Position numbers and translations under genes: made by a program. From positions 22,807 through 86,806 of IMG/VR virus record IMGVR_UViG_3300010399_000034: a stretch of 64,000 nt of DNA; one strand, given 5' to 3'. Below, one piece after another: positions 1 to 64,000 of the stretch (the stretch's first letter is position 1; each line of letters opens with the position of its first letter). Under the pieces are notes generated by a model that was given only the letters and a program-made list of their open reading frames with translations, searched no databases and was not told the origin of the DNA. The DNA comes from a virus.

Positions 1-1
1 G

Positions 2-886
2 ACGAAGTACGTCTCGCTCTCCACGGATCAGAAGGTCGCGTATGCGATCTGGGCGCCGCTCGTCGTTCGCTTCTGGCGGCACCTCGGCTATACGCCGATC
101 GTCTTCGTGCACCATGGCGATTGGAGCGGGCGATTCGAAGACTTCGTTCTGGCAACGCTCGTCAAGACTCCCGGTGTTCGACTCGAGTATGTCCCGCGCA
201 CCGAGCCGCTCTCGGTCGGGAACACGATGCGTGTCGCGCGACTTGCCGCGGGCTCGCTAGCCGGCATTCAGCCCGACGACTTCATTATCACGGCCGACAT
301 CGACATGGCGCCGATCTCGCGCGCGTTCTTCGAACGCGACCCGGCGCAGATCTGGCTCTTGCGTGCGGACATGTACGGCGGGATTCCTGGCGCCGCAGGC
401 CTCTTACATGACAAGCAGCCGGCGTTGATCTGCGGACAGTTTCGGCTTCCGCTCTGCTACATCGGGATGCCTGCAATCGTCTGGCAGAAGATCATGCCGT
501 ACGCCGACGGCGATCCGATCCGCTCCATTCGCAACATCAACCACGGGCTCGGCTGGGATGCTCACGATCACGACGAGGCGTGTACGTCGGCGCGCTTGCT
601 TCTCTCGAGCTGGGGCGCGGGCCCGCTCGTCTGGCAGGAAGATGGGACGTGGAAGCAAGGCGCGCTGAACATCATCCCGAAGACCGACTGGCCCAAGGGG
701 ACGCCGATCGGGATGCTCCTCGGCGGACAAGCTCGCACGTACAAGGAGCTTGACCCTAGCATTGTAGACTGGCATATGAAGGAAGTCGGGCGCTGGGTTG
801 GAAGCGCCCTCTCTGTCTTCTGGCCGGAAGAGAAGGACTTCATCGACTCGTACTGGCCTGAAGCGTGTCGGCTCGCAGGGGTGTGA
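2..886 (+). CDS. Glycosyltransferase-like protein, 5' partial
   Basis: The frame is open from base 2 with no stop upstream, so the start lies outside the window; 294 residues are visible. An acidic Asp-Ile-Asp motif (residues about 99-101, context ITADIDMAP) follows a hydrophobic strand, as in the metal-binding DXD motif of GT-A glycosyltransferases. The fold resembles the protein at 48549-49400, which has a comparable QLDSDM motif. It leads a + strand run of SAM enzymes and a sugar-nucleotide epimerase, which fits a role in glycan tailoring. The GT assignment is inference from the motif and context. Confidence 0.55.
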   Translation, partial: TKYVSLSTDQKVAYAIWAPLVVRFWRHLGYTPIVFVHHGDWSGRFEDFVLATLVKTPGVRLEYVPRTEPLSVGNTMRVARLAAGSLAGIQPDDFIITADIDMAPISRAFFERDPAQIWLLRADMYGGIPGAAGLLHDKQPALICGQFRLPLCYIGMPAIVWQKIMPYADGDPIRSIRNINHGLGWDAHDHDEACTSARLLLSSWGAGPLVWQEDGTWKQGALNIIPKTDWPKGTPIGMLLGGQARTYKELDPSIVDWHMKEVGRWVGSALSVFWPEEKDFIDSYWPEACRLAGV

Positions 887-1230
887 TCGTGCGTCTTCTC
901 GGGTGGAGCTCGGTGCTTCTTGGATGCGTCTCGGTGCATCCATCGTTGCGCGTCGTCCCGGCGTTGGAGATCGACGATCCGACGTACGCGCAGGCGCAGC
1001 GCGGGTGTGTCGAAGCTCGTGCGCATGCTGCGGGTGACGAGGACGCGCTCTTCGAGGTTGATCGCATCTGCCAGACGGTGGAGGTCGGCTTCGCGTTCTT
1101 GCGCGAGCACCCAACGATGACGGCCGAGCGCGCGATCGATGAAGGCGTGCACGGTGTCGACGCCGAGGCCCTCAGTGCAGGCCTCGGCGCGTGGATGGAG
1201 CTCCAAGAGCTCGTGCGAGGCCTCCGATGA
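883..1230 (+). CDS. Small predicted lipoprotein
   Basis: GTG at 883 overlaps the upstream stop as GTGA, so this start is preferred over the GTG at 865. The protein is about 115 residues. Its N-terminus (MIVRLLGWSSVLLGC) is a short lipoprotein signal ending in an LLGC lipobox, so it is probably anchored in a membrane on the outer face. The rest is soluble with two further cysteines. Function unknown. It is translationally coupled to both neighbours. Confidence 0.7.
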   Translation: MIVRLLGWSSVLLGCVSVHPSLRVVPALEIDDPTYAQAQRGCVEARAHAAGDEDALFEVDRICQTVEVGFAFLREHPTMTAERAIDEGVHGVDAEALSAGLGAWMELQELVRGLR

Positions 1231-1886
1231 GAGAAGCAGTCTGGAACGCCTTCCAATGGCTTCAGACGGACGGCGCTTACCCGAACGGGCCGCAGCCTGC
1301 CGCGCTCTGCCACGTCTACCGCGCAGCGAACGAGGGTTGGCTGCCGAAGGACGTCGATGTCACACGCATCCTTGTTGTAGGGCCCGGGTCGCATCACGAA
1401 GTCGACCTCCTCGTCTCGAAGCTCGGGCAGACGGCGCGTGTGACTGTGCTGACTGCGTACGAGGGCGAAAGCTACGAAGGGTACGGGCACGTCAGCGACG
1501 ACGTTCACGACACGGATCTGCCCTCCGCGTATTTTGATCTGATCTTCAGCTCGAACGTCTTCGAGCACGTCTTCGCGCCGTACGTTGCGCTGATGGAGTG
1601 TCGGCGGCTTCTTCGCAAGGGCGGTTACTTCTACGCGATCGTGCCGACGTTCGACACGGCCGGCGGCGGCGTCACGCCGTGGCACATCTCCTGTCTCGCA
1701 GGAAAGCATTGGTCCGAGCTCCTCAACAAGACCGGCTTCGTCTGTGAGCGCATCGAACACGTCGGCGAAACGCTCGAAGGCGGCGCGCTCGAGATGTACT
1801 TCCACATCCGTGCTCGTGCTGTCGACCTTCAAGAGCCACACGCCGAAGTCATGCGCCGACTGATCGAAGCGAAGGAATCACGATGA
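1227..1886 (+). CDS. Class I SAM-dependent methyltransferase (1 of 4)
   Basis: 219 residues, starting at an ATGA overlap with the lipoprotein gene. A glycine-rich SAM loop (VVGPGSHHEV) follows the first strand; an acidic strand (DVHDTDLP) and the methyltransferase-11-like block YFDLIFSSNVFEHV, then RRLLRKGGYF, follow. This matches small-molecule or sugar methyltransferases. No DNA methylase catalytic motif (D/N-P-P-Y) is present. It is first of four adjacent methyltransferases; the substrate is not visible. Confidence 0.8.
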   Translation: MREAVWNAFQWLQTDGAYPNGPQPAALCHVYRAANEGWLPKDVDVTRILVVGPGSHHEVDLLVSKLGQTARVTVLTAYEGESYEGYGHVSDDVHDTDLPSAYFDLIFSSNVFEHVFAPYVALMECRRLLRKGGYFYAIVPTFDTAGGGVTPWHISCLAGKHWSELLNKTGFVCERIEHVGETLEGGALEMYFHIRARAVDLQEPHAEVMRRLIEAKESR

Positions 1887-2590
1887 ACATTGACAAGGCT
1901 CGTTCGTTCTGGAAGGTCGCGCGCGACTTCCCGCCCGAGAAGGAGACCGTCTATCCCGCACACGCGAAGGCGCACCACTTCGACGAGCAGGCGAAAGGAC
2001 GCGTGCTCGAGTACGGCTGCGGCGGTGGGAGCGACACGATCTCGCTGCTTAGGCGTGGTGCCGAAGTCTTCTTCGTCGACATCGTCTCGGAGAACGTAGC
2101 GACGACGCGCGAGCGCGTGACGCAGTGGTGCCGTGATCAAAAGGGCGTTGCCCCCGAAGGGCGCGCTGTGGCCGCCGGCTGCATCCTCGAGCGCTCCGAA
2201 GACCTTCCGTTCGAAGAGGCGTGCTTCGATTCGGTCAACTGCCACGGCGTGCTGCACCACATTCCAGTCACGACGATGTTCGATGTGATCCAGGAAATGC
2301 TCCGCGTGCTCAAGCCGGGCGGGCATCTCTACGCGATGCTCTATACCGAACATCTCTGGAAGAAGTGCTGGCCGACGATGGAGGGGCTGATCAACCAACG
2401 CAGGTGGGCCGACGATCGCGCCTTCGGCTACATGACCGACGGCGGCAACGATTCGGACTGGTGCATCGCGCGGTCGTACACTGAAGCGGAAGGCCGCGAG
2501 CTCTTCGAGGAGCTCGGCTTCGAGTTCGTAGAGGCGACCGAGTACAACGACGCCGATTTTCGGACCTTCGTCTTGAGGAAGCCGCTGTGA
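1883..2590 (+). CDS. Class I SAM-dependent methyltransferase (2 of 4)
   Basis: 235 residues, ATGA-coupled to the previous gene. Motif I is VLEYGCGGGSDTISLL, followed by FFVDIVSENV (acidic ribose-binding position) and the post-motif block FDSVNCHGVLHHIP with MLRVLKPGGHLY. This is a canonical ubiE/Methyltransf_11-type domain filling the whole protein. C-terminal segments differ from the three neighbours, so the four probably act on different positions or substrates. Inferred to be part of the tailoring island. Confidence 0.85.
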   Translation: MNIDKARSFWKVARDFPPEKETVYPAHAKAHHFDEQAKGRVLEYGCGGGSDTISLLRRGAEVFFVDIVSENVATTRERVTQWCRDQKGVAPEGRAVAAGCILERSEDLPFEEACFDSVNCHGVLHHIPVTTMFDVIQEMLRVLKPGGHLYAMLYTEHLWKKCWPTMEGLINQRRWADDRAFGYMTDGGNDSDWCIARSYTEAEGRELFEELGFEFVEATEYNDADFRTFVLRKPL

Positions 2591-3264
2591 CAGATGAACG
2601 AACGAAGGTCGATCACGACGTTCAGGCCTGGTACGCCGATCCGTCGCGTTGGGCGCCGCAGGGCAAGAGCTACGAATGGCCGGATCGCGTGCTCCTCGCC
2701 GACGGCGAACAACAAGGCGCGTTGGTGCACAACAAGGACGTGCTCAATCTCGGCTGCTTCTATCCCGAGGACGAGCTTTACTTCGGGCATACCGCTCGGA
2801 CGTGGACGGCGATCGACTTCGTGCCAGACGTGATCGCGCTCTGTCTCTCACGCTTCGAGTGGACGAAGAATGTCAGCTTTCTCGTCGCCGACATGCGGGC
2901 GCTTCCGTTCGCCGACGCGTCCTTCGACGTGGTGACCGACTTCTCGTCGGGCGATCATCTTCTTCGCGAGGACTGGCACAAGGTCATCACCGAAGCGCAT
3001 CGTGTCCTTCGTCCCGCCGGGCACTTTCTCGTCTGCTACGCCAACCGTGCGGCCTTTGAAGCGCTCGGGCCGTACTGGAAAGAGTGTGGCGACCGCCCCG
3101 GGGACTACGGCTACGTTCGGACGGATACGAAAGAGGCCATGCAGCAGATGCTCGAGGAGCGCGGCTTCATGGTGATCAAGCACTCGCACGACAACGTCGG
3201 ACAGCTCCGTTCGGGGATGTTGGCGGTGAAGCGCTCGCCAGCGCGTACGTCCAGTCGCCCGTAG
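2587..3264 (+). CDS. Class I SAM-dependent methyltransferase (3 of 4)
   Basis: 225 residues, starting at GTG overlapping the previous stop (GTGA). SAM loop VLNLGCFYPEDEL, acidic strand TAIDFVPDVI, then SFDVVTDFSSGDHL and HRVLRPAGHFL. The N-terminus (about 50 residues before motif I) contains DVQAWYADPSRW, often seen before the SAM domain in sugar or lipid methyltransferases. Ends with a basic tail. Substrate unknown. Confidence 0.82.
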   Translation: MTDERTKVDHDVQAWYADPSRWAPQGKSYEWPDRVLLADGEQQGALVHNKDVLNLGCFYPEDELYFGHTARTWTAIDFVPDVIALCLSRFEWTKNVSFLVADMRALPFADASFDVVTDFSSGDHLLREDWHKVITEAHRVLRPAGHFLVCYANRAAFEALGPYWKECGDRPGDYGYVRTDTKEAMQQMLEERGFMVIKHSHDNVGQLRSGMLAVKRSPARTSSRP

Positions 3265-3295
3265 TGCAGTGCTAGACTGCAAGTCGAGGTGAGCA

Positions 3296-4051
3296 ATGCC
3301 GAGTGAAGCGAACGACGAACGGATTTGGTGGGATGCGGCCGCGGTCGACATTCAATCCGCGAAGGGCAAGATCGCAGCGGACGAGTCAGCGTGGAGCGGC
3401 GAGCTCCTCGAGCGTTGCCTCGAGCAGATCATACCGACACTCGATGCTCACTGCGATCGGGCGAAGCCGGCGTGCGTCCTCGATCTCGGCTGCGGCATAG
3501 GGCGGCTCACGATTCCGATCTCGCAACGACGGCTCAACTGGACGCTGCACGGCGTGGACATCTCGTGGAACATGATCGAGCTTGCCTACAAGCTCGACGC
3601 CCACATTCAATGGAGCACGTGCAACGGACGAACGCTGCCGTACGACGAAGCAGCATTCGATGCCGTGTACTCGATGATCACACTTCAGCACCTCCCGCGC
3701 GAAGCGCAGCGTGGCTACATCCATGAAGTCGCGCGTGTGCTTCTTCCAGGAGGCGTCTTTCGCTTCCAGGTGCTTGAAGGAACGGCTGAGTCGTTCATGT
3801 GGAACGAACTAGACGAGGCGTATCTTCATGCGTCGTGTGCGGCGACAGGGTTGAAGATCACTGCGCTCAATCGCGTCGCACCGCTTTCGGGCGGCGATGC
3901 GAAGGTGCTCTGGGTGACCGCGGTGAAGCGTGACGCCACTCCGCCGGCGGCCGAGGAGCTCACGCCTGCCGAGGTGCCTTCGAAGAAGCCGAAGGCGGCC
4001 ACCAAGAAGGACGTGAAGAAGACGACAACCAAGCGCGGGAGGAAGTCATGA
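3296..4051 (+). CDS. Class I SAM-dependent methyltransferase with Lys-rich tail (4 of 4)
   Basis: 251 residues. Motif I VLDLGCGIGRLTIPI and HGVDISWNMI are textbook SAM-binding motifs, followed by FDAVYSMITLQHLP. The last 35 or so residues are Lys/Thr-rich (KKPKAATKKDVKKTTTKR), a histone-like tail that may bind nucleic acid or another polyanion. Unlike the other methyltransferases it is not overlapped by its upstream gene: 31 bases precede it, holding a motif shared with two other places (3264-3285). Confidence 0.85.
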   Translation: MPSEANDERIWWDAAAVDIQSAKGKIAADESAWSGELLERCLEQIIPTLDAHCDRAKPACVLDLGCGIGRLTIPISQRRLNWTLHGVDISWNMIELAYKLDAHIQWSTCNGRTLPYDEAAFDAVYSMITLQHLPREAQRGYIHEVARVLLPGGVFRFQVLEGTAESFMWNELDEAYLHASCAATGLKITALNRVAPLSGGDAKVLWVTAVKRDATPPAAEELTPAEVPSKKPKAATKKDVKKTTTKRGRKS

Positions 4052-4167
4052 ATCTCGACCTGAAACAGCCAGCGAGTTTCCTTCTGTGGAGCGTTGCGGT
4101 GTTGGTGTTCGCTGTGATCGCACGTCTGGGGTGGGAGCTTGGTGGTCGGCTCTGGACGATCTTCTGA
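4048..4167 (+). CDS. 39-residue single-span membrane peptide
   Basis: ATGA overlap with the methyltransferase upstream and a 1-base overlap (TGATG) with the radical SAM gene downstream mark this as a real coding unit despite its size. After a polar N-terminus (MNLDLKQPAS) one hydrophobic segment (FLLWSVAVLVFAVIARLGW) spans most of the protein. It may anchor or regulate a partner enzyme; function unknown. Confidence 0.65.
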   Translation: MNLDLKQPASFLLWSVAVLVFAVIARLGWELGGRLWTIF

Positions 4168-5231
4168 TGCGCACGCAGATCACACACCTGAAGCTCGCGC
4201 GCTATCCGGAGCTCCTCGCCGGGCCCGTGCGTCCAATACATTGGGACGTCGACCCGAGCTCGGTGTGCGATCATCGCTGCCGCGGATGCCCGTACATCTT
4301 CGACGGGCCTATCGATCCGATGCTCGGTGTCGTTCGTCCCGAGTCGCACGTTGCGCGTCGTACGCTACTCGAGCTCGCGACCTTCTTGCGCTTCCTCGAC
4401 CAGGCGGTCGAGAACGGTTGTAAGGCCATCACGTTCGTCGGCGGAGGCGAGCCGACGATCCATCCTGACTTCACGCGCATGATGCAGGCTGCAACGGAAC
4501 GCGGTGTGAAGTTCGGGGTCATCACGCACCTCGGGCGCAAGTACAGTCCGGACTTCTTCAAAGCACTCGCGCACGCGACGTGGGTGCGCGTCAGCGTGAA
4601 CGCGGGGACGCCGGACACGTACCAGCGCCATCAGGGCAAGGACCACTTCACGCAGGCGATCGACAACATGGAGACGGCGGCCGAGCACGGGACGCGCGTC
4701 GGCATGTCGTTCTTGATCACGAACGACAACTACGAAGAGATCGTGCTCGCAGCGGCGCATACCAAGGCCGTCGGCGGCCACTTCATTCAGTACAAGCCGA
4801 TCATCGAGCTCGAGCTCGGTAAGGCCTACGAGGGCATCGAAGAGGCGATCGCGAAGCGGCTCGAGGCCGCTCGTGGTCTCGTCGAAGACGGCTTCCAGGT
4901 CATCGATCAGTGGTCCTCGCGCTTCGAGGAGCTCCGTCGCCACGAGCGTGGCGAGTTCAAGGGGCTGTGTCACGTCCCACGTTTCAATCCGAAGCTCGGC
5001 GCCAACGGCATCGTCTACACGTGCTGCGAGCTCGCATACTCCGAAGAGGGCGCGATCGGCTCCATCTACGACGAGCCGCTAGTCGACATCCTCGAGCGCG
5101 CTGGTAAGAAGTGTATGGAGATGAGCAAGTGCCCGCACTGTTGGGACAAGCCTCTCAACACGCTGATCAACGAAGGTCGCCTCGGCGAGGCGCAGGTCCC
5201 GCCCGAGAGCATCGACAAGGAGTTCGTGTGA
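4167..5231 (+). CDS. Radical SAM protein with C-terminal cysteine cluster
   Basis: 354 residues from the ATG that overlaps the upstream stop. The radical SAM motif CxxxCxxC is Cys34, Cys38, Cys41 (CDHRCRGC), binding the [4Fe-4S] cluster that cleaves SAM; the GGGEP motif follows. The C-terminus has further cysteines (CHVPRF, YTCCEL, KCMEMSKCPHCW) typical of SPASM/twitch auxiliary-cluster domains, which act in peptide or sugar modification. The neighbours suggest sugar or nucleoside tailoring. The family is confident, the reaction unknown. Confidence 0.88.
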   Translation: MRTQITHLKLARYPELLAGPVRPIHWDVDPSSVCDHRCRGCPYIFDGPIDPMLGVVRPESHVARRTLLELATFLRFLDQAVENGCKAITFVGGGEPTIHPDFTRMMQAATERGVKFGVITHLGRKYSPDFFKALAHATWVRVSVNAGTPDTYQRHQGKDHFTQAIDNMETAAEHGTRVGMSFLITNDNYEEIVLAAAHTKAVGGHFIQYKPIIELELGKAYEGIEEAIAKRLEAARGLVEDGFQVIDQWSSRFEELRRHERGEFKGLCHVPRFNPKLGANGIVYTCCELAYSEEGAIGSIYDEPLVDILERAGKKCMEMSKCPHCWDKPLNTLINEGRLGEAQVPPESIDKEFV

Positions 5232-5509
5232 GCCGGCCGACTATCAGTGATTCGGAATACTGGGCGGCTGTAAAGGCCGTTCCGCCACCAATCGGAACGC
5301 AGTGGGAGTCCGATCCTTCTGCGTCGAGCGATCGACTGCGCTTGTTTCGCAACCAAGGCGGTGAGATTTGCGTCGTCTATCCCGACGGTGTGTGGGCTGT
5401 TGACGAACGTGGCGGCTACAACTTCTGTGCGCGTGGCCGAGAGGTCGATCTACACTCTGCGATGCGTCGTGCATTGCGTGTCGCGGAAGCGCTTGGTTGG
5501 TTCGAATGA
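5228..5509 (+). CDS. Hypothetical protein, 93 residues
   Basis: GTG start overlaps the radical SAM stop (GTGA). No family recognised. It is a compact, mostly soluble protein with two cysteines (EICVVY, NFCARG), between a radical SAM gene and the epimerase and coupled to both. Confidence 0.6.
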   Translation: MSRPTISDSEYWAAVKAVPPPIGTQWESDPSASSDRLRLFRNQGGEICVVYPDGVWAVDERGGYNFCARGREVDLHSAMRRALRVAEALGWFE

Positions 5510-6612
5510 AGCGCGTCCTCGTCATCCTCGGCACGCGTCCCGAAGCGATCAAGCTCTGGCCGGTGATCAATACGCTCCGCTCGCGCGATCTCGACGTGCG
5601 TGTTGCCTCGACGAATCAGCAGCCGGATCTTCTTCAGCCGATCCTCGACGAGCTCGGCATTGATGAGGAGTACGCGCCATTGCCCGCGTTCGAATCGGCG
5701 CTCGAAGGAAAGCCACTCGATGCGCGACTCGGTGCGTGGATCACCTGGCTCGGCGAGATCGTGCGCATCGCTCGCCCAGATCTTGTCATCGTCCAGGGCG
5801 ACACCACGACCGCGCTCGCAGGTGCGCTCGCTGCCTTCTACAACCAAGTGCCGATCGCGCACGTCGAGGCCGGCCTACGCACGTACGACCTGACGAGTCC
5901 GTTCCCGGAAGAGGCGAATCGGCAGATGATCGCGCGGCTCGCAACGCTGCACTTCGCTCCGACCAAGGCAGCTCGTGCGGCGCTTCGAATGGAGCTTCGA
6001 GACGGTTGGCGCTCCATGGTCGAAGCGGACGCAGACAAGCCCACACGCGGCATCTTCCTCGTCGGCAACACCTCGGTCGACGCGCTGCACATGGCAATGA
6101 AGCTTCCTGGGTTGTCGCACGAGCTGCCGCCCGCAGACATCCTCGTGACCTTCCATCGACGCGAGTCGTGGCCGGAAGCGAAGCAGGTCGTCCACGCGGT
6201 AGACGAGCTCGCGAAGAGCGGACGCAAGGTCACTTGGGTGCTTCACAAGAACGTCGTCGGCGACATTGCAATGCAGGAGGCGCGACACATGCGCCTTGTT
6301 CCGGCGCTCCCCTATGGCGCCTTCGTCGATCAGCTCCTCAACGCCAAGCTCGTGATCACCGACTCGGGTGGCGTTGTCGAGGAAGCCGTCACGATCGGCG
6401 TTCCGACGATCATGCTTCGCAATGCCACGGAGCGTAGCGAAGCGCTCGATGCTGGCGCGGATATCCTAGGTCTCGATGAGCTCCACCTGCTCGAACGTGC
6501 TGTCGATGCGCAGCTCACGCGCGGCCGCAATCCATCCGACGTCTTCGGCGACGGCAAAACCGCAGAACGCATTGCCGATCGCGTCTGCGACTTCCTGCGT
6601 GCGAAACGCTGA
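5506..6612 (+). CDS. wecB: UDP-N-acetylglucosamine 2-epimerase (non-hydrolysing)
   Basis: 368 residues from the ATG overlapping the upstream stop, the usual length for WecB. It interconverts UDP-GlcNAc and UDP-ManNAc in the cytoplasm. Visible family signatures: GTRPEAIKLWPVI at the N-terminus, VQGDTTTAL (catalytic Asp), HVEAGLRT (Glu), FPEEANRQM (Glu, Arg), VTFHRRESW (catalytic His) and TDSGGVVEEA near the C-terminus. All key residues are intact. In a phage it could feed glycosylation of virion, DNA or host surface; the adjacent glycosyltransferase-like gene agrees. Confidence 0.92.
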   Translation: MKRVLVILGTRPEAIKLWPVINTLRSRDLDVRVASTNQQPDLLQPILDELGIDEEYAPLPAFESALEGKPLDARLGAWITWLGEIVRIARPDLVIVQGDTTTALAGALAAFYNQVPIAHVEAGLRTYDLTSPFPEEANRQMIARLATLHFAPTKAARAALRMELRDGWRSMVEADADKPTRGIFLVGNTSVDALHMAMKLPGLSHELPPADILVTFHRRESWPEAKQVVHAVDELAKSGRKVTWVLHKNVVGDIAMQEARHMRLVPALPYGAFVDQLLNAKLVITDSGGVVEEAVTIGVPTIMLRNATERSEALDAGADILGLDELHLLERAVDAQLTRGRNPSDVFGDGKTAERIADRVCDFLRAKR

Positions 6613-6965
6613 TGATCAACACGCTCAAGTTCCCCGACGGAACCGAGGTCGCGCTCTCGGATTGGAAGGAGGCTCCGCCTGTCTGGAGTACGCTCTACGC
6701 GCCGTGGGTCGAGTACGAGGACGGCCGCGTGCTGATCACGCCCGGCGGCTCCACGTCGTACTGCGATGGACAGCAAACCAGCAAGGGTTTCATCGGCGAC
6801 TGTTCTCCGGAGGAATACGCTGTGTGGGCGAATCTTTCAGGGCGCGACCTCTGGCGCTTCTCCTGCTTCGTACGCGAATACGCTGGTCGTAGTGGATGCC
6901 GGCGGAGACGAACGCCGCAGTGGGTACGCCTCGTCGCCTTCATCATCGAGCACAACCCACAATGA
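6612..6965 (+). CDS. Hypothetical protein, paralogue of the one at 7180-7506
   Basis: 117 residues, TGATG-coupled to wecB. It shares a pattern with the 108-residue protein two genes downstream: DGTxVxLxDW near the N-terminus, a central GxLIxPG, a central W and a C-terminal basic stretch before a QW pair. The shared pattern argues for gene duplication with one gene inserted between. Function unknown. Confidence 0.6.
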   Translation: MINTLKFPDGTEVALSDWKEAPPVWSTLYAPWVEYEDGRVLITPGGSTSYCDGQQTSKGFIGDCSPEEYAVWANLSGRDLWRFSCFVREYAGRSGCRRRRTPQWVRLVAFIIEHNPQ

Positions 6966-7186
6966 AGAAGCTGACAGTTGACATGCTCGACGTGCTTACG
7001 AGCATCGTCGCTGCTGAAGCCCACGGCCGCACGGTGTGGATGCATGGCTCTGCGGTTGCAGCATTGCAGAAGCGTGGCTTGATCGAGCTAGCGAATCATA
7101 ACGGCGTGTTGCACTGGGCGATCACGACGGCTGGACGAGAAGCGTTGAAGACGGGCAATGACGGAGCGAGGGGCCGACGATGCTAA
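6962..7186 (+). CDS. Small winged-helix-like protein
   Basis: 74 residues, ATGA-coupled to the previous gene. The pattern MLDVLTSIVAAEAHG, then AVAALQKRGLIEL, then ITTAGREAL is that of a small winged helix (recognition helix, KRGLIE, beta wing, TxxGREAL), common in phage genomes. Probably DNA-binding or a relic of such a fold. Overlaps the next gene by 7 bases. Confidence 0.6.
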   Translation: MKKLTVDMLDVLTSIVAAEAHGRTVWMHGSAVAALQKRGLIELANHNGVLHWAITTAGREALKTGNDGARGRRC

Positions 7187-7506
7187 TCCGCGACCAAGGC
7201 GGTCGACAGCGTGAACTCGGCGAGAGCGATCCGATTCGCCTTACAGACGGGACGAGCGTTCGGCTCTGCGACTGGGCGCATCTTCCGCTCTTCCCTGGCG
7301 TCTACGAGAACCACGACGAAGGTGGGCTGCTGATCTATCCAGGACCCGGCCACCTCGGCATGTTCACTGAAACGGAGTGGGCTGAGAAGATGAACCGTCC
7401 GCTCTGGGCGATTCAGCGGATGGTCGACGCGTACCAGTCGCGTCGAGCTCGGGGCTTGCCGGCCCTGACGCAGTGGCGACAGCTCACTCGACGGAGGCGG
7501 CGGTGA
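7180..7506 (+). CDS. Hypothetical protein, paralogue of the one at 6612-6965
   Basis: 108 residues. It begins with about 20 extra residues, then TDGTSVRLCDW, GGLLIYPGPG and TQWRQLTRRRRR, matching the order of conserved blocks in the 117-residue paralogue. Ends in a basic RRRRR tail that overlaps the next gene (GTGA). No known domain recognised. Confidence 0.6.
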   Translation: MLIRDQGGRQRELGESDPIRLTDGTSVRLCDWAHLPLFPGVYENHDEGGLLIYPGPGHLGMFTETEWAEKMNRPLWAIQRMVDAYQSRRARGLPALTQWRQLTRRRRR

Positions 7507-7901
7507 AAGACTATCAATGCGTCTACGACGTCAGCTTCAAGCTCTGGCACCTCACGCAGCGACAAGCCGATCCGCCGAGTAAGACCGAACCGTGGTGCTG
7601 GACGAGCTGCTACGTTGTGGCGATCCCGAAGCACGGCTACGAGAAGCGCCGGCCGACGTGCGAAGAGTGCCTTGGCCACGTCACGAAGTTCGAACGCACC
7701 GGCGAAGCGGGCAAGACGCCAGAGCAGATCAATCGAGAGAACGGCCTCGGCTTCCAGGGCGCCAAGCAGTACAAGATGGTGCCACCAGGCGAGCTCGCGT
7801 CAGTTGCTTCGGAGCTATGGCTTGGGGGTGTAGAAGATCAGCTCGACGCGCTCTTCGTTGGCCGCACGAGTCGACGTGCTAGACTTGCAAGACGGCGATG
7901 A
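7503..7901 (+). CDS. Hypothetical protein with cysteine pairs
   Basis: 132 residues from a GTGA-coupled GTG. Cysteines occur as CVYD, CWTSC and CEEC, enough for one zinc site. C-terminus basic (RRARLARRR). The codons at 7811-7829 contain a 19-base sequence found almost unchanged in two other places (see repeats). Function unknown. Confidence 0.55.
   Translation: MKDYQCVYDVSFKLWHLTQRQADPPSKTEPWCWTSCYVVAIPKHGYEKRRPTCEECLGHVTKFERTGEAGKTPEQINRENGLGFQGAKQYKMVPPGELASVASELWLGGVEDQLDALFVGRTSRRARLARRR
7811..7829 (+). repeat. Copy 1 of 19-base repeat GGAGCTATGGCTTTGGGGG
   Basis: GGAGCTATGGCTTGGGGGT, one base shorter than the other copies at 10751-10769 (- strand) and 30968-30986 (+ strand). Here it lies within a coding region in a frame different from any use elsewhere. 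Confidence 0.6.
7876..7893 (+). repeat. Copy of GTGCTAGACTTGCAAGAC motif
   Basis: 18 bases just before the ATG at 7898. Related copies: 3264-3285 (GTGCTAGACTGCAAGTC, before the fourth methyltransferase) and 30987-31004 (reverse strand, GCGCTAGTCTTGCAAGAC). The core GTCTTGCAAGAC is palindromic in the last copy. Possible promoter or operator. Confidence 0.45.
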
Positions 7902-8308
7902 TTCTGTTCGATCAACGCGACGGTATGTTGACGCTGACCTTCCCGAGCCGGCTTCGGCATGACGAGTTCAAGATCGGTCTTCAGCGGCTCATGGAGACCT
8001 GCAATGACGTCGACCTCCAAGGTGGTAAGCTCGTCATCATCGCCGATGTCCGTGTTGCAGAGGTGCCTAGTGCGACCGAACGTCGGCTCGTTGGCGAAGC
8101 GATCCGTGCAAACGACAACTGCCTGCGGCGGATCCTTTGCGGCTGGGCGGTCGTTACCGACTCGCTCCTGCATCGCGGCGTGATCACGGCCATCAGCTGG
8201 ATCTCGCCATCGCCCTGTCCGCTCAGTACGTTCTCATCCGTCTCGCGAGCAGAGGCCTGGGCACAGCGTCAACTCTCCGGCGTCGGCTCCTCGTCATCGT
8301 CGTCCTGA
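7898..8308 (+). CDS. STAS/SEC14-like domain protein
   Basis: 136 residues. The pattern of a short beta hairpin (MLTLTFPSRL), a helix, a strand KLVIIADVR, a helix with ATERRLVGEA, then CGWAVVTDSLLHRGVITAI and FSSVSRAEAWAQRQL resembles single-domain STAS/SEC14-like proteins known from myxobacteria and relatives. The very C-terminus (SGVGSSSSSS) is the antisense product of the acidic tail of the convergent gene, as the two genes overlap by 40 bases. The upstream 20 bases carry the repeated GTGCTAGACTTGCAAGAC motif rather than a clear ribosome site. Confidence 0.55.
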   Translation: MILFDQRDGMLTLTFPSRLRHDEFKIGLQRLMETCNDVDLQGGKLVIIADVRVAEVPSATERRLVGEAIRANDNCLRRILCGWAVVTDSLLHRGVITAISWISPSPCPLSTFSSVSRAEAWAQRQLSGVGSSSSSS

Positions 8309-8703
8309 TCCTCGTCGCGGTGGGCCGGCATGTTCGGGATCGTCGTCGTCCAGCCGCGCAGATACTTGTTCTCTGCCTGAAGCCGAGCATTCCGCCCTGT
8401 GAGCTTCACATGCTCACGGTGAAGCGCAGCGAGCTGCATCTCGAGCTCGTTCACCCGATCGAACATCTCTTCGATGATCTTGGGCTGCGCCTCGGCCTGC
8501 ACAAGCGCGAAGCGCCCGGAGTCTTCTCGGATCTGCTTGTCACGTTCGGCTTCACGGTCGCGAGCCGCCTTCTGCGCCTCTCTTTCGGCCTTGTCTTGCG
8601 CCATCCGCCGTGCGGCTCGTCCCTTGGCCCAGTGCCCCGCAGCGCCGGCTACGAGGCTCAGCGCGACGATGCCTAGATCCTTGGTGAGCTCGAGAACGTC
8701 CAC
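8269..8703 (-). CDS. Membrane-anchored coiled-coil protein
   Basis: 144 residues, GTG start. One N-terminal membrane span (LGIVALSLVAGAAGHW), then a long charged heptad-like stretch (about residues 30-110) and an acidic tail (DEDQDDDDEEPTPES). This layout resembles phage spanin-type or scaffold-like membrane proteins, but no partner outer-membrane lipoprotein is adjacent. It runs convergently into the STAS-like gene with a 40-base overlap. A perfect hairpin abuts its start codon. Confidence 0.6.
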   Translation of the reverse strand: MDVLELTKDLGIVALSLVAGAAGHWAKGRAARRMAQDKAEREAQKAARDREAERDKQIREDSGRFALVQAEAQPKIIEEMFDRVNELEMQLAALHREHVKLTGRNARLQAENKYLRGWTTTIPNMPAHRDEDQDDDDEEPTPES

Positions 8704-8724
8704 GTGTAGGAGTATGTCCTACAC
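8704..8724 (-). promoter_or_regulatory. Hairpin directly upstream of a GTG start
   Basis: GTGTAGGA, 5-base loop, TCCTACAC: a perfect 8-bp stem whose last base touches the start codon of the gene at 8269-8703. The only Shine-Dalgarno-like bases (AGGA) are inside the stem, so translation may be limited when it forms. Confidence 0.45.
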
Positions 8725-8736
8725 CTGCGGGAAGTT

Positions 8737-9186
8737 CTAGCCGTCGATCGGTCTGCGGATGCGCAGTGGCGGCGCTGACGCTAACAGCGGGCACGGTCCG
8801 AACATGTGCCGATGCTCTTTGATGAAGATCCGCGCTTCTTCCTCGAAGAACGCATGTAGGAGCTTCGCGATCTCGTCGCAATGCTCTTCGGCGCACGTGA
8901 TGTCGAGCGAGTCGTGAAGCCACGCGAACGTGGCCGTCGGATCGATCTCCGCCGCACGACGGACGAGCACAACGTACCGGTTTAGGGTCGGCTTGCGTGG
9001 AAGGTCGATCGTCTTGAACGTCGGCGTGCCAGCCCATTCGGAGGCTTGCAGGACTGGCGGCAGCGCCGGTTGCAGCTTCGGCTCTTCGAGCCTTCGTCCG
9101 GTGCGCGACATCTTGAATGTGCACTTCTCGCACGCGTACGAGATCAAGAGCTCGACCAGCTTCGATCCACAGTCGGGGCAGTTCAT
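8737..9186 (-). CDS. Zinc-ribbon protein, paralogue of 15127-15480
   Basis: 149 residues from the ATG of an ATGA overlap. N-terminal zinc ribbon (CPDCGSKLVELLIS, then CEKC) closely matches the ribbon of the protein at 15127-15480 (CPTCKEPMVELLLS, CDRC). The C-terminal part has CAEEHCDEI and CPLL. Probably a protein or nucleic-acid adaptor; function unknown. Confidence 0.6.
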   Translation of the reverse strand: MNCPDCGSKLVELLISYACEKCTFKMSRTGRRLEEPKLQPALPPVLQASEWAGTPTFKTIDLPRKPTLNRYVVLVRRAAEIDPTATFAWLHDSLDITCAEEHCDEIAKLLHAFFEEEARIFIKEHRHMFGPCPLLASAPPLRIRRPIDG

Positions 9187-9413
9187 GTCTTCTCCGGTTC
9201 GTCCCAACGAAGCGTGTATCGACGCTTCGGCTTGAGGCCCAAAGCTTCCGCGGCACGAACGACAGCGATGTCTTCACGGATCCACTCGCGTCGCTCTGTT
9301 GTATTGCCGAGCAGCCCGTTGTAAAGATGGCCATTGTGGCGCTCGATGAAACCGTCCGGGATGTCGTTCGCGAGCAGATTTTCAGCCTTGGCGAGAAGCT
9401 TTGCGTGGCGCAT
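9183..9413 (-). CDS. Hypothetical protein, 76 residues
   Basis: Start chosen at the ATG of a TGATG overlap with the gene upstream; the longer reading is Arg-rich shadow sequence. Contains RHAKLLAKAENLLAND and a basic, helical C-terminus ending in DEPEKT. No domain recognised. Confidence 0.5.
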   Translation of the reverse strand: MRHAKLLAKAENLLANDIPDGFIERHNGHLYNGLLGNTTERREWIREDIAVVRAAEALGLKPKRRYTLRWDEPEKT

Positions 9414-9652
9414 CACTCGCGTCTCCGCTCTTGCCGCTCCTGGTAGCGGACCGACGACTTGTAGTCCTCGATGTCCATCACGTTGCCGCTGTAGCACGCA
9501 CCGAGCGCCTCTGGATTGAGCTCGTAGCCGGGGCAGCTCGAGAGGAGCTCGCCCTCGGCGGCGCGACAGACCGTGCAGAGCGCGAGCCCTCCGGCGCAGA
9601 TGTGGCAGCGCTCGCTGTCGCAGGCGTGGAAGTTGTGCTTGATGCCGCTCAT
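9413..9652 (-). CDS. Small Cys-rich protein
   Basis: 79 residues, ATGA-coupled. Pairs CDSERCHIC and CTVC, with later lone cysteines, suggest one zinc-binding site. C-terminus charged and helical (YQERQERRRE). Function unknown. Confidence 0.5.
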   Translation of the reverse strand: MSGIKHNFHACDSERCHICAGGLALCTVCRAAEGELLSSCPGYELNPEALGACYSGNVMDIEDYKSSVRYQERQERRRE

Positions 9653-9975
9653 TCGCGGACCTCCCACGTCGAGAGCCCGATCGCATCGCATTCGGCTTGC
9701 GTCAGGTGATGCCACCTGACGAGCGTTTCGATCGACTCTTCGGTTGTCATCTGCGCGTCGTCGGCATGCGCACCAGGCCTTTCGAACTGCCGGCCGACGT
9801 TGACCGCTACTTCGATCTCGTATTCGAGGAGCTGCCTCTCGGCTTCGTCCAAAGCTCGAAAACTCGCGTGTGAAACGATCCAGCGCGTGTGAAGGCCAAT
9901 CCACTCGCGTGGCGTCACTCGAAGAACTACGTACTTGTCGCGATCGTCGAACAGGTAGCTGCGTACGAGTTTCAT
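9649..9975 (-). CDS. Hypothetical protein, 108 residues
   Basis: ATG overlaps the upstream stop (ATGA). Begins MKLVRSYLFDDRDKYVVLRV, with a conserved-looking REWIGLHTRWI segment, and ends in STWEVRE. Soluble; no domain recognised. Confidence 0.5.
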   Translation of the reverse strand: MKLVRSYLFDDRDKYVVLRVTPREWIGLHTRWIVSHASFRALDEAERQLLEYEIEVAVNVGRQFERPGAHADDAQMTTEESIETLVRWHHLTQAECDAIGLSTWEVRE

Positions 9976-10367
9976 TGACACACCGTCGGCAAGCAGTAGA
10001 TCGCAGCGTCGTTGTGGAACTCCTCGCACGAGTTGACGTCGAGGCTTGCGAAGCAGCGCTCAAGCTCCTCTTCGTCACACGTGCCGCGCACCCATGGGCA
10101 GCTCGGCATCGGACAGCCAGGCTCGATCGAGCCGTCGAGCACGCCGACGTTCCACTCGAGCGTGAACTCGTTGCAGGCTTGTGCGGCTGTAGTCTGCTGC
10201 TCGGCCGGCGCGCACGAGCTCGAGAGGATCGCGATCACGATTGCGAGAACTAGGATCCCGAGCGCGTAGAGGCAGCCCGTCGTATTGATCACGACATGAC
10301 GCTTGGCGCCCTCCGCGTTCGTCATTGTGAACGTTACTTCGAACAACGGCTTCTTCTCGTCGCTCAT
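9972..10367 (-). CDS. Membrane-anchored Cys-rich protein
   Basis: 131 residues. A cytoplasmic N-terminus (MSDEKKPLFEVTF), one membrane span at about 33-50 (YALGILVLAIVIAILSSS) and an external domain with nine or so cysteines (CNEF, CPMPSCPW, CDEEELERC, CEEF, CLPTVC), likely disulphide-bonded. Topology suggests a surface-exposed phage protein in an envelope. Function unknown. Confidence 0.55.
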   Translation of the reverse strand: MSDEKKPLFEVTFTMTNAEGAKRHVVINTTGCLYALGILVLAIVIAILSSSCAPAEQQTTAAQACNEFTLEWNVGVLDGSIEPGCPMPSCPWVRGTCDEEELERCFASLDVNSCEEFHNDAAIYCLPTVCQ

Positions 10368-10729
10368 GGCTTTGAGCCCTCCCCGCGGATCTCTACGTAC
10401 GCTTCGAGCGCAGCGAGGACTTCAGCTTTCGCGGCGCGAAAGATCGTATAGCTTTCTGGGCGGGACCTGTGCGGTCCGACATTGAAGAGTGCCGCAACAG
10501 CGTCCGCGAGCTTGTCGGCCGCTTCGAGTTGCTCCGTCGGCCAGTCGATCGGCTCGTCGTCTTCGATTCGACGCCCGAACGCTGCCTCAGCGACCGTTTG
10601 TTCGGTCATCTCGGACAGCCACTTGCGGAGCGCAGGGAACGCGTTGAAGAACTCTTCGCGAAGAGCAGCTCGCGTCGCTTCTCGCGAAACTCCGAACCCA
10701 CCGAAGGGCTTCTTCTCATCATCGGCCAT
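10364..10729 (-). CDS. Small protein with LEAADKLADAV motif
   Basis: 121 residues. The C-terminal half carries QLEAADKLADAV followed by a loop and VLAALEAYVEI, a pattern shared with the proteins at 24832-25056 and 29464-29739. The N-terminus starts MADDEKKPFGGFGVSRE. Probably an all-helical small domain; function unknown. Confidence 0.55.
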   Translation of the reverse strand: MADDEKKPFGGFGVSREATRAALREEFFNAFPALRKWLSEMTEQTVAEAAFGRRIEDDEPIDWPTEQLEAADKLADAVAALFNVGPHRSRPESYTIFRAAKAEVLAALEAYVEIRGEGSKP

Positions 10730-10784
10730 TGCTTATGCCTTTCGTTAGTTCCCCCAAAGCCATAGCTCCAAACCCGCGCCTCAT
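10719..10784 (-). CDS. Possible 21-residue micro-ORF
   Basis: ATG overlaps the stop of the gene at 10781-11014 (ATGA) and its stop lies within the first codons of the gene at 10364-10729, giving coupling on both sides. The peptide is MRRGFGAMALGELTKGISNG plus Arg. It contains the repeated 19-base sequence at 10751-10769. The reading could be fortuitous; the repeat may be the selected element instead. Confidence 0.35.
   Translation of the reverse strand: MRRGFGAMALGELTKGISNGR
10751..10769 (-). repeat. Copy 2 of 19-base repeat GGAGCTATGGCTTTGGGGG
   Basis: Exact on the - strand. With flanking T bases the match to the copy at 30968-30986 reaches about 20 bases. Lies in the short spacer before the gene at 10364-10729. 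Confidence 0.6.
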
Positions 10785-11014
10785 CGTGGCCCCTCGTCCG
10801 TCGGCGGCATCTCGAGCGGGCTCACCGTCACACCCTCGATCCAACCGGCCTCTCGCACGAAGTCCCGTACGATCCTACGCCAAGGATTCGGCTTGATCTG
10901 CCCGCGCATTCGAAAGCAGCTCGCGCAGAGCTTATAGCCTTCGAAGAAGCCCGCCGGTTTGCCGTTCATTTGCCCAAGGCAGCATTGACATTGATGCCGC
11001 TTCCGCTTCTTCAC
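10781..11014 (-). CDS. Small zinc-finger-like protein
   Basis: 77 residues. Basic N-terminus (MKKRKRHQ), then CQCC and CASC pairs about 20 residues apart: a treble-clef or zinc-ribbon arrangement. The rest contains WRRIVRDFVREAGWI. Function unknown; many small zinc proteins occur in this phage. Confidence 0.55.
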   Translation of the reverse strand: MKKRKRHQCQCCLGQMNGKPAGFFEGYKLCASCFRMRGQIKPNPWRRIVRDFVREAGWIEGVTVSPLEMPPTDEGPR

Positions 11015-11023
11015 GTCGGTGGC

Positions 11024-11302
11024 TCAGAAGCGGAGGTCCATCGCCCTGACAGCTCGGATCTTGATCTCGGCATCCGCGACCTCGCCGCCAATGAAGCCGA
11101 ACTGTCGGATAGCGCTCTCGAGCGTGTCGGCCGCGTCGATGCCGCAACGTGCGCAGGCGTGCACCAGTGCTTCCATGAGTGGGCGTGTCTCTCGGTCGTG
11201 CTGTGCGAGCAGGTACGCTGTGCCGATGATGCCACAGTAGTAGGCCTGCTGTTCGCGCTTCACATCTTCGTTCGAACCTTCGATCACGTTTAGCTTGTCC
11301 AT
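11024..11302 (-). CDS. Hypothetical protein, 92 residues
   Basis: Start set at the ATG after GGGTGA; the upstream extension is low-complexity. Helical, Ala-rich, with AYYCGIIGTAYLLAQ and CARCGIDAADTLESAIRQ. No domain recognised. Confidence 0.5.
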   Translation of the reverse strand: MDKLNVIEGSNEDVKREQQAYYCGIIGTAYLLAQHDRETRPLMEALVHACARCGIDAADTLESAIRQFGFIGGEVADAEIKIRAVRAMDLRF

Positions 11303-11319
11303 TTCACCCTCTCTTGTTG

Positions 11320-11430
11320 TTAGGACAGGATCTCGATCAGCATGCGGACGATTGCGACCTTGGCGACGTCGAAGTAGCCGCGGGAGGCTGCAAGCACTGC
11401 GATGCTGCGCCAGTATTGCATGTTGTTCAT
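11320..11430 (-). CDS. 36-residue peptide
   Basis: ATG is in an ATGA overlap with the stop of the DUF6283-like gene. Peptide begins MNNMQYWRSIAVLAASRGY and ends in a hydrophobic helix (VAIVRMLIEILS). The coupling supports expression; function unknown. Confidence 0.5.
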   Translation of the reverse strand: MNNMQYWRSIAVLAASRGYFDVAKVAIVRMLIEILS

Positions 11431-11831
11431 GTGTCATCGCTGCACGGTGGGAGCCCGAGGACGCTGCGGACTTGTTCACGATCGCGCGGTTGTTCTTTCC
11501 ACGAACGGGTTCGACTTGCGCGGTGGTGCTCGATGAACTCCTTGAACGAGCCGAAGACGAGCGCGCGATCGGGCTCGACCTTCGGTGCGTCTTTGAAGCG
11601 TGGAAGCTTCAGGACGTTGCGCGCGAGGATCAGCGAGCCGATGCAGTGCTCGCCGCGCTCGCGGCTCTCCCACTTCGTGAGCCACTCCGGATCTTCGTAG
11701 TCGATCGACTCGTGGCACGGGAGCGCTTCGTCACGTGCGATCGAGAGTGCGAACTCTTCGGGCATGGCTGCGCCGAGCCAGCCTGGCAACGACGTCCGGC
11801 GGAACGGGCAACTCCTGCAAGGCTTCTTCAT
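11427..11831 (-). CDS. DUF6283-like Cys protein
   Basis: 134 residues from an ATGA-coupled start. CRSCPFRR at the N-terminus, CHESID in the middle and CIGSLILARN after it match the phage-associated DUF6283 pattern (CxxCPWR, C-H, C). These cysteines probably bind a metal. Family assignment is from memory of the motif order. Adjacent to a ParB-like gene. Confidence 0.6.
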   Translation of the reverse strand: MKKPCRSCPFRRTSLPGWLGAAMPEEFALSIARDEALPCHESIDYEDPEWLTKWESRERGEHCIGSLILARNVLKLPRFKDAPKVEPDRALVFGSFKEFIEHHRASRTRSWKEQPRDREQVRSVLGLPPCSDDT

Positions 11832-12736
11832 GTCTCGAACTTCGAGAGCTTGCGGACGCCGTCCGTGTCGTAGCCGAGCTCGCGCAACGTAGAGATGAGG
11901 CCGCGGACCTGCTTGGCGCGGCTCTCTTCGCCGAGGACCCAATGAAGGAGCGCCCGCGCGTCGTTCGAGAGTCCACCGAGGAAGTCCTCGTTCTCGGCGA
12001 GCTTGCGCAGGACGGCGGTCCCCGGGCGCGCTGCACGGACCTCGCCCGTGGCGTGTCCATTCCCGTTGCTCTTGCGCATCTTCGTCTGGCGCTTCGCTTC
12101 TTCGACGGTGACGCCGAGCGTGGCGTACTCCTCAGCCTTCTCGCGCTGCTGTTCGCGTGGCAGATCGCGCAGGGTCATGGCGGCGGTCTGCGAGAGCCGG
12201 CGGTCGTGAACGAGGCGCTGTACCTGATCGTCGAGGTCGAGCAGGTTGAGCAGCGTCTTCACGCTCGGAAGCGGCAGACCCATCGTGACCGCTACGTCCT
12301 CTTCGGACCGCCCGAGATCGAGGTAGCGCTGCGCCTTGCGCGCCCGGATGATCGGCGAGTCGTCGACCCTGTTTTCGTTCTCGGCGAGCGTGATCCCGAA
12401 CGCGTCGCCGTCGCTCGTCCGCTTCACCATGCACGGGACCTTGATCGGCTCGCCGCCGGCTGCGACGAGGCGTTTGTTCGCTTCGCGTGCTCCGCGGACG
12501 CGTTGGCGGCCTGCGATGACCTCGACCTGTTCCCCGTTCTTGCGAACGAGCACCGGCTCGAGCACGCCATAGCACATGATGTTCTTGACCCACTCTTCGG
12601 TGAGTCCGAGATGGATCCGCTCGTCGTAGAGCGGGTGTTCGCGCCCATCTTTCGTGTCGAGCCCAACGATCGTCAGGTCGTCCGGGTCCATGCCGAACGC
12701 ATTGAGCCTCGAGCCCTCGAGTGCCTGCTTAGCCAT
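11828..12736 (-). CDS. ParB/Srx-type DNA-binding protein
   Basis: 302 residues. N-terminal ParB/sulfiredoxin-like domain with VLEPVLVR, VIAGRQRVRGAREAN (the GxRR-type nucleotide-binding box) and ITLAENENRVD. This is followed by a helix-turn-helix region (SEEDVAVTMGLPLPSVKTLL, LSQTAAMTLRDLP) and a C-terminal helical part. Such proteins bind CTP and DNA and act in partition or regulation; phage versions are often regulators. RBS AAGAAGGGTGG precedes the ATG. No ParA neighbour is seen, so regulation is more likely than partition. Confidence 0.85.
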   Translation of the reverse strand: MAKQALEGSRLNAFGMDPDDLTIVGLDTKDGREHPLYDERIHLGLTEEWVKNIMCYGVLEPVLVRKNGEQVEVIAGRQRVRGAREANKRLVAAGGEPIKVPCMVKRTSDGDAFGITLAENENRVDDSPIIRARKAQRYLDLGRSEEDVAVTMGLPLPSVKTLLNLLDLDDQVQRLVHDRRLSQTAAMTLRDLPREQQREKAEEYATLGVTVEEAKRQTKMRKSNGNGHATGEVRAARPGTAVLRKLAENEDFLGGLSNDARALLHWVLGEESRAKQVRGLISTLRELGYDTDGVRKLSKFET

Positions 12737-12927
12737 TGTTCACCACCCTTCTTTCAACGATCCCGCCCGGCCGAGTCGAACGGCCGATCCGCGTCTCACA
12801 TGTGCTCTCGCTCTTTCATTACGGGGTGCCTGGCTGGCTGCCCCGTTCGAGGTGCCCGCTAGACGGCGCCGCACAGTCGATGAATGCGAGGGCGCGCTTA
12901 TACGCGGCGAACCCACGGCGGGTAGTT
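12737..12927. other. 191-bp intergenic region
   Basis: Between the ParB-like gene and the next gene. It holds the ParB leader (AAGAAGGGTGG on the - strand) and a CGGCCG-TTCGACT-CGGCCG hairpin; an Arg/Ser-rich reading frame here looks like shadow. I see no tRNA or convincing gene. Confidence 0.5.
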
Positions 12928-13227
12928 CTAACGCTTGTTCAATCGACGCTGCTCGACCCCTTCATAGATGTTCAATCGACGCTGCTCCTCGAGCATTGCC
13001 CGGCGCTCCGTTTCGATCTTGTTGAGGTCGATCTCGAAGTAGCGCGAAAGGATTGTCTCGACCCCTTCATAGATGCGTTCGTACTCTGCGCGCTGGTCAT
13101 TCCAGCGACACAGCCTGATGGCTTCTTCCTGCGCTTCCAACCAATCGAGGAACGCACCGATCTTCTGCGAGTCGTCTTTGATCGCGTGCAAGCGCGTGTG
13201 CTCCGGGTACGGGTCGTTGTCGGGCAT
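12928..13227 (-). CDS. Conserved phage protein with duplicated C-terminus
   Basis: 99 residues. The sequence HTRLHAIKDDSQKIGAFLDW, a charged middle and FEIDLNKIETERRAMLEE follow a pattern common among phage proteins of unknown function. The C-terminus repeats an IYEGVE element twice (IYEGVETIL and NIYEGVEQRRLN) because of a 33-bp duplication. Function unknown. Confidence 0.6.
   Translation of the reverse strand: MPDNDPYPEHTRLHAIKDDSQKIGAFLDWLEAQEEAIRLCRWNDQRAEYERIYEGVETILSRYFEIDLNKIETERRAMLEEQRRLNIYEGVEQRRLNKR
12937..12987 (-). repeat. 33-bp tandem duplication inside a gene
   Basis: GTTCAATCGACGCTGCTC occurs at 12937-12954 and 12970-12987. A 19-base piece next to it (CTCGACCCCTTCATAGATG, 12952-12970) also recurs at 13056-13074 in the same gene, so the unit was copied from upstream and inserted in frame. 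Confidence 0.75.
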
Positions 13228-13229
13228 CG

Positions 13230-13565
13230 CTACTCGTCCTCCTCGTCCATCACGTCCATTGCGTGGTCCGCTGCGAGGCGGCGTGCTGCTTGGAGATGAA
13301 TCGACGCCTTCTTGATGATCTCGCGTTGTCCTTCCACCGAGGACCGGCCCGCCTCGCCGGAGTCGACACACGGCGTAAGGAGCGCGATGTCTACCATCCA
13401 GACGAAACCGTCGCGTGCCTTTACCCAGGCCTTCGGTCCGGTGACGTCTTGGACCAACGCACGCGCCGTGAGCGATCCTCGCGGCGCCCAGACGTAATCG
13501 CCCTTCTGCACGTTCGCCACTTCCGGCGCCCTGAACGGCGGACGCTTCCCACTCGAGTCGATCAC
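13230..13565 (-). CDS. Hypothetical protein, 111 residues
   Basis: GTG start chosen because it lies about 9 bases after the leader GAAAGGGTGG, the same arrangement as at 17845. Contains EVANVQKGDYVWAPRGS, which suggests a small beta-barrel (SH3-like) fold, then KAWVKARDGFVWMVDI and an acidic C-terminus (MDEEDE). Function unknown. Confidence 0.5.
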   Translation of the reverse strand: MIDSSGKRPPFRAPEVANVQKGDYVWAPRGSLTARALVQDVTGPKAWVKARDGFVWMVDIALLTPCVDSGEAGRSSVEGQREIIKKASIHLQAARRLAADHAMDVMDEEDE

Positions 13566-13587
13566 GATCACCACCCTTTCAACGCTC

Positions 13588-13767
13588 TCAGCGTTTGCTC
13601 TTCCGAGGACCACCCTTGCTCTTCTTCCGTTCCTTCCGGCGTCGGAGCGTCTTTGGATTGCCGTTCGCCGGCTTGGTCGAGATCTCGACGGGCGTGCTCT
13701 CGAGGAGCGCATCGAGACCGGCGATGCCCGCATTCAACGGGATGCGAATCCGCGGTACGAGCTTCAT
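13588..13767 (-). CDS. 59-residue basic protein
   Basis: ATG in an ATGA overlap with the integrase stop. The first 40 residues are ordinary; the C-terminus is very basic (RRRKERKKSKGGPRKSKR). Likely a nucleic-acid-binding peptide expressed with the integrase, possibly excisionase-like by position only. Confidence 0.55.
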   Translation of the reverse strand: MKLVPRIRIPLNAGIAGLDALLESTPVEISTKPANGNPKTLRRRKERKKSKGGPRKSKR

Positions 13768-14642
13768 GCGTCCCTCATCTTCTTCCGGACCTGCCGGAGT
13801 AGCTTTGCCGACTCGAGCGCGGCTGCTTCGTCGAGGTAGCCGTCGGTCGTCTCGGGCGAGTCGTGGTTCAAGATCTTCTGAACAGCGAACCTGTTACCAG
13901 AGATCATGCCTGCTTGCAATGCTACGGTGCGACGAAGCCGATGCAAATAGATTCTGTCCTCGATGCCCGCAGCGGCCGCGAGCTCGTGAAGCTTGCGCCG
14001 ACAGGCCTGATACGCTGCGCCGTTCGCGGTCCAGTCGTCCGTCTTGCTGACGGCCGTGGCGACGAGCTGACCTTCGCCGAGGCGATCGCGCAGGCGCTTC
14101 CATTCCCGCTTGGCGCCGAGCACCGAATAGACGATCGGCTTACTCCCCTTCACCACGATCCGTGTGATCCCGTCCTCGCGTGCGAATCCGGCATCGATGA
14201 CCCCAGCGTCGGTCCGCAGCACGTCCGAGACGCGCAGAGCCGAGCTGCACATCACGTCGATCACCCGGCCGGCCGTCGTCTCGTCTGCCTCTACGAGTCG
14301 AAGGAACGGCCTCCACAGCTCGATCGGGATGGACACGGCCTCCTTGAGCCGCTTGGGCTCCTTGCGCCTCTTCCTCTTGCGGTGCGACGCCGGCTCGGGC
14401 GGGAGCTCGGCGGGCGGTGGAAGCCTGTTCCGGCGCCCCTCAGATTCGCAGAAGTCGGCCCAGAGGGCCCACGCCCAGCGGTAGTCACGCAGGCGCTTGC
14501 GGAGCATTTGCGAGGCCGGCGGGCTCGTCCCGTGGTCGCGCATCGTCCTCACGTCGTTCGCAGCCTTCCGCGCCGAGGTGATCGCCAGCTTCTCGCGATC
14601 GATCATCCACGCACGAAAGCGGTCGAGTGCTTCGGCGTTCAC
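13764..14642 (-). CDS. int: Tyrosine recombinase/integrase
   Basis: 292 residues from a GTG in a GTGA overlap with the upstream gene. Catalytic tyrosine-recombinase residues are present: Arg in SSALRVSDVL, Lys in VVKGSKPI, His and Arg in LHRLRRT, the second His in ILNHDSPETT and the nucleophilic Tyr in DGYLDE. The N-terminal half is a core-binding helical domain. Indicates a temperate phage or site-specific dimer resolution. No obvious attachment site was identified; the 59-residue basic gene downstream could be a directionality factor. Confidence 0.9.
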   Translation of the reverse strand: MNAEALDRFRAWMIDREKLAITSARKAANDVRTMRDHGTSPPASQMLRKRLRDYRWAWALWADFCESEGRRNRLPPPAELPPEPASHRKRKRRKEPKRLKEAVSIPIELWRPFLRLVEADETTAGRVIDVMCSSALRVSDVLRTDAGVIDAGFAREDGITRIVVKGSKPIVYSVLGAKREWKRLRDRLGEGQLVATAVSKTDDWTANGAAYQACRRKLHELAAAAGIEDRIYLHRLRRTVALQAGMISGNRFAVQKILNHDSPETTDGYLDEAAALESAKLLRQVRKKMRDA

Positions 14643-15127
14643 TTGGCCCTCGTGTATTCGTGGCCGCTCTCGGTGAGCTGCCAGATGCTTCCACCGCGAT
14701 ACGCGCCAACGGAGAATGCGAGATCGCGACGTTTGAGCGCGTACAACGTCGCGTGGTGAAACGACCGCACCGATCCGCCGTGATCGATCGCGCGAAGGCA
14801 CGCGAGCTGCACCTTGTTCAGGCGCCACTGGCGCGGGCGTGGACTCCGGATCTCGACGACGCGCTTGGTGATCGAAGGCCCCATGCAGCAAAGCCGAGCT
14901 CGGCCGAAGAACGAATCGTTCAGCGCGCACGTGCGGATCGCCGTCGCCGCGTTCTTCTGTTGCGCCCAAAGCAGCGCGCAGCGGACATGGAACGTCCAGC
15001 ACCCGAGCTGCACCGGGTTGAATGCGAGCTTCTTACAGCGATCGCACGGCACCATCTTGCGGACTTCGTGCGATGTCTTCGGGCGATCGCATCGGCACGG
15101 CCCTTCTTTGATTTTGAGCTTGGGCAT
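14639..15127 (-). CDS. Zinc-finger plus winged-helix-like protein
   Basis: 162 residues. Start at the ATG of a TGATG junction (a GTG one codon earlier is possible). The N-terminal half has CRCDRP, CDRCKK and further Cys/His residues. The C-terminal half has KVQLACLRAIDHGGSV, TLYALKRRDLAF and WQLTESGHEY, a winged-helix pattern. A possible regulator adjacent to the integrase. Confidence 0.5.
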   Translation of the reverse strand: MPKLKIKEGPCRCDRPKTSHEVRKMVPCDRCKKLAFNPVQLGCWTFHVRCALLWAQQKNAATAIRTCALNDSFFGRARLCCMGPSITKRVVEIRSPRPRQWRLNKVQLACLRAIDHGGSVRSFHHATLYALKRRDLAFSVGAYRGGSIWQLTESGHEYTRAK

Positions 15128-15480
15128 CACGCTGGCTCCAAATGCACGCGGTTAGGTCCGGGTGTATGCGTCGCGTCCGGGTAGACTTCGAACAGGCGAT
15201 CGGCGAGCTCGATGTCTCGCACGCTGCCAGTGCTCTGCCGCCAATGGAACGGTTCCGGTGAGAGCACAACGCGGATAGGCTTCGCATCGAGGCCCGCAGC
15301 GGCGCGCCACTTCTCGGCGTCACGCACCGTCTTGAAGACGTATTCGCAGCTCCCGTTCGGGCGAGCGCGCCAAACGATGTAGCCGCGGTGCGGCTCCGGC
15401 GCCGACGCGCCTTCGCATCGATCGCAGACCGACGAGAGCAGGAGCTCTACCATCGGCTCTTTGCATGTGGGGCAGATCAC
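15127..15480 (-). CDS. Zinc-ribbon protein, paralogue of 8737-9186
   Basis: 117 residues, GTG in a GTGA overlap. The N-terminal ribbon CPTCKEPMVELLLS with CDRC matches its paralogue; the C-terminus (GYIVWRARPNG, DAEKWRAAAGLDAKPIRVV) differs. Function unknown. Confidence 0.55.
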   Translation of the reverse strand: MICPTCKEPMVELLLSSVCDRCEGASAPEPHRGYIVWRARPNGSCEYVFKTVRDAEKWRAAAGLDAKPIRVVLSPEPFHWRQSTGSVRDIELADRLFEVYPDATHTPGPNRVHLEPA

Positions 15481-15704
15481 GGTGCGCCCTTCTTCGCTTT
15501 GCGCTTCGCGCACATCGTTGCCGCATCGAAGCGGAGTTTGCGCGCCATCGTTTCGTGCTTCTCGGCACTCGCAATCTTCACGCAGATGGAGCACGACTTT
15601 GGGCGGTAGACGCCGTCGGCGTGCATCCACACGCTTCGATGTGCGATGTGTCCGCAGCGCGGACAGGCGTGCTTTACCTTCGCCATTTGCGCGACGCCGC
15701 TCAC
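15477..15704 (-). CDS. Small zinc-ribbon protein
   Basis: 75 residues from a GTGA-coupled GTG. CPRCGH and CSIC about 25 residues apart form a complete zinc ribbon; C-terminus basic (KRKAKKGAP). An alternative start, ATG at 15686, lacks a ribosome site. Confidence 0.5.
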   Translation of the reverse strand: MSGVAQMAKVKHACPRCGHIAHRSVWMHADGVYRPKSCSICVKIASAEKHETMARKLRFDAATMCAKRKAKKGAP

Positions 15705-15928
15705 GCCCCGTCGTCCTCGTTCGTATGCTCGAGGAAGCGCGCTCGATCAGCGCTCTTGCGAATCTGCTCGCGCAGGCTCTTCAGCTCTTCGAGATCGAGC
15801 GACCACTCGAGCAAGATCGGCGTGAGCAGATTCGTGATCGCCCCGCGGATTGCGGGCGTATGAAAGTCGATTCCGTGCGCCTCGCATTGCCGCTCCGCTG
15901 CGGCGAGCGCCTCATCCCGGCTCATCAT
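15701..15928 (-). CDS. Hypothetical protein, 75 residues
   Basis: ATG chosen because GGAGGTGG lies 8 bases upstream; an earlier ATG at 15943 is less well placed. Helical, with a charged C-terminus (LEELKSLREQIRKSADRARF). Function unknown. Confidence 0.5.
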   Translation of the reverse strand: MMSRDEALAAAERQCEAHGIDFHTPAIRGAITNLLTPILLEWSLDLEELKSLREQIRKSADRARFLEHTNEDDGA

Positions 15929-15944
15929 GATCACCACCTCCATG

Positions 15945-15968
15945 CGATCCGCGAGCGTTCGCGGATCG
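15945..15968 (-). promoter_or_regulatory. Perfect 10-bp hairpin
   Basis: CGATCCGCGA, loop GCGT, TCGCGGATCG in the short spacer between two genes, just before a ribosome site. No T tract follows, so this is not a clear terminator; it may stabilise or regulate the downstream message. Confidence 0.5.
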
Positions 15969-15982
15969 GAGCAGGCTGCGAT

Positions 15983-16567
15983 CTACTTCAGAAGATGCAG
16001 GAGCGCGCCGATCTTCTCGGCACGCTCACGCGCCTGCGCTGCGCGCTTGCTCGCGTTGCCGTTGGCGTATTCGGACAGGTGGCGCAGGATGTGCCCGACG
16101 ATCGGGTTGATCTCGTATTCGCTTGCGACTTCCTGGATCGTGAGCTCACGCTCGGACGACTCCCACGCGGAGATCGATCCTTGCCAGCGCGACCACGATC
16201 CCGTGTATTCGAGCTCTACGAAACTGCCGTCATCGCGAATGAAGAGATCGGTACCCTCGTACGCCCCGCTGTTGGAACGCGGATTGTCCTCGATCGCGCC
16301 GGGCCATTTGTCCGAGACGCACATGCCACGCCACGCGGCACGCTTGCTGCTCTCGCGTTGCGAGTCCGTCGCTAGGCCCGTGCAGCGATATTCGATCTTC
16401 GGCCGACTACACAACGCCGGTAGCGCTCCGCCGAGCTTGGCGATGACCGCTTCGAGTAAGAGCGCATCCGCTTTGTTCTCTTCGGCGATCGCGCTCACGA
16501 GCGCGACGTGCTGCGCCTCGACCGTCTTTGCAAGCGTCTCGATCTGATTCAACGTTTCGGTTTCCAT
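15983..16567 (-). CDS. Hypothetical protein, 194 residues
   Basis: RBS GAGGAGG 5-6 bases before the ATG. N-terminal coiled coil (LNQIETLAKTVEAQHVALVS), a central part with KAAWRGMC-like segments and YEGTDLFIRDDG, and a Lys/Arg-rich helical C-terminus. It looks like a phage accessory protein of unknown function. Preceded by one copy of the structured RNA element. Confidence 0.55.
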   Translation of the reverse strand: METETLNQIETLAKTVEAQHVALVSAIAEENKADALLLEAVIAKLGGALPALCSRPKIEYRCTGLATDSQRESSKRAAWRGMCVSDKWPGAIEDNPRSNSGAYEGTDLFIRDDGSFVELEYTGSWSRWQGSISAWESSERELTIQEVASEYEINPIVGHILRHLSEYANGNASKRAAQARERAEKIGALLHLLK

Positions 16568-16614
16568 GGTGTCCTCCTCGAACGAATGCCGCGGCTCCTC
16601 ACCGTGGCAAGCGC

Positions 16615-16670
16615 TTGATCTGCGCTCGGACAGCGCTCTCGCGTGAGAGCACCTACCGGCCGAAGATCAA
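16615..16670 (-). ncRNA. Structured RNA element, copy A
   Basis: Read on the - strand: outer stem TTGATCT/AGATCAA, then GGCCGGTAG, an internal hairpin GCTCTC-acgc-GAGAGC, then GTCCGAGCG. The upstream gene's stop (TGA) is inside the outer stem. It belongs to a five-copy family with compensatory changes. Confidence 0.65.
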
Positions 16671-16915
16671 TCCTGTCGAGCGGCCTCCCGCCACTGGTAG
16701 CGCTGCGTTGCTTCGTTGACCTCGAGTGCCGCATTGATGAGCTCGCTCATCGTATAGGTCCGTTGAAACCGATACGGCAGCGCATCGTCGAGCCGTCGCT
16801 CGGCTTGATCCGTTTCGCCCCAACCACCCTCAGGGCAGCCTACGAAGCTTCCGAGAGCTCGACGGATGTTCGGGTTGTTGAGCGCTTGATTGAGCGTCTG
16901 TTTCTTCTCGGACAT
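16667..16915 (-). CDS. Hypothetical protein, 82 residues
   Basis: RBS AAAGGGGGAG before the ATG. Contains LNQALNNPNIRRALGSFVG and a C-terminal helix. No family recognised. Its stop lies in the RNA element A. Confidence 0.5.
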   Translation of the reverse strand: MSEKKQTLNQALNNPNIRRALGSFVGCPEGGWGETDQAERRLDDALPYRFQRTYTMSELINAALEVNEATQRYQWREAARQD

Positions 16916-16926
16916 CGCTCCCCCTT

Positions 16927-17310
16927 TCACTCGCACGCTTCGGTGCACTCCGGCGATTCCAAGATCGCGCGGACGTTGACACAGTTGTCGCCCTGCTCCG
17001 CGAGCTCGCGTGCGCAGAACGCCACCGCTTCCGCATTGCAGACTCCGGCGAACGGGCACGCGACATCGCACTCGTTCGCGACCATTTCGCATGCCTCGGC
17101 CGTGTCGATCGTCTCGGGGCCCGCGTCGAGCGCCTGCCCGGCGTCCGCGCCCGAGTCGCAGTCGTGAAGGCACGTGATCGGATGCCCGTCGATCGGTTCG
17201 AGTTGCCCGGCGTCGTTCACGAGCTCGGGGCCCGCATCCGTTTCGGCAGGAACGTGACACACGCCGCATCCGCCGAGCATGAGCACGCACGCAATCAAGA
17301 GTCGTCGCAT
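16927..17310 (-). CDS. Asp-Ala-Gly-rich lipoprotein
   Basis: 127 residues. Signal MRRLLIACVLMLGGC ends in an LGGC lipobox. The mature part has repeated DAG triplets (ETDAGPELVNDAG, GADAGQALDAGP) and about ten cysteines. DAG-rich lipoproteins are typical of Sandaracinus-like Myxococcota, which hints at the host. RBS GGGAGG precedes the ATG. Function unknown. Confidence 0.7.
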   Translation of the reverse strand: MRRLLIACVLMLGGCGVCHVPAETDAGPELVNDAGQLEPIDGHPITCLHDCDSGADAGQALDAGPETIDTAEACEMVANECDVACPFAGVCNAEAVAFCARELAEQGDNCVNVRAILESPECTEACE

Positions 17311-17416
17311 TTGGAAACCTCCCATGGAGCGCCCGGGGGCTCGAACCCCGGACACAGGACTCAGCATGCGATCTTCGCCGCAGCAGCCTGCATGCACCAA
17401 CGTGCGCCCCGAAGAA

Positions 17417-17845
17417 TCAGCCTAGCCATTCATGCTTGAGGCTATACCCTCGCGCGTAGCACTCCGGCGTAGGCTTGTTGGCAGCCTTGAAGCTCCCGGA
17501 CGTGGTCCGCTCCTCTCCACCGCCTTTCGATTCCGGATGAAGCGTCAGGCTCAGCTCGTGAACGAGCGCAAAGCCCATATCCATGCCGCACCCACTGATG
17601 CCCACAGCTTCGCGTCGTTCGTCGAATCGATATCCGAGCGCCTTAGCTACGTTGTAGCTGAGCCACAAATGATCGATGCGGCCCTCATCTCCACACTTGA
17701 ACACGTAGAGATCGATCGCGCGGTACATGCCCGAGCGAGCGACGTGCCGAAGGACGCACGTCACGACGGATCCGGGCGGAAGAATCTCCCGCAAGCGCTC
17801 GATCGCCTCTTGCCGCTCCGCTTCTTTCTCTTTCTTGCTCGCCAC
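17417..17845 (-). CDS. Conserved phage protein (YSLKHEWL type)
   Basis: 142 residues. GTG chosen 8 bases after GAAAGGGTGG; a GTG three codons earlier is possible. The blocks VVTCVLRHVARSGMYRAIDL, LWLSYNVAKALGY, CGMDMGFALVHELS and GYSLKHEWL match a widespread protein family in phages of unknown function. Preceded by RNA element B. Confidence 0.75.
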   Translation of the reverse strand: MASKKEKEAERQEAIERLREILPPGSVVTCVLRHVARSGMYRAIDLYVFKCGDEGRIDHLWLSYNVAKALGYRFDERREAVGISGCGMDMGFALVHELSLTLHPESKGGGEERTTSGSFKAANKPTPECYARGYSLKHEWLG

Positions 17846-17864
17846 GATTTCCACCCTTTCAGCG

Positions 17865-17923
17865 TTGAATCCCGCTCGGAGTCCGCGTGTCAGCTAGACG
17901 CGCGGCTACCGGCCGCTATTCAA
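17865..17923 (-). ncRNA. Structured RNA element, copy B
   Basis: Outer stem TTGAAT/ATTCAA, GGCCGGTAG, hairpin CCGCGCGTC/ACACGCGG, then CTCCGAGCG. Just after the stop of the upstream gene and 19 bases before the next start. Confidence 0.65.
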
Positions 17924-17925
17924 TG

Positions 17926-18339
17926 CTACCCCTGCGCTGCTTCGATTTCTTCCCATGAATCAGGGTCCACGTAGGTGTCCACGAGGTACTCTTCTGCTTC
18001 CGCGTTCGTCTCGAACGGGCCCGCCCATTCGGTGCAGTCCATGTAACCGGAAGCGCTCAGCCGAGCGAAATAGCCGTGGACGTATTCCGCATCGGCAAGG
18101 CCCTCGACCCCGTTCGGATGATCGAGTTCATCCGGCGTCCCTTCGCAGTAGTCTTGCACCGCATCGATCGTCGGATAGCCGTGCTCTTGCGCCTTTTCGT
18201 CACCGATCAGATCGGCGGGGACCGTGTACGTTTCGCCACCATTGCAGCTCACAGCCCATGCGCCCATGAGCTCGATCTCGGGGGACATGAACTGCGCTTC
18301 CAAGTGCGCCATGCCCTTCGCTCGTTCGTTGTTGTCCAT
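17926..18339 (-). CDS. Hypothetical acidic protein, 137 residues
   Basis: RBS GAAGGGAG before the ATG. Acidic, with CNGGETYTVPADLIGDEKA and AEEYLVDTYVDPDSWEEIEA. No family recognised. RNA elements precede and follow it. Confidence 0.5.
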   Translation of the reverse strand: MDNNERAKGMAHLEAQFMSPEIELMGAWAVSCNGGETYTVPADLIGDEKAQEHGYPTIDAVQDYCEGTPDELDHPNGVEGLADAEYVHGYFARLSASGYMDCTEWAGPFETNAEAEEYLVDTYVDPDSWEEIEAAQG

Positions 18340-18355
18340 CGTGTTCTCCCTTCGG

Positions 18356-18410
18356 TTGAATCCGCTCGGACGAACGCGAGCCGAGCTCGCGTCCTACCGG
18401 CCGGGTTCAA
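18356..18410 (-). ncRNA. Structured RNA element, copy C
   Basis: Outer stem TTGAACC/GATTCAA (one internal mismatch), GGCCGGTAG, hairpin ACGCGAG-CTCGG-CTCGCGT, CGTCCGAGCG. Contains the TGA of the upstream gene in the outer stem; 16 bases before the next ATG. Confidence 0.65.
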
Positions 18411-19180
18411 GCTTCGCAAACCTCCCACGCGCGTTTCGCAGGATCGGTCGGAGGCCTGTAGTGTCCCCCAGCGCAAAGCAGCCCGCAGCGCTTACAGGTC
18501 CGGCGTGGCGACGTCCAGCGGCGCGCTACCGCCCAATAGGGCTCGACCAACGGATCATCGTCGAGCGCGCTCCATCCGTGGTACGACGCGGCCAGTTCGT
18601 ACAGATAACAGACATCGCGCGGGAGTCCGCTCAGGGCCGCTTCGAAGATCTCCCACGGATCTTGATCCGTGTAACGCGCGATGCTCTCCCATTCGCACCA
18701 GTCGAGCGCGCTCCGAATGTCCTCGGGAGTTGCGCCTACGGGAACCCTGTAGACTTCGAGCCCCGTCTTTCGATACGCGCGCTGCTCCTCACGCGTGCCG
18801 TATTCGTCGCCGTCCGTTTCGGCGCCTTCGATCCCGGGCGTGTATTCGAGCATGAGCTCGCACCCGTAGCGCGAGCGGACCTTGACCAGCGCTCCGCCCC
18901 CGTGATCCTCGGGCGAGGTATCACCGATCCGCTCGATCACGGTCCGGCGTACACCGCGAGGCTTGCGCTCGTGCATGCCGACGAGGGAGGCGCGAAGCTC
19001 GCGCGCACGTACATCGCCACTCTCCGGGCGCCCTGCGACGTAGTCCGCGGGATCGCCCTTCGGCTCGTATCCGCCCGCTGCGCGCCACGCTGCGTAATCG
19101 CGCAGAGCCGCTCGCGCTTCGCTGTACTCACCACGAACGAACGCGCGTTGCGCGCGTTGTAGACATGCTTCCGGATCCAT
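18407..19180 (-). CDS. Hypothetical protein, 257 residues, C-terminal zinc pair
   Basis: RBS AAGGGAGGGG before the ATG. N-terminus has a helical repeat-like segment (CLQRAQRAFVRGEYSEARAA), the middle is acidic, and the C-terminus has CKRCGLLCAGG. Function unknown. Its stop is in RNA element C and its start is preceded by element D. Confidence 0.5.
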   Translation of the reverse strand: MDPEACLQRAQRAFVRGEYSEARAALRDYAAWRAAGGYEPKGDPADYVAGRPESGDVRARELRASLVGMHERKPRGVRRTVIERIGDTSPEDHGGGALVKVRSRYGCELMLEYTPGIEGAETDGDEYGTREEQRAYRKTGLEVYRVPVGATPEDIRSALDWCEWESIARYTDQDPWEIFEAALSGLPRDVCYLYELAASYHGWSALDDDPLVEPYWAVARRWTSPRRTCKRCGLLCAGGHYRPPTDPAKRAWEVCEA

Positions 19181-19199
19181 GATCAACCCCTCCCTTCTT

Positions 19200-19254
19200 T
19201 GATCTGCGCTCGCACGGTGCGCTCGGATGGAGCGCACCTAGCGGCCGTAGATCA
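19200..19254 (-). ncRNA. Structured RNA element, copy D
   Basis: Outer stem TGATCT/AGATCA, GGCCGCTAG, hairpin GGTGCGCTC/GAGCGCACC, then GTGCGAGCG. In this copy the variable base is C in GGCCGCTAG and G in TGCGAGCG, the reverse of copies A-C. Includes the TGA of the upstream gene. Confidence 0.65.
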
Positions 19255-19434
19255 CTCAAGATCGAAAGCGATCAACTCAGCCATCATGCCGGGGCGCTCC
19301 GCGTTCAGTACGCGGAATGCGGCCGCTTCGTTGACCGCATACGCGCTGAACGTCTCGCCGTCCGCGCACTTGTAGTAGTAGCGCGATCCGCCACCGGCCT
19401 GCCGTGCGCGTTCCTCCTGAGTCTGCCGCTCCAT
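19252..19434 (-). CDS. 60-residue small protein
   Basis: RBS AGAGGGGA before the ATG. MERQTQEERARQAGGGSRYY, then YKCADGETFSAYAVNEAAAF and a hydrophobic end. First gene of the leftward operon, next to the divergent control region. Function unknown. Confidence 0.5.
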   Translation of the reverse strand: MERQTQEERARQAGGGSRYYYKCADGETFSAYAVNEAAAFRVLNAERPGMMAELIAFDLE

Positions 19435-19707
19435 CCGATCCCCTCTTTCCGGCCGGCTTCCGCCGCGCTCGAATCCTAGTATTGCATGCGGCGGGCCAAG
19501 TCAGCTAGGCACCCTTGCTAGCTGACAAAAGGCCCTGTCGGACTATAGTCCGACAACGCGATCGGCCTCGAGCTCGCACCCACACCTACATGTAGCCCTG
19601 TGAAGAAAAAGGCCCTCAAACCGTGCCGATCCGGCCCAGACTACATGTAGGTGTGAGCCGGCTCGGCGCGATCCAAGCTGGCACGGCGCTAGCATTGTAA
19701 GGGTTCC
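19435..19707. promoter_or_regulatory. Divergent control region with inverted repeats
   Basis: It separates a leftward and a rightward operon. It contains GTCAGCTAG/CTAGCTGAC (19500-19508 and 19518-19526), the perfect 18-bp palindrome GTCGGACTATAGTCCGAC (19537-19554) and a 15-bp inverted repeat CACACCTACATGTAG (19581-19595, 19641-19655) with partial extension outwards. These are likely regulator sites; a GCATTGTAAGGG element sits just before the right-hand start. No gene is visible. Confidence 0.7.
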
Positions 19708-19971
19708 ATGGAAGGCGGAACGGCGAGTAGGACGGTGTGGATCGAGCGGAGCAAGGTCTACCCCGCTCCCGGCTCGAACCCGCGCTATCAATGGCGCTGG
19801 ATCTACCGCCTCCGTTGCGAGGGTTTCACCGGCCCGACCTGGACTATGCCGGACGGCCGCTCGGGTGCAGTGTCCTTCGAAGGGCAGACCCTCAGCACCA
19901 TCCGCCAAACGGCGGCGAAGATCGCTCGCGAGCACGGCGCGGCCGTCCGCGAAGCATGGAAGGAAGGCTGA
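19708..19971 (+). CDS. Hypothetical protein, 87 residues
   Basis: First gene rightward from the control region; RBS TAAGGG before ATG. Pattern VWIERSKVYPAPG, WRWIYRLRC, then a helix with IRQTAAKIAREHGAAV. Probably a small beta-alpha domain. Function unknown. Confidence 0.5.
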   Translation: MEGGTASRTVWIERSKVYPAPGSNPRYQWRWIYRLRCEGFTGPTWTMPDGRSGAVSFEGQTLSTIRQTAAKIAREHGAAVREAWKEG

Positions 19972-19973
19972 TC

Positions 19974-20624
19974 ATGAAGCGCTACAGCGAATGGTCCCCG
20001 AGTCCGCACGACACCAAGGGGCTCAATCTGCCGGACCGGCAGGACTGGATCGTGGTCCCCACGATTCGCGCGCGCGACTCGGGCCCGCTGGACGAGTCCA
20101 ACTTCGCTGTGGCTCTCGCGACGCTCGGCGGCGAGAACGCCGGAGAAGACGAGAACGGCGAGAACGGCATGATCGAGACGCACTCGTTCAATCACTGGGC
20201 GTGCGGATGGTTCGAGATCATCCTGGCTCACCCTTCGCGCGAGCTCGAAGTACAGGCGATCGCCGATCGGCTCGAAAACTATCCGATCTTGGACGAGAAC
20301 GACCTGTCGGAGCGTGAGCTCGAAGCAGAAGGGGAGGGATGGGAGAGCTACGCCCGGCGCGACGTCACGCGCAAGCTAGTCGAGGATTTCGGCCTCAGCG
20401 ATGCGGCGGAAGCCTTGCTCGACGAATCGGGCGAGACGATCTACGCGGCGTTGATCTGCGGGCACCACTACTCGGAAGGGATCAAGACTCAGATCCAGGT
20501 CGAGCACGACGACGAAGGGCCTCGCTTCGATACGGATCAACTCGATCCGATGACGCGCGAGGAAATGGCGTTGCTTCTTCGGCTCTGCCGCAAAGAGAAG
20601 CGCGCCGCGATGGCCAAAGTCTGA
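19974..20624 (+). CDS. Hypothetical protein, 216 residues
   Basis: RBS GGAAGG before the ATG. Contains HSFNHWACGWFEIIL and DRLENYPILDENDLSERELE, common in phage proteins of unknown function, and a helical basic C-terminus. It ends at an E-type hairpin. Confidence 0.55.
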   Translation: MKRYSEWSPSPHDTKGLNLPDRQDWIVVPTIRARDSGPLDESNFAVALATLGGENAGEDENGENGMIETHSFNHWACGWFEIILAHPSRELEVQAIADRLENYPILDENDLSERELEAEGEGWESYARRDVTRKLVEDFGLSDAAEALLDESGETIYAALICGHHYSEGIKTQIQVEHDDEGPRFDTDQLDPMTREEMALLLRLCRKEKRAAMAKV

Positions 20625-20625
20625 T

Positions 20626-20681
20626 CTTCGCGTTCGCTCCGGCGCACGAGTCCTACTCGTGCTCCGCGTGAGACTGCGAAG
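20626..20681 (+). other. Intergenic hairpin, possible divergent RNA element
   Basis: Outer CTTCGC (20626-20631) and GCGAAG (20676-20681), inner perfect 8-bp GCACGAGT-cct-ACTCGTGC (20644-20662). It sits right after a stop codon and before the GAAGGGAAGGG ribosome site, like elements A-F, but lacks the conserved GGCCGSTAG and CGAGCG segments. Confidence 0.5.
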
Positions 20682-20700
20682 TCTGAAGGGAAGGGTTTCA

Positions 20701-21126
20701 ATGCGTGGGATCAAGGTTCCGAGCGCGGCGCGGCTCTGCACGGCGTTCCCGCAGCTCGAACGTGAGCAAGCTTTGTTGATCCGGAAGCTCGCGCACGTGC
20801 GCGATGAACCGGAACGGCTCGGCGCATTGCTCGAAAAGGAGTGTCCGGAAACGGACGCGTATCGGCGCCGCTGCTACAACGATCCGCTCGATTCACGGAT
20901 GTGGCGCACTACGCTGGTGCTCCATGCGATCGATCTGATCCTCGGAACGTCCGGCGTAGAAGTCTTGGGCGAGCCCGAAGATTTCAGATCGGCGCCTCCG
21001 TACGAATACTGCAATACCGGCGATTCGTACGGCACGACGTTGGTCTACCACCGCGACGCGGACGCGATCCGGATCGGAAGCTGGGCTGACATCGCAGAAC
21101 GGATGCCCGAGAAAGGCGAGGGTTGA
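20701..21126 (+). CDS. Hypothetical protein, 141 residues
   Basis: RBS GAAGGGAAGGG before the ATG. Helical N-terminal half (LEREQALLIRKLAHV) and a tyrosine-rich C-terminal half. No family recognised. Confidence 0.5.
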   Translation: MRGIKVPSAARLCTAFPQLEREQALLIRKLAHVRDEPERLGALLEKECPETDAYRRRCYNDPLDSRMWRTTLVLHAIDLILGTSGVEVLGEPEDFRSAPPYEYCNTGDSYGTTLVYHRDADAIRIGSWADIAERMPEKGEG

Positions 21127-21128
21127 TC

Positions 21129-21431
21129 ATGGACTGGAAACAACGACACACCGAAGCTATGCGCGCTCCGCGTGGACGCGAGCTCGCGATCGTCCGCATG
21201 CTGCAAGCGTGGGAGCTGTACCGCGAGCAGCACCGACAAGCCTACGAATCCGGGATCGGAGATGACGGCGTGCTCGGGCCCGAATGGGCGGCAATCGGTT
21301 TCGCGATCCGCGGACTCCTGAACGGAGATTGCGGACGCTTGGACTGCGGCACGATCGACGGCGGGATCTGCGACGCGCTTACCGCCGAGGGCTTCGATCC
21401 GTACATCGAGGGCGAACGTCTACCGCGTTGA
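21129..21431 (+). CDS. Hypothetical protein, 100 residues
   Basis: Starts 3 bases after the previous stop. Contains LQAWELYREQHRQAYESG and a Cys-Gly-rich C-terminal region. Its TGA is inside the RNA element F. Confidence 0.5.
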   Translation: MDWKQRHTEAMRAPRGRELAIVRMLQAWELYREQHRQAYESGIGDDGVLGPEWAAIGFAIRGLLNGDCGRLDCGTIDGGICDALTAEGFDPYIEGERLPR

Positions 21432-21483
21432 ATCTGGCCGCTAGGCGCTGAGTCATGCTCGGCGCCGTGCGAGCGGAGTCAAC
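21427..21483 (+). ncRNA. Structured RNA element, copy F
   Basis: Same fold on the + strand: outer stem GTTGAatCT/AGTCAAC, GGCCGCTAG, hairpin GCGC-GAG/CTC-GCGC, GTGCGAGCG. This + strand copy has the C/G pair state of copy D. Starts at the upstream stop and ends 18 bases before the next ATG. Confidence 0.6.
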
Positions 21484-21501
21484 AACAGAAGGGAAGGGTG
21501 C

Positions 21502-21939
21502 ATGAACGAGCGAGATCTCCCGCGCACGCCGCGCAAGCGGCCGCGCCGAACGGTCGAGAAGAAGCTGCGCGAGCTTCGCGCGGACGAGGTTACGTTCACG
21601 CTCGAGATCGAGCCGGAATGCGAGCCGTATGTCGGGAACTGCTCGGCGATCGATCCCGAGACGGATCGCGAGCAAGAGGACTGGATCCGGCGCGAGCTCG
21701 ACGCCGGCAACGTCGCCGCATGGTGCTCGGTTGTCGTGCGAGCCACATGGGAAACGCCTACCGGCCGCACGATCGTCGGGATCGCTTCCCTTGGCGCGTG
21801 CTCCTACCGCAGCGTCATGGAGATCCGCCGCGAGCTGTATCCAGAGATGTGCGAGAACGCTCTCGACGATCTCAATCGCTCGATCGGAGCAATCTTCGAT
21901 TCCGCGGATGCGCTCCGCAACGCGTTGAAAGAGGTCTAG
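21502..21939 (+). CDS. Conserved phage protein, 145 residues
   Basis: RBS GAAGGGAAGGG before the ATG. Contains EDWIRRELDAGNVAAWCSV, TIVGIASLGACSY and a MEIRRELYPEMCENALDDL block, familiar from phage accessory proteins. Function unknown. Confidence 0.6.
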   Translation: MNERDLPRTPRKRPRRTVEKKLRELRADEVTFTLEIEPECEPYVGNCSAIDPETDREQEDWIRRELDAGNVAAWCSVVVRATWETPTGRTIVGIASLGACSYRSVMEIRRELYPEMCENALDDLNRSIGAIFDSADALRNALKEV

Positions 21940-21941
21940 CC

Positions 21942-22217
21942 GTGCACCTTACAATCTACGCGCGCAAATCCGAGAACGAGCGGCCGAAGGACCGGCCGAT
22001 CCACGTCCGGAAGCACGGCGCGTTCGCGACGTCTGCGGGCGGAGGGCCGTCGTACCCGGCGACCGTATCGCTCCGCTTCGAGCTCGAAGAAGAAGCGAAA
22101 TGGGGCCATCCCGTCGTCTGGATCAGTAACATGTCCGCGGATGAAGCGGCCGAGCTCGGGAGCATGCTGCTCAACGCAGCCGATCGCGCTCGCGCGCTCG
22201 CACGAGGGGAGAAGTAG
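21942..22217 (+). CDS. Hypothetical protein, 91 residues
   Basis: GTG start with an AAAGAGG site upstream. MHLTIYARKSENERP and a C-terminal helix with ELGSMLLNAADRARAL. No domain recognised. Confidence 0.5.
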   Translation: MHLTIYARKSENERPKDRPIHVRKHGAFATSAGGGPSYPATVSLRFELEEEAKWGHPVVWISNMSADEAAELGSMLLNAADRARALARGEK

Positions 22218-22219
22218 CC

Positions 22220-22612
22220 ATGGATCGCAACGCTGCTGATTACGATCGATACCACGGGCCGGACGCGCGGGAGAAGCCCGCTACGATCAAGGTCGAGATC
22301 GAGATCGACGAATCAGAGGTCATGGCGTGCATCGAGTCCGCGCTCGGGAGTCACACCTACGGGATCGGCTACTGGGGCGAAGTGAAGTACGGAGAACACG
22401 CGACGTGCGTCCGCGAGCGCGAAGACGAGGAGGATCCCGAAGTGCCGGGACCCTGGCGCGCACTCGACGATGCTGCGATCAAGCGTGGTCTCGCCGTGCT
22501 CGCGAGGATTCAACCCAAGCTCTTCGGACGATTGCTCGCCGGACAGGGCGATGGACCGCTCGGCGATCTCTTGATCCAGTGCGCGCTATTCGGAGAGGAG
22601 CGTTACGGATGA
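22220..22612 (+). CDS. Conserved phage protein, 130 residues
   Basis: Starts 2 bases after the previous stop. EIEIDESEVMACIESALGSH, YGIGYWGEVKY and LLAGQGDGPLGDLLIQCALF follow a pattern seen in phage proteins that have no known function. Confidence 0.6.
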   Translation: MDRNAADYDRYHGPDAREKPATIKVEIEIDESEVMACIESALGSHTYGIGYWGEVKYGEHATCVREREDEEDPEVPGPWRALDDAAIKRGLAVLARIQPKLFGRLLAGQGDGPLGDLLIQCALFGEERYG

Positions 22613-22839
22613 GCCGGAAGATCGTTCACACGATGAGCGACGGAACGAGGATCGAGCTCGAACGCGAGGCGTACGTCTCCGTCATTGCAACAGACGCGCG
22701 CAGCGCGCTCGCGTTCTTCGGATTCCGCCCTGGCGAAGCGTGGGCGGTCGACGCCGGCCCGCCGGCCGATCCGCACCGCTGGAAGCCGAACGCGCGCCGC
22801 TGGCACGTGTACCGCAACAAGGGGGACATGCCGTCATGA
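22609..22839 (+). CDS. Hypothetical protein, 76 residues
   Basis: ATGA-coupled to the previous gene. MSRKIVHTMSDGTRIELERE suggests a small beta-rich fold; ends in a basic stretch. Confidence 0.5.
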   Translation: MSRKIVHTMSDGTRIELEREAYVSVIATDARSALAFFGFRPGEAWAVDAGPPADPHRWKPNARRWHVYRNKGDMPS

Positions 22840-23045
22840 ACACGCTCCCGCCGCGCCGAGCTACGTTCGGACGCTGCCACGCGTGCAAGGTGATCTGGCG
22901 CTGGCCGAGTCACAAATACGCCCGTGTGCGCGATGCGCACTGCCCGCGATGCGGCACCAAGCTCGCACGGACTGCCGAAGCGCTCGTGAAGCGCATTCCC
23001 GTTGTCGATGGAACGCCAACCTTTCGCCGGAGCATGCTCGGATGA
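22836..23045 (+). CDS. Small zinc-ribbon protein
   Basis: 69 residues, ATGA-coupled. CHACKV and CPRCGT form a zinc ribbon. Basic overall. Function unknown. Confidence 0.55.
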   Translation: MNTLPPRRATFGRCHACKVIWRWPSHKYARVRDAHCPRCGTKLARTAEALVKRIPVVDGTPTFRRSMLG

Positions 23046-23290
23046 AAGACGAAGATCGCAGACCGCTCGCGCAGATCGCGCGTAGCATCGAGCTCCGCCG
23101 CGCCGAGATCCTCTTTCCCGGAGGTGGAGCCGGGCCCGAAGGCGATGCGTCACGAGACGCATCGGAGTGTCCGCTCGCCGAGCAGCACTATCTGCTCGCG
23201 CTGAGCGCGCTCGAACAAGCCGAACGCCATTTCCTCCTTGCTGCGACGTTCGCCACACGCGCGATCGCGGAGAAGCAGGGCCGTCGATGA
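23042..23290 (+). CDS. Small helical protein
   Basis: 82 residues, ATGA-coupled. The C-terminal part AEQHYLLALSALEQAERHF is an amphipathic helical segment seen in many small phage proteins. Function unknown. Confidence 0.55.
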   Translation: MKDEDRRPLAQIARSIELRRAEILFPGGGAGPEGDASRDASECPLAEQHYLLALSALEQAERHFLLAATFATRAIAEKQGRR

Positions 23291-23496
23291 AGGTGACTGC
23301 TGAAGGCATCGAGCTGACCGGCGATGAAGTCGCTACCGCGATCGACGCCTATCTCGTGGCGCACAACGTTCACGTGAGCGGGCCGCGCACGATCCGCGTC
23401 AATGGCGAGCTGTGCAAGACCGGGCTCGTCTACGTAGACCCATCGGGGTTCGTCAACTACGACGGAGAGATCTTCCGGACCATGAGGCAACGATGA
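23287..23496 (+). CDS. Small conserved phage protein
   Basis: 69 residues, ATGA-coupled. AYLVAHNVHVSGPRTIRVNG and VYVDPSGFVNYDG resemble a small family common in phage accessory regions. Function unknown. Confidence 0.55.
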   Translation: MKVTAEGIELTGDEVATAIDAYLVAHNVHVSGPRTIRVNGELCKTGLVYVDPSGFVNYDGEIFRTMRQR

Positions 23497-23741
23497 CAAT
23501 CTGGCTTGCATGGGACCACGAGCACCACGTCGGGCGCGGTGGAGTCCTCGAGATCTTCGCCTCGCGCGAAGCGGCGCTGCGCTTCCTTCAGGAGCGCGTT
23601 GCCGTCCTCGTGGACTCGTGCGGCTTCGAGCTCGAATACGCGCGAAGCGAATGGCGCCTCGCTGAAGCGGAGCTTCAGTCGTCGGGACGATACGTCTTTC
23701 CGAGCGCCGTCATGCCTGGAGCATGGGCCTCGTCCGGTTGA
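23493..23741 (+). CDS. Hypothetical protein, 82 residues
   Basis: ATGA-coupled. LEIFASREAALRFLQERVAV suggests an alpha-beta fold. No family recognised. Confidence 0.5.
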   Translation: MTIWLAWDHEHHVGRGGVLEIFASREAALRFLQERVAVLVDSCGFELEYARSEWRLAEAELQSSGRYVFPSAVMPGAWASSG

Positions 23742-23772
23742 GCACCACGCACCCACGTTGTACGCTCGAGGC

Positions 23773-24408
23773 GTGCCCTGCACATACTATCCGCCCGTTG
23801 CGCCCGGACTCGGCCGACTGAGCTCGCGCTACGGCGTGCGGCCTGCGCGCCGGCCTCCACACGCGCCGACGTTCCACGCGGGGATCGACATCTCGATCCC
23901 TGGCCATCGGCCCGGCGAGGTTCCCGTCTACTCGGTCGCGGATGCGCTTGTCGAGCGTCTGCCGCTCCATACGACGCGCAGAGGCCCGTTCGACGGCTAC
24001 GGGAACGCTGTCGTCCTGAAGCACATCGGCTCGGCCGATGCGGGCTTCTGGACGTTCTATTGCCACCTGGACCACCACGCGCCGTACATGCAGCAGTTTC
24101 TCGGAACGCAGCGCGTGCTGCCTGCCGGATCGGTGGTCGGGTTCGTTGGTAACACGACGAACGACAAGTTTCCGGGGATGCACTGGCACCTCCATTTCGA
24201 GGTGCGTCACGCGACGCGTGCAGGCGCCTCGCCGCTCCCGGGACCGTATCAGGTCTACAACGACGACCCGCAAGCGTGGTTGGCACAGCGCGGGATCACG
24301 TTCTCCGGCGCGAATATCGTGGTCGACGGGCAACGCGCATGCGTTCCTGTCTACGCGCTCTCGGACGCGTTGGTACGTCAAGCGCTCCTCGTGGGAGGTA
24401 ACGCGTGA
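23773..24408 (+). CDS. M23/LytM zinc endopeptidase
   Basis: About 211 residues. The zinc site of M23 peptidases is complete: His35-x3-Asp39 (HAGID) and HLH (HWHLHFE), with the supporting YSVADALVERL, GYGNAVVLKH and VVGFVGNT strands. Such enzymes cut peptidoglycan cross-bridges; in a phage they serve in lysis or entry. The start is uncertain: GTG 23773 has GAGG too close, and TTG 23758 is also possible. The C-terminal 40 residues carry VYALSDALVRQALLVGGNA. Confidence 0.8.
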   Translation: MPCTYYPPVAPGLGRLSSRYGVRPARRPPHAPTFHAGIDISIPGHRPGEVPVYSVADALVERLPLHTTRRGPFDGYGNAVVLKHIGSADAGFWTFYCHLDHHAPYMQQFLGTQRVLPAGSVVGFVGNTTNDKFPGMHWHLHFEVRHATRAGASPLPGPYQVYNDDPQAWLAQRGITFSGANIVVDGQRACVPVYALSDALVRQALLVGGNA

Positions 24409-24545
24409 ATCCCGAATACGAGCCCGTGATGGACGATCCGGATCTCGCCGTCAGCTTCGACTGGAAGGTGTTCGGTCTCGCGCTCGTTGGGGGCGTGAGC
24501 GTGCTCGGCCTCGGTTACGGATTGTGGCTCGCTTTCCGGAGGTAA
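24405..24545 (+). CDS. 46-residue single-span membrane protein
   Basis: GTG start in a GTGA overlap with the M23 peptidase. Polar N-terminus (MNPEYEPVMDDPDLAVS), then one membrane span (VFGLALVGGVSVLGLGYGLW) and a basic end (AFRR). Position next to a cell-wall hydrolase fits a holin-like or membrane-anchoring partner. Similar in design to the peptide at 62663-62806. Confidence 0.6.
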   Translation: MNPEYEPVMDDPDLAVSFDWKVFGLALVGGVSVLGLGYGLWLAFRR

Positions 24546-24548
24546 CCC

Positions 24549-24824
24549 GTGAGCGAACGAGCGAAGGCGATGATCGAGCTCGTAGAGCGCGACTCGTGGG
24601 ACGATCTCGATCCGGCAGAGCGCGCCGTGTTCGGCGAATGGCTGCGCGAGATCGTCTACAACCCGACGACAGGCAAGATGGAGCAGCACCTCGCCGAGGG
24701 ACACGACCTCTATCTGCTGCTGCGCTCCGCGTGGCGGAAGTGGACGCGCAAGGTACGCACCTCGAGCTCGCAAACGTTCCAGTCGATCAAGGACACGCCG
24801 AAGCTGCCTGACGACGAGAAGTGA
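24549..24824 (+). CDS. Hypothetical protein, 91 residues
   Basis: GTG start with a GGAGG site. Contains PTTGKMEQHLAEGHDLYLLL and basic KWTRKVRT. Helical; function unknown. Confidence 0.5.
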   Translation: MSERAKAMIELVERDSWDDLDPAERAVFGEWLREIVYNPTTGKMEQHLAEGHDLYLLLRSAWRKWTRKVRTSSSQTFQSIKDTPKLPDDEK

Positions 24825-24831
24825 GCGTTGC

Positions 24832-25056
24832 GTGAAGCCGCGCTTCCTATTTCGCAGCGCACGACGTGCGAAGGACAGCTCGCCAACGGTGCGGATCAAC
24901 CTGACGAATACGAAGCTCGAAGCCGCGGATAAACTGGCGCTTCGGATCGCCGACTACTTCAACGCGCCACCGGATTCGGCTGAACGTGCAATCGCACGTG
25001 ACCGCGTGCTTCTCGCACTCGAGAACTATCACGAGCTCCGCCGAACGCCCGGCTAG
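24832..25056 (+). CDS. Small protein with LEAADKLA motif
   Basis: 74 residues, GTG start. KLEAADKLALRIADYFNAP and VLLALENYHEL match the pattern in the proteins at 10364-10729 and 29464-29739. Basic N-terminus. Its TAG stop and that of the convergent gene share the bases CTAG at 25053-25056. Confidence 0.55.
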   Translation: MKPRFLFRSARRAKDSSPTVRINLTNTKLEAADKLALRIADYFNAPPDSAERAIARDRVLLALENYHELRRTPG

Positions 25057-25889
25057 AGCACGACGAACGGGCGGATCTCGTCGATCACTTCGAGCGCGTA
25101 CGCGTGCTTGAAGCGAAAGAAGTGTTTGCCCGCCCAGAAGCGGATGTGGTTACAGCCCACGCCAGTCGCGCTCGCGATCGCCTTCATCATCGCGTCGTGC
25201 GGTGGCAGGTTGGTGAAGCGCTGATGGTAAGCTGCGTGCCCCGAGACGATGCGCTGCTTCGGGAAGCGCTCGCGCGCGAGAAGGATCGATTCACGCGGGT
25301 AGCGATCGGGGCCGAGCGGCCCGAACGCTGGGACCGCCTGCCCGTCGTGCGATGCGACCGCGTAGTTCTGTGAGACGAGCACATCGGCGAGCTTCACGAG
25401 CTCGGCCGCGCTGGAATAGGCGCTCGGGAAGACGGTGACCTCGGTGCGCACGCCCGGCTTTCGTAGAACGCGCATCGTGTCCGCCGCCGCTTCGCCGAGC
25501 GTCGCGTAGCCGACCAGAAACTTCTTCGCCCATTTGCCGGCGGGTTCCGCATCGGCCTCGATTGCGATCGGCTTGAGCGCGTCGGCAAGCTCCATGATCT
25601 TCGCCTCGAGCTCGGCGATCGGATGCTTCTGCGCGGGTGTCCACACCGTCATGATCCGATCGTGCGCCGGGAACGCAGCGAAGAACTCTTTCAACTGTGC
25701 GGCGCTCCAACGCGCGTCCTTGATCCCTGGCTTGGGCCCGTCGACCATGACGGCGAGCTCGCGGAACGGGAGCGCGTGGATCGCGTCGATGTACGCCGGC
25801 TTGAGGACGTCGTGCGGAGGATCATCGATCCAAACTCCGAGCTTCAACGGACCGCACTGCACGAGCGCCTCTTTCAACACGCCGTCCAT
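25053..25889 (-). CDS. TIM-barrel-like hydrolase candidate
   Basis: 278 residues. Strands such as KLGVWIDDPPHDVL, ELAVMVDGPKPG, AIEADAEPAGKW and VLVSQNYAVASHDG are spaced as in a (beta/alpha)8 barrel, with acidic residues at strand ends. The family resembles phage-borne glycosidase-like proteins; not confidently assigned. It lies beside the SGNH esterase, the peptidase and other cell-wall genes, so a role in envelope degradation is plausible. Confidence 0.4.
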   Translation of the reverse strand: MDGVLKEALVQCGPLKLGVWIDDPPHDVLKPAYIDAIHALPFRELAVMVDGPKPGIKDARWSAAQLKEFFAAFPAHDRIMTVWTPAQKHPIAELEAKIMELADALKPIAIEADAEPAGKWAKKFLVGYATLGEAAADTMRVLRKPGVRTEVTVFPSAYSSAAELVKLADVLVSQNYAVASHDGQAVPAFGPLGPDRYPRESILLARERFPKQRIVSGHAAYHQRFTNLPPHDAMMKAIASATGVGCNHIRFWAGKHFFRFKHAYALEVIDEIRPFVVL

Positions 25890-26125
25890 GCCCCGCTCTC
25901 GTCTTTCTGGAGGACGACTTCGTAGCGTCCACCTACCGCAGCGTCTTCGACAACGAAAGCCACATGCGCGCAATCGACGTGGCCGTCTGGGCAGCTCTCC
26001 GCGCTGCCGAACTCGTTGCAGTACAAAGTCGCCAGCCGGACCAACGCCTCGTTGAGCGCTTCGTCCGTGTGAAGACTACGAGCTAGGGCCTGCCGTGGGT
26101 ACTCTTCAGCAAACCAGATGCGCAT
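25874..26125 (-). CDS. Hypothetical protein, 83 residues
   Basis: Start at the ATG of a TGATG junction with the SGNH gene. Contains EYPRQALARSLH, CNEFGSAESC and AHVAFVVEDAAVGG. Function unknown. Confidence 0.45.
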   Translation of the reverse strand: MRIWFAEEYPRQALARSLHTDEALNEALVRLATLYCNEFGSAESCPDGHVDCAHVAFVVEDAAVGGRYEVVLQKDESGAWTAC

Positions 26126-26742
26126 CACCGCCTCCAGATCATCCAGCCGAGCCAGCCGAGCATGCCCACGATGCCGACCGTGCCGATGATCGCAGCGACG
26201 CGGCTCGGCGGATCGGTTGGAAGAAGGTGAACGCCGAAGATCTGCTGCTCGAGACGACGAGCCCACGTGCGGCTTCCTTCGCGCGTGAAGTGCACGCCGT
26301 CTTGTGTGTGCGGAAGATCGGCAGTCATCGCACCGCCGTCGATCCAGTCGAAGCCGAGCTGTCCGCTCATCACACGCTGCTGCGCGTCGACTTCGCGCTT
26401 GCGCGTCTGGATCTCTGGCACGCTCGAATGCGCCGGTCCTACCCAGACGATCCGTGGCGTGCCGTACGTACGAAGCTGCGCGACGACGAGCCGGATCTTG
26501 TCGCGTAGCGCGTCGACCGGCATGTCGTTTCCGCCGAGCACGACGACGACGAAGCTCGGCCGACCTTGCACGACGTCGACCGCGGCACGTGTCGCAGCGA
26601 AGCGCGACGTGCTCCACCCGACGTTGCCGATGTAGCCGTCGAGTGCAAAGCCGTGCGCAGCGAAGAACTCGCGCAGATGCGGCTCGAGCCCCACGGCTTG
26701 CGAATCGCCGATCAACGCCCAGGTGTGTGCGACGTCGCTCAT
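26125..26742 (-). CDS. SGNH/GDSL esterase with C-terminal membrane anchor
   Basis: 205 residues. Catalytic Ser block (IGDSQAVGL), the VVLGGNDM block (Gly, Asn) and DGVHFTREG (Asp, His) give the SGNH hydrolase triad. The last 25 residues (IIGTVGIVGMLGWLGWMIW then RR) form one membrane span with a basic end. It is probably anchored in a membrane and could deacylate cell-surface glycans or peptidoglycan, which other phages use for entry or lysis. Confidence 0.75.
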   Translation of the reverse strand: MSDVAHTWALIGDSQAVGLEPHLREFFAAHGFALDGYIGNVGWSTSRFAATRAAVDVVQGRPSFVVVVLGGNDMPVDALRDKIRLVVAQLRTYGTPRIVWVGPAHSSVPEIQTRKREVDAQQRVMSGQLGFDWIDGGAMTADLPHTQDGVHFTREGSRTWARRLEQQIFGVHLLPTDPPSRVAAIIGTVGIVGMLGWLGWMIWRR

Positions 26743-26954
26743 GTTTCCTCTGGAAGCGGCAACGGAGTGAAGACTTCGTCGGCTTTGCTCAACGCCTCTC
26801 GACGCGTATCCCATAACCCGATCCGAAGAAGCGCGGCTCCGGGCGGACGCGGCTTCGGCCCGTCCACGCCGAGATGGAACGTGTTCCCGTGCTGATAAAC
26901 GAGCACGGTAAAGGGCCCATAGCTCTTTGCCTGGATCGGCTTCGTGAGCGACAT
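26739..26954 (-). CDS. Hypothetical protein, 71 residues
   Basis: ATGA-coupled to the SGNH gene. PFTVLVYQHGNTFHLGVDGP and a C-terminal helix (RREALSKADEVF) suggest a small DUF1187-like or SH3-like fold; not assigned. Confidence 0.45.
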   Translation of the reverse strand: MSLTKPIQAKSYGPFTVLVYQHGNTFHLGVDGPKPRPPGAALLRIGLWDTRREALSKADEVFTPLPLPEET

Positions 26955-26957
26955 GCT

Positions 26958-27218
26958 TCAGTCCTTCGGAGGCGGCGCGTAGCCGACGAACTTCACAGCG
27001 CCGCCACAAGCACAACGCGCATCCGTCGCCCGCCTGAAAGTCGTTCCAACGAGGATGTCCGTGACACCACCAAGCCGCGCTCCGCACTTCTCGCACTTCC
27101 AGAACGAGCCCCACTTCGCCTGGAAGGCGTCACGCTGCCGCTTCAACGCAGCACGTTGCGCAGCACGCATCTGCTCGGACAGCTCCACCACACGCGCATC
27201 GAGCTCGGCTTGATTCAT
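26958..27218 (-). CDS. Zinc-ribbon protein
   Basis: 86 residues. N-terminal helix (ELDARVVELSEQMRAAQ) and CEKCGA with CACGGA form a zinc ribbon. Function unknown. Confidence 0.5.
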   Translation of the reverse strand: MNQAELDARVVELSEQMRAAQRAALKRQRDAFQAKWGSFWKCEKCGARLGGVTDILVGTTFRRATDARCACGGAVKFVGYAPPPKD

Positions 27219-27829
27219 CGGTGCCTCCAGATGAACCAAGCTGCCGTACCGAAGACCGCGAGTCCAGCGACGAAGCCGCCAACGACGTACGGCCAGGTGC
27301 TCGGTCCGAGCGCGACGTAGTTGTTCGGCCAGCGCGCCGATTCGGGCGTGATGATGTAGCAGCAGCCAACGAGCTGCGAGCCAGGATGCGCGGCAACGTA
27401 TTCCCGCGCACGATCGCCGACGGCGAAGTTGACCACGCGAGGAACAGGATTGGCGAGCGATCCCTTGCTCAGTGCAGCAATCGCCGCCTTCACGTCGGCG
27501 CTGAACGTCGCCGGATCGCGCGAGCTCATCTCTTCGCGTCGATCGAGCAGACGCTCGGCACAGTCCGGAGTGCCGTAGCCGCTTCCACCCGTCGCGCACT
27601 TGTCCCCGCCACGCATCCATCGCGGATTGACCGGCTGGCTGAACGCGCGAACGAAGCTCGTCAGCGTCGGAAATGTGTGCCTGAACGCGGGCAGCGAGAA
27701 GCGCTGAAGCATCGCCCAGATGACGGCTCGCGGGTCGCCCCCTTCGCCCTGCGCCGCACGACCGAGCCAGAGGAGATCTTCCGCTGTGATCTCGTAGTCC
27801 TTCTTCCCGTCGATGTAGAGCGCCGTCAC
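27215..27829 (-). CDS. SleB-like hydrolase candidate with C-terminal anchor
   Basis: 204 residues, GTG start. AEDLLWLGRAAQGEGGDPR and AVIWAMLQRFSL resemble the N-terminal part of SleB/CwlJ-type cell-wall hydrolases (Glu-x-Gly-Glu, repeated Ala, then LNR-like); the match is partial. The C-terminal 22 residues (YVVGGFVAGLAVFGTAAWFI and WRHR) form a membrane anchor with a basic tail, as in the SGNH protein. Likely an envelope-active phage enzyme. Confidence 0.45.
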   Translation of the reverse strand: MTALYIDGKKDYEITAEDLLWLGRAAQGEGGDPRAVIWAMLQRFSLPAFRHTFPTLTSFVRAFSQPVNPRWMRGGDKCATGGSGYGTPDCAERLLDRREEMSSRDPATFSADVKAAIAALSKGSLANPVPRVVNFAVGDRAREYVAAHPGSQLVGCCYIITPESARWPNNYVALGPSTWPYVVGGFVAGLAVFGTAAWFIWRHR

Positions 27830-27887
27830 GCCTACAGAGTACGACGAGGCCGGAAAAGAGGCTACCTGACGCTAGCGCGAAGGAACG

Positions 27888-27916
27888 CGGAGCAGCCGAC
27901 TTGATCAGTTGCTCCG
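27888..27916 (-). terminator. Possible terminator after the cytochrome gene
   Basis: CGGAGCA (27888-27894) and TGCTCCG (27910-27916) form a 7-bp stem with a 15-base loop, just downstream of the stop at 27926. The T tract is weak (CGTTCCTTC). Confidence 0.4.
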
Positions 27917-27925
27917 CTCGATGGC

Positions 27926-29410
27926 TCAGAGATGCGACTCGAGAATGTACGCAGTGATGTCGTCGACATCGCCAGGAGAGAGGATGAACGCCTCCCAGTT
28001 CGGATCGCCGAAGGCACGCAGTGCGAGCGCGACTTGTTCGCTGCCGACCGCCACCGCGTCGACCTGATCGTGCACGGTCGCTTCCACATTGTCGTGCAAG
28101 AAGCGCTGCCGATGCGAGACGCCGCGCAGGGTCGCGATCATGAACTGTGGAAGCGCAACGCCTGGCGACAAGCCGCACGAGGCGGGGACCTCGCCACACG
28201 GATCCCCGGTGCGCAGCGGACGCCCCGGATCATGCGCGTGGATAACGAACTCACCTGCGGGCGTCGCGAAGCGGTACGTGCGGAAGGGCAGCTCGGCCGT
28301 CGGTTGCAGCCCGCCCATCGCCGACGTGCGGTGAAGGCAGACTAGGCCGACGCCCGGGTAGTCGATAGGACCCTCCATGTCGACGTACGGCGCGCAGGTC
28401 CCGCTCGGACCAGGGGGCTGTCCGTTCGAACACGGGCATCCACCAGACGGGAGCGGCGGATACGGCGGCTGAAGCGGGTTGAACGGTGAAGTACGCATCA
28501 TCATCGGACCGCCGTGGCAGCTCGCGCAGAAGCCACGATGCGCCATGTCCGTGCTCAACATGGGTTGCTCGATCAAGAACTCGCGACCGCGCAGACACGC
28601 TGCCGTCGCGTGCGGAGGGCACTCCGGCGGACCGGGCTCCGCGCCACCACGCGCCATCTCCGCGAGCTCGGGCGAGCTGAAGAGCGAACGCTGGAAGTTC
28701 GCGATGTCCGTTCGCTGCTGAGCGGTGAACGGGATCGTCGGCTGGAAGTGATCGTTGAGCGCGCTCCCAGCTTGATGCGCAAGCTCGAGCTCCCGCCCAT
28801 CCCACATGATCCCGCCTCCGCGGTGATAGCCGAGCGGCGCGGTGCCGGGCTCCTTGAGCGCGACATTCAAGACGTGCGGTGAGGAGCGCCGTACGATCAC
28901 CTGGATACGGCCGTCGGGCAGCATGGTGATGTCGGGGTCGGTCCCGAGCTCGTCCACCGTAACGTTCGGCGGCAGGATGACCGGGATGCGGATGAGCGCG
29001 TGATCACGCAACACCGAGAAGTCGGCGCCCACGCCATCGTTCGAATCGATCGACCTGAAGAGTGGGTCCGTCGGGTCGACTGCAAAGACGGCTTGCGCAA
29101 ACTCGTCGCTCAGATCGAACGTCGCGTGCTCCTGGACGAAGTGTGCCCCAGTCAACGCAGCGAGAAGCGGCGGCTGCCCTTCCATGATCCCGGTTCGATA
29201 ACCGATGTTGAATGCACGCTCGACGGTCGTATGACACGACGCGCACGCGCGTCCATTCGTCCCGGGAGGCGAGTTATTGAAGAGCGCCCGTCCTCTCGCG
29301 ATGCTCGCCAGCATCGACAGGTCGAGATCAGCCTCCGTACGATCGACAGGACCCGGATCCGCACAACCGCAAATCAACGCAGCTACTAGTGTCAACAAGA
29401 CTTGTCGCAT
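27926..29410 (-). CDS. Di-haem cytochrome c-like lipoprotein
   Basis: 494 residues. Signal MRQVLLTLVAALICGC ends in a lipobox. Two haem-binding motifs are visible, CASCHTT (about residue 57) and CASCHGG (about residue 290), in a long protein rich in PP-GG segments, with HDP and methionine-rich stretches (GGPMMMRTS). This resembles MauG/cytochrome c peroxidase-type or electron-transfer cytochromes of GC-rich bacteria. Both haem cysteines and His are present. It would need host cytochrome c maturation and be anchored on the outer face of a membrane. RBS AAGGAGAG precedes the ATG; it sits in a phage gene run, with no redox neighbours. Confidence 0.75.
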   Translation of the reverse strand: MRQVLLTLVAALICGCADPGPVDRTEADLDLSMLASIARGRALFNNSPPGTNGRACASCHTTVERAFNIGYRTGIMEGQPPLLAALTGAHFVQEHATFDLSDEFAQAVFAVDPTDPLFRSIDSNDGVGADFSVLRDHALIRIPVILPPNVTVDELGTDPDITMLPDGRIQVIVRRSSPHVLNVALKEPGTAPLGYHRGGGIMWDGRELELAHQAGSALNDHFQPTIPFTAQQRTDIANFQRSLFSSPELAEMARGGAEPGPPECPPHATAACLRGREFLIEQPMLSTDMAHRGFCASCHGGPMMMRTSPFNPLQPPYPPLPSGGCPCSNGQPPGPSGTCAPYVDMEGPIDYPGVGLVCLHRTSAMGGLQPTAELPFRTYRFATPAGEFVIHAHDPGRPLRTGDPCGEVPASCGLSPGVALPQFMIATLRGVSHRQRFLHDNVEATVHDQVDAVAVGSEQVALALRAFGDPNWEAFILSPGDVDDITAYILESHL

Positions 29411-29463
29411 GTTCTCTCCTTTGCGCGCCCAGTATGACGCACAGCTCCTATACCGTGGAGTCG

Positions 29464-29739
29464 TTACTTCACACGCACTGCGCGGTAGGCGCGGAGTGCG
29501 CGGTCGACCTCGCCGCCTGATTCGACGTGTGCACCCGGCCGAGTCGCCACCGCATCCGCGAGAGCGTCGGCGGCCTCGAGCTGCGCCAGAAACGCTGCGA
29601 TCGCCGCCCGCTGTGTTGAAAGTCCGATGCGCGCATCATGGAGCTTGCGCTCAGCCGCGTTCGCGTCTTCATTCGCCTGCGTCAGCGCGCAGTCACGGCA
29701 GTGGTTGCGTGCGTCGACTCCGTGCTCGCAGTTGTCCAT
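29464..29739 (-). CDS. Small protein with LEAADALADAV motif and Cys/His N-terminus
   Basis: 91 residues. CEHGVDARNHCRDC at the N-terminus may bind zinc, followed by a coiled coil and QLEAADALADAV, the motif shared with two other small proteins. Function unknown. Confidence 0.5.
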   Translation of the reverse strand: MDNCEHGVDARNHCRDCALTQANEDANAAERKLHDARIGLSTQRAAIAAFLAQLEAADALADAVATRPGAHVESGGEVDRALRAYRAVRVK

Positions 29740-30167
29740 CAGCCCATCTCTCCATTCAGCTTCGCGCGGAGGGCTTCGAGTGCATCGTCAAGCTCCAGCC
29801 TGGCCATCGACGCGTCGCGGCGGCCATCGCGCACCTCCACCGCCGCCCGCACGACGGCGACGATCTCAGCGTGAGCTCTCTCGTAAGCGCCTCGAGCGAT
29901 GGCCTGATGAAAAACGTCGGCCATCGTGCCGGTGCTCGACAGTCCGGCGAGCCAACACGCAATCGGATCAGGCATGGGACCAGCGGACTCGACGTGACTC
30001 GCTTTGACGGCAAGGCCCGCAACATCCACGCGCGGTCCGTAGCACACGGCAGCGATTGACTCGGCGCGTACGCAGCGACACGGGTGTGTGGCGCTGACGT
30101 CGGAAACGAAGCCGCGTCCGCAACACCACAAGCACTTGCTATCGACCGTGAGGATGTGGCGTGTCAT
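29739..30167 (-). CDS. Zinc-motif protein, 142 residues
   Basis: CLWCCGRGF and CRC near the N-terminus form a possible zinc site; C-terminal half is helical and Ala/Glu-rich. The stop and the neighbouring start overlap. Function unknown. Confidence 0.5.
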   Translation of the reverse strand: MTRHILTVDSKCLWCCGRGFVSDVSATHPCRCVRAESIAAVCYGPRVDVAGLAVKASHVESAGPMPDPIACWLAGLSSTGTMADVFHQAIARGAYERAHAEIVAVVRAAVEVRDGRRDASMARLELDDALEALRAKLNGEMG

Positions 30168-30652
30168 CCGTACGCCCCGCTGAGCCAGACATCGAGCTCA
30201 GGCTCTACGAGCACGAAGCGATCGTCGAGATGGCGCTCGAGGATTGGAAGCACGTCGGCCTTGCGAAGACGCCCATTGCCGCAGCCAACGAGCGGCAGAG
30301 CGACAGAGGAGCCGTCCAGCGTGAGCGCCGCGAGCTGGCGCGCCGAGCGTTCGATGAGCTCGAGCGAGCTGTCCTGCCGCCACGACAAGAACGGAAACTG
30401 CGTGACGAGTGGCTTAGTCGGGAAGAAGATCATGTCGGATACGCCAATCGTCACAGGCGTCTCTTCGCCGCCACGCATGCACTCGCGCCCCCACCACGTC
30501 TCGTAATCGTACGAGCCCAAATCGCAGAGCTGCTTCGCGATGCCGCGGCCCATGACGGCCTTGCCGTTGCGGCGCCACCCGATGTTGACCGGGATCACGC
30601 GGTACTTGCAGCCGTGCTCTTCCGCCCAGAGATCGCTGTAGACGTGCCGCAT
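30164..30652 (-). CDS. Macrodomain protein (ADP-ribose binding)
   Basis: 162 residues; the ATG at 30652 is in a TGATG junction. NGKAVMGRGIAKQL matches the macrodomain block N-x-x-GxMG-x-GIA-x-Q and LPLVGCGNGRLRKADVLPIL matches the P-x-GCG-x-GGL block of DarG/TARG1-like macrodomains. Such domains bind or remove ADP-ribose from proteins, DNA or small molecules. In a phage it could blunt ADP-ribosylation-based host defence (known from DarTG systems). No DarT gene is seen nearby, so it is not an intact DarTG pair. Confidence 0.78.
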   Translation of the reverse strand: MRHVYSDLWAEEHGCKYRVIPVNIGWRRNGKAVMGRGIAKQLCDLGSYDYETWWGRECMRGGEETPVTIGVSDMIFFPTKPLVTQFPFLSWRQDSSLELIERSARQLAALTLDGSSVALPLVGCGNGRLRKADVLPILERHLDDRFVLVEPELDVWLSGAYG

Positions 30653-30846
30653 CACTTCGGCTCGACGCACGGCTCGAACCGCTTCTCGAACACGTCTTGT
30701 CGAATCTTCGTCTTCCGTTGCGTTCCGACGCGCGCCACAACGACGTAGCGCTGACTCGCACGTTCGTGTCTGAAGCCGACAACCTTGACGATTCTGTGTT
30801 CGCGCTTGTCCTTGTCGCGATACAGCTGTCCAACCTCGATCTTCAT
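30652..30846 (-). CDS. Small SH3-like protein
   Basis: 64 residues. MKIEVGQLYRDKDKREHRI, then VVVARVGTQRK, fits a small beta-barrel. RBS is weak. Coupled to the macrodomain gene. Confidence 0.45.
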   Translation of the reverse strand: MKIEVGQLYRDKDKREHRIVKVVGFRHERASQRYVVVARVGTQRKTKIRQDVFEKRFEPCVEPK

Positions 30847-30880
30847 CGCGGCACCGCCCTTCCAACGCCGCTTACAATAC

Positions 30881-30925
30881 GAGAAAGGAAGAGGCCCGTC
30901 CAGCATTGTTTACTGTGCGGGCCTC
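30881..30925 (-). terminator. Rho-independent terminator
   Basis: GAGGCCCG (30891-30898) and CGGGCCTC (30918-30925) give an 8-bp GC stem; the - strand continues TTCCTTTCTC. It ends the upstream - strand genes. The loop has CAATGCTG, as in the terminator at 55335. Confidence 0.6.
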
Positions 30926-30967
30926 ACAGCGGGATCGAGCACGCTCGTCCCGGCCAAGTCAGTGGCT

Positions 30968-30986
30968 TGGAGCTATGGCTTTGGGG
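30968..30986 (+). repeat. Copy 3 of 19-base repeat GGAGCTATGGCTTTGGGGG
   Basis: Exact 19-base copy, followed directly by GTCTTGCAAGACTAGCGC (30987-31004), an inverted version of the motif at 7876-7893. Confidence 0.6.
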
Positions 30987-31005
30987 GTCTTGCAAGACTA
31001 GCGCA

Positions 31006-31584
31006 TCAAGACGGGTCTGCCAACGCGTATCCCGTGTTCAACGTTCCGCGGCAAACGAGCGGCACGAGTCCGTGCGCGAGCGCGTTCGCGTGATCCTCCG
31101 CCGAGCCCCATGTGAATACTGCGCCGTCACAGGGCTCGAGCCGAAGTCGCCCAGTGACAAGCCGAAGCGAAACAGTACGGATCTGCTGCCAGCGACGCGT
31201 GAAGCGGCCCCACTCGAGATCTTCAGGCCAGCCTTCCGGCTGTGTGTCGTTGTCCTGCAAGTAGCGACTGTACCTACAGTTGCCTTGTGCTTCTTGTTCG
31301 CTCATCGGCCGATCGGTGAGCACGCACGACGAGTGCGCACGAAGCCACGCGAGTCGACTCTCGTCGGTGCGCGCTCTGTTTCGCGCGGCCTGCCAGATGA
31401 GGGCACAATCCTCTGGAGCTGCCGCAGAGAGGCTCGCCTCGTTCACGCATACGCGGCTCACTGCCAACGCAAGCTCGCGTTGCACTTCGTCTTGCGCATG
31501 CCCGTGCGGCGGTGATACGCAGAGACAGAGCTGCGGGACGATCAATGCAACGAGCAGCCAGAACCCGACTTCGAGCTTTTCCAT
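31006..31584 (-). CDS. Secreted protein, possible cell-wall hydrolase
   Basis: 192 residues. RBS GGAGGG before the ATG. N-terminal hydrophobic segment (FWLLVALIVPQLCLCV) is a signal peptide or anchor. The mature part has SRVCVNEASLSAAAPEDCAL and a C-terminal CDGAVFTWGSAEDHANAL block, which recalls SleB-like proteins without clear catalytic residues. Probably exported; function uncertain. Confidence 0.45.
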   Translation of the reverse strand: MEKLEVGFWLLVALIVPQLCLCVSPPHGHAQDEVQRELALAVSRVCVNEASLSAAAPEDCALIWQAARNRARTDESRLAWLRAHSSCVLTDRPMSEQEAQGNCRYSRYLQDNDTQPEGWPEDLEWGRFTRRWQQIRTVSLRLVTGRLRLEPCDGAVFTWGSAEDHANALAHGLVPLVCRGTLNTGYALADPS

Positions 31585-31627
31585 ACAACCCTCCAACCCG
31601 CCGTCGTAGGCGAATAGACGAGGGCGG

Positions 31628-31789
31628 TCAAGCTCGGCGACGTCGGGCGCGATCGCGATTCACGGTGGCGGCTGCGATTCGCTTACAGACGATCGCGGCT
31701 TTCTTCGTGCGGCGACGAGCGCGCTTACAAGACACGAGGATGTGCTTGTATTTGCGCTCGTCTTTTGCCGTCCACGAGCCGCGAGGCAT
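31628..31789 (-). CDS. Small basic protein (MPRGSW type)
   Basis: 53 residues; TGATG start. MPRGSWTAKDERKYKHILVS and a C-terminal ATVNRDRARRRRA match a short family annotated in plasmids and phages as stabilisation-type proteins. Very basic. Function not established. Confidence 0.55.
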   Translation of the reverse strand: MPRGSWTAKDERKYKHILVSCKRARRRTKKAAIVCKRIAAATVNRDRARRRRA

Positions 31790-32235
31790 CAGCGCCGCCG
31801 CATCGCCTTGTAGGCGCGATATCCGCCCCAGCCGAGAAGACCGGCGCCGATCAGCACGTACGCCGTGCCCACGAGCGTCGAGCCGCCGAGGCCGGCGACC
31901 GGCGTTTCCATCGCGGGCGGCGCCGCTTCGGGCGTGCTCGAGAGGAAGAGCGTTCCGAGGCCGGCGCCGAGGCCCGCGAGCCCGCTCGAGAGCAGCGCTC
32001 CGGTTCCTGCCGCCTTCCACGAGCCCGCCGACGCGCCCGCGAGCGCGCCACCGTAGAGGCCCGCGCTCAGCATCACGCCGGCCGGCGCGATCGGGCCCAT
32101 GCCCGCGATCATCTCTCCGGCCGCGTTGGCGCCTTGCGCAAGACCGCCTGTGAGCGGCTCCATGACCACTGCACCGAGCCCGCGCATGCCTGCCACGTTC
32201 ATCGGTCCGCAGTTCACACAGTTTCCTAGCATCAT
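31789..32235 (-). CDS. Hydrophobic Gly/Ala-rich membrane protein
   Basis: 148 residues with three or four hydrophobic segments (e.g. PAGVMLSAGLYGGALAGASA and TAYVLIGAGLLGWGGY) and a basic end (KAMRRR). Very Gly/Ala-rich. It may be a virion membrane or pore-forming protein; no family recognised. Confidence 0.5.
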   Translation of the reverse strand: MMLGNCVNCGPMNVAGMRGLGAVVMEPLTGGLAQGANAAGEMIAGMGPIAPAGVMLSAGLYGGALAGASAGSWKAAGTGALLSSGLAGLGAGLGTLFLSSTPEAAPPAMETPVAGLGGSTLVGTAYVLIGAGLLGWGGYRAYKAMRRR

Positions 32236-32603
32236 GATGTTGCTCTCCTGATCCAGTAGTAGCCGACCATGCCGGCCGTGATCGTCGCGGAACCGGCGAA
32301 CGAAAGCCCGAGGAGCTCGTAGACGCTCAGATCGATCCGCATGACCTTCGAGGTCACCCAGATCCCCGGGATGATGAAGCAGCCGCGCAGAAGCGTCAGG
32401 CCGACAAGACGAAGCATCGAGCCTGACTCCCCGTCGAGGACCGCGAGGACGGCGTAGCTCGAGGGCGGCGAGCCATGCTCACCTGTCGGAGAGGCTTGCT
32501 GCGCGGGCGTGTCTTGCCCGAGCGGCATCGTGGGCGGGCCGAAGCCCTGCCGCCACATCGGCGCGATGCGCATGAAACCTTGCGTACGGAACGCGTCTTC
32601 CAT
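32232..32603 (-). CDS. Membrane protein
   Basis: 123 residues. Polar N-terminus with a Pro/Gln-rich region, then hydrophobic spans (MLRLVGLTLLRGCFIIPGIW and LLGLSFAGSATITAGMVGYY). Start is ATG of a TGATG junction. Position next to another membrane protein suggests a joint role. Confidence 0.5.
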   Translation of the reverse strand: MEDAFRTQGFMRIAPMWRQGFGPPTMPLGQDTPAQQASPTGEHGSPPSSYAVLAVLDGESGSMLRLVGLTLLRGCFIIPGIWVTSKVMRIDLSVYELLGLSFAGSATITAGMVGYYWIRRATS

Positions 32604-32821
32604 CACCCCTCGTGTAGCTTCTCGGCGAGCTGCTTACGGAGCTCTGCCTTCTGTCGCGCGTGTTCGACGTCAGCTTTCATCTTCGCCGGAAGAACGTCGA
32701 CCAGATGCCTGGCATTGTCGTCTCCGTTGACGAACGCCGCCACGGCCTTGATCACCCAGCCAGCGATCTCCGCGCCGAGCTCGATCGCCTCTTTGACTTC
32801 ACTGACCGTCGGATCCGCCAT
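32603..32821 (-). CDS. Small helical protein
   Basis: 72 residues. VKEAIELGAEIAGWVIKAVA and a C-terminal basic coiled coil (AKMKADVEHARQKAELRKQL). Start lies within the 3' end of the lipoprotein gene (23-base overlap). Function unknown. Confidence 0.5.
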   Translation of the reverse strand: MADPTVSEVKEAIELGAEIAGWVIKAVAAFVNGDDNARHLVDVLPAKMKADVEHARQKAELRKQLAEKLHEG

Positions 32822-33329
32822 CGTCTTCTCCTGCGTCGTGCGTGCACGACGACTGCGCGAAGCCACCGAGCGCCTGGACGGCGTCCACGAACGTGTCCGG
32901 CAGATCGATCCCGCCAACCTCTTCGATAGTGCTCACGACGTCGCTCAGCGCGGTCAGCGCGCACGCCGCAGCAGAATAGAAGGTGAGCTCGGCGTCGTTC
33001 ACGCCTGCCTTCCATTCATCGAGGGCACGCTCGACGGCGAGAAGAAGGCCACGAGCGACCCGCACGACGCGCCGTGCCCGGTTGGTCGGCGTCATCAGCT
33101 CTTCGAAGCGGGCGAGCCCCTGCTCGATCGTGGTGATCGTGCCGGCGTCGACCTCGCGGATGACCTGCTCGCGCGCCTCGGGCCCGCGCACCTCTATCTG
33201 GTGCGCGATCCCCTCGTCGGCCACGTTGAGGCCTTCGCCGAGCTGTTCGAGGACCGTGCGCGCTCCGGCCGGCGGACCCCCGCAGCTCGCGAGCAGAAGG
33301 AGCACGGCGCTGACATTACTGCTTTTCAT
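32799..33329 (-). CDS. Predicted lipoprotein, 176 residues
   Basis: Signal MKSSNVSAVLLLLASC ends in LASC. The mature part is helical (EQVIREVDAG, ARFEELMTPTNRARRVVRVA) and ends in an acidic CTHDAGEDDGGSDGQ tail. Function unknown. Confidence 0.6.
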   Translation of the reverse strand: MKSSNVSAVLLLLASCGGPPAGARTVLEQLGEGLNVADEGIAHQIEVRGPEAREQVIREVDAGTITTIEQGLARFEELMTPTNRARRVVRVARGLLLAVERALDEWKAGVNDAELTFYSAAACALTALSDVVSTIEEVGGIDLPDTFVDAVQALGGFAQSSCTHDAGEDDGGSDGQ

Positions 33330-33613
33330 CGGGGGTCCCTCTCCTCTTGCTTCACGACCGGAGCCAACGCGGGCGAGCGCGCGATGCCGTGTGGCACGAA
33401 CAGCTTAGCGATCTCGAAGACCGCGACGACGCCGTCCAGAAACCGCACGAGCTTATCGTCGGCCTGGGTCGACGTCTTCTTCGCACGCTCCTTGATCGTG
33501 GTCTCGTTGAGGCGGTAGACGCCAACGAACGCGGTCAGCGTGCCGAAGATGGCCCAGCCCGTCTCTGCCGGATGCGCGAACACCCAGGCCCATGCCGTTG
33601 CGAGAAAGCCCAT
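33326..33613 (-). CDS. Single-span membrane protein, holin-like
   Basis: 95 residues. One or two hydrophobic segments near the N-terminus (WAWVFAHPAETGWAIFGTLT) and a charged C-terminal half. The size and layout fit a small holin, but no antiholin or endolysin pair is directly adjacent. Confidence 0.4.
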   Translation of the reverse strand: MGFLATAWAWVFAHPAETGWAIFGTLTAFVGVYRLNETTIKERAKKTSTQADDKLVRFLDGVVAVFEIAKLFVPHGIARSPALAPVVKQEERDPR

Positions 33614-33667
33614 ACGCCCTCAAGCAGAGAATACCGCCGAGGATGTAGGTGCGGCAACTACACCGCT

Positions 33668-33799
33668 CTACATGGTCCGCCAGCAACAAAGACAGCGATC
33701 TCTACCGCCCTCGGTGACCGCCTGTCTGCCACGGAGATAGCGGTCCGGCACGAAGCAGTAGATGTGCCCGAGGATGAAGCAAGTCGCGCGGACTGTCAC
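33668..33799 (-). CDS. Small Cys-rich peptide
   Basis: 43 residues; GTG in a GTGA overlap. CFILGHIYCF and CLCCW at the ends resemble a short zinc-binding phage peptide family. Function unknown. Confidence 0.5.
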   Translation of the reverse strand: MTVRATCFILGHIYCFVPDRYLRGRQAVTEGGRDRCLCCWRTM

Positions 33800-34209
33800 T
33801 CTTCGTCCTTCTTTCCGCCCTCGAGCACCTTGAAGCCGGCGCGTCGTTCTTCCGCTGCAAGAGCAGGCGGCGCCGACTTGGCGAGCTCCGCCTTCCACGG
33901 CCACTGAACGATCATCGTGTCGGTCGCGTGCTGCGACAGCACGTCGATCGTGCTCATCGCGACGACGGCCGACCACGGAACGACGCAATGGAACGGCGTG
34001 CGGTCGAACGAAAGCGTCCCAGAGAAGCCCTCGCTGTTGAAGATGAGATCTGGGATCGGGATCGCGAGGTGTCGCCCGAGATGAACGAAAAGGATCTCGC
34101 CTTGCAAGTGTGAAGGAAGACGTACGCCGTGTCCGCGCAGCAAGATCCAGATCTTGAAGACGAGCTCGGTGTCGAGCAGCTCCTCGAAGACTTTCTTCTT
34201 GGCGAGCAT
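33796..34209 (-). CDS. SspB-like ClpXP adaptor
   Basis: 137 residues. The central HLQGEILFVHLGRHLAIPIP and FSGTLSFDRTPFHCVVPWSA match SspB-family proteins (strands that bind SsrA-type tags) as seen in myxobacteria. The C-terminal tail (GFKVLEGGKKDEE) is unlike the ClpX-binding tail, so delivery to ClpXP is not proven. Phage adaptors could steer or inhibit host ClpXP. Adjacent to a CopG-like regulator gene. Confidence 0.68.
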   Translation of the reverse strand: MLAKKKVFEELLDTELVFKIWILLRGHGVRLPSHLQGEILFVHLGRHLAIPIPDLIFNSEGFSGTLSFDRTPFHCVVPWSAVVAMSTIDVLSQHATDTMIVQWPWKAELAKSAPPALAAEERRAGFKVLEGGKKDEE

Positions 34210-34592
34210 CAGCCCCTCGTTCGCTTTCGGCTGCGGCGCCCCCGGCCGGAGAGCCCTTCGAGGACTTCCCCCTCGACGACGTCTGCGCCTGGTGCAGGAA
34301 GCGCGCGAGTCGGCGGCTCGACAGCGACGCCCGCATCGGAAGAACCACCGAGCAGCTCCTCGACTAGGATCTCACGCACGCGTCGCCTGATGCGCTGCAT
34401 CTTCTCTTGAAGCATGGCTTGGAACGCCGCGATCTCTTCTCCGATCGCAGCCTCCAACGCTGGCGTCTCGACGGCACGTTGCAAGATGAAGCGGATCGTC
34501 TGCGACCGCTGATAGCCACGACTCGCGCCGAGCTGATCGATCTTAGCGATGAGCTCATCCGGAACGCGAATGCTGATTTTGTGGTCCGCCAT
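34209..34592 (-). CDS. CopG/Arc-type ribbon-helix-helix protein
   Basis: 127 residues. KISIRVPDELIAKIDQL and YQRSQTIRFIL form a ribbon-helix-helix DNA-binding domain; the remainder is a long helical region and a basic tail (GRGRRSRKRTRG). A probable transcription regulator. Confidence 0.75.
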   Translation of the reverse strand: MADHKISIRVPDELIAKIDQLGASRGYQRSQTIRFILQRAVETPALEAAIGEEIAAFQAMLQEKMQRIRRRVREILVEELLGGSSDAGVAVEPPTRALPAPGADVVEGEVLEGLSGRGRRSRKRTRG

Positions 34593-34625
34593 GTCCTACG
34601 AGGTTACGTCATGCGAATGCGTCCG

Positions 34626-34874
34626 TCACCACGACTCGACACGCACGAAACGCGGCACCGTGTGTCCGTCGATGTCGCGAACGTTTTCGAAGAACTCACC
34701 CGCGCTGCGTATTCGCATTCGATCATCGTCTGCGCTTTGGATCGACTCGTACACAATGAACTCGATAGCACCGTCGGCCACGCCGGCAGCACTGCCATGC
34801 ACAGCAACGCCGTGAATGAAGTAAACGCCTCCCTTCCAATGCCGATAGAAGCCACGGACCTCGGAGCTCATCAT
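34626..34874 (-). CDS. DUF1653-like protein
   Basis: 82 residues. YRHWKGGVYFIHGVAVHG, AIEFIVYES and FFENVRDIDGHTVPRFV match the short DUF1653 pattern. Start chosen at the ATG in a TGATG junction; a GTG one codon upstream is possible. Function unknown. Confidence 0.65.
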   Translation of the reverse strand: MMSSEVRGFYRHWKGGVYFIHGVAVHGSAAGVADGAIEFIVYESIQSADDDRMRIRSAGEFFENVRDIDGHTVPRFVRVESW

Positions 34875-35284
34875 CACTCGTTCTCCGGCTTGCGGTTCTC
34901 GGATCGTTCGACCGTGAAATGACCCTCCGGATATCTGGCTTTCAACTTCGCGACGTTCCGCTCGGCGATCTCGCTGAGCTTGATCCCAAGCCCAGTCGCG
35001 CCTTCAGCGAGGTACCAGAGGAGATCGCCGTACTCCTTGATCAGATACTCGCGGTCGAGGTGCTTGCCGTGAAAGCGGATGTGTTTCACGTGTTCCATGA
35101 TCTCGCCCGCCTCCGACGCGATGCCGCAGGCGCTGTGGTCGATGCGAACAAACTCCTCCGTAATGACGGCGTGTGCATCGAGAATCGGATCTATAAAAGG
35201 CGGATCTACGACCCTCGTGTCAGCAGCCACGTTTCGCACCGACGACGTCGTTGCAGCCCAGGCCTGATATTCGTCGAACGTCAT
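34874..35284 (-). CDS. mazG: MazG-like nucleotide pyrophosphohydrolase
   Basis: 136 residues from the ATG at 35284. Metal-binding E-x2-E and E-x2-D appear in ASEAGEIMEHVKH and KEYGDLLWYLA, as in MazG/all-alpha NTP pyrophosphatases. Such phage enzymes cleave NTPs and related alarmones such as (p)ppGpp or modified nucleotides. Confidence 0.75.
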   Translation of the reverse strand: MTFDEYQAWAATTSSVRNVAADTRVVDPPFIDPILDAHAVITEEFVRIDHSACGIASEAGEIMEHVKHIRFHGKHLDREYLIKEYGDLLWYLAEGATGLGIKLSEIAERNVAKLKARYPEGHFTVERSENRKPENE

Positions 35285-35583
35285 GCTGCTGACTCCTTCG
35301 CTTTCAACTCGCGTACGGCAGCCTCGATCTTGCCGCACCACATGTTCATCTGCCAGACGAGCCCGCCGATCGAGTCGCTAGTCGTCCCCTCGAAGCCGAG
35401 CTTCAGGAGATGCTTGCACGCGCCCTCGAGCGTGCTGTGATACGGCGCCTTCGCCGGCCGCCACTGCGACAGCTCGTTTCGCTCTTTGATGAACGCGCGC
35501 ATGACGACGGTGAAGTTGTAGCCGTCGCAGTCGACCCCGTAGACCGACCCGCTCGGATGTTGAATCTGGAAGAGCAGGCTCAT
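35281..35583 (-). CDS. Hypothetical protein, 100 residues
   Basis: Overlaps the neighbours by 4 bases. IQHPSGSVYGVDCDGYNF and LLKLGFEGTTSDSIGG; no domain recognised. Confidence 0.5.
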   Translation of the reverse strand: MSLLFQIQHPSGSVYGVDCDGYNFTVVMRAFIKERNELSQWRPAKAPYHSTLEGACKHLLKLGFEGTTSDSIGGLVWQMNMWCGKIEAAVRELKAKESAA

Positions 35584-35912
35584 GGCGACTGCTTATCTTT
35601 CGCGTCGAGTACCAACAGCACGCGCTTCTCCGCAGGGATGAGATCCATGATCTCTTCGAAGGTCGGCGCCGGCTGCTCGCCGAGAAGCTCGCGGCAGAGA
35701 CCGTCGTAGTTGAGTGCGAACTCGTGCGTGAACACCGGACGTTCGAGCGCCTTTTCCATCGCTTCGTGGAAGACGGCGAACGGCATGCAGAGACGATCCT
35801 CGAAGAGCTGAAACATCGCGAGCTCACGAGGCGGCTTCCCCTCCCACCACTTCGAGTCGCACAACGCGATAGCCTGTTCTCGGGTCAACTGAGATTCTTT
35901 GGGACCTGACAT
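35580..35912 (-). CDS. Hypothetical protein, 110 residues
   Basis: Coupled by overlaps. QAIALCDSKWWEGKPPREL and FHEAMEKALERPVFTHEFAL look like a conserved phage protein. Function unknown. Confidence 0.55.
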   Translation of the reverse strand: MSGPKESQLTREQAIALCDSKWWEGKPPRELAMFQLFEDRLCMPFAVFHEAMEKALERPVFTHEFALNYDGLCRELLGEQPAPTFEEIMDLIPAEKRVLLVLDAKDKQSP

Positions 35913-36220
35913 TATGCACCTCCTTGAAAGAGCCCAGCGCCACGCAGCTTGCGTCGGACGTGAGCGGCCGCGTACTCAGAGCAACACCTTGCGCAGATCG
36001 TTTTTCCATCGGCTGCCGGACGACTGCCGCACGCCTGGCACCGGCCCTCGAACTTCATCTTCGCGCGCCAAACGCGCTTCTGTGCAGGCTCGCTCGGCGA
36101 ACGCTTACGCTTTGGTTTGTGCGCAAAGTGCCACCAGCAATGGTGGTTTCCGCGCCCGCTGATCTTCGGACTCTTGCAGCCGTCAACGCGGCACGGCACC
36201 GAGTGCTTTTGACCGCTCAC
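35912..36220 (-). CDS. Zinc-finger protein
   Basis: 102 residues. Cys/His clusters CRVDGCKSP, CWWHF, CQACG and CARCC suggest two zinc sites; basic linker (HKPKRKRSPSEP). Function unknown. Confidence 0.55.
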   Translation of the reverse strand: MSGQKHSVPCRVDGCKSPKISGRGNHHCWWHFAHKPKRKRSPSEPAQKRVWRAKMKFEGRCQACGSRPAADGKTICARCCSEYAAAHVRRKLRGAGLFQGGA

Positions 36221-36261
36221 GCGCTCTCGCTTTCTGCGACCTCGGGACGGATCATTGTCAT
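36217..36261 (-). CDS. Possible 14-residue micro-ORF
   Basis: MTMIRPEVAESESA; its ATG overlaps the stop of the gene at 36258-36731 and its stop overlaps the start of the next gene (ATGA on both sides). The double coupling suggests a translated linker peptide; function unknown. Confidence 0.35.
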   Translation of the reverse strand: MTMIRPEVAESESA

Positions 36262-36731
36262 CGCTGCTCCTTCAACTGTTGAATGCGGCGCTCGAGATAC
36301 CACGCAGCTTTTCGTAAATCTTCGATCTCCTTCGTTGGATCCTTCTTCCCAGCGCGAGAGATGTACTTCACTGCATTGCCGAGACAGAAGTCGAGCTTCC
36401 ACGCCTCGATCACTTTGATCGCTTCGTACGTCGTGTCGCCGCCGTAGTACGAAGGGTGATCTACGTCGGAACACGCGACGAACTTGTTGAGCTTCACGAG
36501 TCTTGCATGCTCGTTGACCCCATCCAAGATGGTGTCGAAGTTCCCAGCCCAGGCGCCGTCTTTGCGTCTGATGAAAAACGACACGCGATCCACATGCGAG
36601 ACCCGGCGGAACTCAAGCTCCGGTTCTCCGCGTACTGCTGCATACTCGAGCCACGGGCAATCACTTGTGTGCGCGCAGCAGCCTTCCACGTAAGGCGCGC
36701 CACAGTCTACACAACGCTTCTTCTCCGACAT
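36258..36731 (-). CDS. DUF3310-containing protein
   Basis: 157 residues. C-terminal DUF3310 block: HPSYYGGDTTYEAIKVIEAW, LGNAVKYISRAGKKDP and DLRKAAWYLERRI. N-terminus has CVDCGAPYVEGCC and C-P-W, which may bind zinc. AGGAG lies 7 bases before this ATG; an in-frame upstream ATG at 36788 has no ribosome site. DUF3310 is a phage protein of unknown biochemical role. Confidence 0.8.
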   Translation of the reverse strand: MSEKKRCVDCGAPYVEGCCAHTSDCPWLEYAAVRGEPELEFRRVSHVDRVSFFIRRKDGAWAGNFDTILDGVNEHARLVKLNKFVACSDVDHPSYYGGDTTYEAIKVIEAWKLDFCLGNAVKYISRAGKKDPTKEIEDLRKAAWYLERRIQQLKEQR

Positions 36732-36870
36732 GCGCGTCTCCTGCTGATCCACCAGATCGTCGATCCATTGAATGCGTCGCTGAATCATCGTTGCGAACCT
36801 AACCTTGGATTGGCGTGCAGAGCACCGCAATGCCCCGCCTTACCCCGCAGCGCAAAGCCGCACAAAGTCC

Positions 36871-39720
36871 TCACACCGAATACCAGTCATCGCCGATCTT
36901 GGCGACGGCAGGAAATGGCATCGCATCTGCCCCAGGAACCAATGTTAGCTTCTGCGACATACAACGCTCGAGGAGCGCCGCGACCTTGTCGGCTTTGTGC
37001 TCGTCGCATTCAACGTAGATCGCGTCGTGGACCTGCGCGATGATGATCGCAGTCGGGTCGACGCTCGGAAGTTGATGCGCAAGTTCGAGCATCGAGAGGT
37101 TCATCATCGATGCGACCGTTGAGTTCTTGCTGATGATTCCTGCACTGTCGTAGCGGTGGAGGTCGTGCTGGACAGCAAGCGTGTACAAGTCTGCGCTTTC
37201 CTCGAGCTGACACACTGCCGCAACGGTCCCGGTCGAATAGAGCTCAGCGTCGCGCCAGTCACCAGCAGCCTCCGTCATACGCTGAAGCGTGTGCGGGTTC
37301 GTTGTACCGCCGTGCGCCAACCGAGACCAAAGCACGTACATGCTCCGCTCCGTGGCGTACGAGAACGGGTTTCGTGGGTAGGTTTCAAGAAACCGATCAC
37401 GCGCGGCACGACCAAGACGATCATCACGACTGAAACGTTGTCGATCCGTTGGATCGCCGTAAGCGAGCTGGCTCCGCAGCAGGGAGCCAGCGAAGTTCAG
37501 CCGCCACGCCATGTGTCCATCGCGATCGGAGACATACGGTCCGTCGATACGCGAGGTCACGCCGCAACTTCGTGCGAGCAGTTGCAGGTCACGAAGCAGC
37601 TCTAGGTTCGGCGTGTTGGAAGACGGCTGCCCCATAGACAGCGTTCCGTCAGCGTCCATGTAGCCGAGAAGGAACGCTTTTCGCGCCGACAAGCAAGCAC
37701 GCCAGATCGAATCTGGTACGCGTTTCGTCTTGGCACGCCAAGTCGGGTCAACCCCCCAGGAGGGGAGAAGCTGTCGAAGGCGACTATCTGCGGCCACGCT
37801 GATTGCCGTCAATGGTCCGTGAACCTGGGCCTTCCAGAGGCCGCCGTATTGTATCGCCCAGCGTGTAAAGGACGCAGCGTACTCGTCATGCGCGAAGCGT
37901 TTTACACGTGTACCGAAGCACCACACAAGTTGGTCTGTGGAGCCGGTTCGTTGCGACCACGACCCGTTTCCGATCCAATACCCGAGCCAGTACGCGTCGG
38001 CGTCATTGAAAGGGGCACCGAACTCCTGCGCTGAGGCAAGCGGCTGCGCAATACGGTCGCCTTCACGTAACTCTCCAACAGCGCGCCATTCGAACTCGAT
38101 TCCGTCGTCACGAAGCACGCGAAGATAGTGTTCTTCGTTCGTCTGAAGTACATGCCCGTTGGTGAGCTTCGTCTCCCATAGTTGCTCAGTCCGCTTTCCA
38201 AGCGTCATCGATGGAGCCCATTGATTTGGCGCGCCGAGCGACGCGGAGCACGTCGCATGTTCCACCGGGAGATAGCCTTCTGTTGTAAGAACGCGCGTCC
38301 CGCCTCGAACGCACTGCATCTTGTAGTTGTATACAACTGTCGCATCGATCAAGAGAAGCGGGAACTCGCGACGACGACCGATGAGCGCGTCGGTGACACG
38401 GCCAGTTCGCTTGGCTTCAGTGAGCTCGCGCTCGCGCCACGGCCGCACCGACGGGAACGCTTTGAAGATCGCGGCGAGGATCGTCTCGACCGTCGCGATG
38501 TCGATCGGCATGCCCTCGTAGCCGCCGTCGTAGATGGAGTTGAGGATCGTCTCCGACCCAGCGCCGTAGAAGCTGCCGTAGATGACGCGCTTCTCGAGAT
38601 CGCGCAGCGCTGACCGCGTCTTGTCGTCGGCCTTGAGGTAGCCGTCCTTGAACGCGATCGCGCTCACGTACGCGTGTGGGTCGCAGTCGGGCTCGTACTT
38701 GCGCGCTTCGTCAGCGTTGACGCAGAGCGAGATGAGCTTCTCGTCGCCGCAGAGCGCACCGAGCACGCGAAGCTCAGCCTGTCCGAGGTCGGCGCCGACG
38801 ATCTTGCGGCCCGGCGGCGCGACGATGCACTCGCGGATGCCGGGCACCTCGAGCGTGATCTTCCCTGGCTTCGCCTTCGCGAGGAAGATCTCGTCGCCAG
38901 GAAAGAGCGGAAGCTGCCATGGACCGCCGTGCGGTCGGCCCTTGCTGTCGAGTGCCTCGAAGATCGCAAGCATGAGAAGGATGCGCTTCCCCCAGTTCAT
39001 TAGGTTCGGCTCGCTGCTCCATCTCCCGGTCCTCGCACCGAGCGGCTTCCAACGCACGCGGATGCGCCAGTCCTGCGAGACCGGCATCCCCTCGATGTAC
39101 GTCGACTTGATCTTCTCCCAGCGACGATAGTCAAGGAGCAGATCGACGAACGGATGACCCTTGTAAGAGAGCAACGACGATTTATCTGTCGATGGCTGCC
39201 CTTGTGGATGCGTCTTGCTCGGGTCGGTGTACTTCATCGGAAGCAGCCGACACGGCCCGTTCTTGTCGTAGAGCGCCCACGCGAGCTGCGGAGGACTCGT
39301 AGGGCTAAAGTCTGGCCGACCCGTGAATGCACGCAGGAGCTCGACCGAACGCGCCATGTAGAAATCAGAACGCTGCGACCAGCGGATCCACCGTTCTCGA
39401 CTCACTGGCAAGCCGGCGCGCTCGACGTCCTTCGCGACGTGGAACATCCCGACGTCGAGGTCATGGACGAAGCGTGCGTTCTCTGCTTCGAGCTCGGTGA
39501 GCTGCGAGAGCATGGAGAGCGTCGTATTGTAAACGTCGCGACCGTTGTAAGCGAAGAGCTGCTCGTTCGACTCCCAGACCTGCTGCCCGCCCTTCTCCTT
39601 CGGCGGCTTCCACGGCGGCGTGTCGGTGTAGCAGCCGGCGATGTGTTGCAAGCGATGAGGCTCGTCGGGATGAACGGCGTTGTGCGCGATCTCGGTGTCG
39701 TAGACGTAGCCGCGAGTCAT
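36871..39720 (-). CDS. polA: Family A DNA polymerase with intein, split exonuclease
   Basis: 949 residues; ATG in an ATGA overlap with the UDG gene. N-terminus GYVYDTEIAHNAVHP and YNGRD (about 58-62) is the third exonuclease motif, but motifs I and II are encoded at the end of the previous gene. Polymerase motif A is GADLGQAELRVLGAL, motif B RDLEKRVIYGSFYGAG, motif C VHDAIYVE with Ala in place of the usual Glu after His-Asp. The C-terminal palm follows the intein. It should be the phage replicase and lies in the replication cluster; expression as a separate product would give a truncated exonuclease. Confidence 0.92.
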   Translation of the reverse strand: MTRGYVYDTEIAHNAVHPDEPHRLQHIAGCYTDTPPWKPPKEKGGQQVWESNEQLFAYNGRDVYNTTLSMLSQLTELEAENARFVHDLDVGMFHVAKDVERAGLPVSRERWIRWSQRSDFYMARSVELLRAFTGRPDFSPTSPPQLAWALYDKNGPCRLLPMKYTDPSKTHPQGQPSTDKSSLLSYKGHPFVDLLLDYRRWEKIKSTYIEGMPVSQDWRIRVRWKPLGARTGRWSSEPNLMNWGKRILLMLAIFEALDSKGRPHGGPWQLPLFPGDEIFLAKAKPGKITLEVPGIRECIVAPPGRKIVGADLGQAELRVLGALCGDEKLISLCVNADEARKYEPDCDPHAYVSAIAFKDGYLKADDKTRSALRDLEKRVIYGSFYGAGSETILNSIYDGGYEGMPIDIATVETILAAIFKAFPSVRPWRERELTEAKRTGRVTDALIGRRREFPLLLIDATVVYNYKMQCVRGGTRVLTTEGYLPVEHATCSASLGAPNQWAPSMTLGKRTEQLWETKLTNGHVLQTNEEHYLRVLRDDGIEFEWRAVGELREGDRIAQPLASAQEFGAPFNDADAYWLGYWIGNGSWSQRTGSTDQLVWCFGTRVKRFAHDEYAASFTRWAIQYGGLWKAQVHGPLTAISVAADSRLRQLLPSWGVDPTWRAKTKRVPDSIWRACLSARKAFLLGYMDADGTLSMGQPSSNTPNLELLRDLQLLARSCGVTSRIDGPYVSDRDGHMAWRLNFAGSLLRSQLAYGDPTDRQRFSRDDRLGRAARDRFLETYPRNPFSYATERSMYVLWSRLAHGGTTNPHTLQRMTEAAGDWRDAELYSTGTVAAVCQLEESADLYTLAVQHDLHRYDSAGIISKNSTVASMMNLSMLELAHQLPSVDPTAIIIAQVHDAIYVECDEHKADKVAALLERCMSQKLTLVPGADAMPFPAVAKIGDDWYSV
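37123..38313 (-). other. Intein in DNA polymerase with LAGLIDADG endonuclease
   Basis: 397 residues between Gln and Ser of the conserved Q-(G/S)-T motif (NYKMQ then STVASMM). Starts Cys1 (CVRGGTRVLTTEGY), contains block B TNEEHYLRV and ends SKN, followed by Ser+1. The penultimate residue is Lys rather than His. Homing endonuclease motifs YWLGYWIGNGS and FLLGYMDADGT are both present with Asp. Removal restores an uninterrupted polymerase. Confidence 0.85.
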
Positions 39721-41204
39721 GCGACACCCCACACGCTCTGTATGACCTGCGTGTCGTAAATCCCGTTTTGAAAACACTTCTTGAAGCGCTCGTCTTGCAA
39801 CCAGCGAACGACTGTCTCGAGCAGCGGATCACCGCGCTTCATCCCGATCGTGTTGAGAACGACGGCCGCTTCGCGTTGCGTCCAGTCGACTGTCGGTCGT
39901 CCCTTGTGCAGCCCGATGCAACGAATCTCCGTGACGGTCCACGGATCCTTCGAGTCGGTCTCGATGTCGACCGACGTGAAGAGTGGCGGCGTTTCATCGC
40001 CGAAGAGGTAGCGTTCCAGAAACTCGAGTGAAGCCTTGTAAGCTTCGGTCTTGACCAACGGCGCCTGATACTCCTGACCCGTACGAGCGAGCTCCGCCTC
40101 GAGCCCACACTCCATGTGATCGGGAAGAACGATGTACTGGTACTCCCACTTCGCATCTTCGGTCAGGAGCCGTTGCGCCTTGCGCAGATGTGCGAGCGAC
40201 GCGTTGATCATGAACTGCCCGGCGGCCGTCTTCTTCTCCTTGCCGTCTGGCTGCCGTAGAAGGAACGCTGGGTGGTACGTCGGGATCACGTACGCGCACG
40301 GGAGATCCACGCGCGCGAACTCGTCCATCTTCGCGTAGTCGGGCGCGTGCCGACCACGATAGAGCGCGCCTGCTGACGCCATCAGCTTGTGCTGCGTCTT
40401 CCAGAGCTGAAGCTCGACCTGCTGTGTCTTGCGCCCAGCACACGTCGGACAGCGCTTCTTGCGCTTCTCGATCGTAACGGTGTCGTATCGGTGACTCCAT
40501 GCCGGAGCCATTGTCCCGCCGCCCTCGATACGGTCTTCATTCAACGCGCGATCGCTCACGAGGCCAGCGCAGACAAAGTCAGACAGGCCAGCCGCGCGAG
40601 CAGAGACCTGCTGTCCGCACCACGCGTCCCAACCCGGCGGAAGAAGCTGTTCGCTCTTACACTGCGCGCACTTCCACCACGCGAGCGTCATCTCGCCATT
40701 GCACTGCGGGCAGTTGAGGGGCTTGCCGGCAGAGTCCTTGAAGAGCGGAACGCGCGCCGTCTTGGCGACGAAGCGTCCGGTAAGCGCGGAGAGCGCGCCA
40801 GCTCCGAGCGCGACGATGACGCGCGGCTGAAGCATCTCGATCTCGGCGAGAAGGCGAGGACGACACTTCGGGATCGCCGCTTCGACTTGGTCGTCCTTCG
40901 TACCATGCTCAGGGAGGCAAAGCTCAGCGTTGGAAACGTAACAATGTCGTCGCTCTATACCAACCATCGAAAGGAGCTTGTCGAGCAGACTGCCGGAGCG
41001 GCCAACGAAGGGCACTTTGAGTTGTGCCTCCTGGAGACCTGGTCCTTCGCCGACGAGCATCAGCCCGTTGAACTCGTCAGGGCGCTGCGAAAGGCAGATC
41101 GTACGATCGCGCCGACCGACGAGCGGACAGCCCGCACAATCAGCGATCCGATGGTCGTACACGTACTGATACGCCATCCGCCGCAGCGGAACGACAGTCG
41201 ACAT
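39717..41204 (-). CDS. Family 4 uracil-DNA glycosylase fused to partial 3'-5' exonuclease
   Basis: 495 residues. UDG: Cys23, Cys26, Cys96 and Cys114 (Fe-S ligands), GEGPGLQEAQ and VPFVGRSG, then HPAFLL at about 311. Inserted in the UDG (about 160-300) are three CxxC pairs (165/168, 179/182, 252/255), likely two zinc ribbons. C-terminal exonuclease: SVDIETDS (Asp413, Glu415) and NGIYDT (Asn480, Asp484), then stop. The pairing UDG-exonuclease-polymerase in this order recalls fusions known in some phages; here the protein ends inside the exonuclease domain. RBS GGAAGGGTGG. Confidence 0.82.
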   Translation of the reverse strand: MSTVVPLRRMAYQYVYDHRIADCAGCPLVGRRDRTICLSQRPDEFNGLMLVGEGPGLQEAQLKVPFVGRSGSLLDKLLSMVGIERRHCYVSNAELCLPEHGTKDDQVEAAIPKCRPRLLAEIEMLQPRVIVALGAGALSALTGRFVAKTARVPLFKDSAGKPLNCPQCNGEMTLAWWKCAQCKSEQLLPPGWDAWCGQQVSARAAGLSDFVCAGLVSDRALNEDRIEGGGTMAPAWSHRYDTVTIEKRKKRCPTCAGRKTQQVELQLWKTQHKLMASAGALYRGRHAPDYAKMDEFARVDLPCAYVIPTYHPAFLLRQPDGKEKKTAAGQFMINASLAHLRKAQRLLTEDAKWEYQYIVLPDHMECGLEAELARTGQEYQAPLVKTEAYKASLEFLERYLFGDETPPLFTSVDIETDSKDPWTVTEIRCIGLHKGRPTVDWTQREAAVVLNTIGMKRGDPLLETVVRWLQDERFKKCFQNGIYDTQVIQSVWGVA

Positions 41205-41379
41205 AATCCACCCTTCCAACCTAGATCAACATCACGAAGCGGCCGTCAACGGTTACGCATACCTGGTGTCTCCAGGGTAACTATCCGTTGAATGGTAACG
41301 ATGCGAGCGTTCGGCCATCCGATCCTCGGTTATTAGCCTTCCAGGACCAGCAGCCGCTTCCTGATGTCGATCTTGAGCG

Positions 41380-41476
41380 CCACCGATCTGCCTCGTAACG
41401 AGTTCCACTGGGGGAGAGCAGAACGGCGGCTTACTACGTGACCGCGGCGCCTACTCATTACGAGACAGATCGGTGG
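41380..41476 (-). other. 23-bp inverted repeat in a 294-bp non-coding gap
   Basis: CCACCGATCTGyCTCGTAAyGAG at 41380-41402 and its reverse complement at 41454-41476, with two mismatched positions and a 51-base centre. The gap 41205-41498 has no convincing gene apart from a short LKIDIRKRLLVLEG reading. It may be an untranslated RNA, an origin-like site or a terminator between the winged-helix gene and the UDG gene. Confidence 0.6.
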
Positions 41477-41498
41477 GTCCCAAAGGACCGCACCACGC

Positions 41499-41786
41499 TC
41501 ATGCGGCGAGCGTTGCGAACCGGGCCCCCTTCTTCGCCTTCCACGATCGACTGACGACCTTATCGCCGGCCTTGTTGAGGAAGTAGCGCGCCCGCCCCTT
41601 GGGGCCGCCGCCATTCTCTTTCTTGCGCGAGACCCACGAACGCTCCACCGCGCCGTTCAGCCGAATCTGCATCGACTGATTCGATACACCGAACCGCTCG
41701 ACCGCGTCGGCGACCGTGAATCCCTTCTTCTCGTGCTTCTTCGCAAAACGAAGGAGATCGAGTTGCGCCACCGTGATCCTCAGCAT
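41499..41786 (-). CDS. Winged-helix protein
   Basis: 95 residues; ATG at 41786 has GGAA about 7 bases upstream, an ATG two codons earlier is too close. AQLDLLRFAKKHEKKGFTVA, AVERFGVSNQSMQIRL and YFLNKAGDKV form a winged helix, likely DNA-binding. Regulatory or replication-associated. Confidence 0.6.
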   Translation of the reverse strand: MLRITVAQLDLLRFAKKHEKKGFTVADAVERFGVSNQSMQIRLNGAVERSWVSRKKENGGGPKGRARYFLNKAGDKVVSRSWKAKKGARFATLAA

Positions 41787-41798
41787 CAGCATTTCCTT

Positions 41799-42290
41799 TC
41801 AACCCTTCGGCATGTCCGCTTTGCGGACGACCGTGCCGATGGTGAACTTGATGTTGTAGCCGTGTAATGAAAGCAGAGCACGCGCTGTCGGGCAATAGAG
41901 AAGCGCGCAGATCGTAGCAGTCTTGAGCGCCTCGTCGACGGTCTCGCAATGCTCCATGCGCTTGGTCGTCAGGAACTCGATCTTCTGTCCGTGCTCGGGC
42001 ATGAGCTTCGACGGCTTGACTACAGTCAGCGCGATTCCGTTGCGCGACGTATCGTTGAGCCCATCGAGGATCTGCTGAATGTTGATCTGATCACGACTCG
42101 TCCCGAGCGCGACCGTCTCGATCACCTTGGGATCCAGGAGCGGGTAGAGATCACGAAGGTCGCTCACGACCTGCGCCGCCTGCATCCCGATGAGCTGCTC
42201 GAGCTCGGCTCGCGGCACGACGGCGCCCGAGGGCAGCCGGATCATCTCCGGCTGACCCTCGGGCTTCTGACCGTTGTCACCGTCGGCCAT
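41799..42290 (-). CDS. Hypothetical protein, 163 residues
   Basis: Start at the ATG with MADGDNGQ. RLPSGAVVPRAELEQLIGMQ and DINIQQILDGLND-like segments; no recognised domain. Clustered with SSB-like and replication genes. Confidence 0.5.
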   Translation of the reverse strand: MADGDNGQKPEGQPEMIRLPSGAVVPRAELEQLIGMQAAQVVSDLRDLYPLLDPKVIETVALGTSRDQINIQQILDGLNDTSRNGIALTVVKPSKLMPEHGQKIEFLTTKRMEHCETVDEALKTATICALLYCPTARALLSLHGYNIKFTIGTVVRKADMPKG

Positions 42291-42292
42291 GA

Positions 42293-43003
42293 TCAGCCGT
42301 TTCCGCGAGGCGGAGGCTGGCCCTGACCGGCGACGTGCCCGGGTTGCATCCACTGCGGAGGCTGCCCCTGGACAGGCATAGCGGGCGCTCCGGTGCCGTT
42401 CTGCGGAGGCGCCCAGCCACCCTGCGGCGGCATCGGCTGTTGCACCGGCGCCTGATACGCCGGCTGTTGGTAGCTGCCCTGCATGGGCTGCTGATAGGCC
42501 GGCTGCTGCACGGGCATGGGCTGCTGCCATGCCTGCTGCATCGGCTGTTGAACGGGCGCGAACTGCTGCGGAGGCGGCGCGACGCCCTGTTGGTTGATGG
42601 CTTCGTCGTTCTCCCAGTTCTCGAACACCTGGCGATCGCCCTTTTCGTGCCGGCACTCGCAGGTCGTGGTCGCGCCGGGGAGCTGATTCTCGTCGAAGTC
42701 GAGCTGGCCGTTCTGCATGCGGTGCGGAACGCCGGCCGCCTTCAGGAACGGAATGAGATTGTACGGCACCGACTTCGGGTGGAAGTTGAAGCGCCGCGTA
42801 ACGGTCTCGCCGAGATTCTGTCCGTGCGATGCCCAGAGGATCGTGCACTTGCAGACGAGCGTGGGGTACTTCCCCTGCTCCTTCGGAGGCTTCATCTCGA
42901 AGCTCTCCACGCGGAGGGTGTACTTGCCCTCCGGCTTCACCGTGAAGCGCTGACCGCTTGCGGCCTTGGTCGCCTCTTCCTGATCGTACTGTACGACTGC
43001 CAT
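42293..43003 (-). CDS. SSB-like/DUF669-like protein with Pro/Gln tail
   Basis: 236 residues. N-terminal 130 residues include VKPEGKYTLRVESFEMKPPK and PKSVPYNLIPFLKAAGV, a pattern typical of phage single-strand-binding-like DUF669 proteins. The rest is a low-complexity Q/P/M tail (QPMQQAWQQPMP), similar to the intrinsically disordered C-termini of SSBs. It is flanked by RecA-like and UDG genes, so ssDNA binding is likely. RBS AAGGAGAG. Confidence 0.72.
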   Translation of the reverse strand: MAVVQYDQEEATKAASGQRFTVKPEGKYTLRVESFEMKPPKEQGKYPTLVCKCTILWASHGQNLGETVTRRFNFHPKSVPYNLIPFLKAAGVPHRMQNGQLDFDENQLPGATTTCECRHEKGDRQVFENWENDEAINQQGVAPPPQQFAPVQQPMQQAWQQPMPVQQPAYQQPMQGSYQQPAYQAPVQQPMPPQGGWAPPQNGTGAPAMPVQGQPPQWMQPGHVAGQGQPPPRGNG

Positions 43004-43032
43004 GTTCTGCTCTCCTTCTTGCCAGGAACGAA

Positions 43033-43338
43033 CTACTCCACCACCACGGCGAGTAGATCACTGGTCTCGATCAACACGAGACCGTCGTCGAGTCGTTGAA
43101 GCACGTCGGCTTCTTTGTAAAGCACCACGCGCCCCGGACGCAGGTACTCGATGTCCTGTCCGTCTGCGCTTTCGTGCTGAAGCGAGTTGCACTCGTTGCG
43201 CGGACAACCCACGGCCAGCACCTCACCGCGGTGGATGCTGCCTTTCGCAGTATCCGGAATGTAGAGTCCGCCGCCGGTCTTCTCTTCGCGCTTGGCGGGC
43301 TGAACTAGCACACGATCACCCAACGGTCGAAGCTTCAT
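43033..43338 (-). CDS. groES: GroES co-chaperonin
   Basis: 101 residues. [19 protein letters not shown], then [22 protein letters not shown] and [13 protein letters not shown] match GroES from end to end; the mobile loop region ([13 protein letters not shown]) is present. It should cap host GroEL, as phage T4 gp31 does, to help fold phage proteins, such as the coat protein. No groEL is visible here. Confidence 0.9.
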
Positions 43339-43568
43339 ACGTCCTCCTCGTTTTTCCGAGTTTGCCGGGCGTCCTCGAGCACCAACTCGAGAACGTTCAT
43401 CTTCTGACAAAGCACGTCCGCGATCATGCGCGCCTCGTCCCAACGCATCGCCCACTCGAGCAGATCCTCCGCGGTGCGCGGTCGAACGAAGACGTACGGA
43501 TACAAGTCGCCCTCGTGCTTCACCTGGAAGTCGAGCTCCTTCAGCCGTGCGACGACAACCCAGGTCAT
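43335..43568 (-). CDS. Hypothetical protein, 77 residues
   Basis: [20 protein letters not shown] and [20 protein letters not shown]; alpha/beta. Overlaps both neighbours. Function unknown. Confidence 0.5.
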
Positions 43569-44317
43569 CCGGCGTGCCCCAACGCAGCCGCGAAGACCTG
43601 CCAGAGTTGATGGTTCGGGAATGGGCCGGGGCCGACGCCAATGTAGCGATGCCGCGCAGGCCAGAGCCCCTGCTTTTGGAAGTGCACTACGCGCGCACCG
43701 GTGGGGAGCTGTTCACAGTATCCGAGCGCGTCGCACGAGCCTGGAAGAAGCTCGGCACCTTGTCCTTGCACGGACGGGCCGGCACCGAGCACGTTGTTCG
43801 CCGCATCGCGGTGCACCGACGCGTGCGAGACGAAGACGACGTGCATCGGCAACGACCAAAGCACATCACGAAGGTGCATGTAGAAGTTGCGGAGGACACC
43901 CCACTTCTGCTTGTGCATCTGCCCGGGCTTATCGTCTGAGCCCATCTTGAGCGACGCGATGTCGGCGACGACTAGATCGTTGAGATGCGTCATGTTGTCG
44001 ACGACGAGCGTCTGCCCGAAATCGGTATAGAGCGTATTGCGCGCCTTCGCCGATAGGAGCGCATTGAGAAGCTCGTCGATGTCGTTGCGTGCCGGCGCAA
44101 TGTAGTCGGCGCGGGAGCCCGCAGGCGGCACGCCGATCTTCACGCCGCGGATGTTCATCCCGCGGATCGAGACTTCGCTGTTCTCGTTGTGCACGAGCGC
44201 GAAGAACGGCTGCGGAAACGTCGCGCCGCAGACGGTCTTGCCGCTGCCGCTCGCTCCGTACACCCAGAGACGAGTCCACAACGGCCCCATCTTGGCCATG
44301 TCCACCCACTGAAGCAT
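43565..44317 (-). CDS. Sak4-like RecA-type ATPase
   Basis: 250 residues. Walker [10 protein letters not shown] and Walker [11 protein letters not shown], with [17 protein letters not shown] and FVSHASVH downstream, match phage Sak4-like (RecA-family) recombination proteins that promote single-strand annealing. RBS GAAGGGTG before the ATG. Stands beside SSB-like and exonuclease genes, as expected for a recombination module. Confidence 0.8.
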
Positions 44318-44327
44318 CGATCACCCT

Positions 44328-45218
44328 TCAGCCAGCAGGCTGCTGCAACCTTCCACTCGCGTACCAGGCCAACGCCATCTCGCACGTGTCGCTGCACACC
44401 ACCCGTTCTACGTGCGAGGGGCCAGCGTAGATCCAATGCTCGGGCTTTGTCCAGCACCCAGGCCCCAAATATTGTCCGGCTTTCAACATATGGCAAACAT
44501 CGCACTCGAAGACTTGCACGCGCTCTTCCTTCGGCAAGTAGCCTTGGCTCTTGTCGCGATCCCAGAAGAAGCGTTTGATCTGATACGCGAAGTCCGCCTT
44601 GCGTGCTCGTTCGATGACAGCATTGAATGACCAGTCGTCTGCCCGATGTCGACCTTCGAACTGAAGAAGGATCGCGCCAGTGACCATCGCGTCGTAGTCG
44701 GCACGGTGCGCATCGTTCATGTTGTAGCCGAGGTGCTCGGCGACCTTGACGAGCTTCCACTTGTTGCCAGGAAGATCGGTCACATAGTGCCGAGCAAGCG
44801 CACAGACGTCGATCCATCGAGCGTCGAGTTGAAAGCAGTACGGCAGATGCTCGAACGCGCTCCGCGGCCAAGATCGCATGATGTGCTGAAGAAGGAAGCG
44901 TCGATCGAACGCGCCGCCATACGCGACGATCGGTACGTTGTAGAGCTCGAGCCCGATCTGATTATAGACCTCGTAGAAGTACGGCGCGTCGTGCGTTTGC
45001 TCGACTGAGATCCCGTGCAGCTTCGTGAGCGCCTCGGGAATGACCTTGCCTTCCGGGTTGACGAAGAAGTCGCGCCGAACGATCGGTTGCGGCGTTTGCG
45101 CACCAGGCGCAAGCCCGTAGACGACGAGCCCGACCTCGAGAATGCGATCCCAGCTCGACGAGAGCCCCGTCGTCTCCACGTCGATCACCGCGAAGCGCTG
45201 CATCCAGTCGTGGATCAC
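44328..45218 (-). CDS. DnaQ-like 3'-5' exonuclease with Cys tail
   Basis: 296 residues. DEDDh motifs: FAVIDVETTGLSS (Asp, Glu), AYGGAFDRRFL (Asp), AHRADYDAMVTG (His, Asp). The C-terminal 60 residues have CDVCHML, C-W-T and CSDTCEM, likely a zinc site. Probable proofreading or recombination exonuclease alongside the split polymerase exonuclease. Confidence 0.85.
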   Translation of the reverse strand: MIHDWMQRFAVIDVETTGLSSSWDRILEVGLVVYGLAPGAQTPQPIVRRDFFVNPEGKVIPEALTKLHGISVEQTHDAPYFYEVYNQIGLELYNVPIVAYGGAFDRRFLLQHIMRSWPRSAFEHLPYCFQLDARWIDVCALARHYVTDLPGNKWKLVKVAEHLGYNMNDAHRADYDAMVTGAILLQFEGRHRADDWSFNAVIERARKADFAYQIKRFFWDRDKSQGYLPKEERVQVFECDVCHMLKAGQYLGPGCWTKPEHWIYAGPSHVERVVCSDTCEMALAWYASGRLQQPAG

Positions 45219-45499
45219 TTCGACGGCTCCTTACAGGCGAGAAGCACATGTTCGGCGCGCGAAGACGTGCTTCCAATGACAAACCCGAGGCTCGCCCCGA
45301 AGCAGAACACAGCAATCAACAACGCACCGGCAACAATAACAGCAAACAACGGTACGCCTTCGTCGTCAGCGCCATAGCGCGCGAGCTGCGCCTCCGCCAC
45401 GTCGGTGTCGTGCATCGATCGTTTCAACGCATCCTCGAGCTCGGCATTGCGAGCCCTGAGCGCCGCGAGCTGCGAGCTGGCGTCGTCGCGGTACGCCAT
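45215..45499 (-). CDS. Coiled-coil membrane protein
   Basis: 94 residues. Helical N-terminus (AALRARNAELEDALKRS) and one membrane span (LFAVIVAGALLIAVFCF). Function unknown. Confidence 0.5.
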   Translation of the reverse strand: MAYRDDASSQLAALRARNAELEDALKRSMHDTDVAEAQLARYGADDEGVPLFAVIVAGALLIAVFCFGASLGFVIGSTSSRAEHVLLACKEPSK

Positions 45500-46489
45500 T
45501 CACTCCTCCGTCGCGTCGAGCACGGGAAGAGCTCGAAGTTGATAGCCGAAAGGAAGATCGTCTTTCGCCGTACGCGTACGAATCTGCACGAGGTCTTCGG
45601 TCGGATAGCCGCGACAGTAATCGAAGAACTGACAGCGCCCGAAGCGGCGCGTGCAGTTCGCGTAGTTCTTCGGATAGCCGTACGCCTCGTATTGCTGCTC
45701 CTGCCAGTACCAGTAACGCTTGCTCTGCATCCACGCGCCGAGCTGGTCGCTGTCCGGCGCAACCGGAAGCCGCTCGCACTTGGGCTCCTTCGCCTTCGTC
45801 GTGATATCGACAATGCCGCCTACGTACGGGGGATAGCCGAGCGCCTGCCAATCGACGGCGTGCTTCGCAAGGAAAGCCTGCCCGAGGATCTGATCGTCTT
45901 GGCCGTAGCCTTGAACCGTCACCGGATCGAGCGCACGTGCGGACTTAGTCTCGATGTGCCGCACGACCGGCGCGAAGCTGTGGTCGATGACGACGGCATC
46001 GAGACGCGTCGTGATCTCGAAGCCGAGCTGTGCGACGATCTCCGGATGCGACGCCTTCGTCCAACCGCAGCTCCACTCGACGGCGATGTAATGCCACTCG
46101 TTGTGGCTCTGCCATCGCGTGAAGTACGCCTCGAGCATCCGCGAGACGCAATCGTAGAAGGCGTCCCAGCCCTTCGCATCACGGAAGCGCTGAAGAAAGT
46201 AGAACGCGTCCTGCTCGGGCGTAGACGGCCTGTAGTGTCCGTTCTGGATCGCCATCAGGCTCTTGCGATACGTCTCTTTGCAACCGTGCCAGAGCAACCC
46301 GATGTCGAGCGCGTCGGCGCGAGGGAGCCGCTCCCAATGCACTTTGTTTGCGAGGAGGTGTTCACGCGGGCAGAGCTGTAAGCGCCTGTAGTACGTCGAC
46401 CCACGAGGCGATGCGCCCTGCGCAGGAAGTCCGACGACCTCTTCGTAGACCTTCCGCGCATCCGGCGGGATTGTAAGATCGACTTGCAT
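45500..46489 (-). CDS. Cas4/RecB-like nuclease with iron-sulfur cluster
   Basis: 329 residues. First Cys in LQLCPREHLL, then a PD-(D/E)XK core with TRLDAVVIDHSF and VRHIETKSARAL (Asp, Glu-x-Lys), and a C-terminal triad of cysteines (CTRRFGRCQFFDYC), as in Cas4/AddB-type 5'-3' exonucleases. Likely a DNA-end processing enzyme partnering the Sak4-like recombinase. Confidence 0.82.
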   Translation of the reverse strand: MQVDLTIPPDARKVYEEVVGLPAQGASPRGSTYYRRLQLCPREHLLANKVHWERLPRADALDIGLLWHGCKETYRKSLMAIQNGHYRPSTPEQDAFYFLQRFRDAKGWDAFYDCVSRMLEAYFTRWQSHNEWHYIAVEWSCGWTKASHPEIVAQLGFEITTRLDAVVIDHSFAPVVRHIETKSARALDPVTVQGYGQDDQILGQAFLAKHAVDWQALGYPPYVGGIVDITTKAKEPKCERLPVAPDSDQLGAWMQSKRYWYWQEQQYEAYGYPKNYANCTRRFGRCQFFDYCRGYPTEDLVQIRTRTAKDDLPFGYQLRALPVLDATEE

Positions 46490-46764
46490 CAGTCGAGCTT
46501 CCCGTTGACACGAACCCACTGAAACAGCGCCCTGAGCTTCGCAATGCAGTCCGGGCACGCGACACCATAGGACGGGTACGTGTGCACACCTTGTCCACCG
46601 AACCCGAGCACCACAGAGCCAACAGGAACATCCTCAGCGGCTCGAGGGTCAGGCGCGCCAATCGCAACAGAGAACCAACCGTCCGGAACTACATTTGCGT
46701 TGTTGGACGTGCCTGTCGCAGGACACGAGTCGCACTGCCATTCGACGAAGCTTCGAATACGCAT
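46489..46764 (-). CDS. Zinc-binding protein, 91 residues
   Basis: CDSC near the N-terminus and CPDC near the C-terminus, separated by a beta-rich part (VVLGFGGQGVHTYP). Function unknown. Confidence 0.5.
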   Translation of the reverse strand: MRIRSFVEWQCDSCPATGTSNNANVVPDGWFSVAIGAPDPRAAEDVPVGSVVLGFGGQGVHTYPSYGVACPDCIAKLRALFQWVRVNGKLD

Positions 46765-47057
46765 CACGGATTCTCGAACGTCGGCGGATCGTACGTGTCG
46801 TCGGCACACACATCGGCGACGCTCGCATCGTCGTCGTCGAAACGGACACGCCGAACCGAGTCGCAGAGACCACGCAGCTCGCTGTCGAGCTTCCGATAAA
46901 GCGTTCGACGATCGATTCCGAGCGCTCGTGCCGTGTGCGACATGTTGCCCGCACACATGATGAGACACTGCCTGATGTGCTCGCGCTCGAGCTCGATGAG
47001 ACGAAGCGGACGACCCTCCGGACACGCCCAGAGGATCCAACGTGCGTCGTTCTTCAC
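46764..47057 (-). CDS. Fis-type helix-turn-helix protein
   Basis: 97 residues from a GTGA-coupled GTG. LREGHIRQ-like helix then GNMSHTARALGIDRRTLYRK, the C-terminal HTH of NtrC/Fis proteins. The acidic C-terminus follows. A probable DNA-binding regulator lacking an AAA domain. Confidence 0.78.
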   Translation of the reverse strand: MKNDARWILWACPEGRPLRLIELEREHIRQCLIMCAGNMSHTARALGIDRRTLYRKLDSELRGLCDSVRRVRFDDDDASVADVCADDTYDPPTFENP

Positions 47058-47470
47058 GCCGCCCTCAGCCACTCGAGCGCGTCGGCATCGCTCGTGAAGA
47101 AGCGATGGGCACACTCGGTGAAGATCGTCTGGAACCGCTCTGGGCCGCTGACAATGATGATCGGCGAATGCTTCGCGAGGAACGCGCGTCGTGCGAAGCC
47201 GAGCTCGAACCACGCGCCCTTCGTCGTGAAGCCTTGATTCGGCGCGAGGAGCCACATGACGTCGGCACGCTCGATCGCCTGCTCGTCCGATTCGGCCTGC
47301 ATCTTACGGATGCGCGGATCGAGTTGATCCTCCGGCGTTCCATCGAAGAGCTCGACCTGCTTGAGCCAGTTGAACGTCAGCTCGAGCCCTGTCGAGACCG
47401 CGATCTGCCCGTAGATCGCAGCAACTCGTTCTCGCTCGCGCGAGCTCGCCGCGACATAGATCTTCTTCAT
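47054..47470 (-). CDS. Nucleoside 2-deoxyribosyltransferase-like protein
   Basis: 138 residues. MKKIYVAASSRERERVAA, AIERADVMWLLAPNQG and GAWFELGFARRAFLAK with IIIVSG fit this Rossmann-like family (also DUF4406). Might salvage or modify nucleosides or make a signal nucleotide; the substrate is not visible. RBS GGAAGGGTGG. Confidence 0.7.
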   Translation of the reverse strand: MKKIYVAASSRERERVAAIYGQIAVSTGLELTFNWLKQVELFDGTPEDQLDPRIRKMQAESDEQAIERADVMWLLAPNQGFTTKGAWFELGFARRAFLAKHSPIIIVSGPERFQTIFTECAHRFFTSDADALEWLRAA

Positions 47471-47531
47471 GCACACCCACCCTTCCAACACTGCCACCCT
47501 GCCATTGCAAGCAGTTCAAGTCAACCGCGTT

Positions 47532-48380
47532 TCAATAGTTCCTCACGATCACTTCGTCGACCGGCCCGCGTCCGGTTCCATGGCTGTTGATGCTCCGTCG
47601 AGCTTGGACGACCTCAATGCGATAGTCGCCGTAGAGCGAGAAGACGCGCGGTGCAGAGCTGTTCGAGAGCATCCACTTCACGCCGCGCGAAGTCAGTACG
47701 TCGCATGCACGGCGGAGACGAAGCTGATCCTCGTCGTCGAAACCATCCTGCGCGTACATCGTGAAGTCAGCCGTCGTGCTCACTGGAACGTACGGAGGGT
47801 CCATGTAGACGAAGTCACCGACCGTAACGTGCTCGAGGAGCACGTATTCGAAGTCGGCTGCGAAGAGCGCGGCAGGCCGAAGCGCAACAGACGATGCCGA
47901 AAGGAGGATTGCGTTCGAGATGTCCGGTTCGACGTACGAGCCGATCGGTACGTTGAACTTGCCGTATCGGTTCACGCGGTGCACGCCGTTGAAGCACGTC
48001 TTGTTGAGGTAGAGGAACTGTGCCGCCCGGATGAGCGTGTGCTCCTGCTCGTCAGCGTTGTATTCGGCGCGCACGCGATAATAGAACTCTTTGTCGTGAT
48101 TCGTCTTCATGACGCGAAGGAACGCGAGCACCTCCTCGGAACAGTCGCGCACGAACGTGTACGTCGCGATCAGATCGTCGTTCACATCGGAGAGAAGAGC
48201 GCGCTGAGGCCGAAGCTGAAAGAAGAGCGCCCCACCGCCTACGAACGGCTCGACGTAGCGATGGAACTTTATGGGGAGACGCTTGTAGAGCTCGGGTACG
48301 AGCTGGCGCTTGCCGCCCACCCATTTGACGAGCGGGCGCTCGAGCTTCCAACCCTCCGGACTGTCCTCGTCGCGCGGCAC
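47532..48380 (-). CDS. dam: D12-class adenine-N6 DNA methylase
   Basis: 282 residues. GTG start 5 bases after GAAGGA. LVKWVGGKRQLVPEL, EPFVGGGALFF (SAM) and VYMDPPYVPVS (catalytic DPPY) are the motifs of Dam-type methylases. Probably protects phage DNA or regulates it; the recognition sequence is not deduced. Confidence 0.9.
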   Translation of the reverse strand: MPRDEDSPEGWKLERPLVKWVGGKRQLVPELYKRLPIKFHRYVEPFVGGGALFFQLRPQRALLSDVNDDLIATYTFVRDCSEEVLAFLRVMKTNHDKEFYYRVRAEYNADEQEHTLIRAAQFLYLNKTCFNGVHRVNRYGKFNVPIGSYVEPDISNAILLSASSVALRPAALFAADFEYVLLEHVTVGDFVYMDPPYVPVSTTADFTMYAQDGFDDEDQLRLRRACDVLTSRGVKWMLSNSSAPRVFSLYGDYRIEVVQARRSINSHGTGRGPVDEVIVRNY

Positions 48381-48381
48381 G

Positions 48382-48552
48382 TCATTCCTTCGCGATACAG
48401 AACGAGCAAACCCAGCGATCGTCGCGCTTCTGCCAGGTCCCGAGACCAGGAGCGCGTCGTCCGTCGACACGCGCGAACTTCCGAAGACGCTTACAACGCG
48501 GACAACGCTTCCGCAGTCCGTGCGTTCCGCGCTTCTTTGCAGCGCCTTTCAT
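48382..48552 (-). CDS. 56-residue zinc-ribbon protein
   Basis: ATGA-coupled to the glycosyltransferase gene and 1 base before the methylase start. MKGAAKKRGTHGLRKRCPRC, then CSFC; a zinc ribbon with a basic N-terminus. Coupling supports it. Confidence 0.6.
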   Translation of the reverse strand: MKGAAKKRGTHGLRKRCPRCKRLRKFARVDGRRAPGLGTWQKRDDRWVCSFCIAKE

Positions 48553-49400
48553 TCGATCCCAGCGGCCTCACGCAGAAGCTTCTCTTGGTCGGGTGAGAGC
48601 GGCTCGGTCGACGGGAAGTGGTGCACCCACGGATAGACCTCACGACCCCGTCTGAAGTCGTATGCGTCTTGCGTAGTTCGCCACAACCAGAGCCCCAAAA
48701 ACTGGTATTCGGAGAAGAGGTGGCCCGCAGCAACCACGCTACGCATTACGTCAGGAAGGTACTGAAACTTGTCGTTGGTGATCGCCCGAATGAACTCACG
48801 CATCCAGTCACGCCGGATGTACCAGCCCCACTGTGAATGCATGAAGGAGCGTCGCGCGTCATCTTCCGCCCAACGCGGCGGCCGCGTTGATACGCCGTCC
48901 ATCATTGTCGCAGAGTCGAAGAGGAACTCGTAGCCTCGCGTCAAGCGCTCGAGACCCGGCTCCATCGACTTCGGACCCGTGTCCAAGTTCCAGCGGGGCA
49001 GACTCGAGCTACCAAAGAGCTCGTCGATCCACTTGCCGCACGGCTTCGGACACATATCGCTGTCGAGCTGGATGGTGTCGACACCGAGTACGATCGGCGC
49101 CATCAGCTTGCAATACTGCTGCCGAAGATACGCGTCCTCGATCTCCATCGCTTCCGGCAGAAGGTCTTCGACGTAGACCGTAGTCGTCTTCGACGACAAG
49201 CCAGGCGGCGTACGGAAGTCGAGCCTTTCAATCAGAGGCCGATTGTCTTTGACTGCTTCCCTTACCGCGTCCGCCCAACCCGCGCGTTCGACCATAACAA
49301 CGTGCGTTGCGAGCGGGTATAGCCGGCGGATTGCAGCGATCTGATACACGACGCGCTTCGCATCGCGAGCGCACGTCTTGGTAAAGAAGATCGGCTCCAT
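48549..49400 (-). CDS. Glycosyltransferase-like protein
   Basis: 283 residues. VRAIRRLYPLATHVVMVERA-like N-terminal strand-helix, then QQYCKLMAPIVLGVDTIQLD and SDM, a DXD-type metal motif; a GT-A fold like DUF6492 is likely. The partial gene at the left edge of the window is similar in layout. Substrate unknown. Confidence 0.6.
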   Translation of the reverse strand: MEPIFFTKTCARDAKRVVYQIAAIRRLYPLATHVVMVERAGWADAVREAVKDNRPLIERLDFRTPPGLSSKTTTVYVEDLLPEAMEIEDAYLRQQYCKLMAPIVLGVDTIQLDSDMCPKPCGKWIDELFGSSSLPRWNLDTGPKSMEPGLERLTRGYEFLFDSATMMDGVSTRPPRWAEDDARRSFMHSQWGWYIRRDWMREFIRAITNDKFQYLPDVMRSVVAAGHLFSEYQFLGLWLWRTTQDAYDFRRGREVYPWVHHFPSTEPLSPDQEKLLREAAGIE

Positions 49401-49651
49401 CAGAACACCTTCGCAAGGTCGTTGAGAATCTTGGCGCGCTCTTCGGCAGTCAGTTCGCGCGTCTCGTCGGCACGAAGCTCGACAACATGCACTGTCGGAC
49501 CTGTCCTGTGGATCAACACTGGCGAGTCGCCTCGAAGCCCGTGGGCAAACCCGACATAGTCAAGCCAGTCGTTTGCACCGGCTACGACGGCATCGAGTGA
49601 CCCGTCCGTCTCCACCTCGACTTCGATCGTGATCTTGTACCGCGCCATCAT
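49400..49651 (-). CDS. Hypothetical protein, 83 residues
   Basis: ATGATG start (ATGA overlap). ARYKITIEVEVETDGSLDAV suggests a small ferredoxin-like fold. Function unknown. Confidence 0.5.
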   Translation of the reverse strand: MMARYKITIEVEVETDGSLDAVVAGANDWLDYVGFAHGLRGDSPVLIHRTGPTVHVVELRADETRELTAEERAKILNDLAKVF

Positions 49652-50442
49652 TCACCGCCTTCCGGAGCTCGCGGAACCTTGCCGTCGAGCAGATCGTTGT
49701 ACGCCTTCGCGTAAGGCCACTTCGTGTTCGCACGCGTCCAGTCGAGGAGCGCACGAAGGTTGTATTGCGTCGTCTTCGAGACGGAGCGCTCGTCGAACGC
49801 GAGCTTGTGCGGAGTCGCAACCTGTCCGGTTGGGCGGAAGAAGCGAATGCCGTGCTCGTGCGCGAAGACGGCGAGCGGTACTTCTTCGTTGCCGCCACGA
49901 CGATGACCGTATTCGTGCTGAGCTGCTCGCGTCTCGCTAAGTCCGGTCCAAATACCGGCGCGAAAGACCATCAACCCTGTCTGTGGAATCGCGAGCTCGC
50001 ATCCGTCGTGGACGTCGTAGTAGTGCCGCCAACGGCAGTTGATATCGACTCCGCCGCCGGACAGCACGATGCGATAGCCGGAGCCACCGACGAGATCGTT
50101 GTACGACTCAAGCATGTTCTCGACGTAGTGCTCGTCGATGACAAGGTCGTCGTCGAGCGTCATGACGATCTGGTCCGGCGCACACTGCTCGACGTGCCAC
50201 CAGCGAACACACTGCGCCTTGGTCGTACTGCCTTGAACGATCTCACCCTGAAGATTCTTCGGCCAGAAGTTCGCTGTAATGTGCTGAACGAAGACGTCAA
50301 AGACCGCGTCGTCCAGCTTACCACCGGGATCGACGATTACCTTGACCCACGGTGCTACTGTTTGTCGCCCGAGGACGTCGAGTATCGAGACGAGCGATTC
50401 GCTCCGCCACGGCACGGTCGGAAGAAGGATGAGCGGCTTCAC
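49648..50442 (-). CDS. GT-A family glycosyltransferase
   Basis: 264 residues. LILLPTVPWRSESLVSILDV then TLDDDLVIDEHYVENML, the DXD/DDD nucleotide-sugar-binding motif, and HEYGHRRGGNEEVPLAVF. Resembles GT2-like enzymes. With the neighbouring glycosyltransferase and the left-edge epimerase it points to glycan decoration. Confidence 0.78.
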   Translation of the reverse strand: MKPLILLPTVPWRSESLVSILDVLGRQTVAPWVKVIVDPGGKLDDAVFDVFVQHITANFWPKNLQGEIVQGSTTKAQCVRWWHVEQCAPDQIVMTLDDDLVIDEHYVENMLESYNDLVGGSGYRIVLSGGGVDINCRWRHYYDVHDGCELAIPQTGLMVFRAGIWTGLSETRAAQHEYGHRRGGNEEVPLAVFAHEHGIRFFRPTGQVATPHKLAFDERSVSKTTQYNLRALLDWTRANTKWPYAKAYNDLLDGKVPRAPEGGE

Positions 50443-50666
50443 GCTTTACCTCGCGGTGTAAGAGCGAGGATGTCGACGAAGTTCCGCGCGTCTCTCGCGA
50501 TCTGCATTGGATCGTTGTCGATGAACTTCTGGCACGGCGGCATTGCGTGCATAAGCGCGGGCTCTGGCTCTACTGCAACGAAGCATGCGCGTCCACAATA
50601 CGGACACGGAAACTCGCTTTCGTCCTCGCTGACGATCTCAAGGCCTTCAAGGCTCTGATGTTTCAT
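50439..50666 (-). CDS. Small zinc-ribbon protein
   Basis: 75 residues; ATGA start. CPYCGRACF and a later Cys. Function unknown. Confidence 0.5.
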   Translation of the reverse strand: MKHQSLEGLEIVSEDESEFPCPYCGRACFVAVEPEPALMHAMPPCQKFIDNDPMQIARDARNFVDILALTPRGKA

Positions 50667-50881
50667 TTCGCCTCCCAGCCACGCGCGTTGAGCTCTTCGA
50701 ACAACGCCACGACTTGCATGATCTTTGCGCCGCTCCAACCAGCAGCAACTGCGAGCGCGACATCAAGTTCGATTGGCCCCCACGCGAAGCAATAAACGAA
50801 GCGTCCGTTGACGGCGATGCTTGCGCGCTTTGGCCAACGAAGTACCAGCGTCCCATCAGGCAACTCTGTTTCGCGACTCAT
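50663..50881 (-). CDS. Hypothetical protein, 72 residues
   Basis: ATGA-coupled to the SNF2 gene. LPDGTLVLRWPKRASIAVNG and AKIMQVVALFEELNARGWE; no domain recognised. Confidence 0.5.
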   Translation of the reverse strand: MSRETELPDGTLVLRWPKRASIAVNGRFVYCFAWGPIELDVALAVAAGWSGAKIMQVVALFEELNARGWEAK

Positions 50882-53580
50882 CCTATCCTCCTGGCCCAAT
50901 CGAGCGTGCGTTGCAAGCCGGCGTAGAGCTCTTCGCGCGGAAGCAAGTCTGCGAGCTCGTTCGGCGCTTCGTCGCCGGTGACATCGAGGATCGGCTGACC
51001 CTTCCGATCGAATGCACGTGCGATGATGTCATCGATCGTGTTCGACGCGACAGGCCAGTACGAAGTGACCGGCCACGCCTGACCGATGCGGTGCGCCCGC
51101 TTCTCGGCCTGAAGCATCTTCGCCGGCACCCAATCGAGGTCGTGCATGATAACGTGCCGCGCCTTGTGGAGCGTCACACCGACGCCGAGCGAGTCGATCG
51201 TTGCAATGATAGCGCCGCCCATCGACTGAAACTCGTCGACTACTTCGTTTCGTACCTTGTGCGTCATGCCGCCGTGGACGACGTGGATCTTGCCGAAGCC
51301 GGCATCGTAGAGCTTGCCGAAGAGTCGCTCACACATCTTGCGCTCCCAACAGAAGATGATGACCGACTCGTCCTGCTCAAGGACGTTCTTCGCGAGCTGC
51401 ACGGTTGTATCGAACTTCGCGCGCGAGGTCAGCTTCCGCAGACGACCGATGTAGCCGAGTGTCTGCTTCGAAGCGCGACGATGGAGGACGGCTTGAATAA
51501 GCTCCTCCATCGGAATGTGCTCGAGGATCTCTTGGTAGTCCGCCATCTGTTCTTGATCGAGCTCGACGTGGATGAGCTGACGCGTGAGCGGCGGGAGCTG
51601 AAGTCCGGCGCTCTCGACGTCGCGACGGATATAACAGCATGCGAGACGCTGCTTGAGCTCGTCCACGTTGGTCGCCTCGACGCCATCCTTGAGGCCGTAC
51701 TGCGTTGTCTGCGCGCCGCAGTAGCGGATGCGAAAGTCGCTCGGCTTGCCCCACGTCCACTGCCCGGTTGCGAGCGTCAAGAGAAACCAGAACTCCTCGA
51801 CGCGGTTGAGGATCGGCGTGCCAGTGAGGATGAAGCGATACGGCGCACTCGAGACGGCGAGGGCGACAGCGGCACCACGTCGCGAGCGGCTGTTCTTCAC
51901 CATGTGCGCCTCGTCGAGCACAGCGACGCACGGCCGACGGATCGCAATGTGACTCCACCAGGCTTTCAGGATGTCGTAATGGCAGAAGATCCAGTCGACG
52001 TCCGCGGGAATCATCGTCGGCTTCATGCCACGACAGACGAAGACGTTCGTGATCCCGCACGCTGCGAGCTCGCGAATCCAGACTTCCTCGAGCGCCTTAG
52101 GCGCAGTGATCAATGCTGGATGCCAGAAGCCTCGATCGCGCGAGTACGACTTCCGCAGGAGCTCGCCAGCAAAGCCAGCAACACGCGAGTTGTGCGTAAG
52201 AATCGCGTGCTCGGTCACATACAACGCGTCTTCAGCGTCAACTGCAATACAAACCGATGCCTGTTCGCCTACGTATTCAACCGTAGTAACAGTTCGGCAC
52301 GGACGCGCCAAACGGCCCGGCTTATAGCGATCTAGTTTTCGAGCAACTGTGAACGGAGCAATCGACTGCGGAAGACGAAGCCGCACATGATATTCCCTCG
52401 GCTTATTTTCCTGACTTCTGTCGTAGGAACGAACACTTGCAATCCCGCCAAGACATTCAACGAGCTCGCGAACGTCATCTGCAAGTCCTGCACTTATCGT
52501 GTGATACGTCAACTTGCTTCGCGTAGCACTACATGAACCGTCGCCGTCCATCAGCCCATGAAGCAATGCAACACGATCAGCGATAGAAGCACGAAGGTAG
52601 CTCTGCGGGATCCGCTTCGTGGCGCTAAGCTTGTTTAGCCCTAGTGCTCTAATACGAGGAAGAAGCCCAGGGTACGTCGAATGAATCACATTGGCGTAGG
52701 CGCTCTCGCCCCCCAAAACAACACCGTCTGCCAAAAGTCGCTTTTTGATCGTAGGCCAGTCGTGCTTGGAAACAACGAGCTTCGGCGTGCTGTACGCCAT
52801 GGAACCATTGGCGATAAGCTGACCAAGCAAGTACGCCGGGATCGGCAACGTCGTCGCAACGAACTCTGCTGGTGCCGACAGCGTCGGAAGATAAAGAACA
52901 GCTTTCGCGAGATCCCGCACAGTTTCACGACGCGTCCCTCGAGACCACTGCAACGTGAGCTTTGGACGCGTCCGCAACTGTTCTGTTGTAAGCAACAACG
53001 CACGCCCGTTGCGACCAACAGTGACAGTCCAAAGGTGTTCTGCCCCCGCAAGTGTTGAGCTGTGATCGCTGAAGGTGACACGGTACGTCGGCTTTACACC
53101 TTGTGGATATACGCCAACAACGACCTTCGCCTTTCCATCAGACCCAAGCACATGATCGCCAACACGCAAATCACCGATCGGCTGCCAACCTGATGGTGTA
53201 AGCACCGGCGTCTCAACAGGCTGCTGCTTGCCGAGCCCCATTTGGTCACCGAGGACCGCGTGCGGGTGCCTAATAAGAAAACGGACGCCGACTCGTTGAT
53301 GCTGAAAGAGGCTCTGCCATGTCGGCCACAGCTCTAACGAGGTGAGCACGTCATCCAAGACAGGCATCACTGGAACAGAGATATCGAGCTTGGCAAGCCA
53401 CACACCGATCGCCGTCTCGCTCCACGCCGTGAACGGGATCTCGCAACGCCAGAGTTGATAACCGGGATCCGGCTCGCGCCAGACGACGCCGGGGATGTCG
53501 AGCACGGCCTGCGGCACGACGAACTTCTTGTCGTCTTGCACCCATAGCCACCAGAGCGACGGTCGAAGAGCCTGGATCAT
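50878..53580 (-). CDS. SNF2-family helicase with intein
   Basis: 900 residues. After the intein is removed, Walker A GDQMGLGK joins SRVAG; motif II is VLDEAHMV, motif III ILTGTP, motif VI QAEKRAHRIGQ, and HGGMTHKVRNEVV lies in the helicase C-terminal lobe. SNF2-type DNA translocases in phages take part in replication or genome remodelling. The intein disrupts the ATP-binding loop until spliced. Confidence 0.88.
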   Translation of the reverse strand: MIQALRPSLWWLWVQDDKKFVVPQAVLDIPGVVWREPDPGYQLWRCEIPFTAWSETAIGVWLAKLDISVPVMPVLDDVLTSLELWPTWQSLFQHQRVGVRFLIRHPHAVLGDQMGLGKQQPVETPVLTPSGWQPIGDLRVGDHVLGSDGKAKVVVGVYPQGVKPTYRVTFSDHSSTLAGAEHLWTVTVGRNGRALLLTTEQLRTRPKLTLQWSRGTRRETVRDLAKAVLYLPTLSAPAEFVATTLPIPAYLLGQLIANGSMAYSTPKLVVSKHDWPTIKKRLLADGVVLGGESAYANVIHSTYPGLLPRIRALGLNKLSATKRIPQSYLRASIADRVALLHGLMDGDGSCSATRSKLTYHTISAGLADDVRELVECLGGIASVRSYDRSQENKPREYHVRLRLPQSIAPFTVARKLDRYKPGRLARPCRTVTTVEYVGEQASVCIAVDAEDALYVTEHAILTHNSRVAGFAGELLRKSYSRDRGFWHPALITAPKALEEVWIRELAACGITNVFVCRGMKPTMIPADVDWIFCHYDILKAWWSHIAIRRPCVAVLDEAHMVKNSRSRRGAAVALAVSSAPYRFILTGTPILNRVEEFWFLLTLATGQWTWGKPSDFRIRYCGAQTTQYGLKDGVEATNVDELKQRLACCYIRRDVESAGLQLPPLTRQLIHVELDQEQMADYQEILEHIPMEELIQAVLHRRASKQTLGYIGRLRKLTSRAKFDTTVQLAKNVLEQDESVIIFCWERKMCERLFGKLYDAGFGKIHVVHGGMTHKVRNEVVDEFQSMGGAIIATIDSLGVGVTLHKARHVIMHDLDWVPAKMLQAEKRAHRIGQAWPVTSYWPVASNTIDDIIARAFDRKGQPILDVTGDEAPNELADLLPREELYAGLQRTLDWARRIG
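52189..53226 (-). other. Class 3-type intein in SNF2 Walker A
   Basis: 346 residues inserted between GLGK and Ser. The first residue is Gln (QQPVETPVLTPSGW), not Cys or Ser. The Trp-Cys-Thr triplet of class 3 inteins is present: Trp in EHLWTV (block B), Cys in SVCIAV (block F) and Thr in LTHN (block G), before Ser+1. LAGLIDADG motifs YLLGQLIANGS and LLHGLMDGDGS show a homing endonuclease. Confidence 0.85.
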
Positions 53581-53882
53581 ATGTCGTTTCGATTGAACCG
53601 GACGTAATATCTAGATTTGCGATCCAGTGCGAGCAGGCTCGCATCGAGCGCGTCCATCTGACGTTGGAGGCGAATGACTGCGAGGTGCAGCCAGGCGAGC
53701 TCTTCTGTCCGTCGTTCTTCCACTGACCGTCTAAGTCGACACCGTGCGAACGCAGCGAATACAGCACCGCCAAGACATAGATCGCAGAGGCCACCGCCAA
53801 TGATGAAAACCTGCCCGCAGCCATGGCCCGGCCACTTGTAGCGCCCGATATCGCGATCGTAGAAGCCGACCATCTGAGTCAT
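53577..53882 (-). CDS. Cys-containing protein, 101 residues
   Basis: ATG in an ATGA overlap. HGCGQVFIIGGGLCDLCLGG has a CxxC zinc-type pair in a Gly-rich context, followed by a helical basic part. Function unknown. Confidence 0.5.
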   Translation of the reverse strand: MTQMVGFYDRDIGRYKWPGHGCGQVFIIGGGLCDLCLGGAVFAAFARCRLRRSVEERRTEELAWLHLAVIRLQRQMDALDASLLALDRKSRYYVRFNRNDI

Positions 53883-54379
53883 TGCTCGTCGACCTCTCCG
53901 TTCGGCCAAACAATGCAGAGCGGGATCTTCGCCTTACGAACGCGTCGAATGCAGTGCCAGGTCCCGCTGCGTAGCTCTTCGACGTTCAACTTCGGCGTGG
54001 CGATCCACCAGCCATGACGCGCTGCGATGATCCTAACCATCGTTAGATTCCGTCGAAGCGGATCTTGATCTGGTGCAGCAACGAGCGTCGCTCCTCGAGC
54101 ACGCCATGCACCGACGATGTCGAACAGACGCATTTCAGCGTCGGTGTATGCGTGACGACCAAAGATCTCGTACGGCCAGTTCATCGGACGAAACGTCGGA
54201 TGCACCCAGATCGTGATCGCGGGCGTGTTGTTCACGATCTGATGAAAGTCATAGTCGGCGCCTCTGCATCCGCCGTGGATCGCGAAGCTGACTGCTCGAT
54301 TGCGCACGAGCTCGCGAACACGAACGCGTTGCGCATCCGTCATCCCGTTCCGCGTCCCGGTGAAGCCGACGAAGCTCAT
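53879..54379 (-). CDS. SLOG-like Rossmann protein
   Basis: 166 residues. MSFVGFTGTRNGMTDAQRVR, IHGGCRGADYDFHQI and WRARGATLVAAPDQDP match SLOG/YspA-type (DprA-YpsA superfamily) proteins that bind nucleotide-derived ligands. In phages and defence loci this superfamily senses or hydrolyses such signals; the role here is unknown. Confidence 0.6.
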   Translation of the reverse strand: MSFVGFTGTRNGMTDAQRVRVRELVRNRAVSFAIHGGCRGADYDFHQIVNNTPAITIWVHPTFRPMNWPYEIFGRHAYTDAEMRLFDIVGAWRARGATLVAAPDQDPLRRNLTMVRIIAARHGWWIATPKLNVEELRSGTWHCIRRVRKAKIPLCIVWPNGEVDEQ

Positions 54380-54636
54380 TGTCCGCCGTCAGGCGCAGGC
54401 CAGAAGAGACAGGGCTCGGTCTCGGCAAGCCCACCGAAGCGTTCGTTGTAAGCGCAGTCGCCGTACGTTCGAAAGCAATACGCGTTCGAGCCGGCGAGAT
54501 GACACCAGCAGTCCTGCACAAAGACGCGGCAGTACGCCGGACCGGCGTCGCGAAGCGGCACAGCCGCATCGTCCGGCGGTGCCATCGTCGTGCACGAGGC
54601 CAGAAGAACGAGAACGACGAGAACGACGGCCTTCAT
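54376..54636 (-). CDS. Small Cys-rich lipoprotein
   Basis: 86 residues. Signal MKAVVLVVLVLLASC ends in LASC; mature part has a DAGPAYC segment and about eight cysteines, likely disulphide-bonded outside the cell. Function unknown. Confidence 0.65.
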   Translation of the reverse strand: MKAVVLVVLVLLASCTTMAPPDDAAVPLRDAGPAYCRVFVQDCWCHLAGSNAYCFRTYGDCAYNERFGGLAETEPCLFWPAPDGGQ

Positions 54637-54893
54637 TCTTCGCTCTTCAGCGCGCGTACGAGAACGACAGCTCGGTGCAACTGTGCGTCTGTTGCGTTGT
54701 GATGCTGTCGCTCGCGCTCGAACTGTTCGAGCGCCTCCTCGAGCGCAGCCTCCCGCCCCGCAGCGCGCTCCTCGGTGGCGATGCGGCGGAGGAGTGCGGC
54801 GAGGCCCTCGGCGTAATCGCCAAGCTGCGCTCCGCGCGAGTACCGAAGTACGAACGCGGCAACCTCATCGTCGAAGCGATCGCGCGTGCTCAC
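54633..54893 (-). CDS. Coiled-coil protein, 86 residues
   Basis: GTGA-coupled. Long helix with AALLRRIATEERAAGREAAL and EALEQFERERQHH. Function unknown. Confidence 0.5.
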   Translation of the reverse strand: MSTRDRFDDEVAAFVLRYSRGAQLGDYAEGLAALLRRIATEERAAGREAALEEALEQFERERQHHNATDAQLHRAVVLVRALKSEE

Positions 54894-55114
54894 TTTGCAC
54901 CCCAGCGTTCGTGGTAGACCCGCCGTCGTTCGATAAGCACGTCGAGCGCATTGTCATCGTCTGGTGCGTCTTCGCAGAAGCTCTCAGCAGCGAACACCGC
55001 CCGCGCGTCAAGAAGTTCGGCGGCAATGGCGCAGTAGATACGCCCTACCTCGTACTCATCGTCGACAATGTCACGAAGGTCTTGGTCCGAGATCTTTAGC
55101 TCGGGCGGTTTCAT
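54890..55114 (-). CDS. Hypothetical protein, 74 residues
   Basis: ATGA-coupled. KISDQDLRDIVDDEYEVGRI and a basic end. Function unknown. Confidence 0.5.
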   Translation of the reverse strand: MKPPELKISDQDLRDIVDDEYEVGRIYCAIAAELLDARAVFAAESFCEDAPDDDNALDVLIERRRVYHERWGAK

Positions 55115-55272
55115 TGAAGCCTCCGCAGAAGGCGACCCTCGTACCGAATCGACACGAGCACAGGCGGCGCAATCTGTTCCACGTGCTTCGCACAGCACAG
55201 CTTGCCGCATACGCGCACCACCGCTGGCGCGCCGCAGACGCAGCACGCACGGACCCCTTTGCGCTCCAACAT
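55111..55272 (-). CDS. Small zinc-finger protein
   Basis: 53 residues from ATG 55272, preceded by GAAGGG. CCVCGAPAVVRVCGKLCC and a following His give a treble-clef zinc site. An upstream TTG at 55323 is less likely. Confidence 0.5.
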   Translation of the reverse strand: MLERKGVRACCVCGAPAVVRVCGKLCCAKHVEQIAPPVLVSIRYEGRLLRRLQ

Positions 55273-55323
55273 GCGCACCAACCCTTCGTCGACCGTTCTA
55301 GCCGAGGCAAAGTAGCATTGCAA

Positions 55324-55364
55324 GCAGAAAAGAAGACGGGCTCAGCATTGAAGCCAAGCCCGTC
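55324..55364 (-). terminator. Rho-independent terminator
   Basis: GACGGGCT (55335-55342) and AGCCCGTC (55357-55364) form an 8-bp stem; the - strand continues TTCTTTTCTGC. Ends the transcript of the 741-residue gene. Its loop also contains CAATGCTG. Confidence 0.65.
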
Positions 55365-55386
55365 AGCGAAACGCGATGATCGAAGC

Positions 55387-57612
55387 CTATGACGACGGCG
55401 CCGGAGTCACGACCGCACGCGACTTGCGGCCCTTGTTCTTCGGCACTTCGACGACCTCGGTCTCGGGAAGCTCTTCTTCCTCTTCGTCAGTGTTCGCTTC
55501 GGTGATGCCTTCGAGCGTCAGCTCGAGGAGCTCGGCGATGTAGTTCGGGTCTTGCTGCGAGATCGGGAGCGGTCCGAGCACGGTGGTCATTGCGTTGCGA
55601 GCAGCTTCAGGGCTGTCGAAGACGTGCTCGAACGGCCCCGGCAGCATCCCGAACGCTTCGTTGTTCGTGAGGAGCGAGACGATCTTCGGAGCGAGCTCCT
55701 CGGGATCGAGCTTCGCGTGGATGTTGAAGATGATCGTGATCCACTCGTGCGTGTGGAACCCGAGCTCGGGCGGAAGCCGCTCGTAGACGAGCTGTACCAT
55801 TTGCGCGGCTTGCGGATCCTGCATCGTGAGCCGATCCATCAGCGTTTCACGCTGTGGTGGCGCGGAAGCCTGCCCGTTGCCCTCGACGCTCGTGGGCGCA
55901 TCGACGTGTTGCTGAGGCACTCCGTTCGTCAACTGTGGCGCACGCGGCTCGGGCGGGCGCGGGAGCATCATGCGGTTGATCATCGGAGAGAACATGCCGG
56001 CGAGCCCGTCCATGATCTGCTTCCAGACCGGATCGGGATCGGGCATCTGCGCTTGCAACATGTCGTAGATCATCTTGAGCTGCATGAGCTTCTGCTCGTG
56101 CTCGATCGAGAGCGCTTCGCTGTAGGCGGCTGGCCCGGTGTTGTCGATCCACTTGAGCACGATCGGCGCGAGGATCGGACCGAAGTCCTTCAGGATCGTG
56201 AGTAGACCGTCGTCCTTCTTCTTCGTCAACTCGGCGAAGAAGCGGAGCTGTGCATCCTGCGAGTGCCGACGCTCTTCGAGATCGTAGCGGCGCTCTTCGG
56301 AGCCTTTGCCGAGATAGGCGGCGATGATCGGCGCGGCGGCAGCGACCAGCCCGACGGCATCGAGGCTCTTCTCCTTCTCTTTGGGCCGCGAGATCTCCAT
56401 GCGCAGCGCTTCGATCTGTGACTGAAGGAGCGCGGTGCGCGACTCCTCGCGGGAGCGTTCGACCTCACGCTCGGCGCGGATGCGTGCGTCCTTCTCGGCT
56501 TCGATCTTCGCGGCCGCCTCCTGTTGTACCTTCTCGATCTGCGCCTGCGTCAACATCATCTGCTGTTGAAGCTGCGCCGAGAGCTGTGCGACCTGCGCCT
56601 TGAGCGAACCCTGTTCGCGGATCTCGTGATGCACCCATTGCTGCGCGGTCGGCTCGCCCTGCTGCTCGCTCCGCTGTCGAATGACGTGATCCCACTGCAC
56701 GAAGGCAGGCATCGTACGGAGCCACGACGGCACCATCTCGGGCGGCGGCGGAAGAACGTTGCCGTGAAGATCGCGCTGCGGTTGCGGAAGCGCCGGTTGA
56801 CTCGGCATCGGAGGTACTCCCATTCCTTGCGTCAGCCCTGACGAGAGAGAATAGCCGCCGCCACCGGCGGGCCCGCCGAGCATCGGCGAGAGAGGGTTGT
56901 CGACGACGCCGAGCGTCATGGACTTGCGCTGCACGAGGAGCTCGCGCGTGTTCTCCTCCCAGACGATCGTCAGATCTTCCGGCGTCGCACGCGGCATCCC
57001 GTCGTACGTCTCTTCCCAGCGCGGCGCGATGACCTCGCGCGTGTTCGGATCGGTGATGGTGTAGACGAAGCCGCCGCCGCCGCAGAGCTGGCGGACCGCG
57101 GAGCCGAGGTTGAAGAGTGCCTCGGGCGGAACGAGGATCCCCTTCCGGATGTCGGCCCACTTGCCGCTCGGGAGCTTGCGCTTGATCTCGAGCGCGATGA
57201 CGGTGTGACCGTTCGTACGAAGCGTCAGGATCGCTTCGCGCGGGACATCGTCTTGCGTAACGAGACGCTCTCTCTTCTGCTTCAACATCGGTGCCTCTTC
57301 CTTACGCTTCACTTTGGCGCGGCGACGCATGACGCCGGGCTTGATTCGCTCTTCGACGTACTCGCGAGCTGGCGGCGGAGGCGGCTCGTCGTCTTCGTCG
57401 TCTTCGAGATCGACGTCTTCGTCGTCCGGCGGATCCTCGTCGATGAGATCGTCGTCCTCATCGAAGTCGATCGTCAGCGCCGTCTTCGTCTTGCTTGGCG
57501 TCGGCGTCGTCTGCGACGGCGGAGTCCACCGCGCTCTCTTCTGATCCACCGGCGGAAGATCGTCGTCCTCCGAGTCCGGCGGCGCGTCGTTCGGCAACAA
57601 CTTCGTGCTCAC
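55387..57612 (-). CDS. 741-residue acidic coiled-coil protein
   Basis: N-terminus highly acidic (DFDEDDDLIDEDPPDDEDVD); then a region with ILTLRTNGHTVIALEIKRKL and PPEALFNLGSAVRQLC; a long coiled coil (about 340-430); a central hydrophobic part (DAVGLVAAAAPIIAAYLGKG); a Pro-rich stretch; and an acidic tail. It does not match a family I know. Size, coiled coil and position suggest a structural, scaffolding or replication-associated protein. A 155-base overlap with the upstream gene covers its N-terminus. Confidence 0.6.
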   Translation of the reverse strand: MSTKLLPNDAPPDSEDDDLPPVDQKRARWTPPSQTTPTPSKTKTALTIDFDEDDDLIDEDPPDDEDVDLEDDEDDEPPPPPAREYVEERIKPGVMRRRAKVKRKEEAPMLKQKRERLVTQDDVPREAILTLRTNGHTVIALEIKRKLPSGKWADIRKGILVPPEALFNLGSAVRQLCGGGGFVYTITDPNTREVIAPRWEETYDGMPRATPEDLTIVWEENTRELLVQRKSMTLGVVDNPLSPMLGGPAGGGGYSLSSGLTQGMGVPPMPSQPALPQPQRDLHGNVLPPPPEMVPSWLRTMPAFVQWDHVIRQRSEQQGEPTAQQWVHHEIREQGSLKAQVAQLSAQLQQQMMLTQAQIEKVQQEAAAKIEAEKDARIRAEREVERSREESRTALLQSQIEALRMEISRPKEKEKSLDAVGLVAAAAPIIAAYLGKGSEERRYDLEERRHSQDAQLRFFAELTKKKDDGLLTILKDFGPILAPIVLKWIDNTGPAAYSEALSIEHEQKLMQLKMIYDMLQAQMPDPDPVWKQIMDGLAGMFSPMINRMMLPRPPEPRAPQLTNGVPQQHVDAPTSVEGNGQASAPPQRETLMDRLTMQDPQAAQMVQLVYERLPPELGFHTHEWITIIFNIHAKLDPEELAPKIVSLLTNNEAFGMLPGPFEHVFDSPEAARNAMTTVLGPLPISQQDPNYIAELLELTLEGITEANTDEEEEELPETEVVEVPKNKGRKSRAVVTPAPSS

Positions 57613-57907
57613 GTTCCCATGCTCCTAGAAGGAAGTCCGGCGCGAACGCGCGGACGACAGCGATCAGCCCCATCACGGCGAGCCCGCACCAACCAGGCGC
57701 GTGACACCATGCAGGATGAAGAAGGAACCACGCGATGCCGCCGACCCAGAAGCCGGTGCACGACGCGCAGTAGACGAAGACCTCGAGCATCGCATGCAAC
57801 GATGCGAGCCAGATGCGAATCGGCGCGAAGACGAACGAGTCGACGAGCACGTAGATCGCACCGAAGACGATCAGGAAGAAGACGACGATGTCGATGGCCG
57901 AGCTCAA
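57458..57907 (-). CDS. DUF1360-like membrane protein
   Basis: 149 residues, TTG start in a TTGA overlap. IVVFFLIVFGAIYVLV, then APIRIWLASLHAMLEVFVYC and ASCTGFWVGGIAWFLL, the FWVG pattern of DUF1360. The C-terminus is acidic because it is translated from the same bases as the acidic N-terminus of the next gene, in another frame. Confidence 0.6.
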   Translation of the reverse strand: MSSAIDIVVFFLIVFGAIYVLVDSFVFAPIRIWLASLHAMLEVFVYCASCTGFWVGGIAWFLLHPAWCHAPGWCGLAVMGLIAVVRAFAPDFLLGAWEREHEVVAERRAAGLGGRRSSAGGSEESAVDSAVADDADAKQDEDGADDRLR

Positions 57908-58242
57908 TCGTCCGTCTCCTTGAAAGCGTCGTCCGGGATGATGAGCGGCATGACCGCTTCTTCCGAGAGGAAGTCGACGGTGACGGCGGTTCCGTGTCGA
58001 GCGGAGAGCAGGCCCTCGATGACCGGCACGACCGCCTCGAAGTCGACAGGTCCCTGTTGCATTGCTTGGCTGATTGTCGACTGCACGATGGCCTGATCGG
58101 CGATGGCGAACTCGAGCGGCTCTCCATCGGCCTCGAGCATGAAGTAGATGAGCGTGCAGTCGTGCTCCGCCTTGTTCTTCGGATTGCAATCGACCGCTTC
58201 GATCTCCGCTTCGATCGTCGGAAGATCTTCGTCCTTGATCAT
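57904..58242 (-). CDS. Hypothetical protein, 112 residues
   Basis: Start at ATG 58242. EIEAVDCNPKNKAEHDCTLI and LEFAIADQAIVQST; a small beta/alpha protein. Function unknown. Confidence 0.5.
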   Translation of the reverse strand: MIKDEDLPTIEAEIEAVDCNPKNKAEHDCTLIYFMLEADGEPLEFAIADQAIVQSTISQAMQQGPVDFEAVVPVIEGLLSARHGTAVTVDFLSEEAVMPLIIPDDAFKETDD

Positions 58243-58246
58243 CGGA

Positions 58247-58441
58247 TCAATCCTCGTCGTCTTCGACAACACGAACCTTCGCAGGCTTCGCACACTGTGA
58301 GAGCAGCGTGTTGAGTTGATCGATCGTTAGCTCGTCTCGCGACTCGAGAATGAACTGATGGATGTCATCGGGATCGCCGCCCTCGACCCAGAGCTCGAGG
58401 AGCTGTTCGTCGTACTTGCCGCCACCGTTTGCTTTCACCAT
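58247..58441 (-). CDS. Hypothetical protein, 64 residues
   Basis: MVKANGGGKYDEQLLELWVE and a C-terminal acidic end (VVEDDED). Function unknown. Confidence 0.45.
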   Translation of the reverse strand: MVKANGGGKYDEQLLELWVEGGDPDDIHQFILESRDELTIDQLNTLLSQCAKPAKVRVVEDDED

Positions 58442-58448
58442 CACGCCC

Positions 58449-58832
58449 TCACTTCGGGTTGTAGTGGCTGCATGCCAGACTGTTCGGCCCAACAGCGAGC
58501 GACTCGTCCTCGGCGCAGCGACCCATATTCTCCGGACGATCGCCGATGTACTTCGGGTTCCACTGATACTCGTGGATCAGCTTCGCCATGAAGCGTCCTG
58601 CGATCTGTCGGAAGTGGTTGTTGCGGAAGTGCTTACAACTACCGCACGTCCGCACCTGCGCTCGTGTGAACTGCTCGACCTGCTTGAGCGTCGGCTTCTG
58701 GATCATGCGCTGTTGACCCACGCCTTCACCGGCGCCGTTCTGCCACTGGAGAGGAAGCCCCGCAGCCTGCCCGGCGTTGTCACGCGCGACCGCATCTTCC
58801 TCGTCGACCACATCCCGGTCTTTGTCAGCCAT
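58449..58832 (-). CDS. Zinc-finger protein (CGSCKHF), paralogue of 58983-59426
   Basis: 127 residues. CGSCKHF and LACSHYN with EYQWNPKYIGDRPENMGRC between them. The CGxCKHF pattern recurs in the gene at 58983-59426, indicating duplication. Function unknown. Confidence 0.55.
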   Translation of the reverse strand: MADKDRDVVDEEDAVARDNAGQAAGLPLQWQNGAGEGVGQQRMIQKPTLKQVEQFTRAQVRTCGSCKHFRNNHFRQIAGRFMAKLIHEYQWNPKYIGDRPENMGRCAEDESLAVGPNSLACSHYNPK

Positions 58833-58983
58833 CGTCTTCTACCTGCCGCTTGAAGATCAGACGGAAGTCTTCGTTGTCATCAGGCACGACGGCAACGAGT
58901 TCCCACCCGTCCTCGCCGTACTTGTTCAGGAGACCGCCCCACCAGTTCGCCTGCTTCGCGAAGTCCTCGGCGTACTCCCACAT
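58825..58983 (-). CDS. DUF4177-like protein
   Basis: 52 residues. MWEYAEDFAKQANWWGGLLN, KYGEDGWELVAVV and LIFKRQ match the short DUF4177 pattern. Function unknown. Confidence 0.6.
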   Translation of the reverse strand: MWEYAEDFAKQANWWGGLLNKYGEDGWELVAVVPDDNEDFRLIFKRQVEDDG

Positions 58984-59426
58984 CACGTCCAATCCTCGCA
59001 GGGCTTGTCCGTCGGCCGGGGCATCGGAGGCTGCTCCTCGAACGCCCAGATCCCCGACGCGCCTCCGCCGATGTGCTTCAGGCACCCGCCGTAGTCCTCC
59101 CATTTGCGGGCAAGAGACGGCCGGAGCTCCCGTGCCGCGGACGATCCGTGCGCCGTCGCCGGGTTGTCGTGTCCGGCGATCCCCATCTGCGTCGGCTCGA
59201 GGTGCATCGTCGCCTTGGCAAAGGACGGGTTGATCCGCATCGCCTCGTTCCAGAGGCCTTTGCTGAAGTGCTTGCAGAGCCCGCAGCGCTTCGGGACGAG
59301 GCCCTGCTCTGCGGCAAGACGCTCCAAGCGTGGGTCTTCTATGACCTTTTGGCCTACGACAGGGAGTCTGACCACGGACTCCGCCGTACGGCGCACTCCG
59401 GAGCGGAGGCGATCGAGGATGCTCAC
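58983..59426 (-). CDS. Zinc-finger protein (CGLCKHF), paralogue of 58449-58832
   Basis: 147 residues; GTG 5 bases after AAGGAGAT. CGLCKHFSKGLWNEAMRI and CLKHIGGGASG; the Cys/His pattern resembles the neighbour. The last gene transcribed before the origin-like region. Function unknown. Confidence 0.55.
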   Translation of the reverse strand: MSILDRLRSGVRRTAESVVRLPVVGQKVIEDPRLERLAAEQGLVPKRCGLCKHFSKGLWNEAMRINPSFAKATMHLEPTQMGIAGHDNPATAHGSSAARELRPSLARKWEDYGGCLKHIGGGASGIWAFEEQPPMPRPTDKPCEDWT

Positions 59427-59721
59427 AGCGTATCTCCTTGAGACATTCGGACAACCGAGATGAGGCGCCGCCATGTGCGCCGAGACTTCCTTTCGCTGTA
59501 CTACAACCTTTGCACACAGATGGGAATGTACGTTTTGCACCTACATGTCCGACACGGCGGGCGCGTGGGTACGCTCGGTCCTCGATGGCTACGTGCGAAC
59601 ACGTCGATCCGTGGACGCGAGAAGCGCGCAGCGTGCCGCTTAGGAAGAAGTCGAGCGCGCATAGGGCGGAAGTCGCTACGCGCGACTGCTTCTTACGCGC
59701 GCGTGACTAATAGCCACGTAC

Positions 59722-59759
59722 GCTAAGCGTTCGCTAATGCGCAGCTAAGGTTCGGCTAA
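59722..59759 (+). repeat. Four GCTAA motifs at 11-bp spacing
   Basis: GCTAA at 59722-59726, 59733-59737, 59744-59748 and 59755-59759, in helical phase, followed by the palindrome GGCTATTAGCC at 59767-59777. Likely bound cooperatively by an initiator. Confidence 0.75.
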
Positions 59760-60110
59760 GGCGTATGGCTATTAGCCTCACGTAGTCTTACGCGTAATAA
59801 GAGGCGAGACTGTTAGCCACACTTACGCTAACGCGTCGCAATAGGACGCGTTGGCGGCGCTTGGCGAGGGTCACTGCGTCCAATGAAGGCCTCGTGCTCG
59901 CAGTATACGCCTTCAGGAGGCACGTTTGGCCGCCAGGCGGATGAAGACAGCGGGGCGAGGTGCGGAGGCTCAAATACGCCGTTGTACGAGGTAATGCACG
60001 AGAAAATAACGAGCGCTAAAAGCTGAGTGGTTTCATATATATACATATGTAAGAAATCTTTTTTTCTTATATATCTTATTCTCTTGCCACCCCCCTCGCC
60101 GGACCCGAGT

Positions 60111-60169
60111 GAGACTGTTAGCCACAGTGGTCTTCTTATTTAGCGAGGTGGTCTTCTTATTTTAGCGAG
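60111..60169 (+). repeat. Composite direct repeats
   Basis: GAGACTGTTAGCCACA (60111-60126; also 59806-59821) runs directly into two near-identical GTGGTCTTCTTATTTAGCGAG units (60127-60147, 60148-60169). All contain TTAGC. Confidence 0.75.
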
Positions 60170-60354
60170 CTCGCTAACCCCTCCCCGGGGGATCCCCCAC
60201 CCTCGACCACGAAATAATGAAACAATACCTAACTAGTTGATATCGTTGGCGAAATCGATTTCTCGTCGCGTCGAAAAAATGCTAAACAACACGAGACAAA
60301 TGCCTCGCGCTAATAAGGAAGAACAGCAGAAGAACAGCGGAGCGCTAAATAACG

Positions 60355-61704
60355 CTAGTTAGGCTTGTTCTTCTTCGCTTCGAGGATGAACCACGCTTCC
60401 ATGCTGAACACGGTCTTGCGTGGACGTCCGGGCCGACCTGTAGAGGCCGTCTCTTCTACCGCAGCGCCAAGATCGACGAGTGTTGCTACGAGCTCGTCGA
60501 TCTCACCGCGGCCCAGGTTCCCCGAGAAAACCCGATGGATCTGGCTGCGCGTGCAGCCGAGGAGGCCCGCGGCTTTCACCGCTTCGATTGCGCGTGCGAC
60601 CTTCTCACTTTGCTGCATGTGTGGGAGCCCGAGCTGAACCCCGAGCGCTGTACCGCGGTAGAAGCAGCGTGTGACGAGGTTCGCCGCACGGATCACGTCG
60701 TTGACCGTCACGTAGACGTATGGCGGCGCTTGCGCATCATTTGGGTCGTCCACGAGGAACGAGCCGCGACTCGCGGCGTAGATCGCTGCGATATGCTGCG
60801 CGTGCTCGGGGGCGCGGAGTGCGAGTCCCGCTTCAACGTCTTCCTTCGCGATACGGCCACGCAGGAGCTCGAAGAAGACGTTGTCGAGCCAGTACGTCGC
60901 CTCTGGCGCGAACTCGACGATCGGACGCATGCCACGAAGGCGTGCCGCTTCGAGCAGCCCGAACCAGTTGTCCCAAGTCCATAGGACGCGCGCGAGGCCG
61001 AGGTCATCCTTCAGCCTGCGAGGCTGAAGATCGCCCGGGCTGATCTGTTCGTGAAGCCAAAGGAAGCGGACGAACAAGCCGCCCTCGAGAATCTCTGGCT
61101 TGATCACGCGCTCGAACGCCCGCGGCGTCGTCGTCACGACGGCAGAGAAGGCGGGGTTCTTGATCTGCGCCTGCGAGTTGCTCTGCCCGATCTCAGCAGC
61201 CTTCTGGAGATAGCGAAGGTTCCGCGTGTAGTCGCGCCCGTCGTAGATCTCGTTCAGCGGCTCGACGACGTCATCGAGACGGACGACCTTCGAGAACTCG
61301 TTGTGGTAGAGGATCCCCGCGGTACGCCCGCGCTCGTCCGTCAACGTCGAGATCGCATGAATGACGCCGGGGAGTGATCCTTCGAGGCTCACCCACGGCT
61401 TAGGCTGCGCGCCGTCGCGGAAGCGGTCCTTGTAGAACGCCTCGGAGAACTTGCGGACCGCCCCGAGCGTACTCGTCTTGCCGACCGAGCTCGGTGCGAC
61501 AACGCCGAACCAGACGCGCGGTGAGCCGAACGTGTCACCGAGCGTCACTCCGCGCCGACAGAGCTCGTAGCCTGCGAGCGGGAGGATCGCTGCGAGGTGC
61601 ATCGTCGGGGGCGCATGCGAGAGCGGCGCCGCCCATTCGACGTATTCTCGGATTGGCCCGCTCTCCGGCAGGCAGTTTCGAAGCTCGTCAGTAAGCTTCG
61701 CCAC
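60355..61704 (-). CDS. DUF3987-like ATPase/helicase
   Basis: 449 residues; GTG after AAGGGTGGATCC. PSSVGKTSTLGAVRKF is a Walker A; ILYHNEFSKVVRLDDV and AVVTTTPRAFERVI lie in the ATPase core, as in DUF3987 replication-linked proteins. The C-terminus has a winged helix (ARAIEAVKAAGLLGCTRSQI). Location beside the origin-like region suggests a replication initiator or helicase. Confidence 0.72.
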   Translation of the reverse strand: MAKLTDELRNCLPESGPIREYVEWAAPLSHAPPTMHLAAILPLAGYELCRRGVTLGDTFGSPRVWFGVVAPSSVGKTSTLGAVRKFSEAFYKDRFRDGAQPKPWVSLEGSLPGVIHAISTLTDERGRTAGILYHNEFSKVVRLDDVVEPLNEIYDGRDYTRNLRYLQKAAEIGQSNSQAQIKNPAFSAVVTTTPRAFERVIKPEILEGGLFVRFLWLHEQISPGDLQPRRLKDDLGLARVLWTWDNWFGLLEAARLRGMRPIVEFAPEATYWLDNVFFELLRGRIAKEDVEAGLALRAPEHAQHIAAIYAASRGSFLVDDPNDAQAPPYVYVTVNDVIRAANLVTRCFYRGTALGVQLGLPHMQQSEKVARAIEAVKAAGLLGCTRSQIHRVFSGNLGRGEIDELVATLVDLGAAVEETASTGRPGRPRKTVFSMEAWFILEAKKNKPN

Positions 61705-61802
61705 GGATCCACCCTTGACGATCCATCAGCCGACCTACCTTCCCAACCGAAGACCGTTCTACGACTACACGGCAGCTTTCGCAAGGAAGACCGTCAGGCG
61801 AA

Positions 61803-61844
61803 TCAGCCGTTGCTGATCGTGTGCGCGTGTGGTACGTCTCTCAC
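61803..61844 (-). CDS. Possible 13-residue leader peptide
   Basis: GTG with AAGAAGGGTG about 7 bases upstream encodes MRDVPHAHTISNG. It lies 100 bases upstream of the DUF3987-like gene; several AAGGGTG-like sites occur here. Could be a leader; expression is unproved. Confidence 0.25.
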   Translation of the reverse strand: MRDVPHAHTISNG

Positions 61845-61902
61845 TGATCCGCACCCTTCTTTCAGCCAGGGCCGCCTTCCAACCAACCAAAGGCCCGATT
61901 CT

Positions 61903-61942
61903 GAACGCCGCGTCGGCCACCCTTCGACGCGGCGTTCCTTTT
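61903..61942. terminator. Strong hairpin with CTTTT tail
   Basis: GAACGCCGCGTC (61903-61914) and GACGCGGCGTTC (61926-61937) make a perfect 12-bp stem followed by CTTTT on the + strand. It lies between divergent genes, so either an untranslated + transcript ends here or it blocks read-through. Confidence 0.65.
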
Positions 61943-62024
61943 GGTTGTCTCCGAGCTCGACTGGGAGTACTGTGCGCCTAGGTGGTGTGTCCTCGGCCTG
62001 CCCTAAGCCAAGGCGGAGGCCGCG

Positions 62025-62663
62025 GTGTCCGATCTGGGTCGACTTCGTTCGATGGCTCGCGGGAGCCAGGGACGATCGCAGACGTGGGAGACTGGCGACA
62101 GCCTGGTCAACCACATCGAGCTGATCCGTCGGCAGGTCGAGATCTCGATGGCCGATCCGGAGACGCGTTCGCTCGCAGTAGCGATCGTCTCGGGTGCGTT
62201 CGATCGCGTGCAGGTCGGGCCAGGTTCGTTCGTCCCGGGCGTTCCGTACCACGGTCGTTATTACCGCGGCGCAGCGGACTGGGCGTCGGCGCAGACGCTC
62301 TGTGAGCAGCGCGACGACATGTGCGAGCTGACGCAGCTCTGGAACTTCGGCGTGCTCAACGTGCGTTACCTTCAGGACGCTGCGGGCGAGGACACCTACC
62401 AGACGCTTCGCGCGACGCTCGAGGCGGGCGGCGGGGACTGCGACGACTTCTGCATCCTCTTCGGGTCGCTCGCAGGCGCGATCGGCTATCGATCGATCGC
62501 GCGCGTCATCTCGGTACACGGGGACACGTGGGATCACATCTATCCCGTGATCAAGACGCGTCGCGGCGGCTGGGTCGCGCTTGATGCGACCGAGAAGGGC
62601 AAGCGAGCAGGCTGGGAGTTCTCCTCGCCCGCAGCGCGGCAAGACTTCTGGTTGGTGAAGTGA
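62025..62663 (+). CDS. Transglutaminase-like cysteine protease
   Basis: 212 residues, GTG start with GGCGGAGG upstream. Cys in GGGDCDDFC, His in DTWDHIYPV and Asp in WVALDAT form the transglutaminase-type triad. This fold occurs beside virion genes in some phages of related hosts and may process structural proteins. First gene of the rightward run. Confidence 0.78.
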   Translation: MSDLGRLRSMARGSQGRSQTWETGDSLVNHIELIRRQVEISMADPETRSLAVAIVSGAFDRVQVGPGSFVPGVPYHGRYYRGAADWASAQTLCEQRDDMCELTQLWNFGVLNVRYLQDAAGEDTYQTLRATLEAGGGDCDDFCILFGSLAGAIGYRSIARVISVHGDTWDHIYPVIKTRRGGWVALDATEKGKRAGWEFSSPAARQDFWLVK

Positions 62664-62806
62664 TGGACCAAGACGAGGCCACGCTTCACAACGCGACGCT
62701 CTTCATCAACGTGATGAAGGTGGGCTCGATCGTTTCGCTCGTCGGGGTCGGTGCGTGGTTGATGTGGGCTTGGGATCCGGGCCCGATGCGAAAGAAGAGG
62801 CGCTGA
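62663..62806 (+). CDS. 47-residue single-span membrane protein
   Basis: TGATG-coupled at both ends. MDQDEATLHNATLFINVMKV, one span (GSIVSLVGVGAWLMWAW) and a basic end (MRKKRR). Design matches the peptide at 24405-24545. Function unknown. Confidence 0.6.
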   Translation: MDQDEATLHNATLFINVMKVGSIVSLVGVGAWLMWAWDPGPMRKKRR

Positions 62807-63450
62807 TGTTCGGACACAGCATGTTCATGCGACGGCGCACCTTCGCGCCTGGTCCGTACGGGACGCCGATTCAGGTGCCCGTGCAGTTCCGTACGTTGCC
62901 GTGGATTCTCGGAGCGCGTACGCACGCGTTCCCGAAGCAGGACCGCGTCTCGTTCGACAACGCTCTCGCGAACCCTGCACCGAACAGCGGGAACGGGATC
63001 TCGCACGGCACGTACTTCCTTTCGTCGTGCTGGCACCCGTACTCCGATCCCATGACGGGCATGCGCGCTCTCTCGGAGGGACAGAAGCAGTTCCGCGACA
63101 TCCAGGAGCGCGCTGCGTACAAGCACGCCGCCGGGATGCCGCTCAACGAGACCGAGGCGCGGACGATCCTTCCGATCAACACGCCGCTCACGCCGAACTG
63201 GCCTGCGATCCATCGCGCTGAAGCGCATGGTGCAGGACAGCAGACTTTCGACGCTCGGCAGATCGCGTACTACCCGAAGGGCAACGGCATGCCTGCTGCG
63301 GTCTACCGCGTCGCGCAGGCGCTTCAAGATCCATTCGCACAAGCGGATCCCCGGCAGATCGTCTCGCGCTCGCGCAATGCCGCGGACGTGATGGGCCGGC
63401 AGGTTCAGCAGGTCATGCGCGTTCGGCCCACGAAGATGAGCCACAGGTGA
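62806..63450 (+). CDS. Hypothetical protein, 214 residues, possible virion protein
   Basis: TGATG-coupled. MFGHSMFMRRRTFAPGPYGT and GISHGTYFLSSCWHPYSDPM; no known domain. The rightward position among transglutaminase and unknown genes suggests a virion component, but this is unproved. Confidence 0.5.
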   Translation: MFGHSMFMRRRTFAPGPYGTPIQVPVQFRTLPWILGARTHAFPKQDRVSFDNALANPAPNSGNGISHGTYFLSSCWHPYSDPMTGMRALSEGQKQFRDIQERAAYKHAAGMPLNETEARTILPINTPLTPNWPAIHRAEAHGAGQQTFDARQIAYYPKGNGMPAAVYRVAQALQDPFAQADPRQIVSRSRNAADVMGRQVQQVMRVRPTKMSHR

Positions 63451-63451
63451 A

Positions 63452-64000
63452 ATGATGTACGGCTGGTCCGACTACGGCTTCTACGGGGACGTCACGTTCC
63501 CTCGGCAGAATCGATTCAAGGCGTACGACCGGAGCAACAACGGCCTCGGTGGTGTGCGTCCTGTTTTGAGCGGCAGTGGCTATCGCGCTGCGCTCGGCAA
63601 GGTGGTGAGACCCGGTATGGCCTCCGCACGACAGCTCGACTACAACATGTTCGCTCGCATGGGGATTCGTCCGGCCGGGATCGGCGGTGGCGGACTCGGT
63701 GCGACCGATCGAGAGATCTGCTCGATCCTCACTTCCACGGCGGGCGCGCTCACGAGCGGCGTGACGCAGGCCGCACTCGGCGCGCGTCCTACGCAGCGCG
63801 CAGGCGAGACGAACAGCGCATTCAACCGTCGTCTGACCGACTGGGAGACGCAGACGCGCGTCGGCTCGACGGCGGGTACGTCGCTCACGACCGCATCGCG
63901 CCTCTGCGACCTGATCGATCAAGCGGACACCTCGCAGGGCAGCAACCCGTCGGTCCAGGGCGGTCCGTCGGCGTGGGAGCTCGCGGCGGCGCGCTCCGAG
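63452..64000 (+). CDS. Hypothetical protein, 3' partial
   Basis: Begins ATGATG at 63452 and stays open to the window end (183 residues). Gly/Ala/Arg-rich with MASARQLDYNMFARMGIRPA and EICSILTSTAGALTSGVTQA. Likely a virion or virion-assembly protein; function unknown. Confidence 0.5.
   Translation, partial: MMYGWSDYGFYGDVTFPRQNRFKAYDRSNNGLGGVRPVLSGSGYRAALGKVVRPGMASARQLDYNMFARMGIRPAGIGGGGLGATDREICSILTSTAGALTSGVTQAALGARPTQRAGETNSAFNRRLTDWETQTRVGSTAGTSLTTASRLCDLIDQADTSQGSNPSVQGGPSAWELAAARSE

Follow-up and report, generated by a model that had tools for sequence, protein, structure and literature searches.

A candidate iteron-type replication origin beside a stand-alone DUF3987 helicase gene in an IMG/VR virus

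The closest described counterparts of the locus considered here come from SaPI and SCCmec elements, where the C-terminal domain of SaPI Rep and SCCmec Cch2 binds short iterons situated directly downstream of the protein's own gene, and where Cch2 needs the 5-nt iteron AAGTG (PMC7581432). Classic plasmid iterons measure 17-22 bp (PMC4980987). In the partition system of plasmid R1, ParR requires at least two of the 11-bp repeats of parC (PMC9426499). DUF3987 domains, for their part, have been predicted to be replicative helicases of mobile elements, and the winged helix that ends DUF3987-carrying primases has been suggested to recognize origins (Kazlauskas et al., PMC5862659). Helicases of this family are common in many phages and mobile elements; in the literature that we searched, no paper links them to a mapped origin.

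We analyzed a window of 64,000 nucleotides, comprising bases 22807-86806 of the 86,806-bp IMG/VR virus record IMGVR_UViG_3300010399_000034. The record begins and ends with the same 123 bases (L003 1-123 and window 63878-64000), which makes it probable that the virus assembly is a closed circle and, at about 86.7 kb, complete. With gene boundaries set by a simple codon-usage gene call, the longest non-coding gap of the window (Table 1) spans 928 bp and the next longest 367 bp, and, under a similar call, no gap in the record's first 20 kb exceeds 522 bp. Small open reading frames of 88-90 aa within the gap were dropped by the gene call. The genes on both sides run leftward: the DUF3987 gene, beside which a preliminary description of this DNA had placed the gap and whose stop codon borders it, and a 147-aa gene whose GTG start at 59426 is preceded by AAGGAG, a good ribosome-binding site, and whose product has no Pfam match. 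The same description had called the gap the only long, AT-rich non-coding stretch of the window; its length stands, whereas its A/T-richness as a whole is only moderate (GC 0.53 vs 0.62). The A/T-rich tract that it had placed within the gap is present: the GC minima of the entire 86.8-kb record at 40, 60, 100 and 200 bp all lie inside the gap, that at 40 bp at 60035 (GC 0.125) and that at 60 bp at 60026 (GC 0.20), and the tract sits between the four-copy forward GCTAA group and the 22-bp reverse group. We consider it likely that the gap works like a replication origin with a self-loading helicase initiator.

Table 1. Features in and around the non-coding gap, in window coordinates (strand., not stranded).
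Feature	Position	Strand	Remarks
First gene of leftward operon across the gap, 147 aa	58983..59426	-	gene call; no family
Non-coding gap, candidate replication origin	59427..60354	.	longest window gap by gene call; 15 GCTAA; no Rfam match
17-nt inverted repeat around the four-iteron array, left arm	59700..59716	+	82% complementary
Four GCTAA iterons, exact 11-bp spacing	59722..59759	+	run arose twice when ten sites were placed at random 200,000 times
17-nt inverted repeat, right arm	59766..59782	-	holds palindrome GGCTATTAGCC (59767-59777) and a reverse GCTAA
16-bp direct repeat GAGACTGTTAGCCACA, copy 1	59806..59821	+	holds a reverse GCTAA
Inverted repeat/hairpin, 12-bp arms	59826..59856	.	GCTAA inside
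A/T-rich tract, candidate unwinding element	60031..60085	.	record-wide GC minima at 40 and 60 bp
16-bp direct repeat GAGACTGTTAGCCACA, copy 2	60111..60126	+	
Three reverse GCTAA iterons, 22-bp spacing	60118..60166	-	adjoining 15-bp direct repeats GTGGTCTTCTTATTT (60127, 60148)
Three forward GCTAA (60281, 60309, 60344)	60281..60348	+	near helicase gene stop codon
Stand-alone DUF3987 helicase-like protein, 449 aa, proposed initiator	60355..61704	-	PF13148; candidate C-terminal winged helix
Divergent transcription point, 320 bp	61705..62024	.	raw cumulative GC-skew minimum at 61925

Read on either strand (GCTAA/TTAGC), GCTAA occurs 15 times in the gap and 15 times in all of the window's other 63 kb, and it is absent from the 22.8 kb of the record outside the window. 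The frequency in the rest of the window predicts 0.23 copies in the gap (Poisson p about 1e-22); elsewhere in the window, a stretch of 928 bp never contains more than 2, and the copies outside the gap are unclustered. Ten copies lie on the plus strand (59722, 59733, 59744, 59755, 59827, 60015, 60173, 60281, 60309 and 60344) and five on the minus strand (59772, 59813, 60118, 60140 and 60162), in agreement with the earlier claims of four motifs exactly 11 bp apart and of more than ten additional copies in both orientations. The repeats had also been described as helically phased, which can be upheld with confidence only in the run of four and in the 22-bp trio: a 10.5-bp period is significant when all sites are used (p=0.004) and loses its significance once runs are collapsed (p=0.20), so that we set aside the phasing of all 15 sites. 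The constant part of the repeat is GCTAA alone, mostly with C or G before it, while the spacers vary; the repeats therefore look like a candidate protein-binding core rather than a recent tandem duplication.

A core of this kind could be bound by a repressor or activator of the leftward operon that starts at 59426, in which case the gap would be a long regulatory leader. It does directly precede the first gene of the leftward block, its sites run in both orientations, and origins often double as control regions. However, sigma-70-like promoters in the gap number 0 where 0.6 were expected, a regulator leaves the A/T tract unexplained, and 14 of the 15 GCTAA copies outside the gap fall in genes rather than ahead of other operons, which gives no hint of a regulon. 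With the GCTAA cluster confined to one place and not spread over promoters, we regard an operator or promoter array as unlikely.

The palindrome that had been noted after the four-copy array is found as GGCTA-T-TAGCC, and the larger direct repeats noted with it correspond to two copies each of GAGACTGTTAGCCACA and GTGGTCTTCTTATTT, the former having no further copy within 3 mismatches across the record besides those at 59806 and 60111. We also considered a structured non-coding RNA encoded in the gap, for which the 120-base stretch 59802-59921, folding better than its shuffles (z about -3), would speak. This signal, however, was traced to a short inverted repeat, most other stretches fold like shuffles, no Rfam match was obtained up to E=1, and GCTAA lies on both strands; with no more than local hairpins, we rejected an RNA gene, which we find scarcely credible.

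The protein encoded beside the gap matches PF13148 (DUF3987) at 38.5 bits against a curated cut-off of 27, and at 27.7 bits by six-frame search; DUF3987 is the sole domain that reaches its Pfam cut-off in the 449 residues, and DUF927 and Primase_Cterm (D5-like) do not. An HTH_31 match at residues 374-419 is weak (E=0.085), and a single-sequence structure model was unusable (pLDDT 35). Its alignment with nine phage primase-helicases covers their helicase and C-terminal parts and shows a shared P-loop (APSSVGKTS vs APTGTGKEA) and shared motifs TP..F and GL..RF; the pairwise match to the ctUnS216 protein extends over 144 residues (30%, E 4e-7). It is without the N-terminal primase part of these phage homologs, and no primase gene was recognized in the record.

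Set beside SaPI Rep and SCCmec Cch2 (PMC7581432), the locus has the same layout, with a helicase gene followed immediately by a non-coding stretch of short repeats, the repeat-bearing gap here starting at the stop codon at 60355, and the iteron core is about 5 nt in both cases. The differences lie in scale and in protein architecture: the Cch2 site comprises three AAGTG iterons, whereas 15 GCTAA extend across 630 bp here, and the DNA-binding part of SaPI Rep and Cch2 is the C-terminal domain, whereas the winged helix is only a candidate in the window protein. Moreover, Cch2 and SaPI5 Rep carry Primase_Cterm and Cch and SaPIBov1 Rep carry DUF927, whereas the window protein carries DUF3987; since the helicase domain differs, we place the gap/helicase pair outside the SaPI/SCCmec families.

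A second set of likenesses is to the origins of RK2, F, P1 and R6K, where direct repeats with helical spacing stand beside an A/T-rich tract and the initiators are winged-helix proteins; the gap likewise has regularly spaced direct repeats, an adjacent A/T-rich region and, alongside, a candidate initiator gene whose product has a candidate winged helix. In contrast to those plasmids, with their iterons of 17-22 bp and Rep proteins that lack a helicase domain, the core here is 5-6 bp and the candidate initiator is of the helicase type, and we count the shorter core against an origin. The 11-bp direct repeats of the ParR-parC system of R1 are also reminiscent of the four-copy array, which could accordingly be read as a partition (centromere) site on which a ribbon-helix-helix adaptor, like ParR on parC, would segregate a plasmid-like prophage. 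While the exact 11-bp spacing matches R1 parC (PMC9426499) and the record does encode a ParB-like protein, the gene for the latter is about 47 kb off and of a different partition type, no ParM, ParR or ribbon-helix-helix gene was recognized among the searched flanking genes, the sites here occur in both orientations, and a centromere needs no A/T-rich tract such as the one present. We judge this reading quite improbable.

For comparison we used nine phages that have complete records and a DUF3987 primase-helicase. The most A/T-rich 200-bp window of the genome lies 0.2-1.4 kb downstream of the DUF3987 gene in five of the nine (phage 73, FtMidnight, KL1, shaaii_LB5 and Langgrundblatt2), a count that is supportive but gives no strict probability, since the nine are partly related to each other. 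In RcSpartan the corresponding window is farther downstream, at 3.8 kb. Ab_SZ3 and VspDsh_1 have it ahead of the gene, about 0.7 kb from the start, and in ctUnS216 it is separated from the gene by 5.5 kb; this last distance and the partial relatedness of the phages were counted against the origin. In Achromobacter phage shaaii_LB5, 10 of the 13 genomic CCGAAAAC copies fall within 240 bp directly behind the DUF3987 stop codon, five in reverse and then five in forward orientation, followed by an A/T-rich tract. Positions 33013-33359 of this genome (OQ817841.1), which hold the two opposed CCGAAAAC clusters and the A/T tract behind the primase-helicase gene, thereby give this named phage a clear candidate for its origin. 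In the other A/T-rich gaps tested, repeat enrichment over a first-order shuffle was weaker or absent.

The likeness extends to the surrounding genes. The leftward block of the window contains genes for a family-A polymerase, an SNF2 helicase (its matches distant, at about 30% identity), a Sak4-like protein, an exonuclease, a DUF669-like protein and a D12-class adenine methylase, and this replication module is similar in gene content to those of phages with DUF3987 primase-helicases. In Septimatrevirus, Kilunavirus, Lokivirus and other phages of this type, the primase-helicase has a homologous helicase and C-terminal region, an A/T-rich repeat-bearing gap lies near its gene (immediately downstream in shaaii_LB5), and Sak4, SSB, exonuclease, helicase and family-A polymerase are found nearby, features that resemble those here. 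Their proteins differ in having an N-terminal primase part, the window protein consisting of the helicase and C-terminal parts only, and their gaps carry other repeat words, with no GCTAA array in common.

We scanned IMG/VR for runs of four GCTAA spaced by 11 bp and obtained 37 stretches, among which five lie beside terminase genes in unrelated viral contigs (L013, L014, L019, L031 and L038) and one beside a replication-initiation gene, a result that we count against the origin. These neighbors indicate that the 11-bp array serves more than one purpose, and it is the A/T tract and the helicase neighbor that carry the origin argument. The terminase neighbors are also what would commend a packaging site (pac or cos) bound by a small terminase; yet no terminase gene was recognized among the searched proteins of this record, both flanks included, the genes flanking the gap are the replication helicase and unknowns, and the A/T minimum would go unexplained, so that such a site seems to us very improbable here. 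In the five contigs themselves, four GCTAA at exactly 11 bp may represent a packaging-site motif.

We posit that the DUF3987 protein, encoded directly upstream of the gap, would be the self-loading initiator helicase of the virus. Its C-terminal winged helix would bind the GCTAA iterons, a direct array of four copies to one side and copies in both orientations to the other; the protein, once assembled, would then melt the A/T tract and be loaded there, the family-A polymerase of the virus would extend primers made at the opened site, and replication would start at the gap. Anatomy, homology and the comparison across DUF3987 phages make an iteron-type origin, at which the neighboring DUF3987 protein would act, the best-supported reading, and the origin advanced in the preliminary description is supported, though not proven, by the repeats, the A/T minimum, the adjacency of the DUF3987 gene and the phage comparison. 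GC skew, which had been put forward as a check, does yield a minimum at about 61.9 kb, but this coincides with the divergence of transcription and does not discriminate. Detrending shifts the minimum to 55485, and the coding-strand skew is similar in genes that a fork leaving the gap would meet co-directionally and in those it would meet head-on; because skew tracks gene orientation, it is uninformative for the origin and we dropped it as evidence. Protein scans with the DUF3987, 741-aa, UDG-containing and structural-candidate proteins found no relatives of the virus, which we likewise count against the origin; the sole IMG/VR match (L002) was spurious, involving 24 residues of an unrelated structural protein.

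A broader proposal is tentative and may well prove too bold: that a stand-alone DUF3987 protein, its primase part lost or never possessed, is itself a self-loading initiator that binds the origin by reading a 5-bp iteron, and that in viruses with no other relationship DUF3987 helicases generally mark their origins by iterons and an A/T tract close to the helicase gene. If the pattern, which is clearest in Achromobacter phage shaaii_LB5, holds, the origins of DUF3987 viruses would be predictable from sequence, and DUF3987 would, if the proposal is true, become the third self-loading initiator family alongside those of the DUF927 and D5-like helicases.

We note several further features of this virus. 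Intein/LAGLIDADG insertions occur in the family-A DNA polymerase and SNF2 helicase genes (window 36871-39720 and 50878-53580). The ParB-like protein (window 11828-12736) could point to a plasmid-like prophage or to a role in binding DNA during infection. A rightward operon, about 20 kb long (window 62025-63450 and L003 243-18668), codes for small proteins, of which several have likely membrane segments, and is headed by a transglutaminase-like protein, possibly of cysteine-protease fold; among the proteins of this operon that were searched, PHROGs and Pfam recognized no capsid, portal, terminase or tail genes, and the virion might not be tailed. Several of the operon's proteins (L003 243-6522; window 62025-62663) bear an N-terminal (L/M/V/F)RGLG or NGGLG motif, which we take to resemble viral maturation-protease sites. 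Three tandem paralogs with about 31% identity (L003 6610-8827) are possibly structural proteins, for which a structure model was unusable (pLDDT 35). Finally, window 27926-29410 encodes a putative lipoprotein similar to di-haem cytochrome c peroxidase/MauG, with CxxCH motifs, an unusual cargo for a virus.
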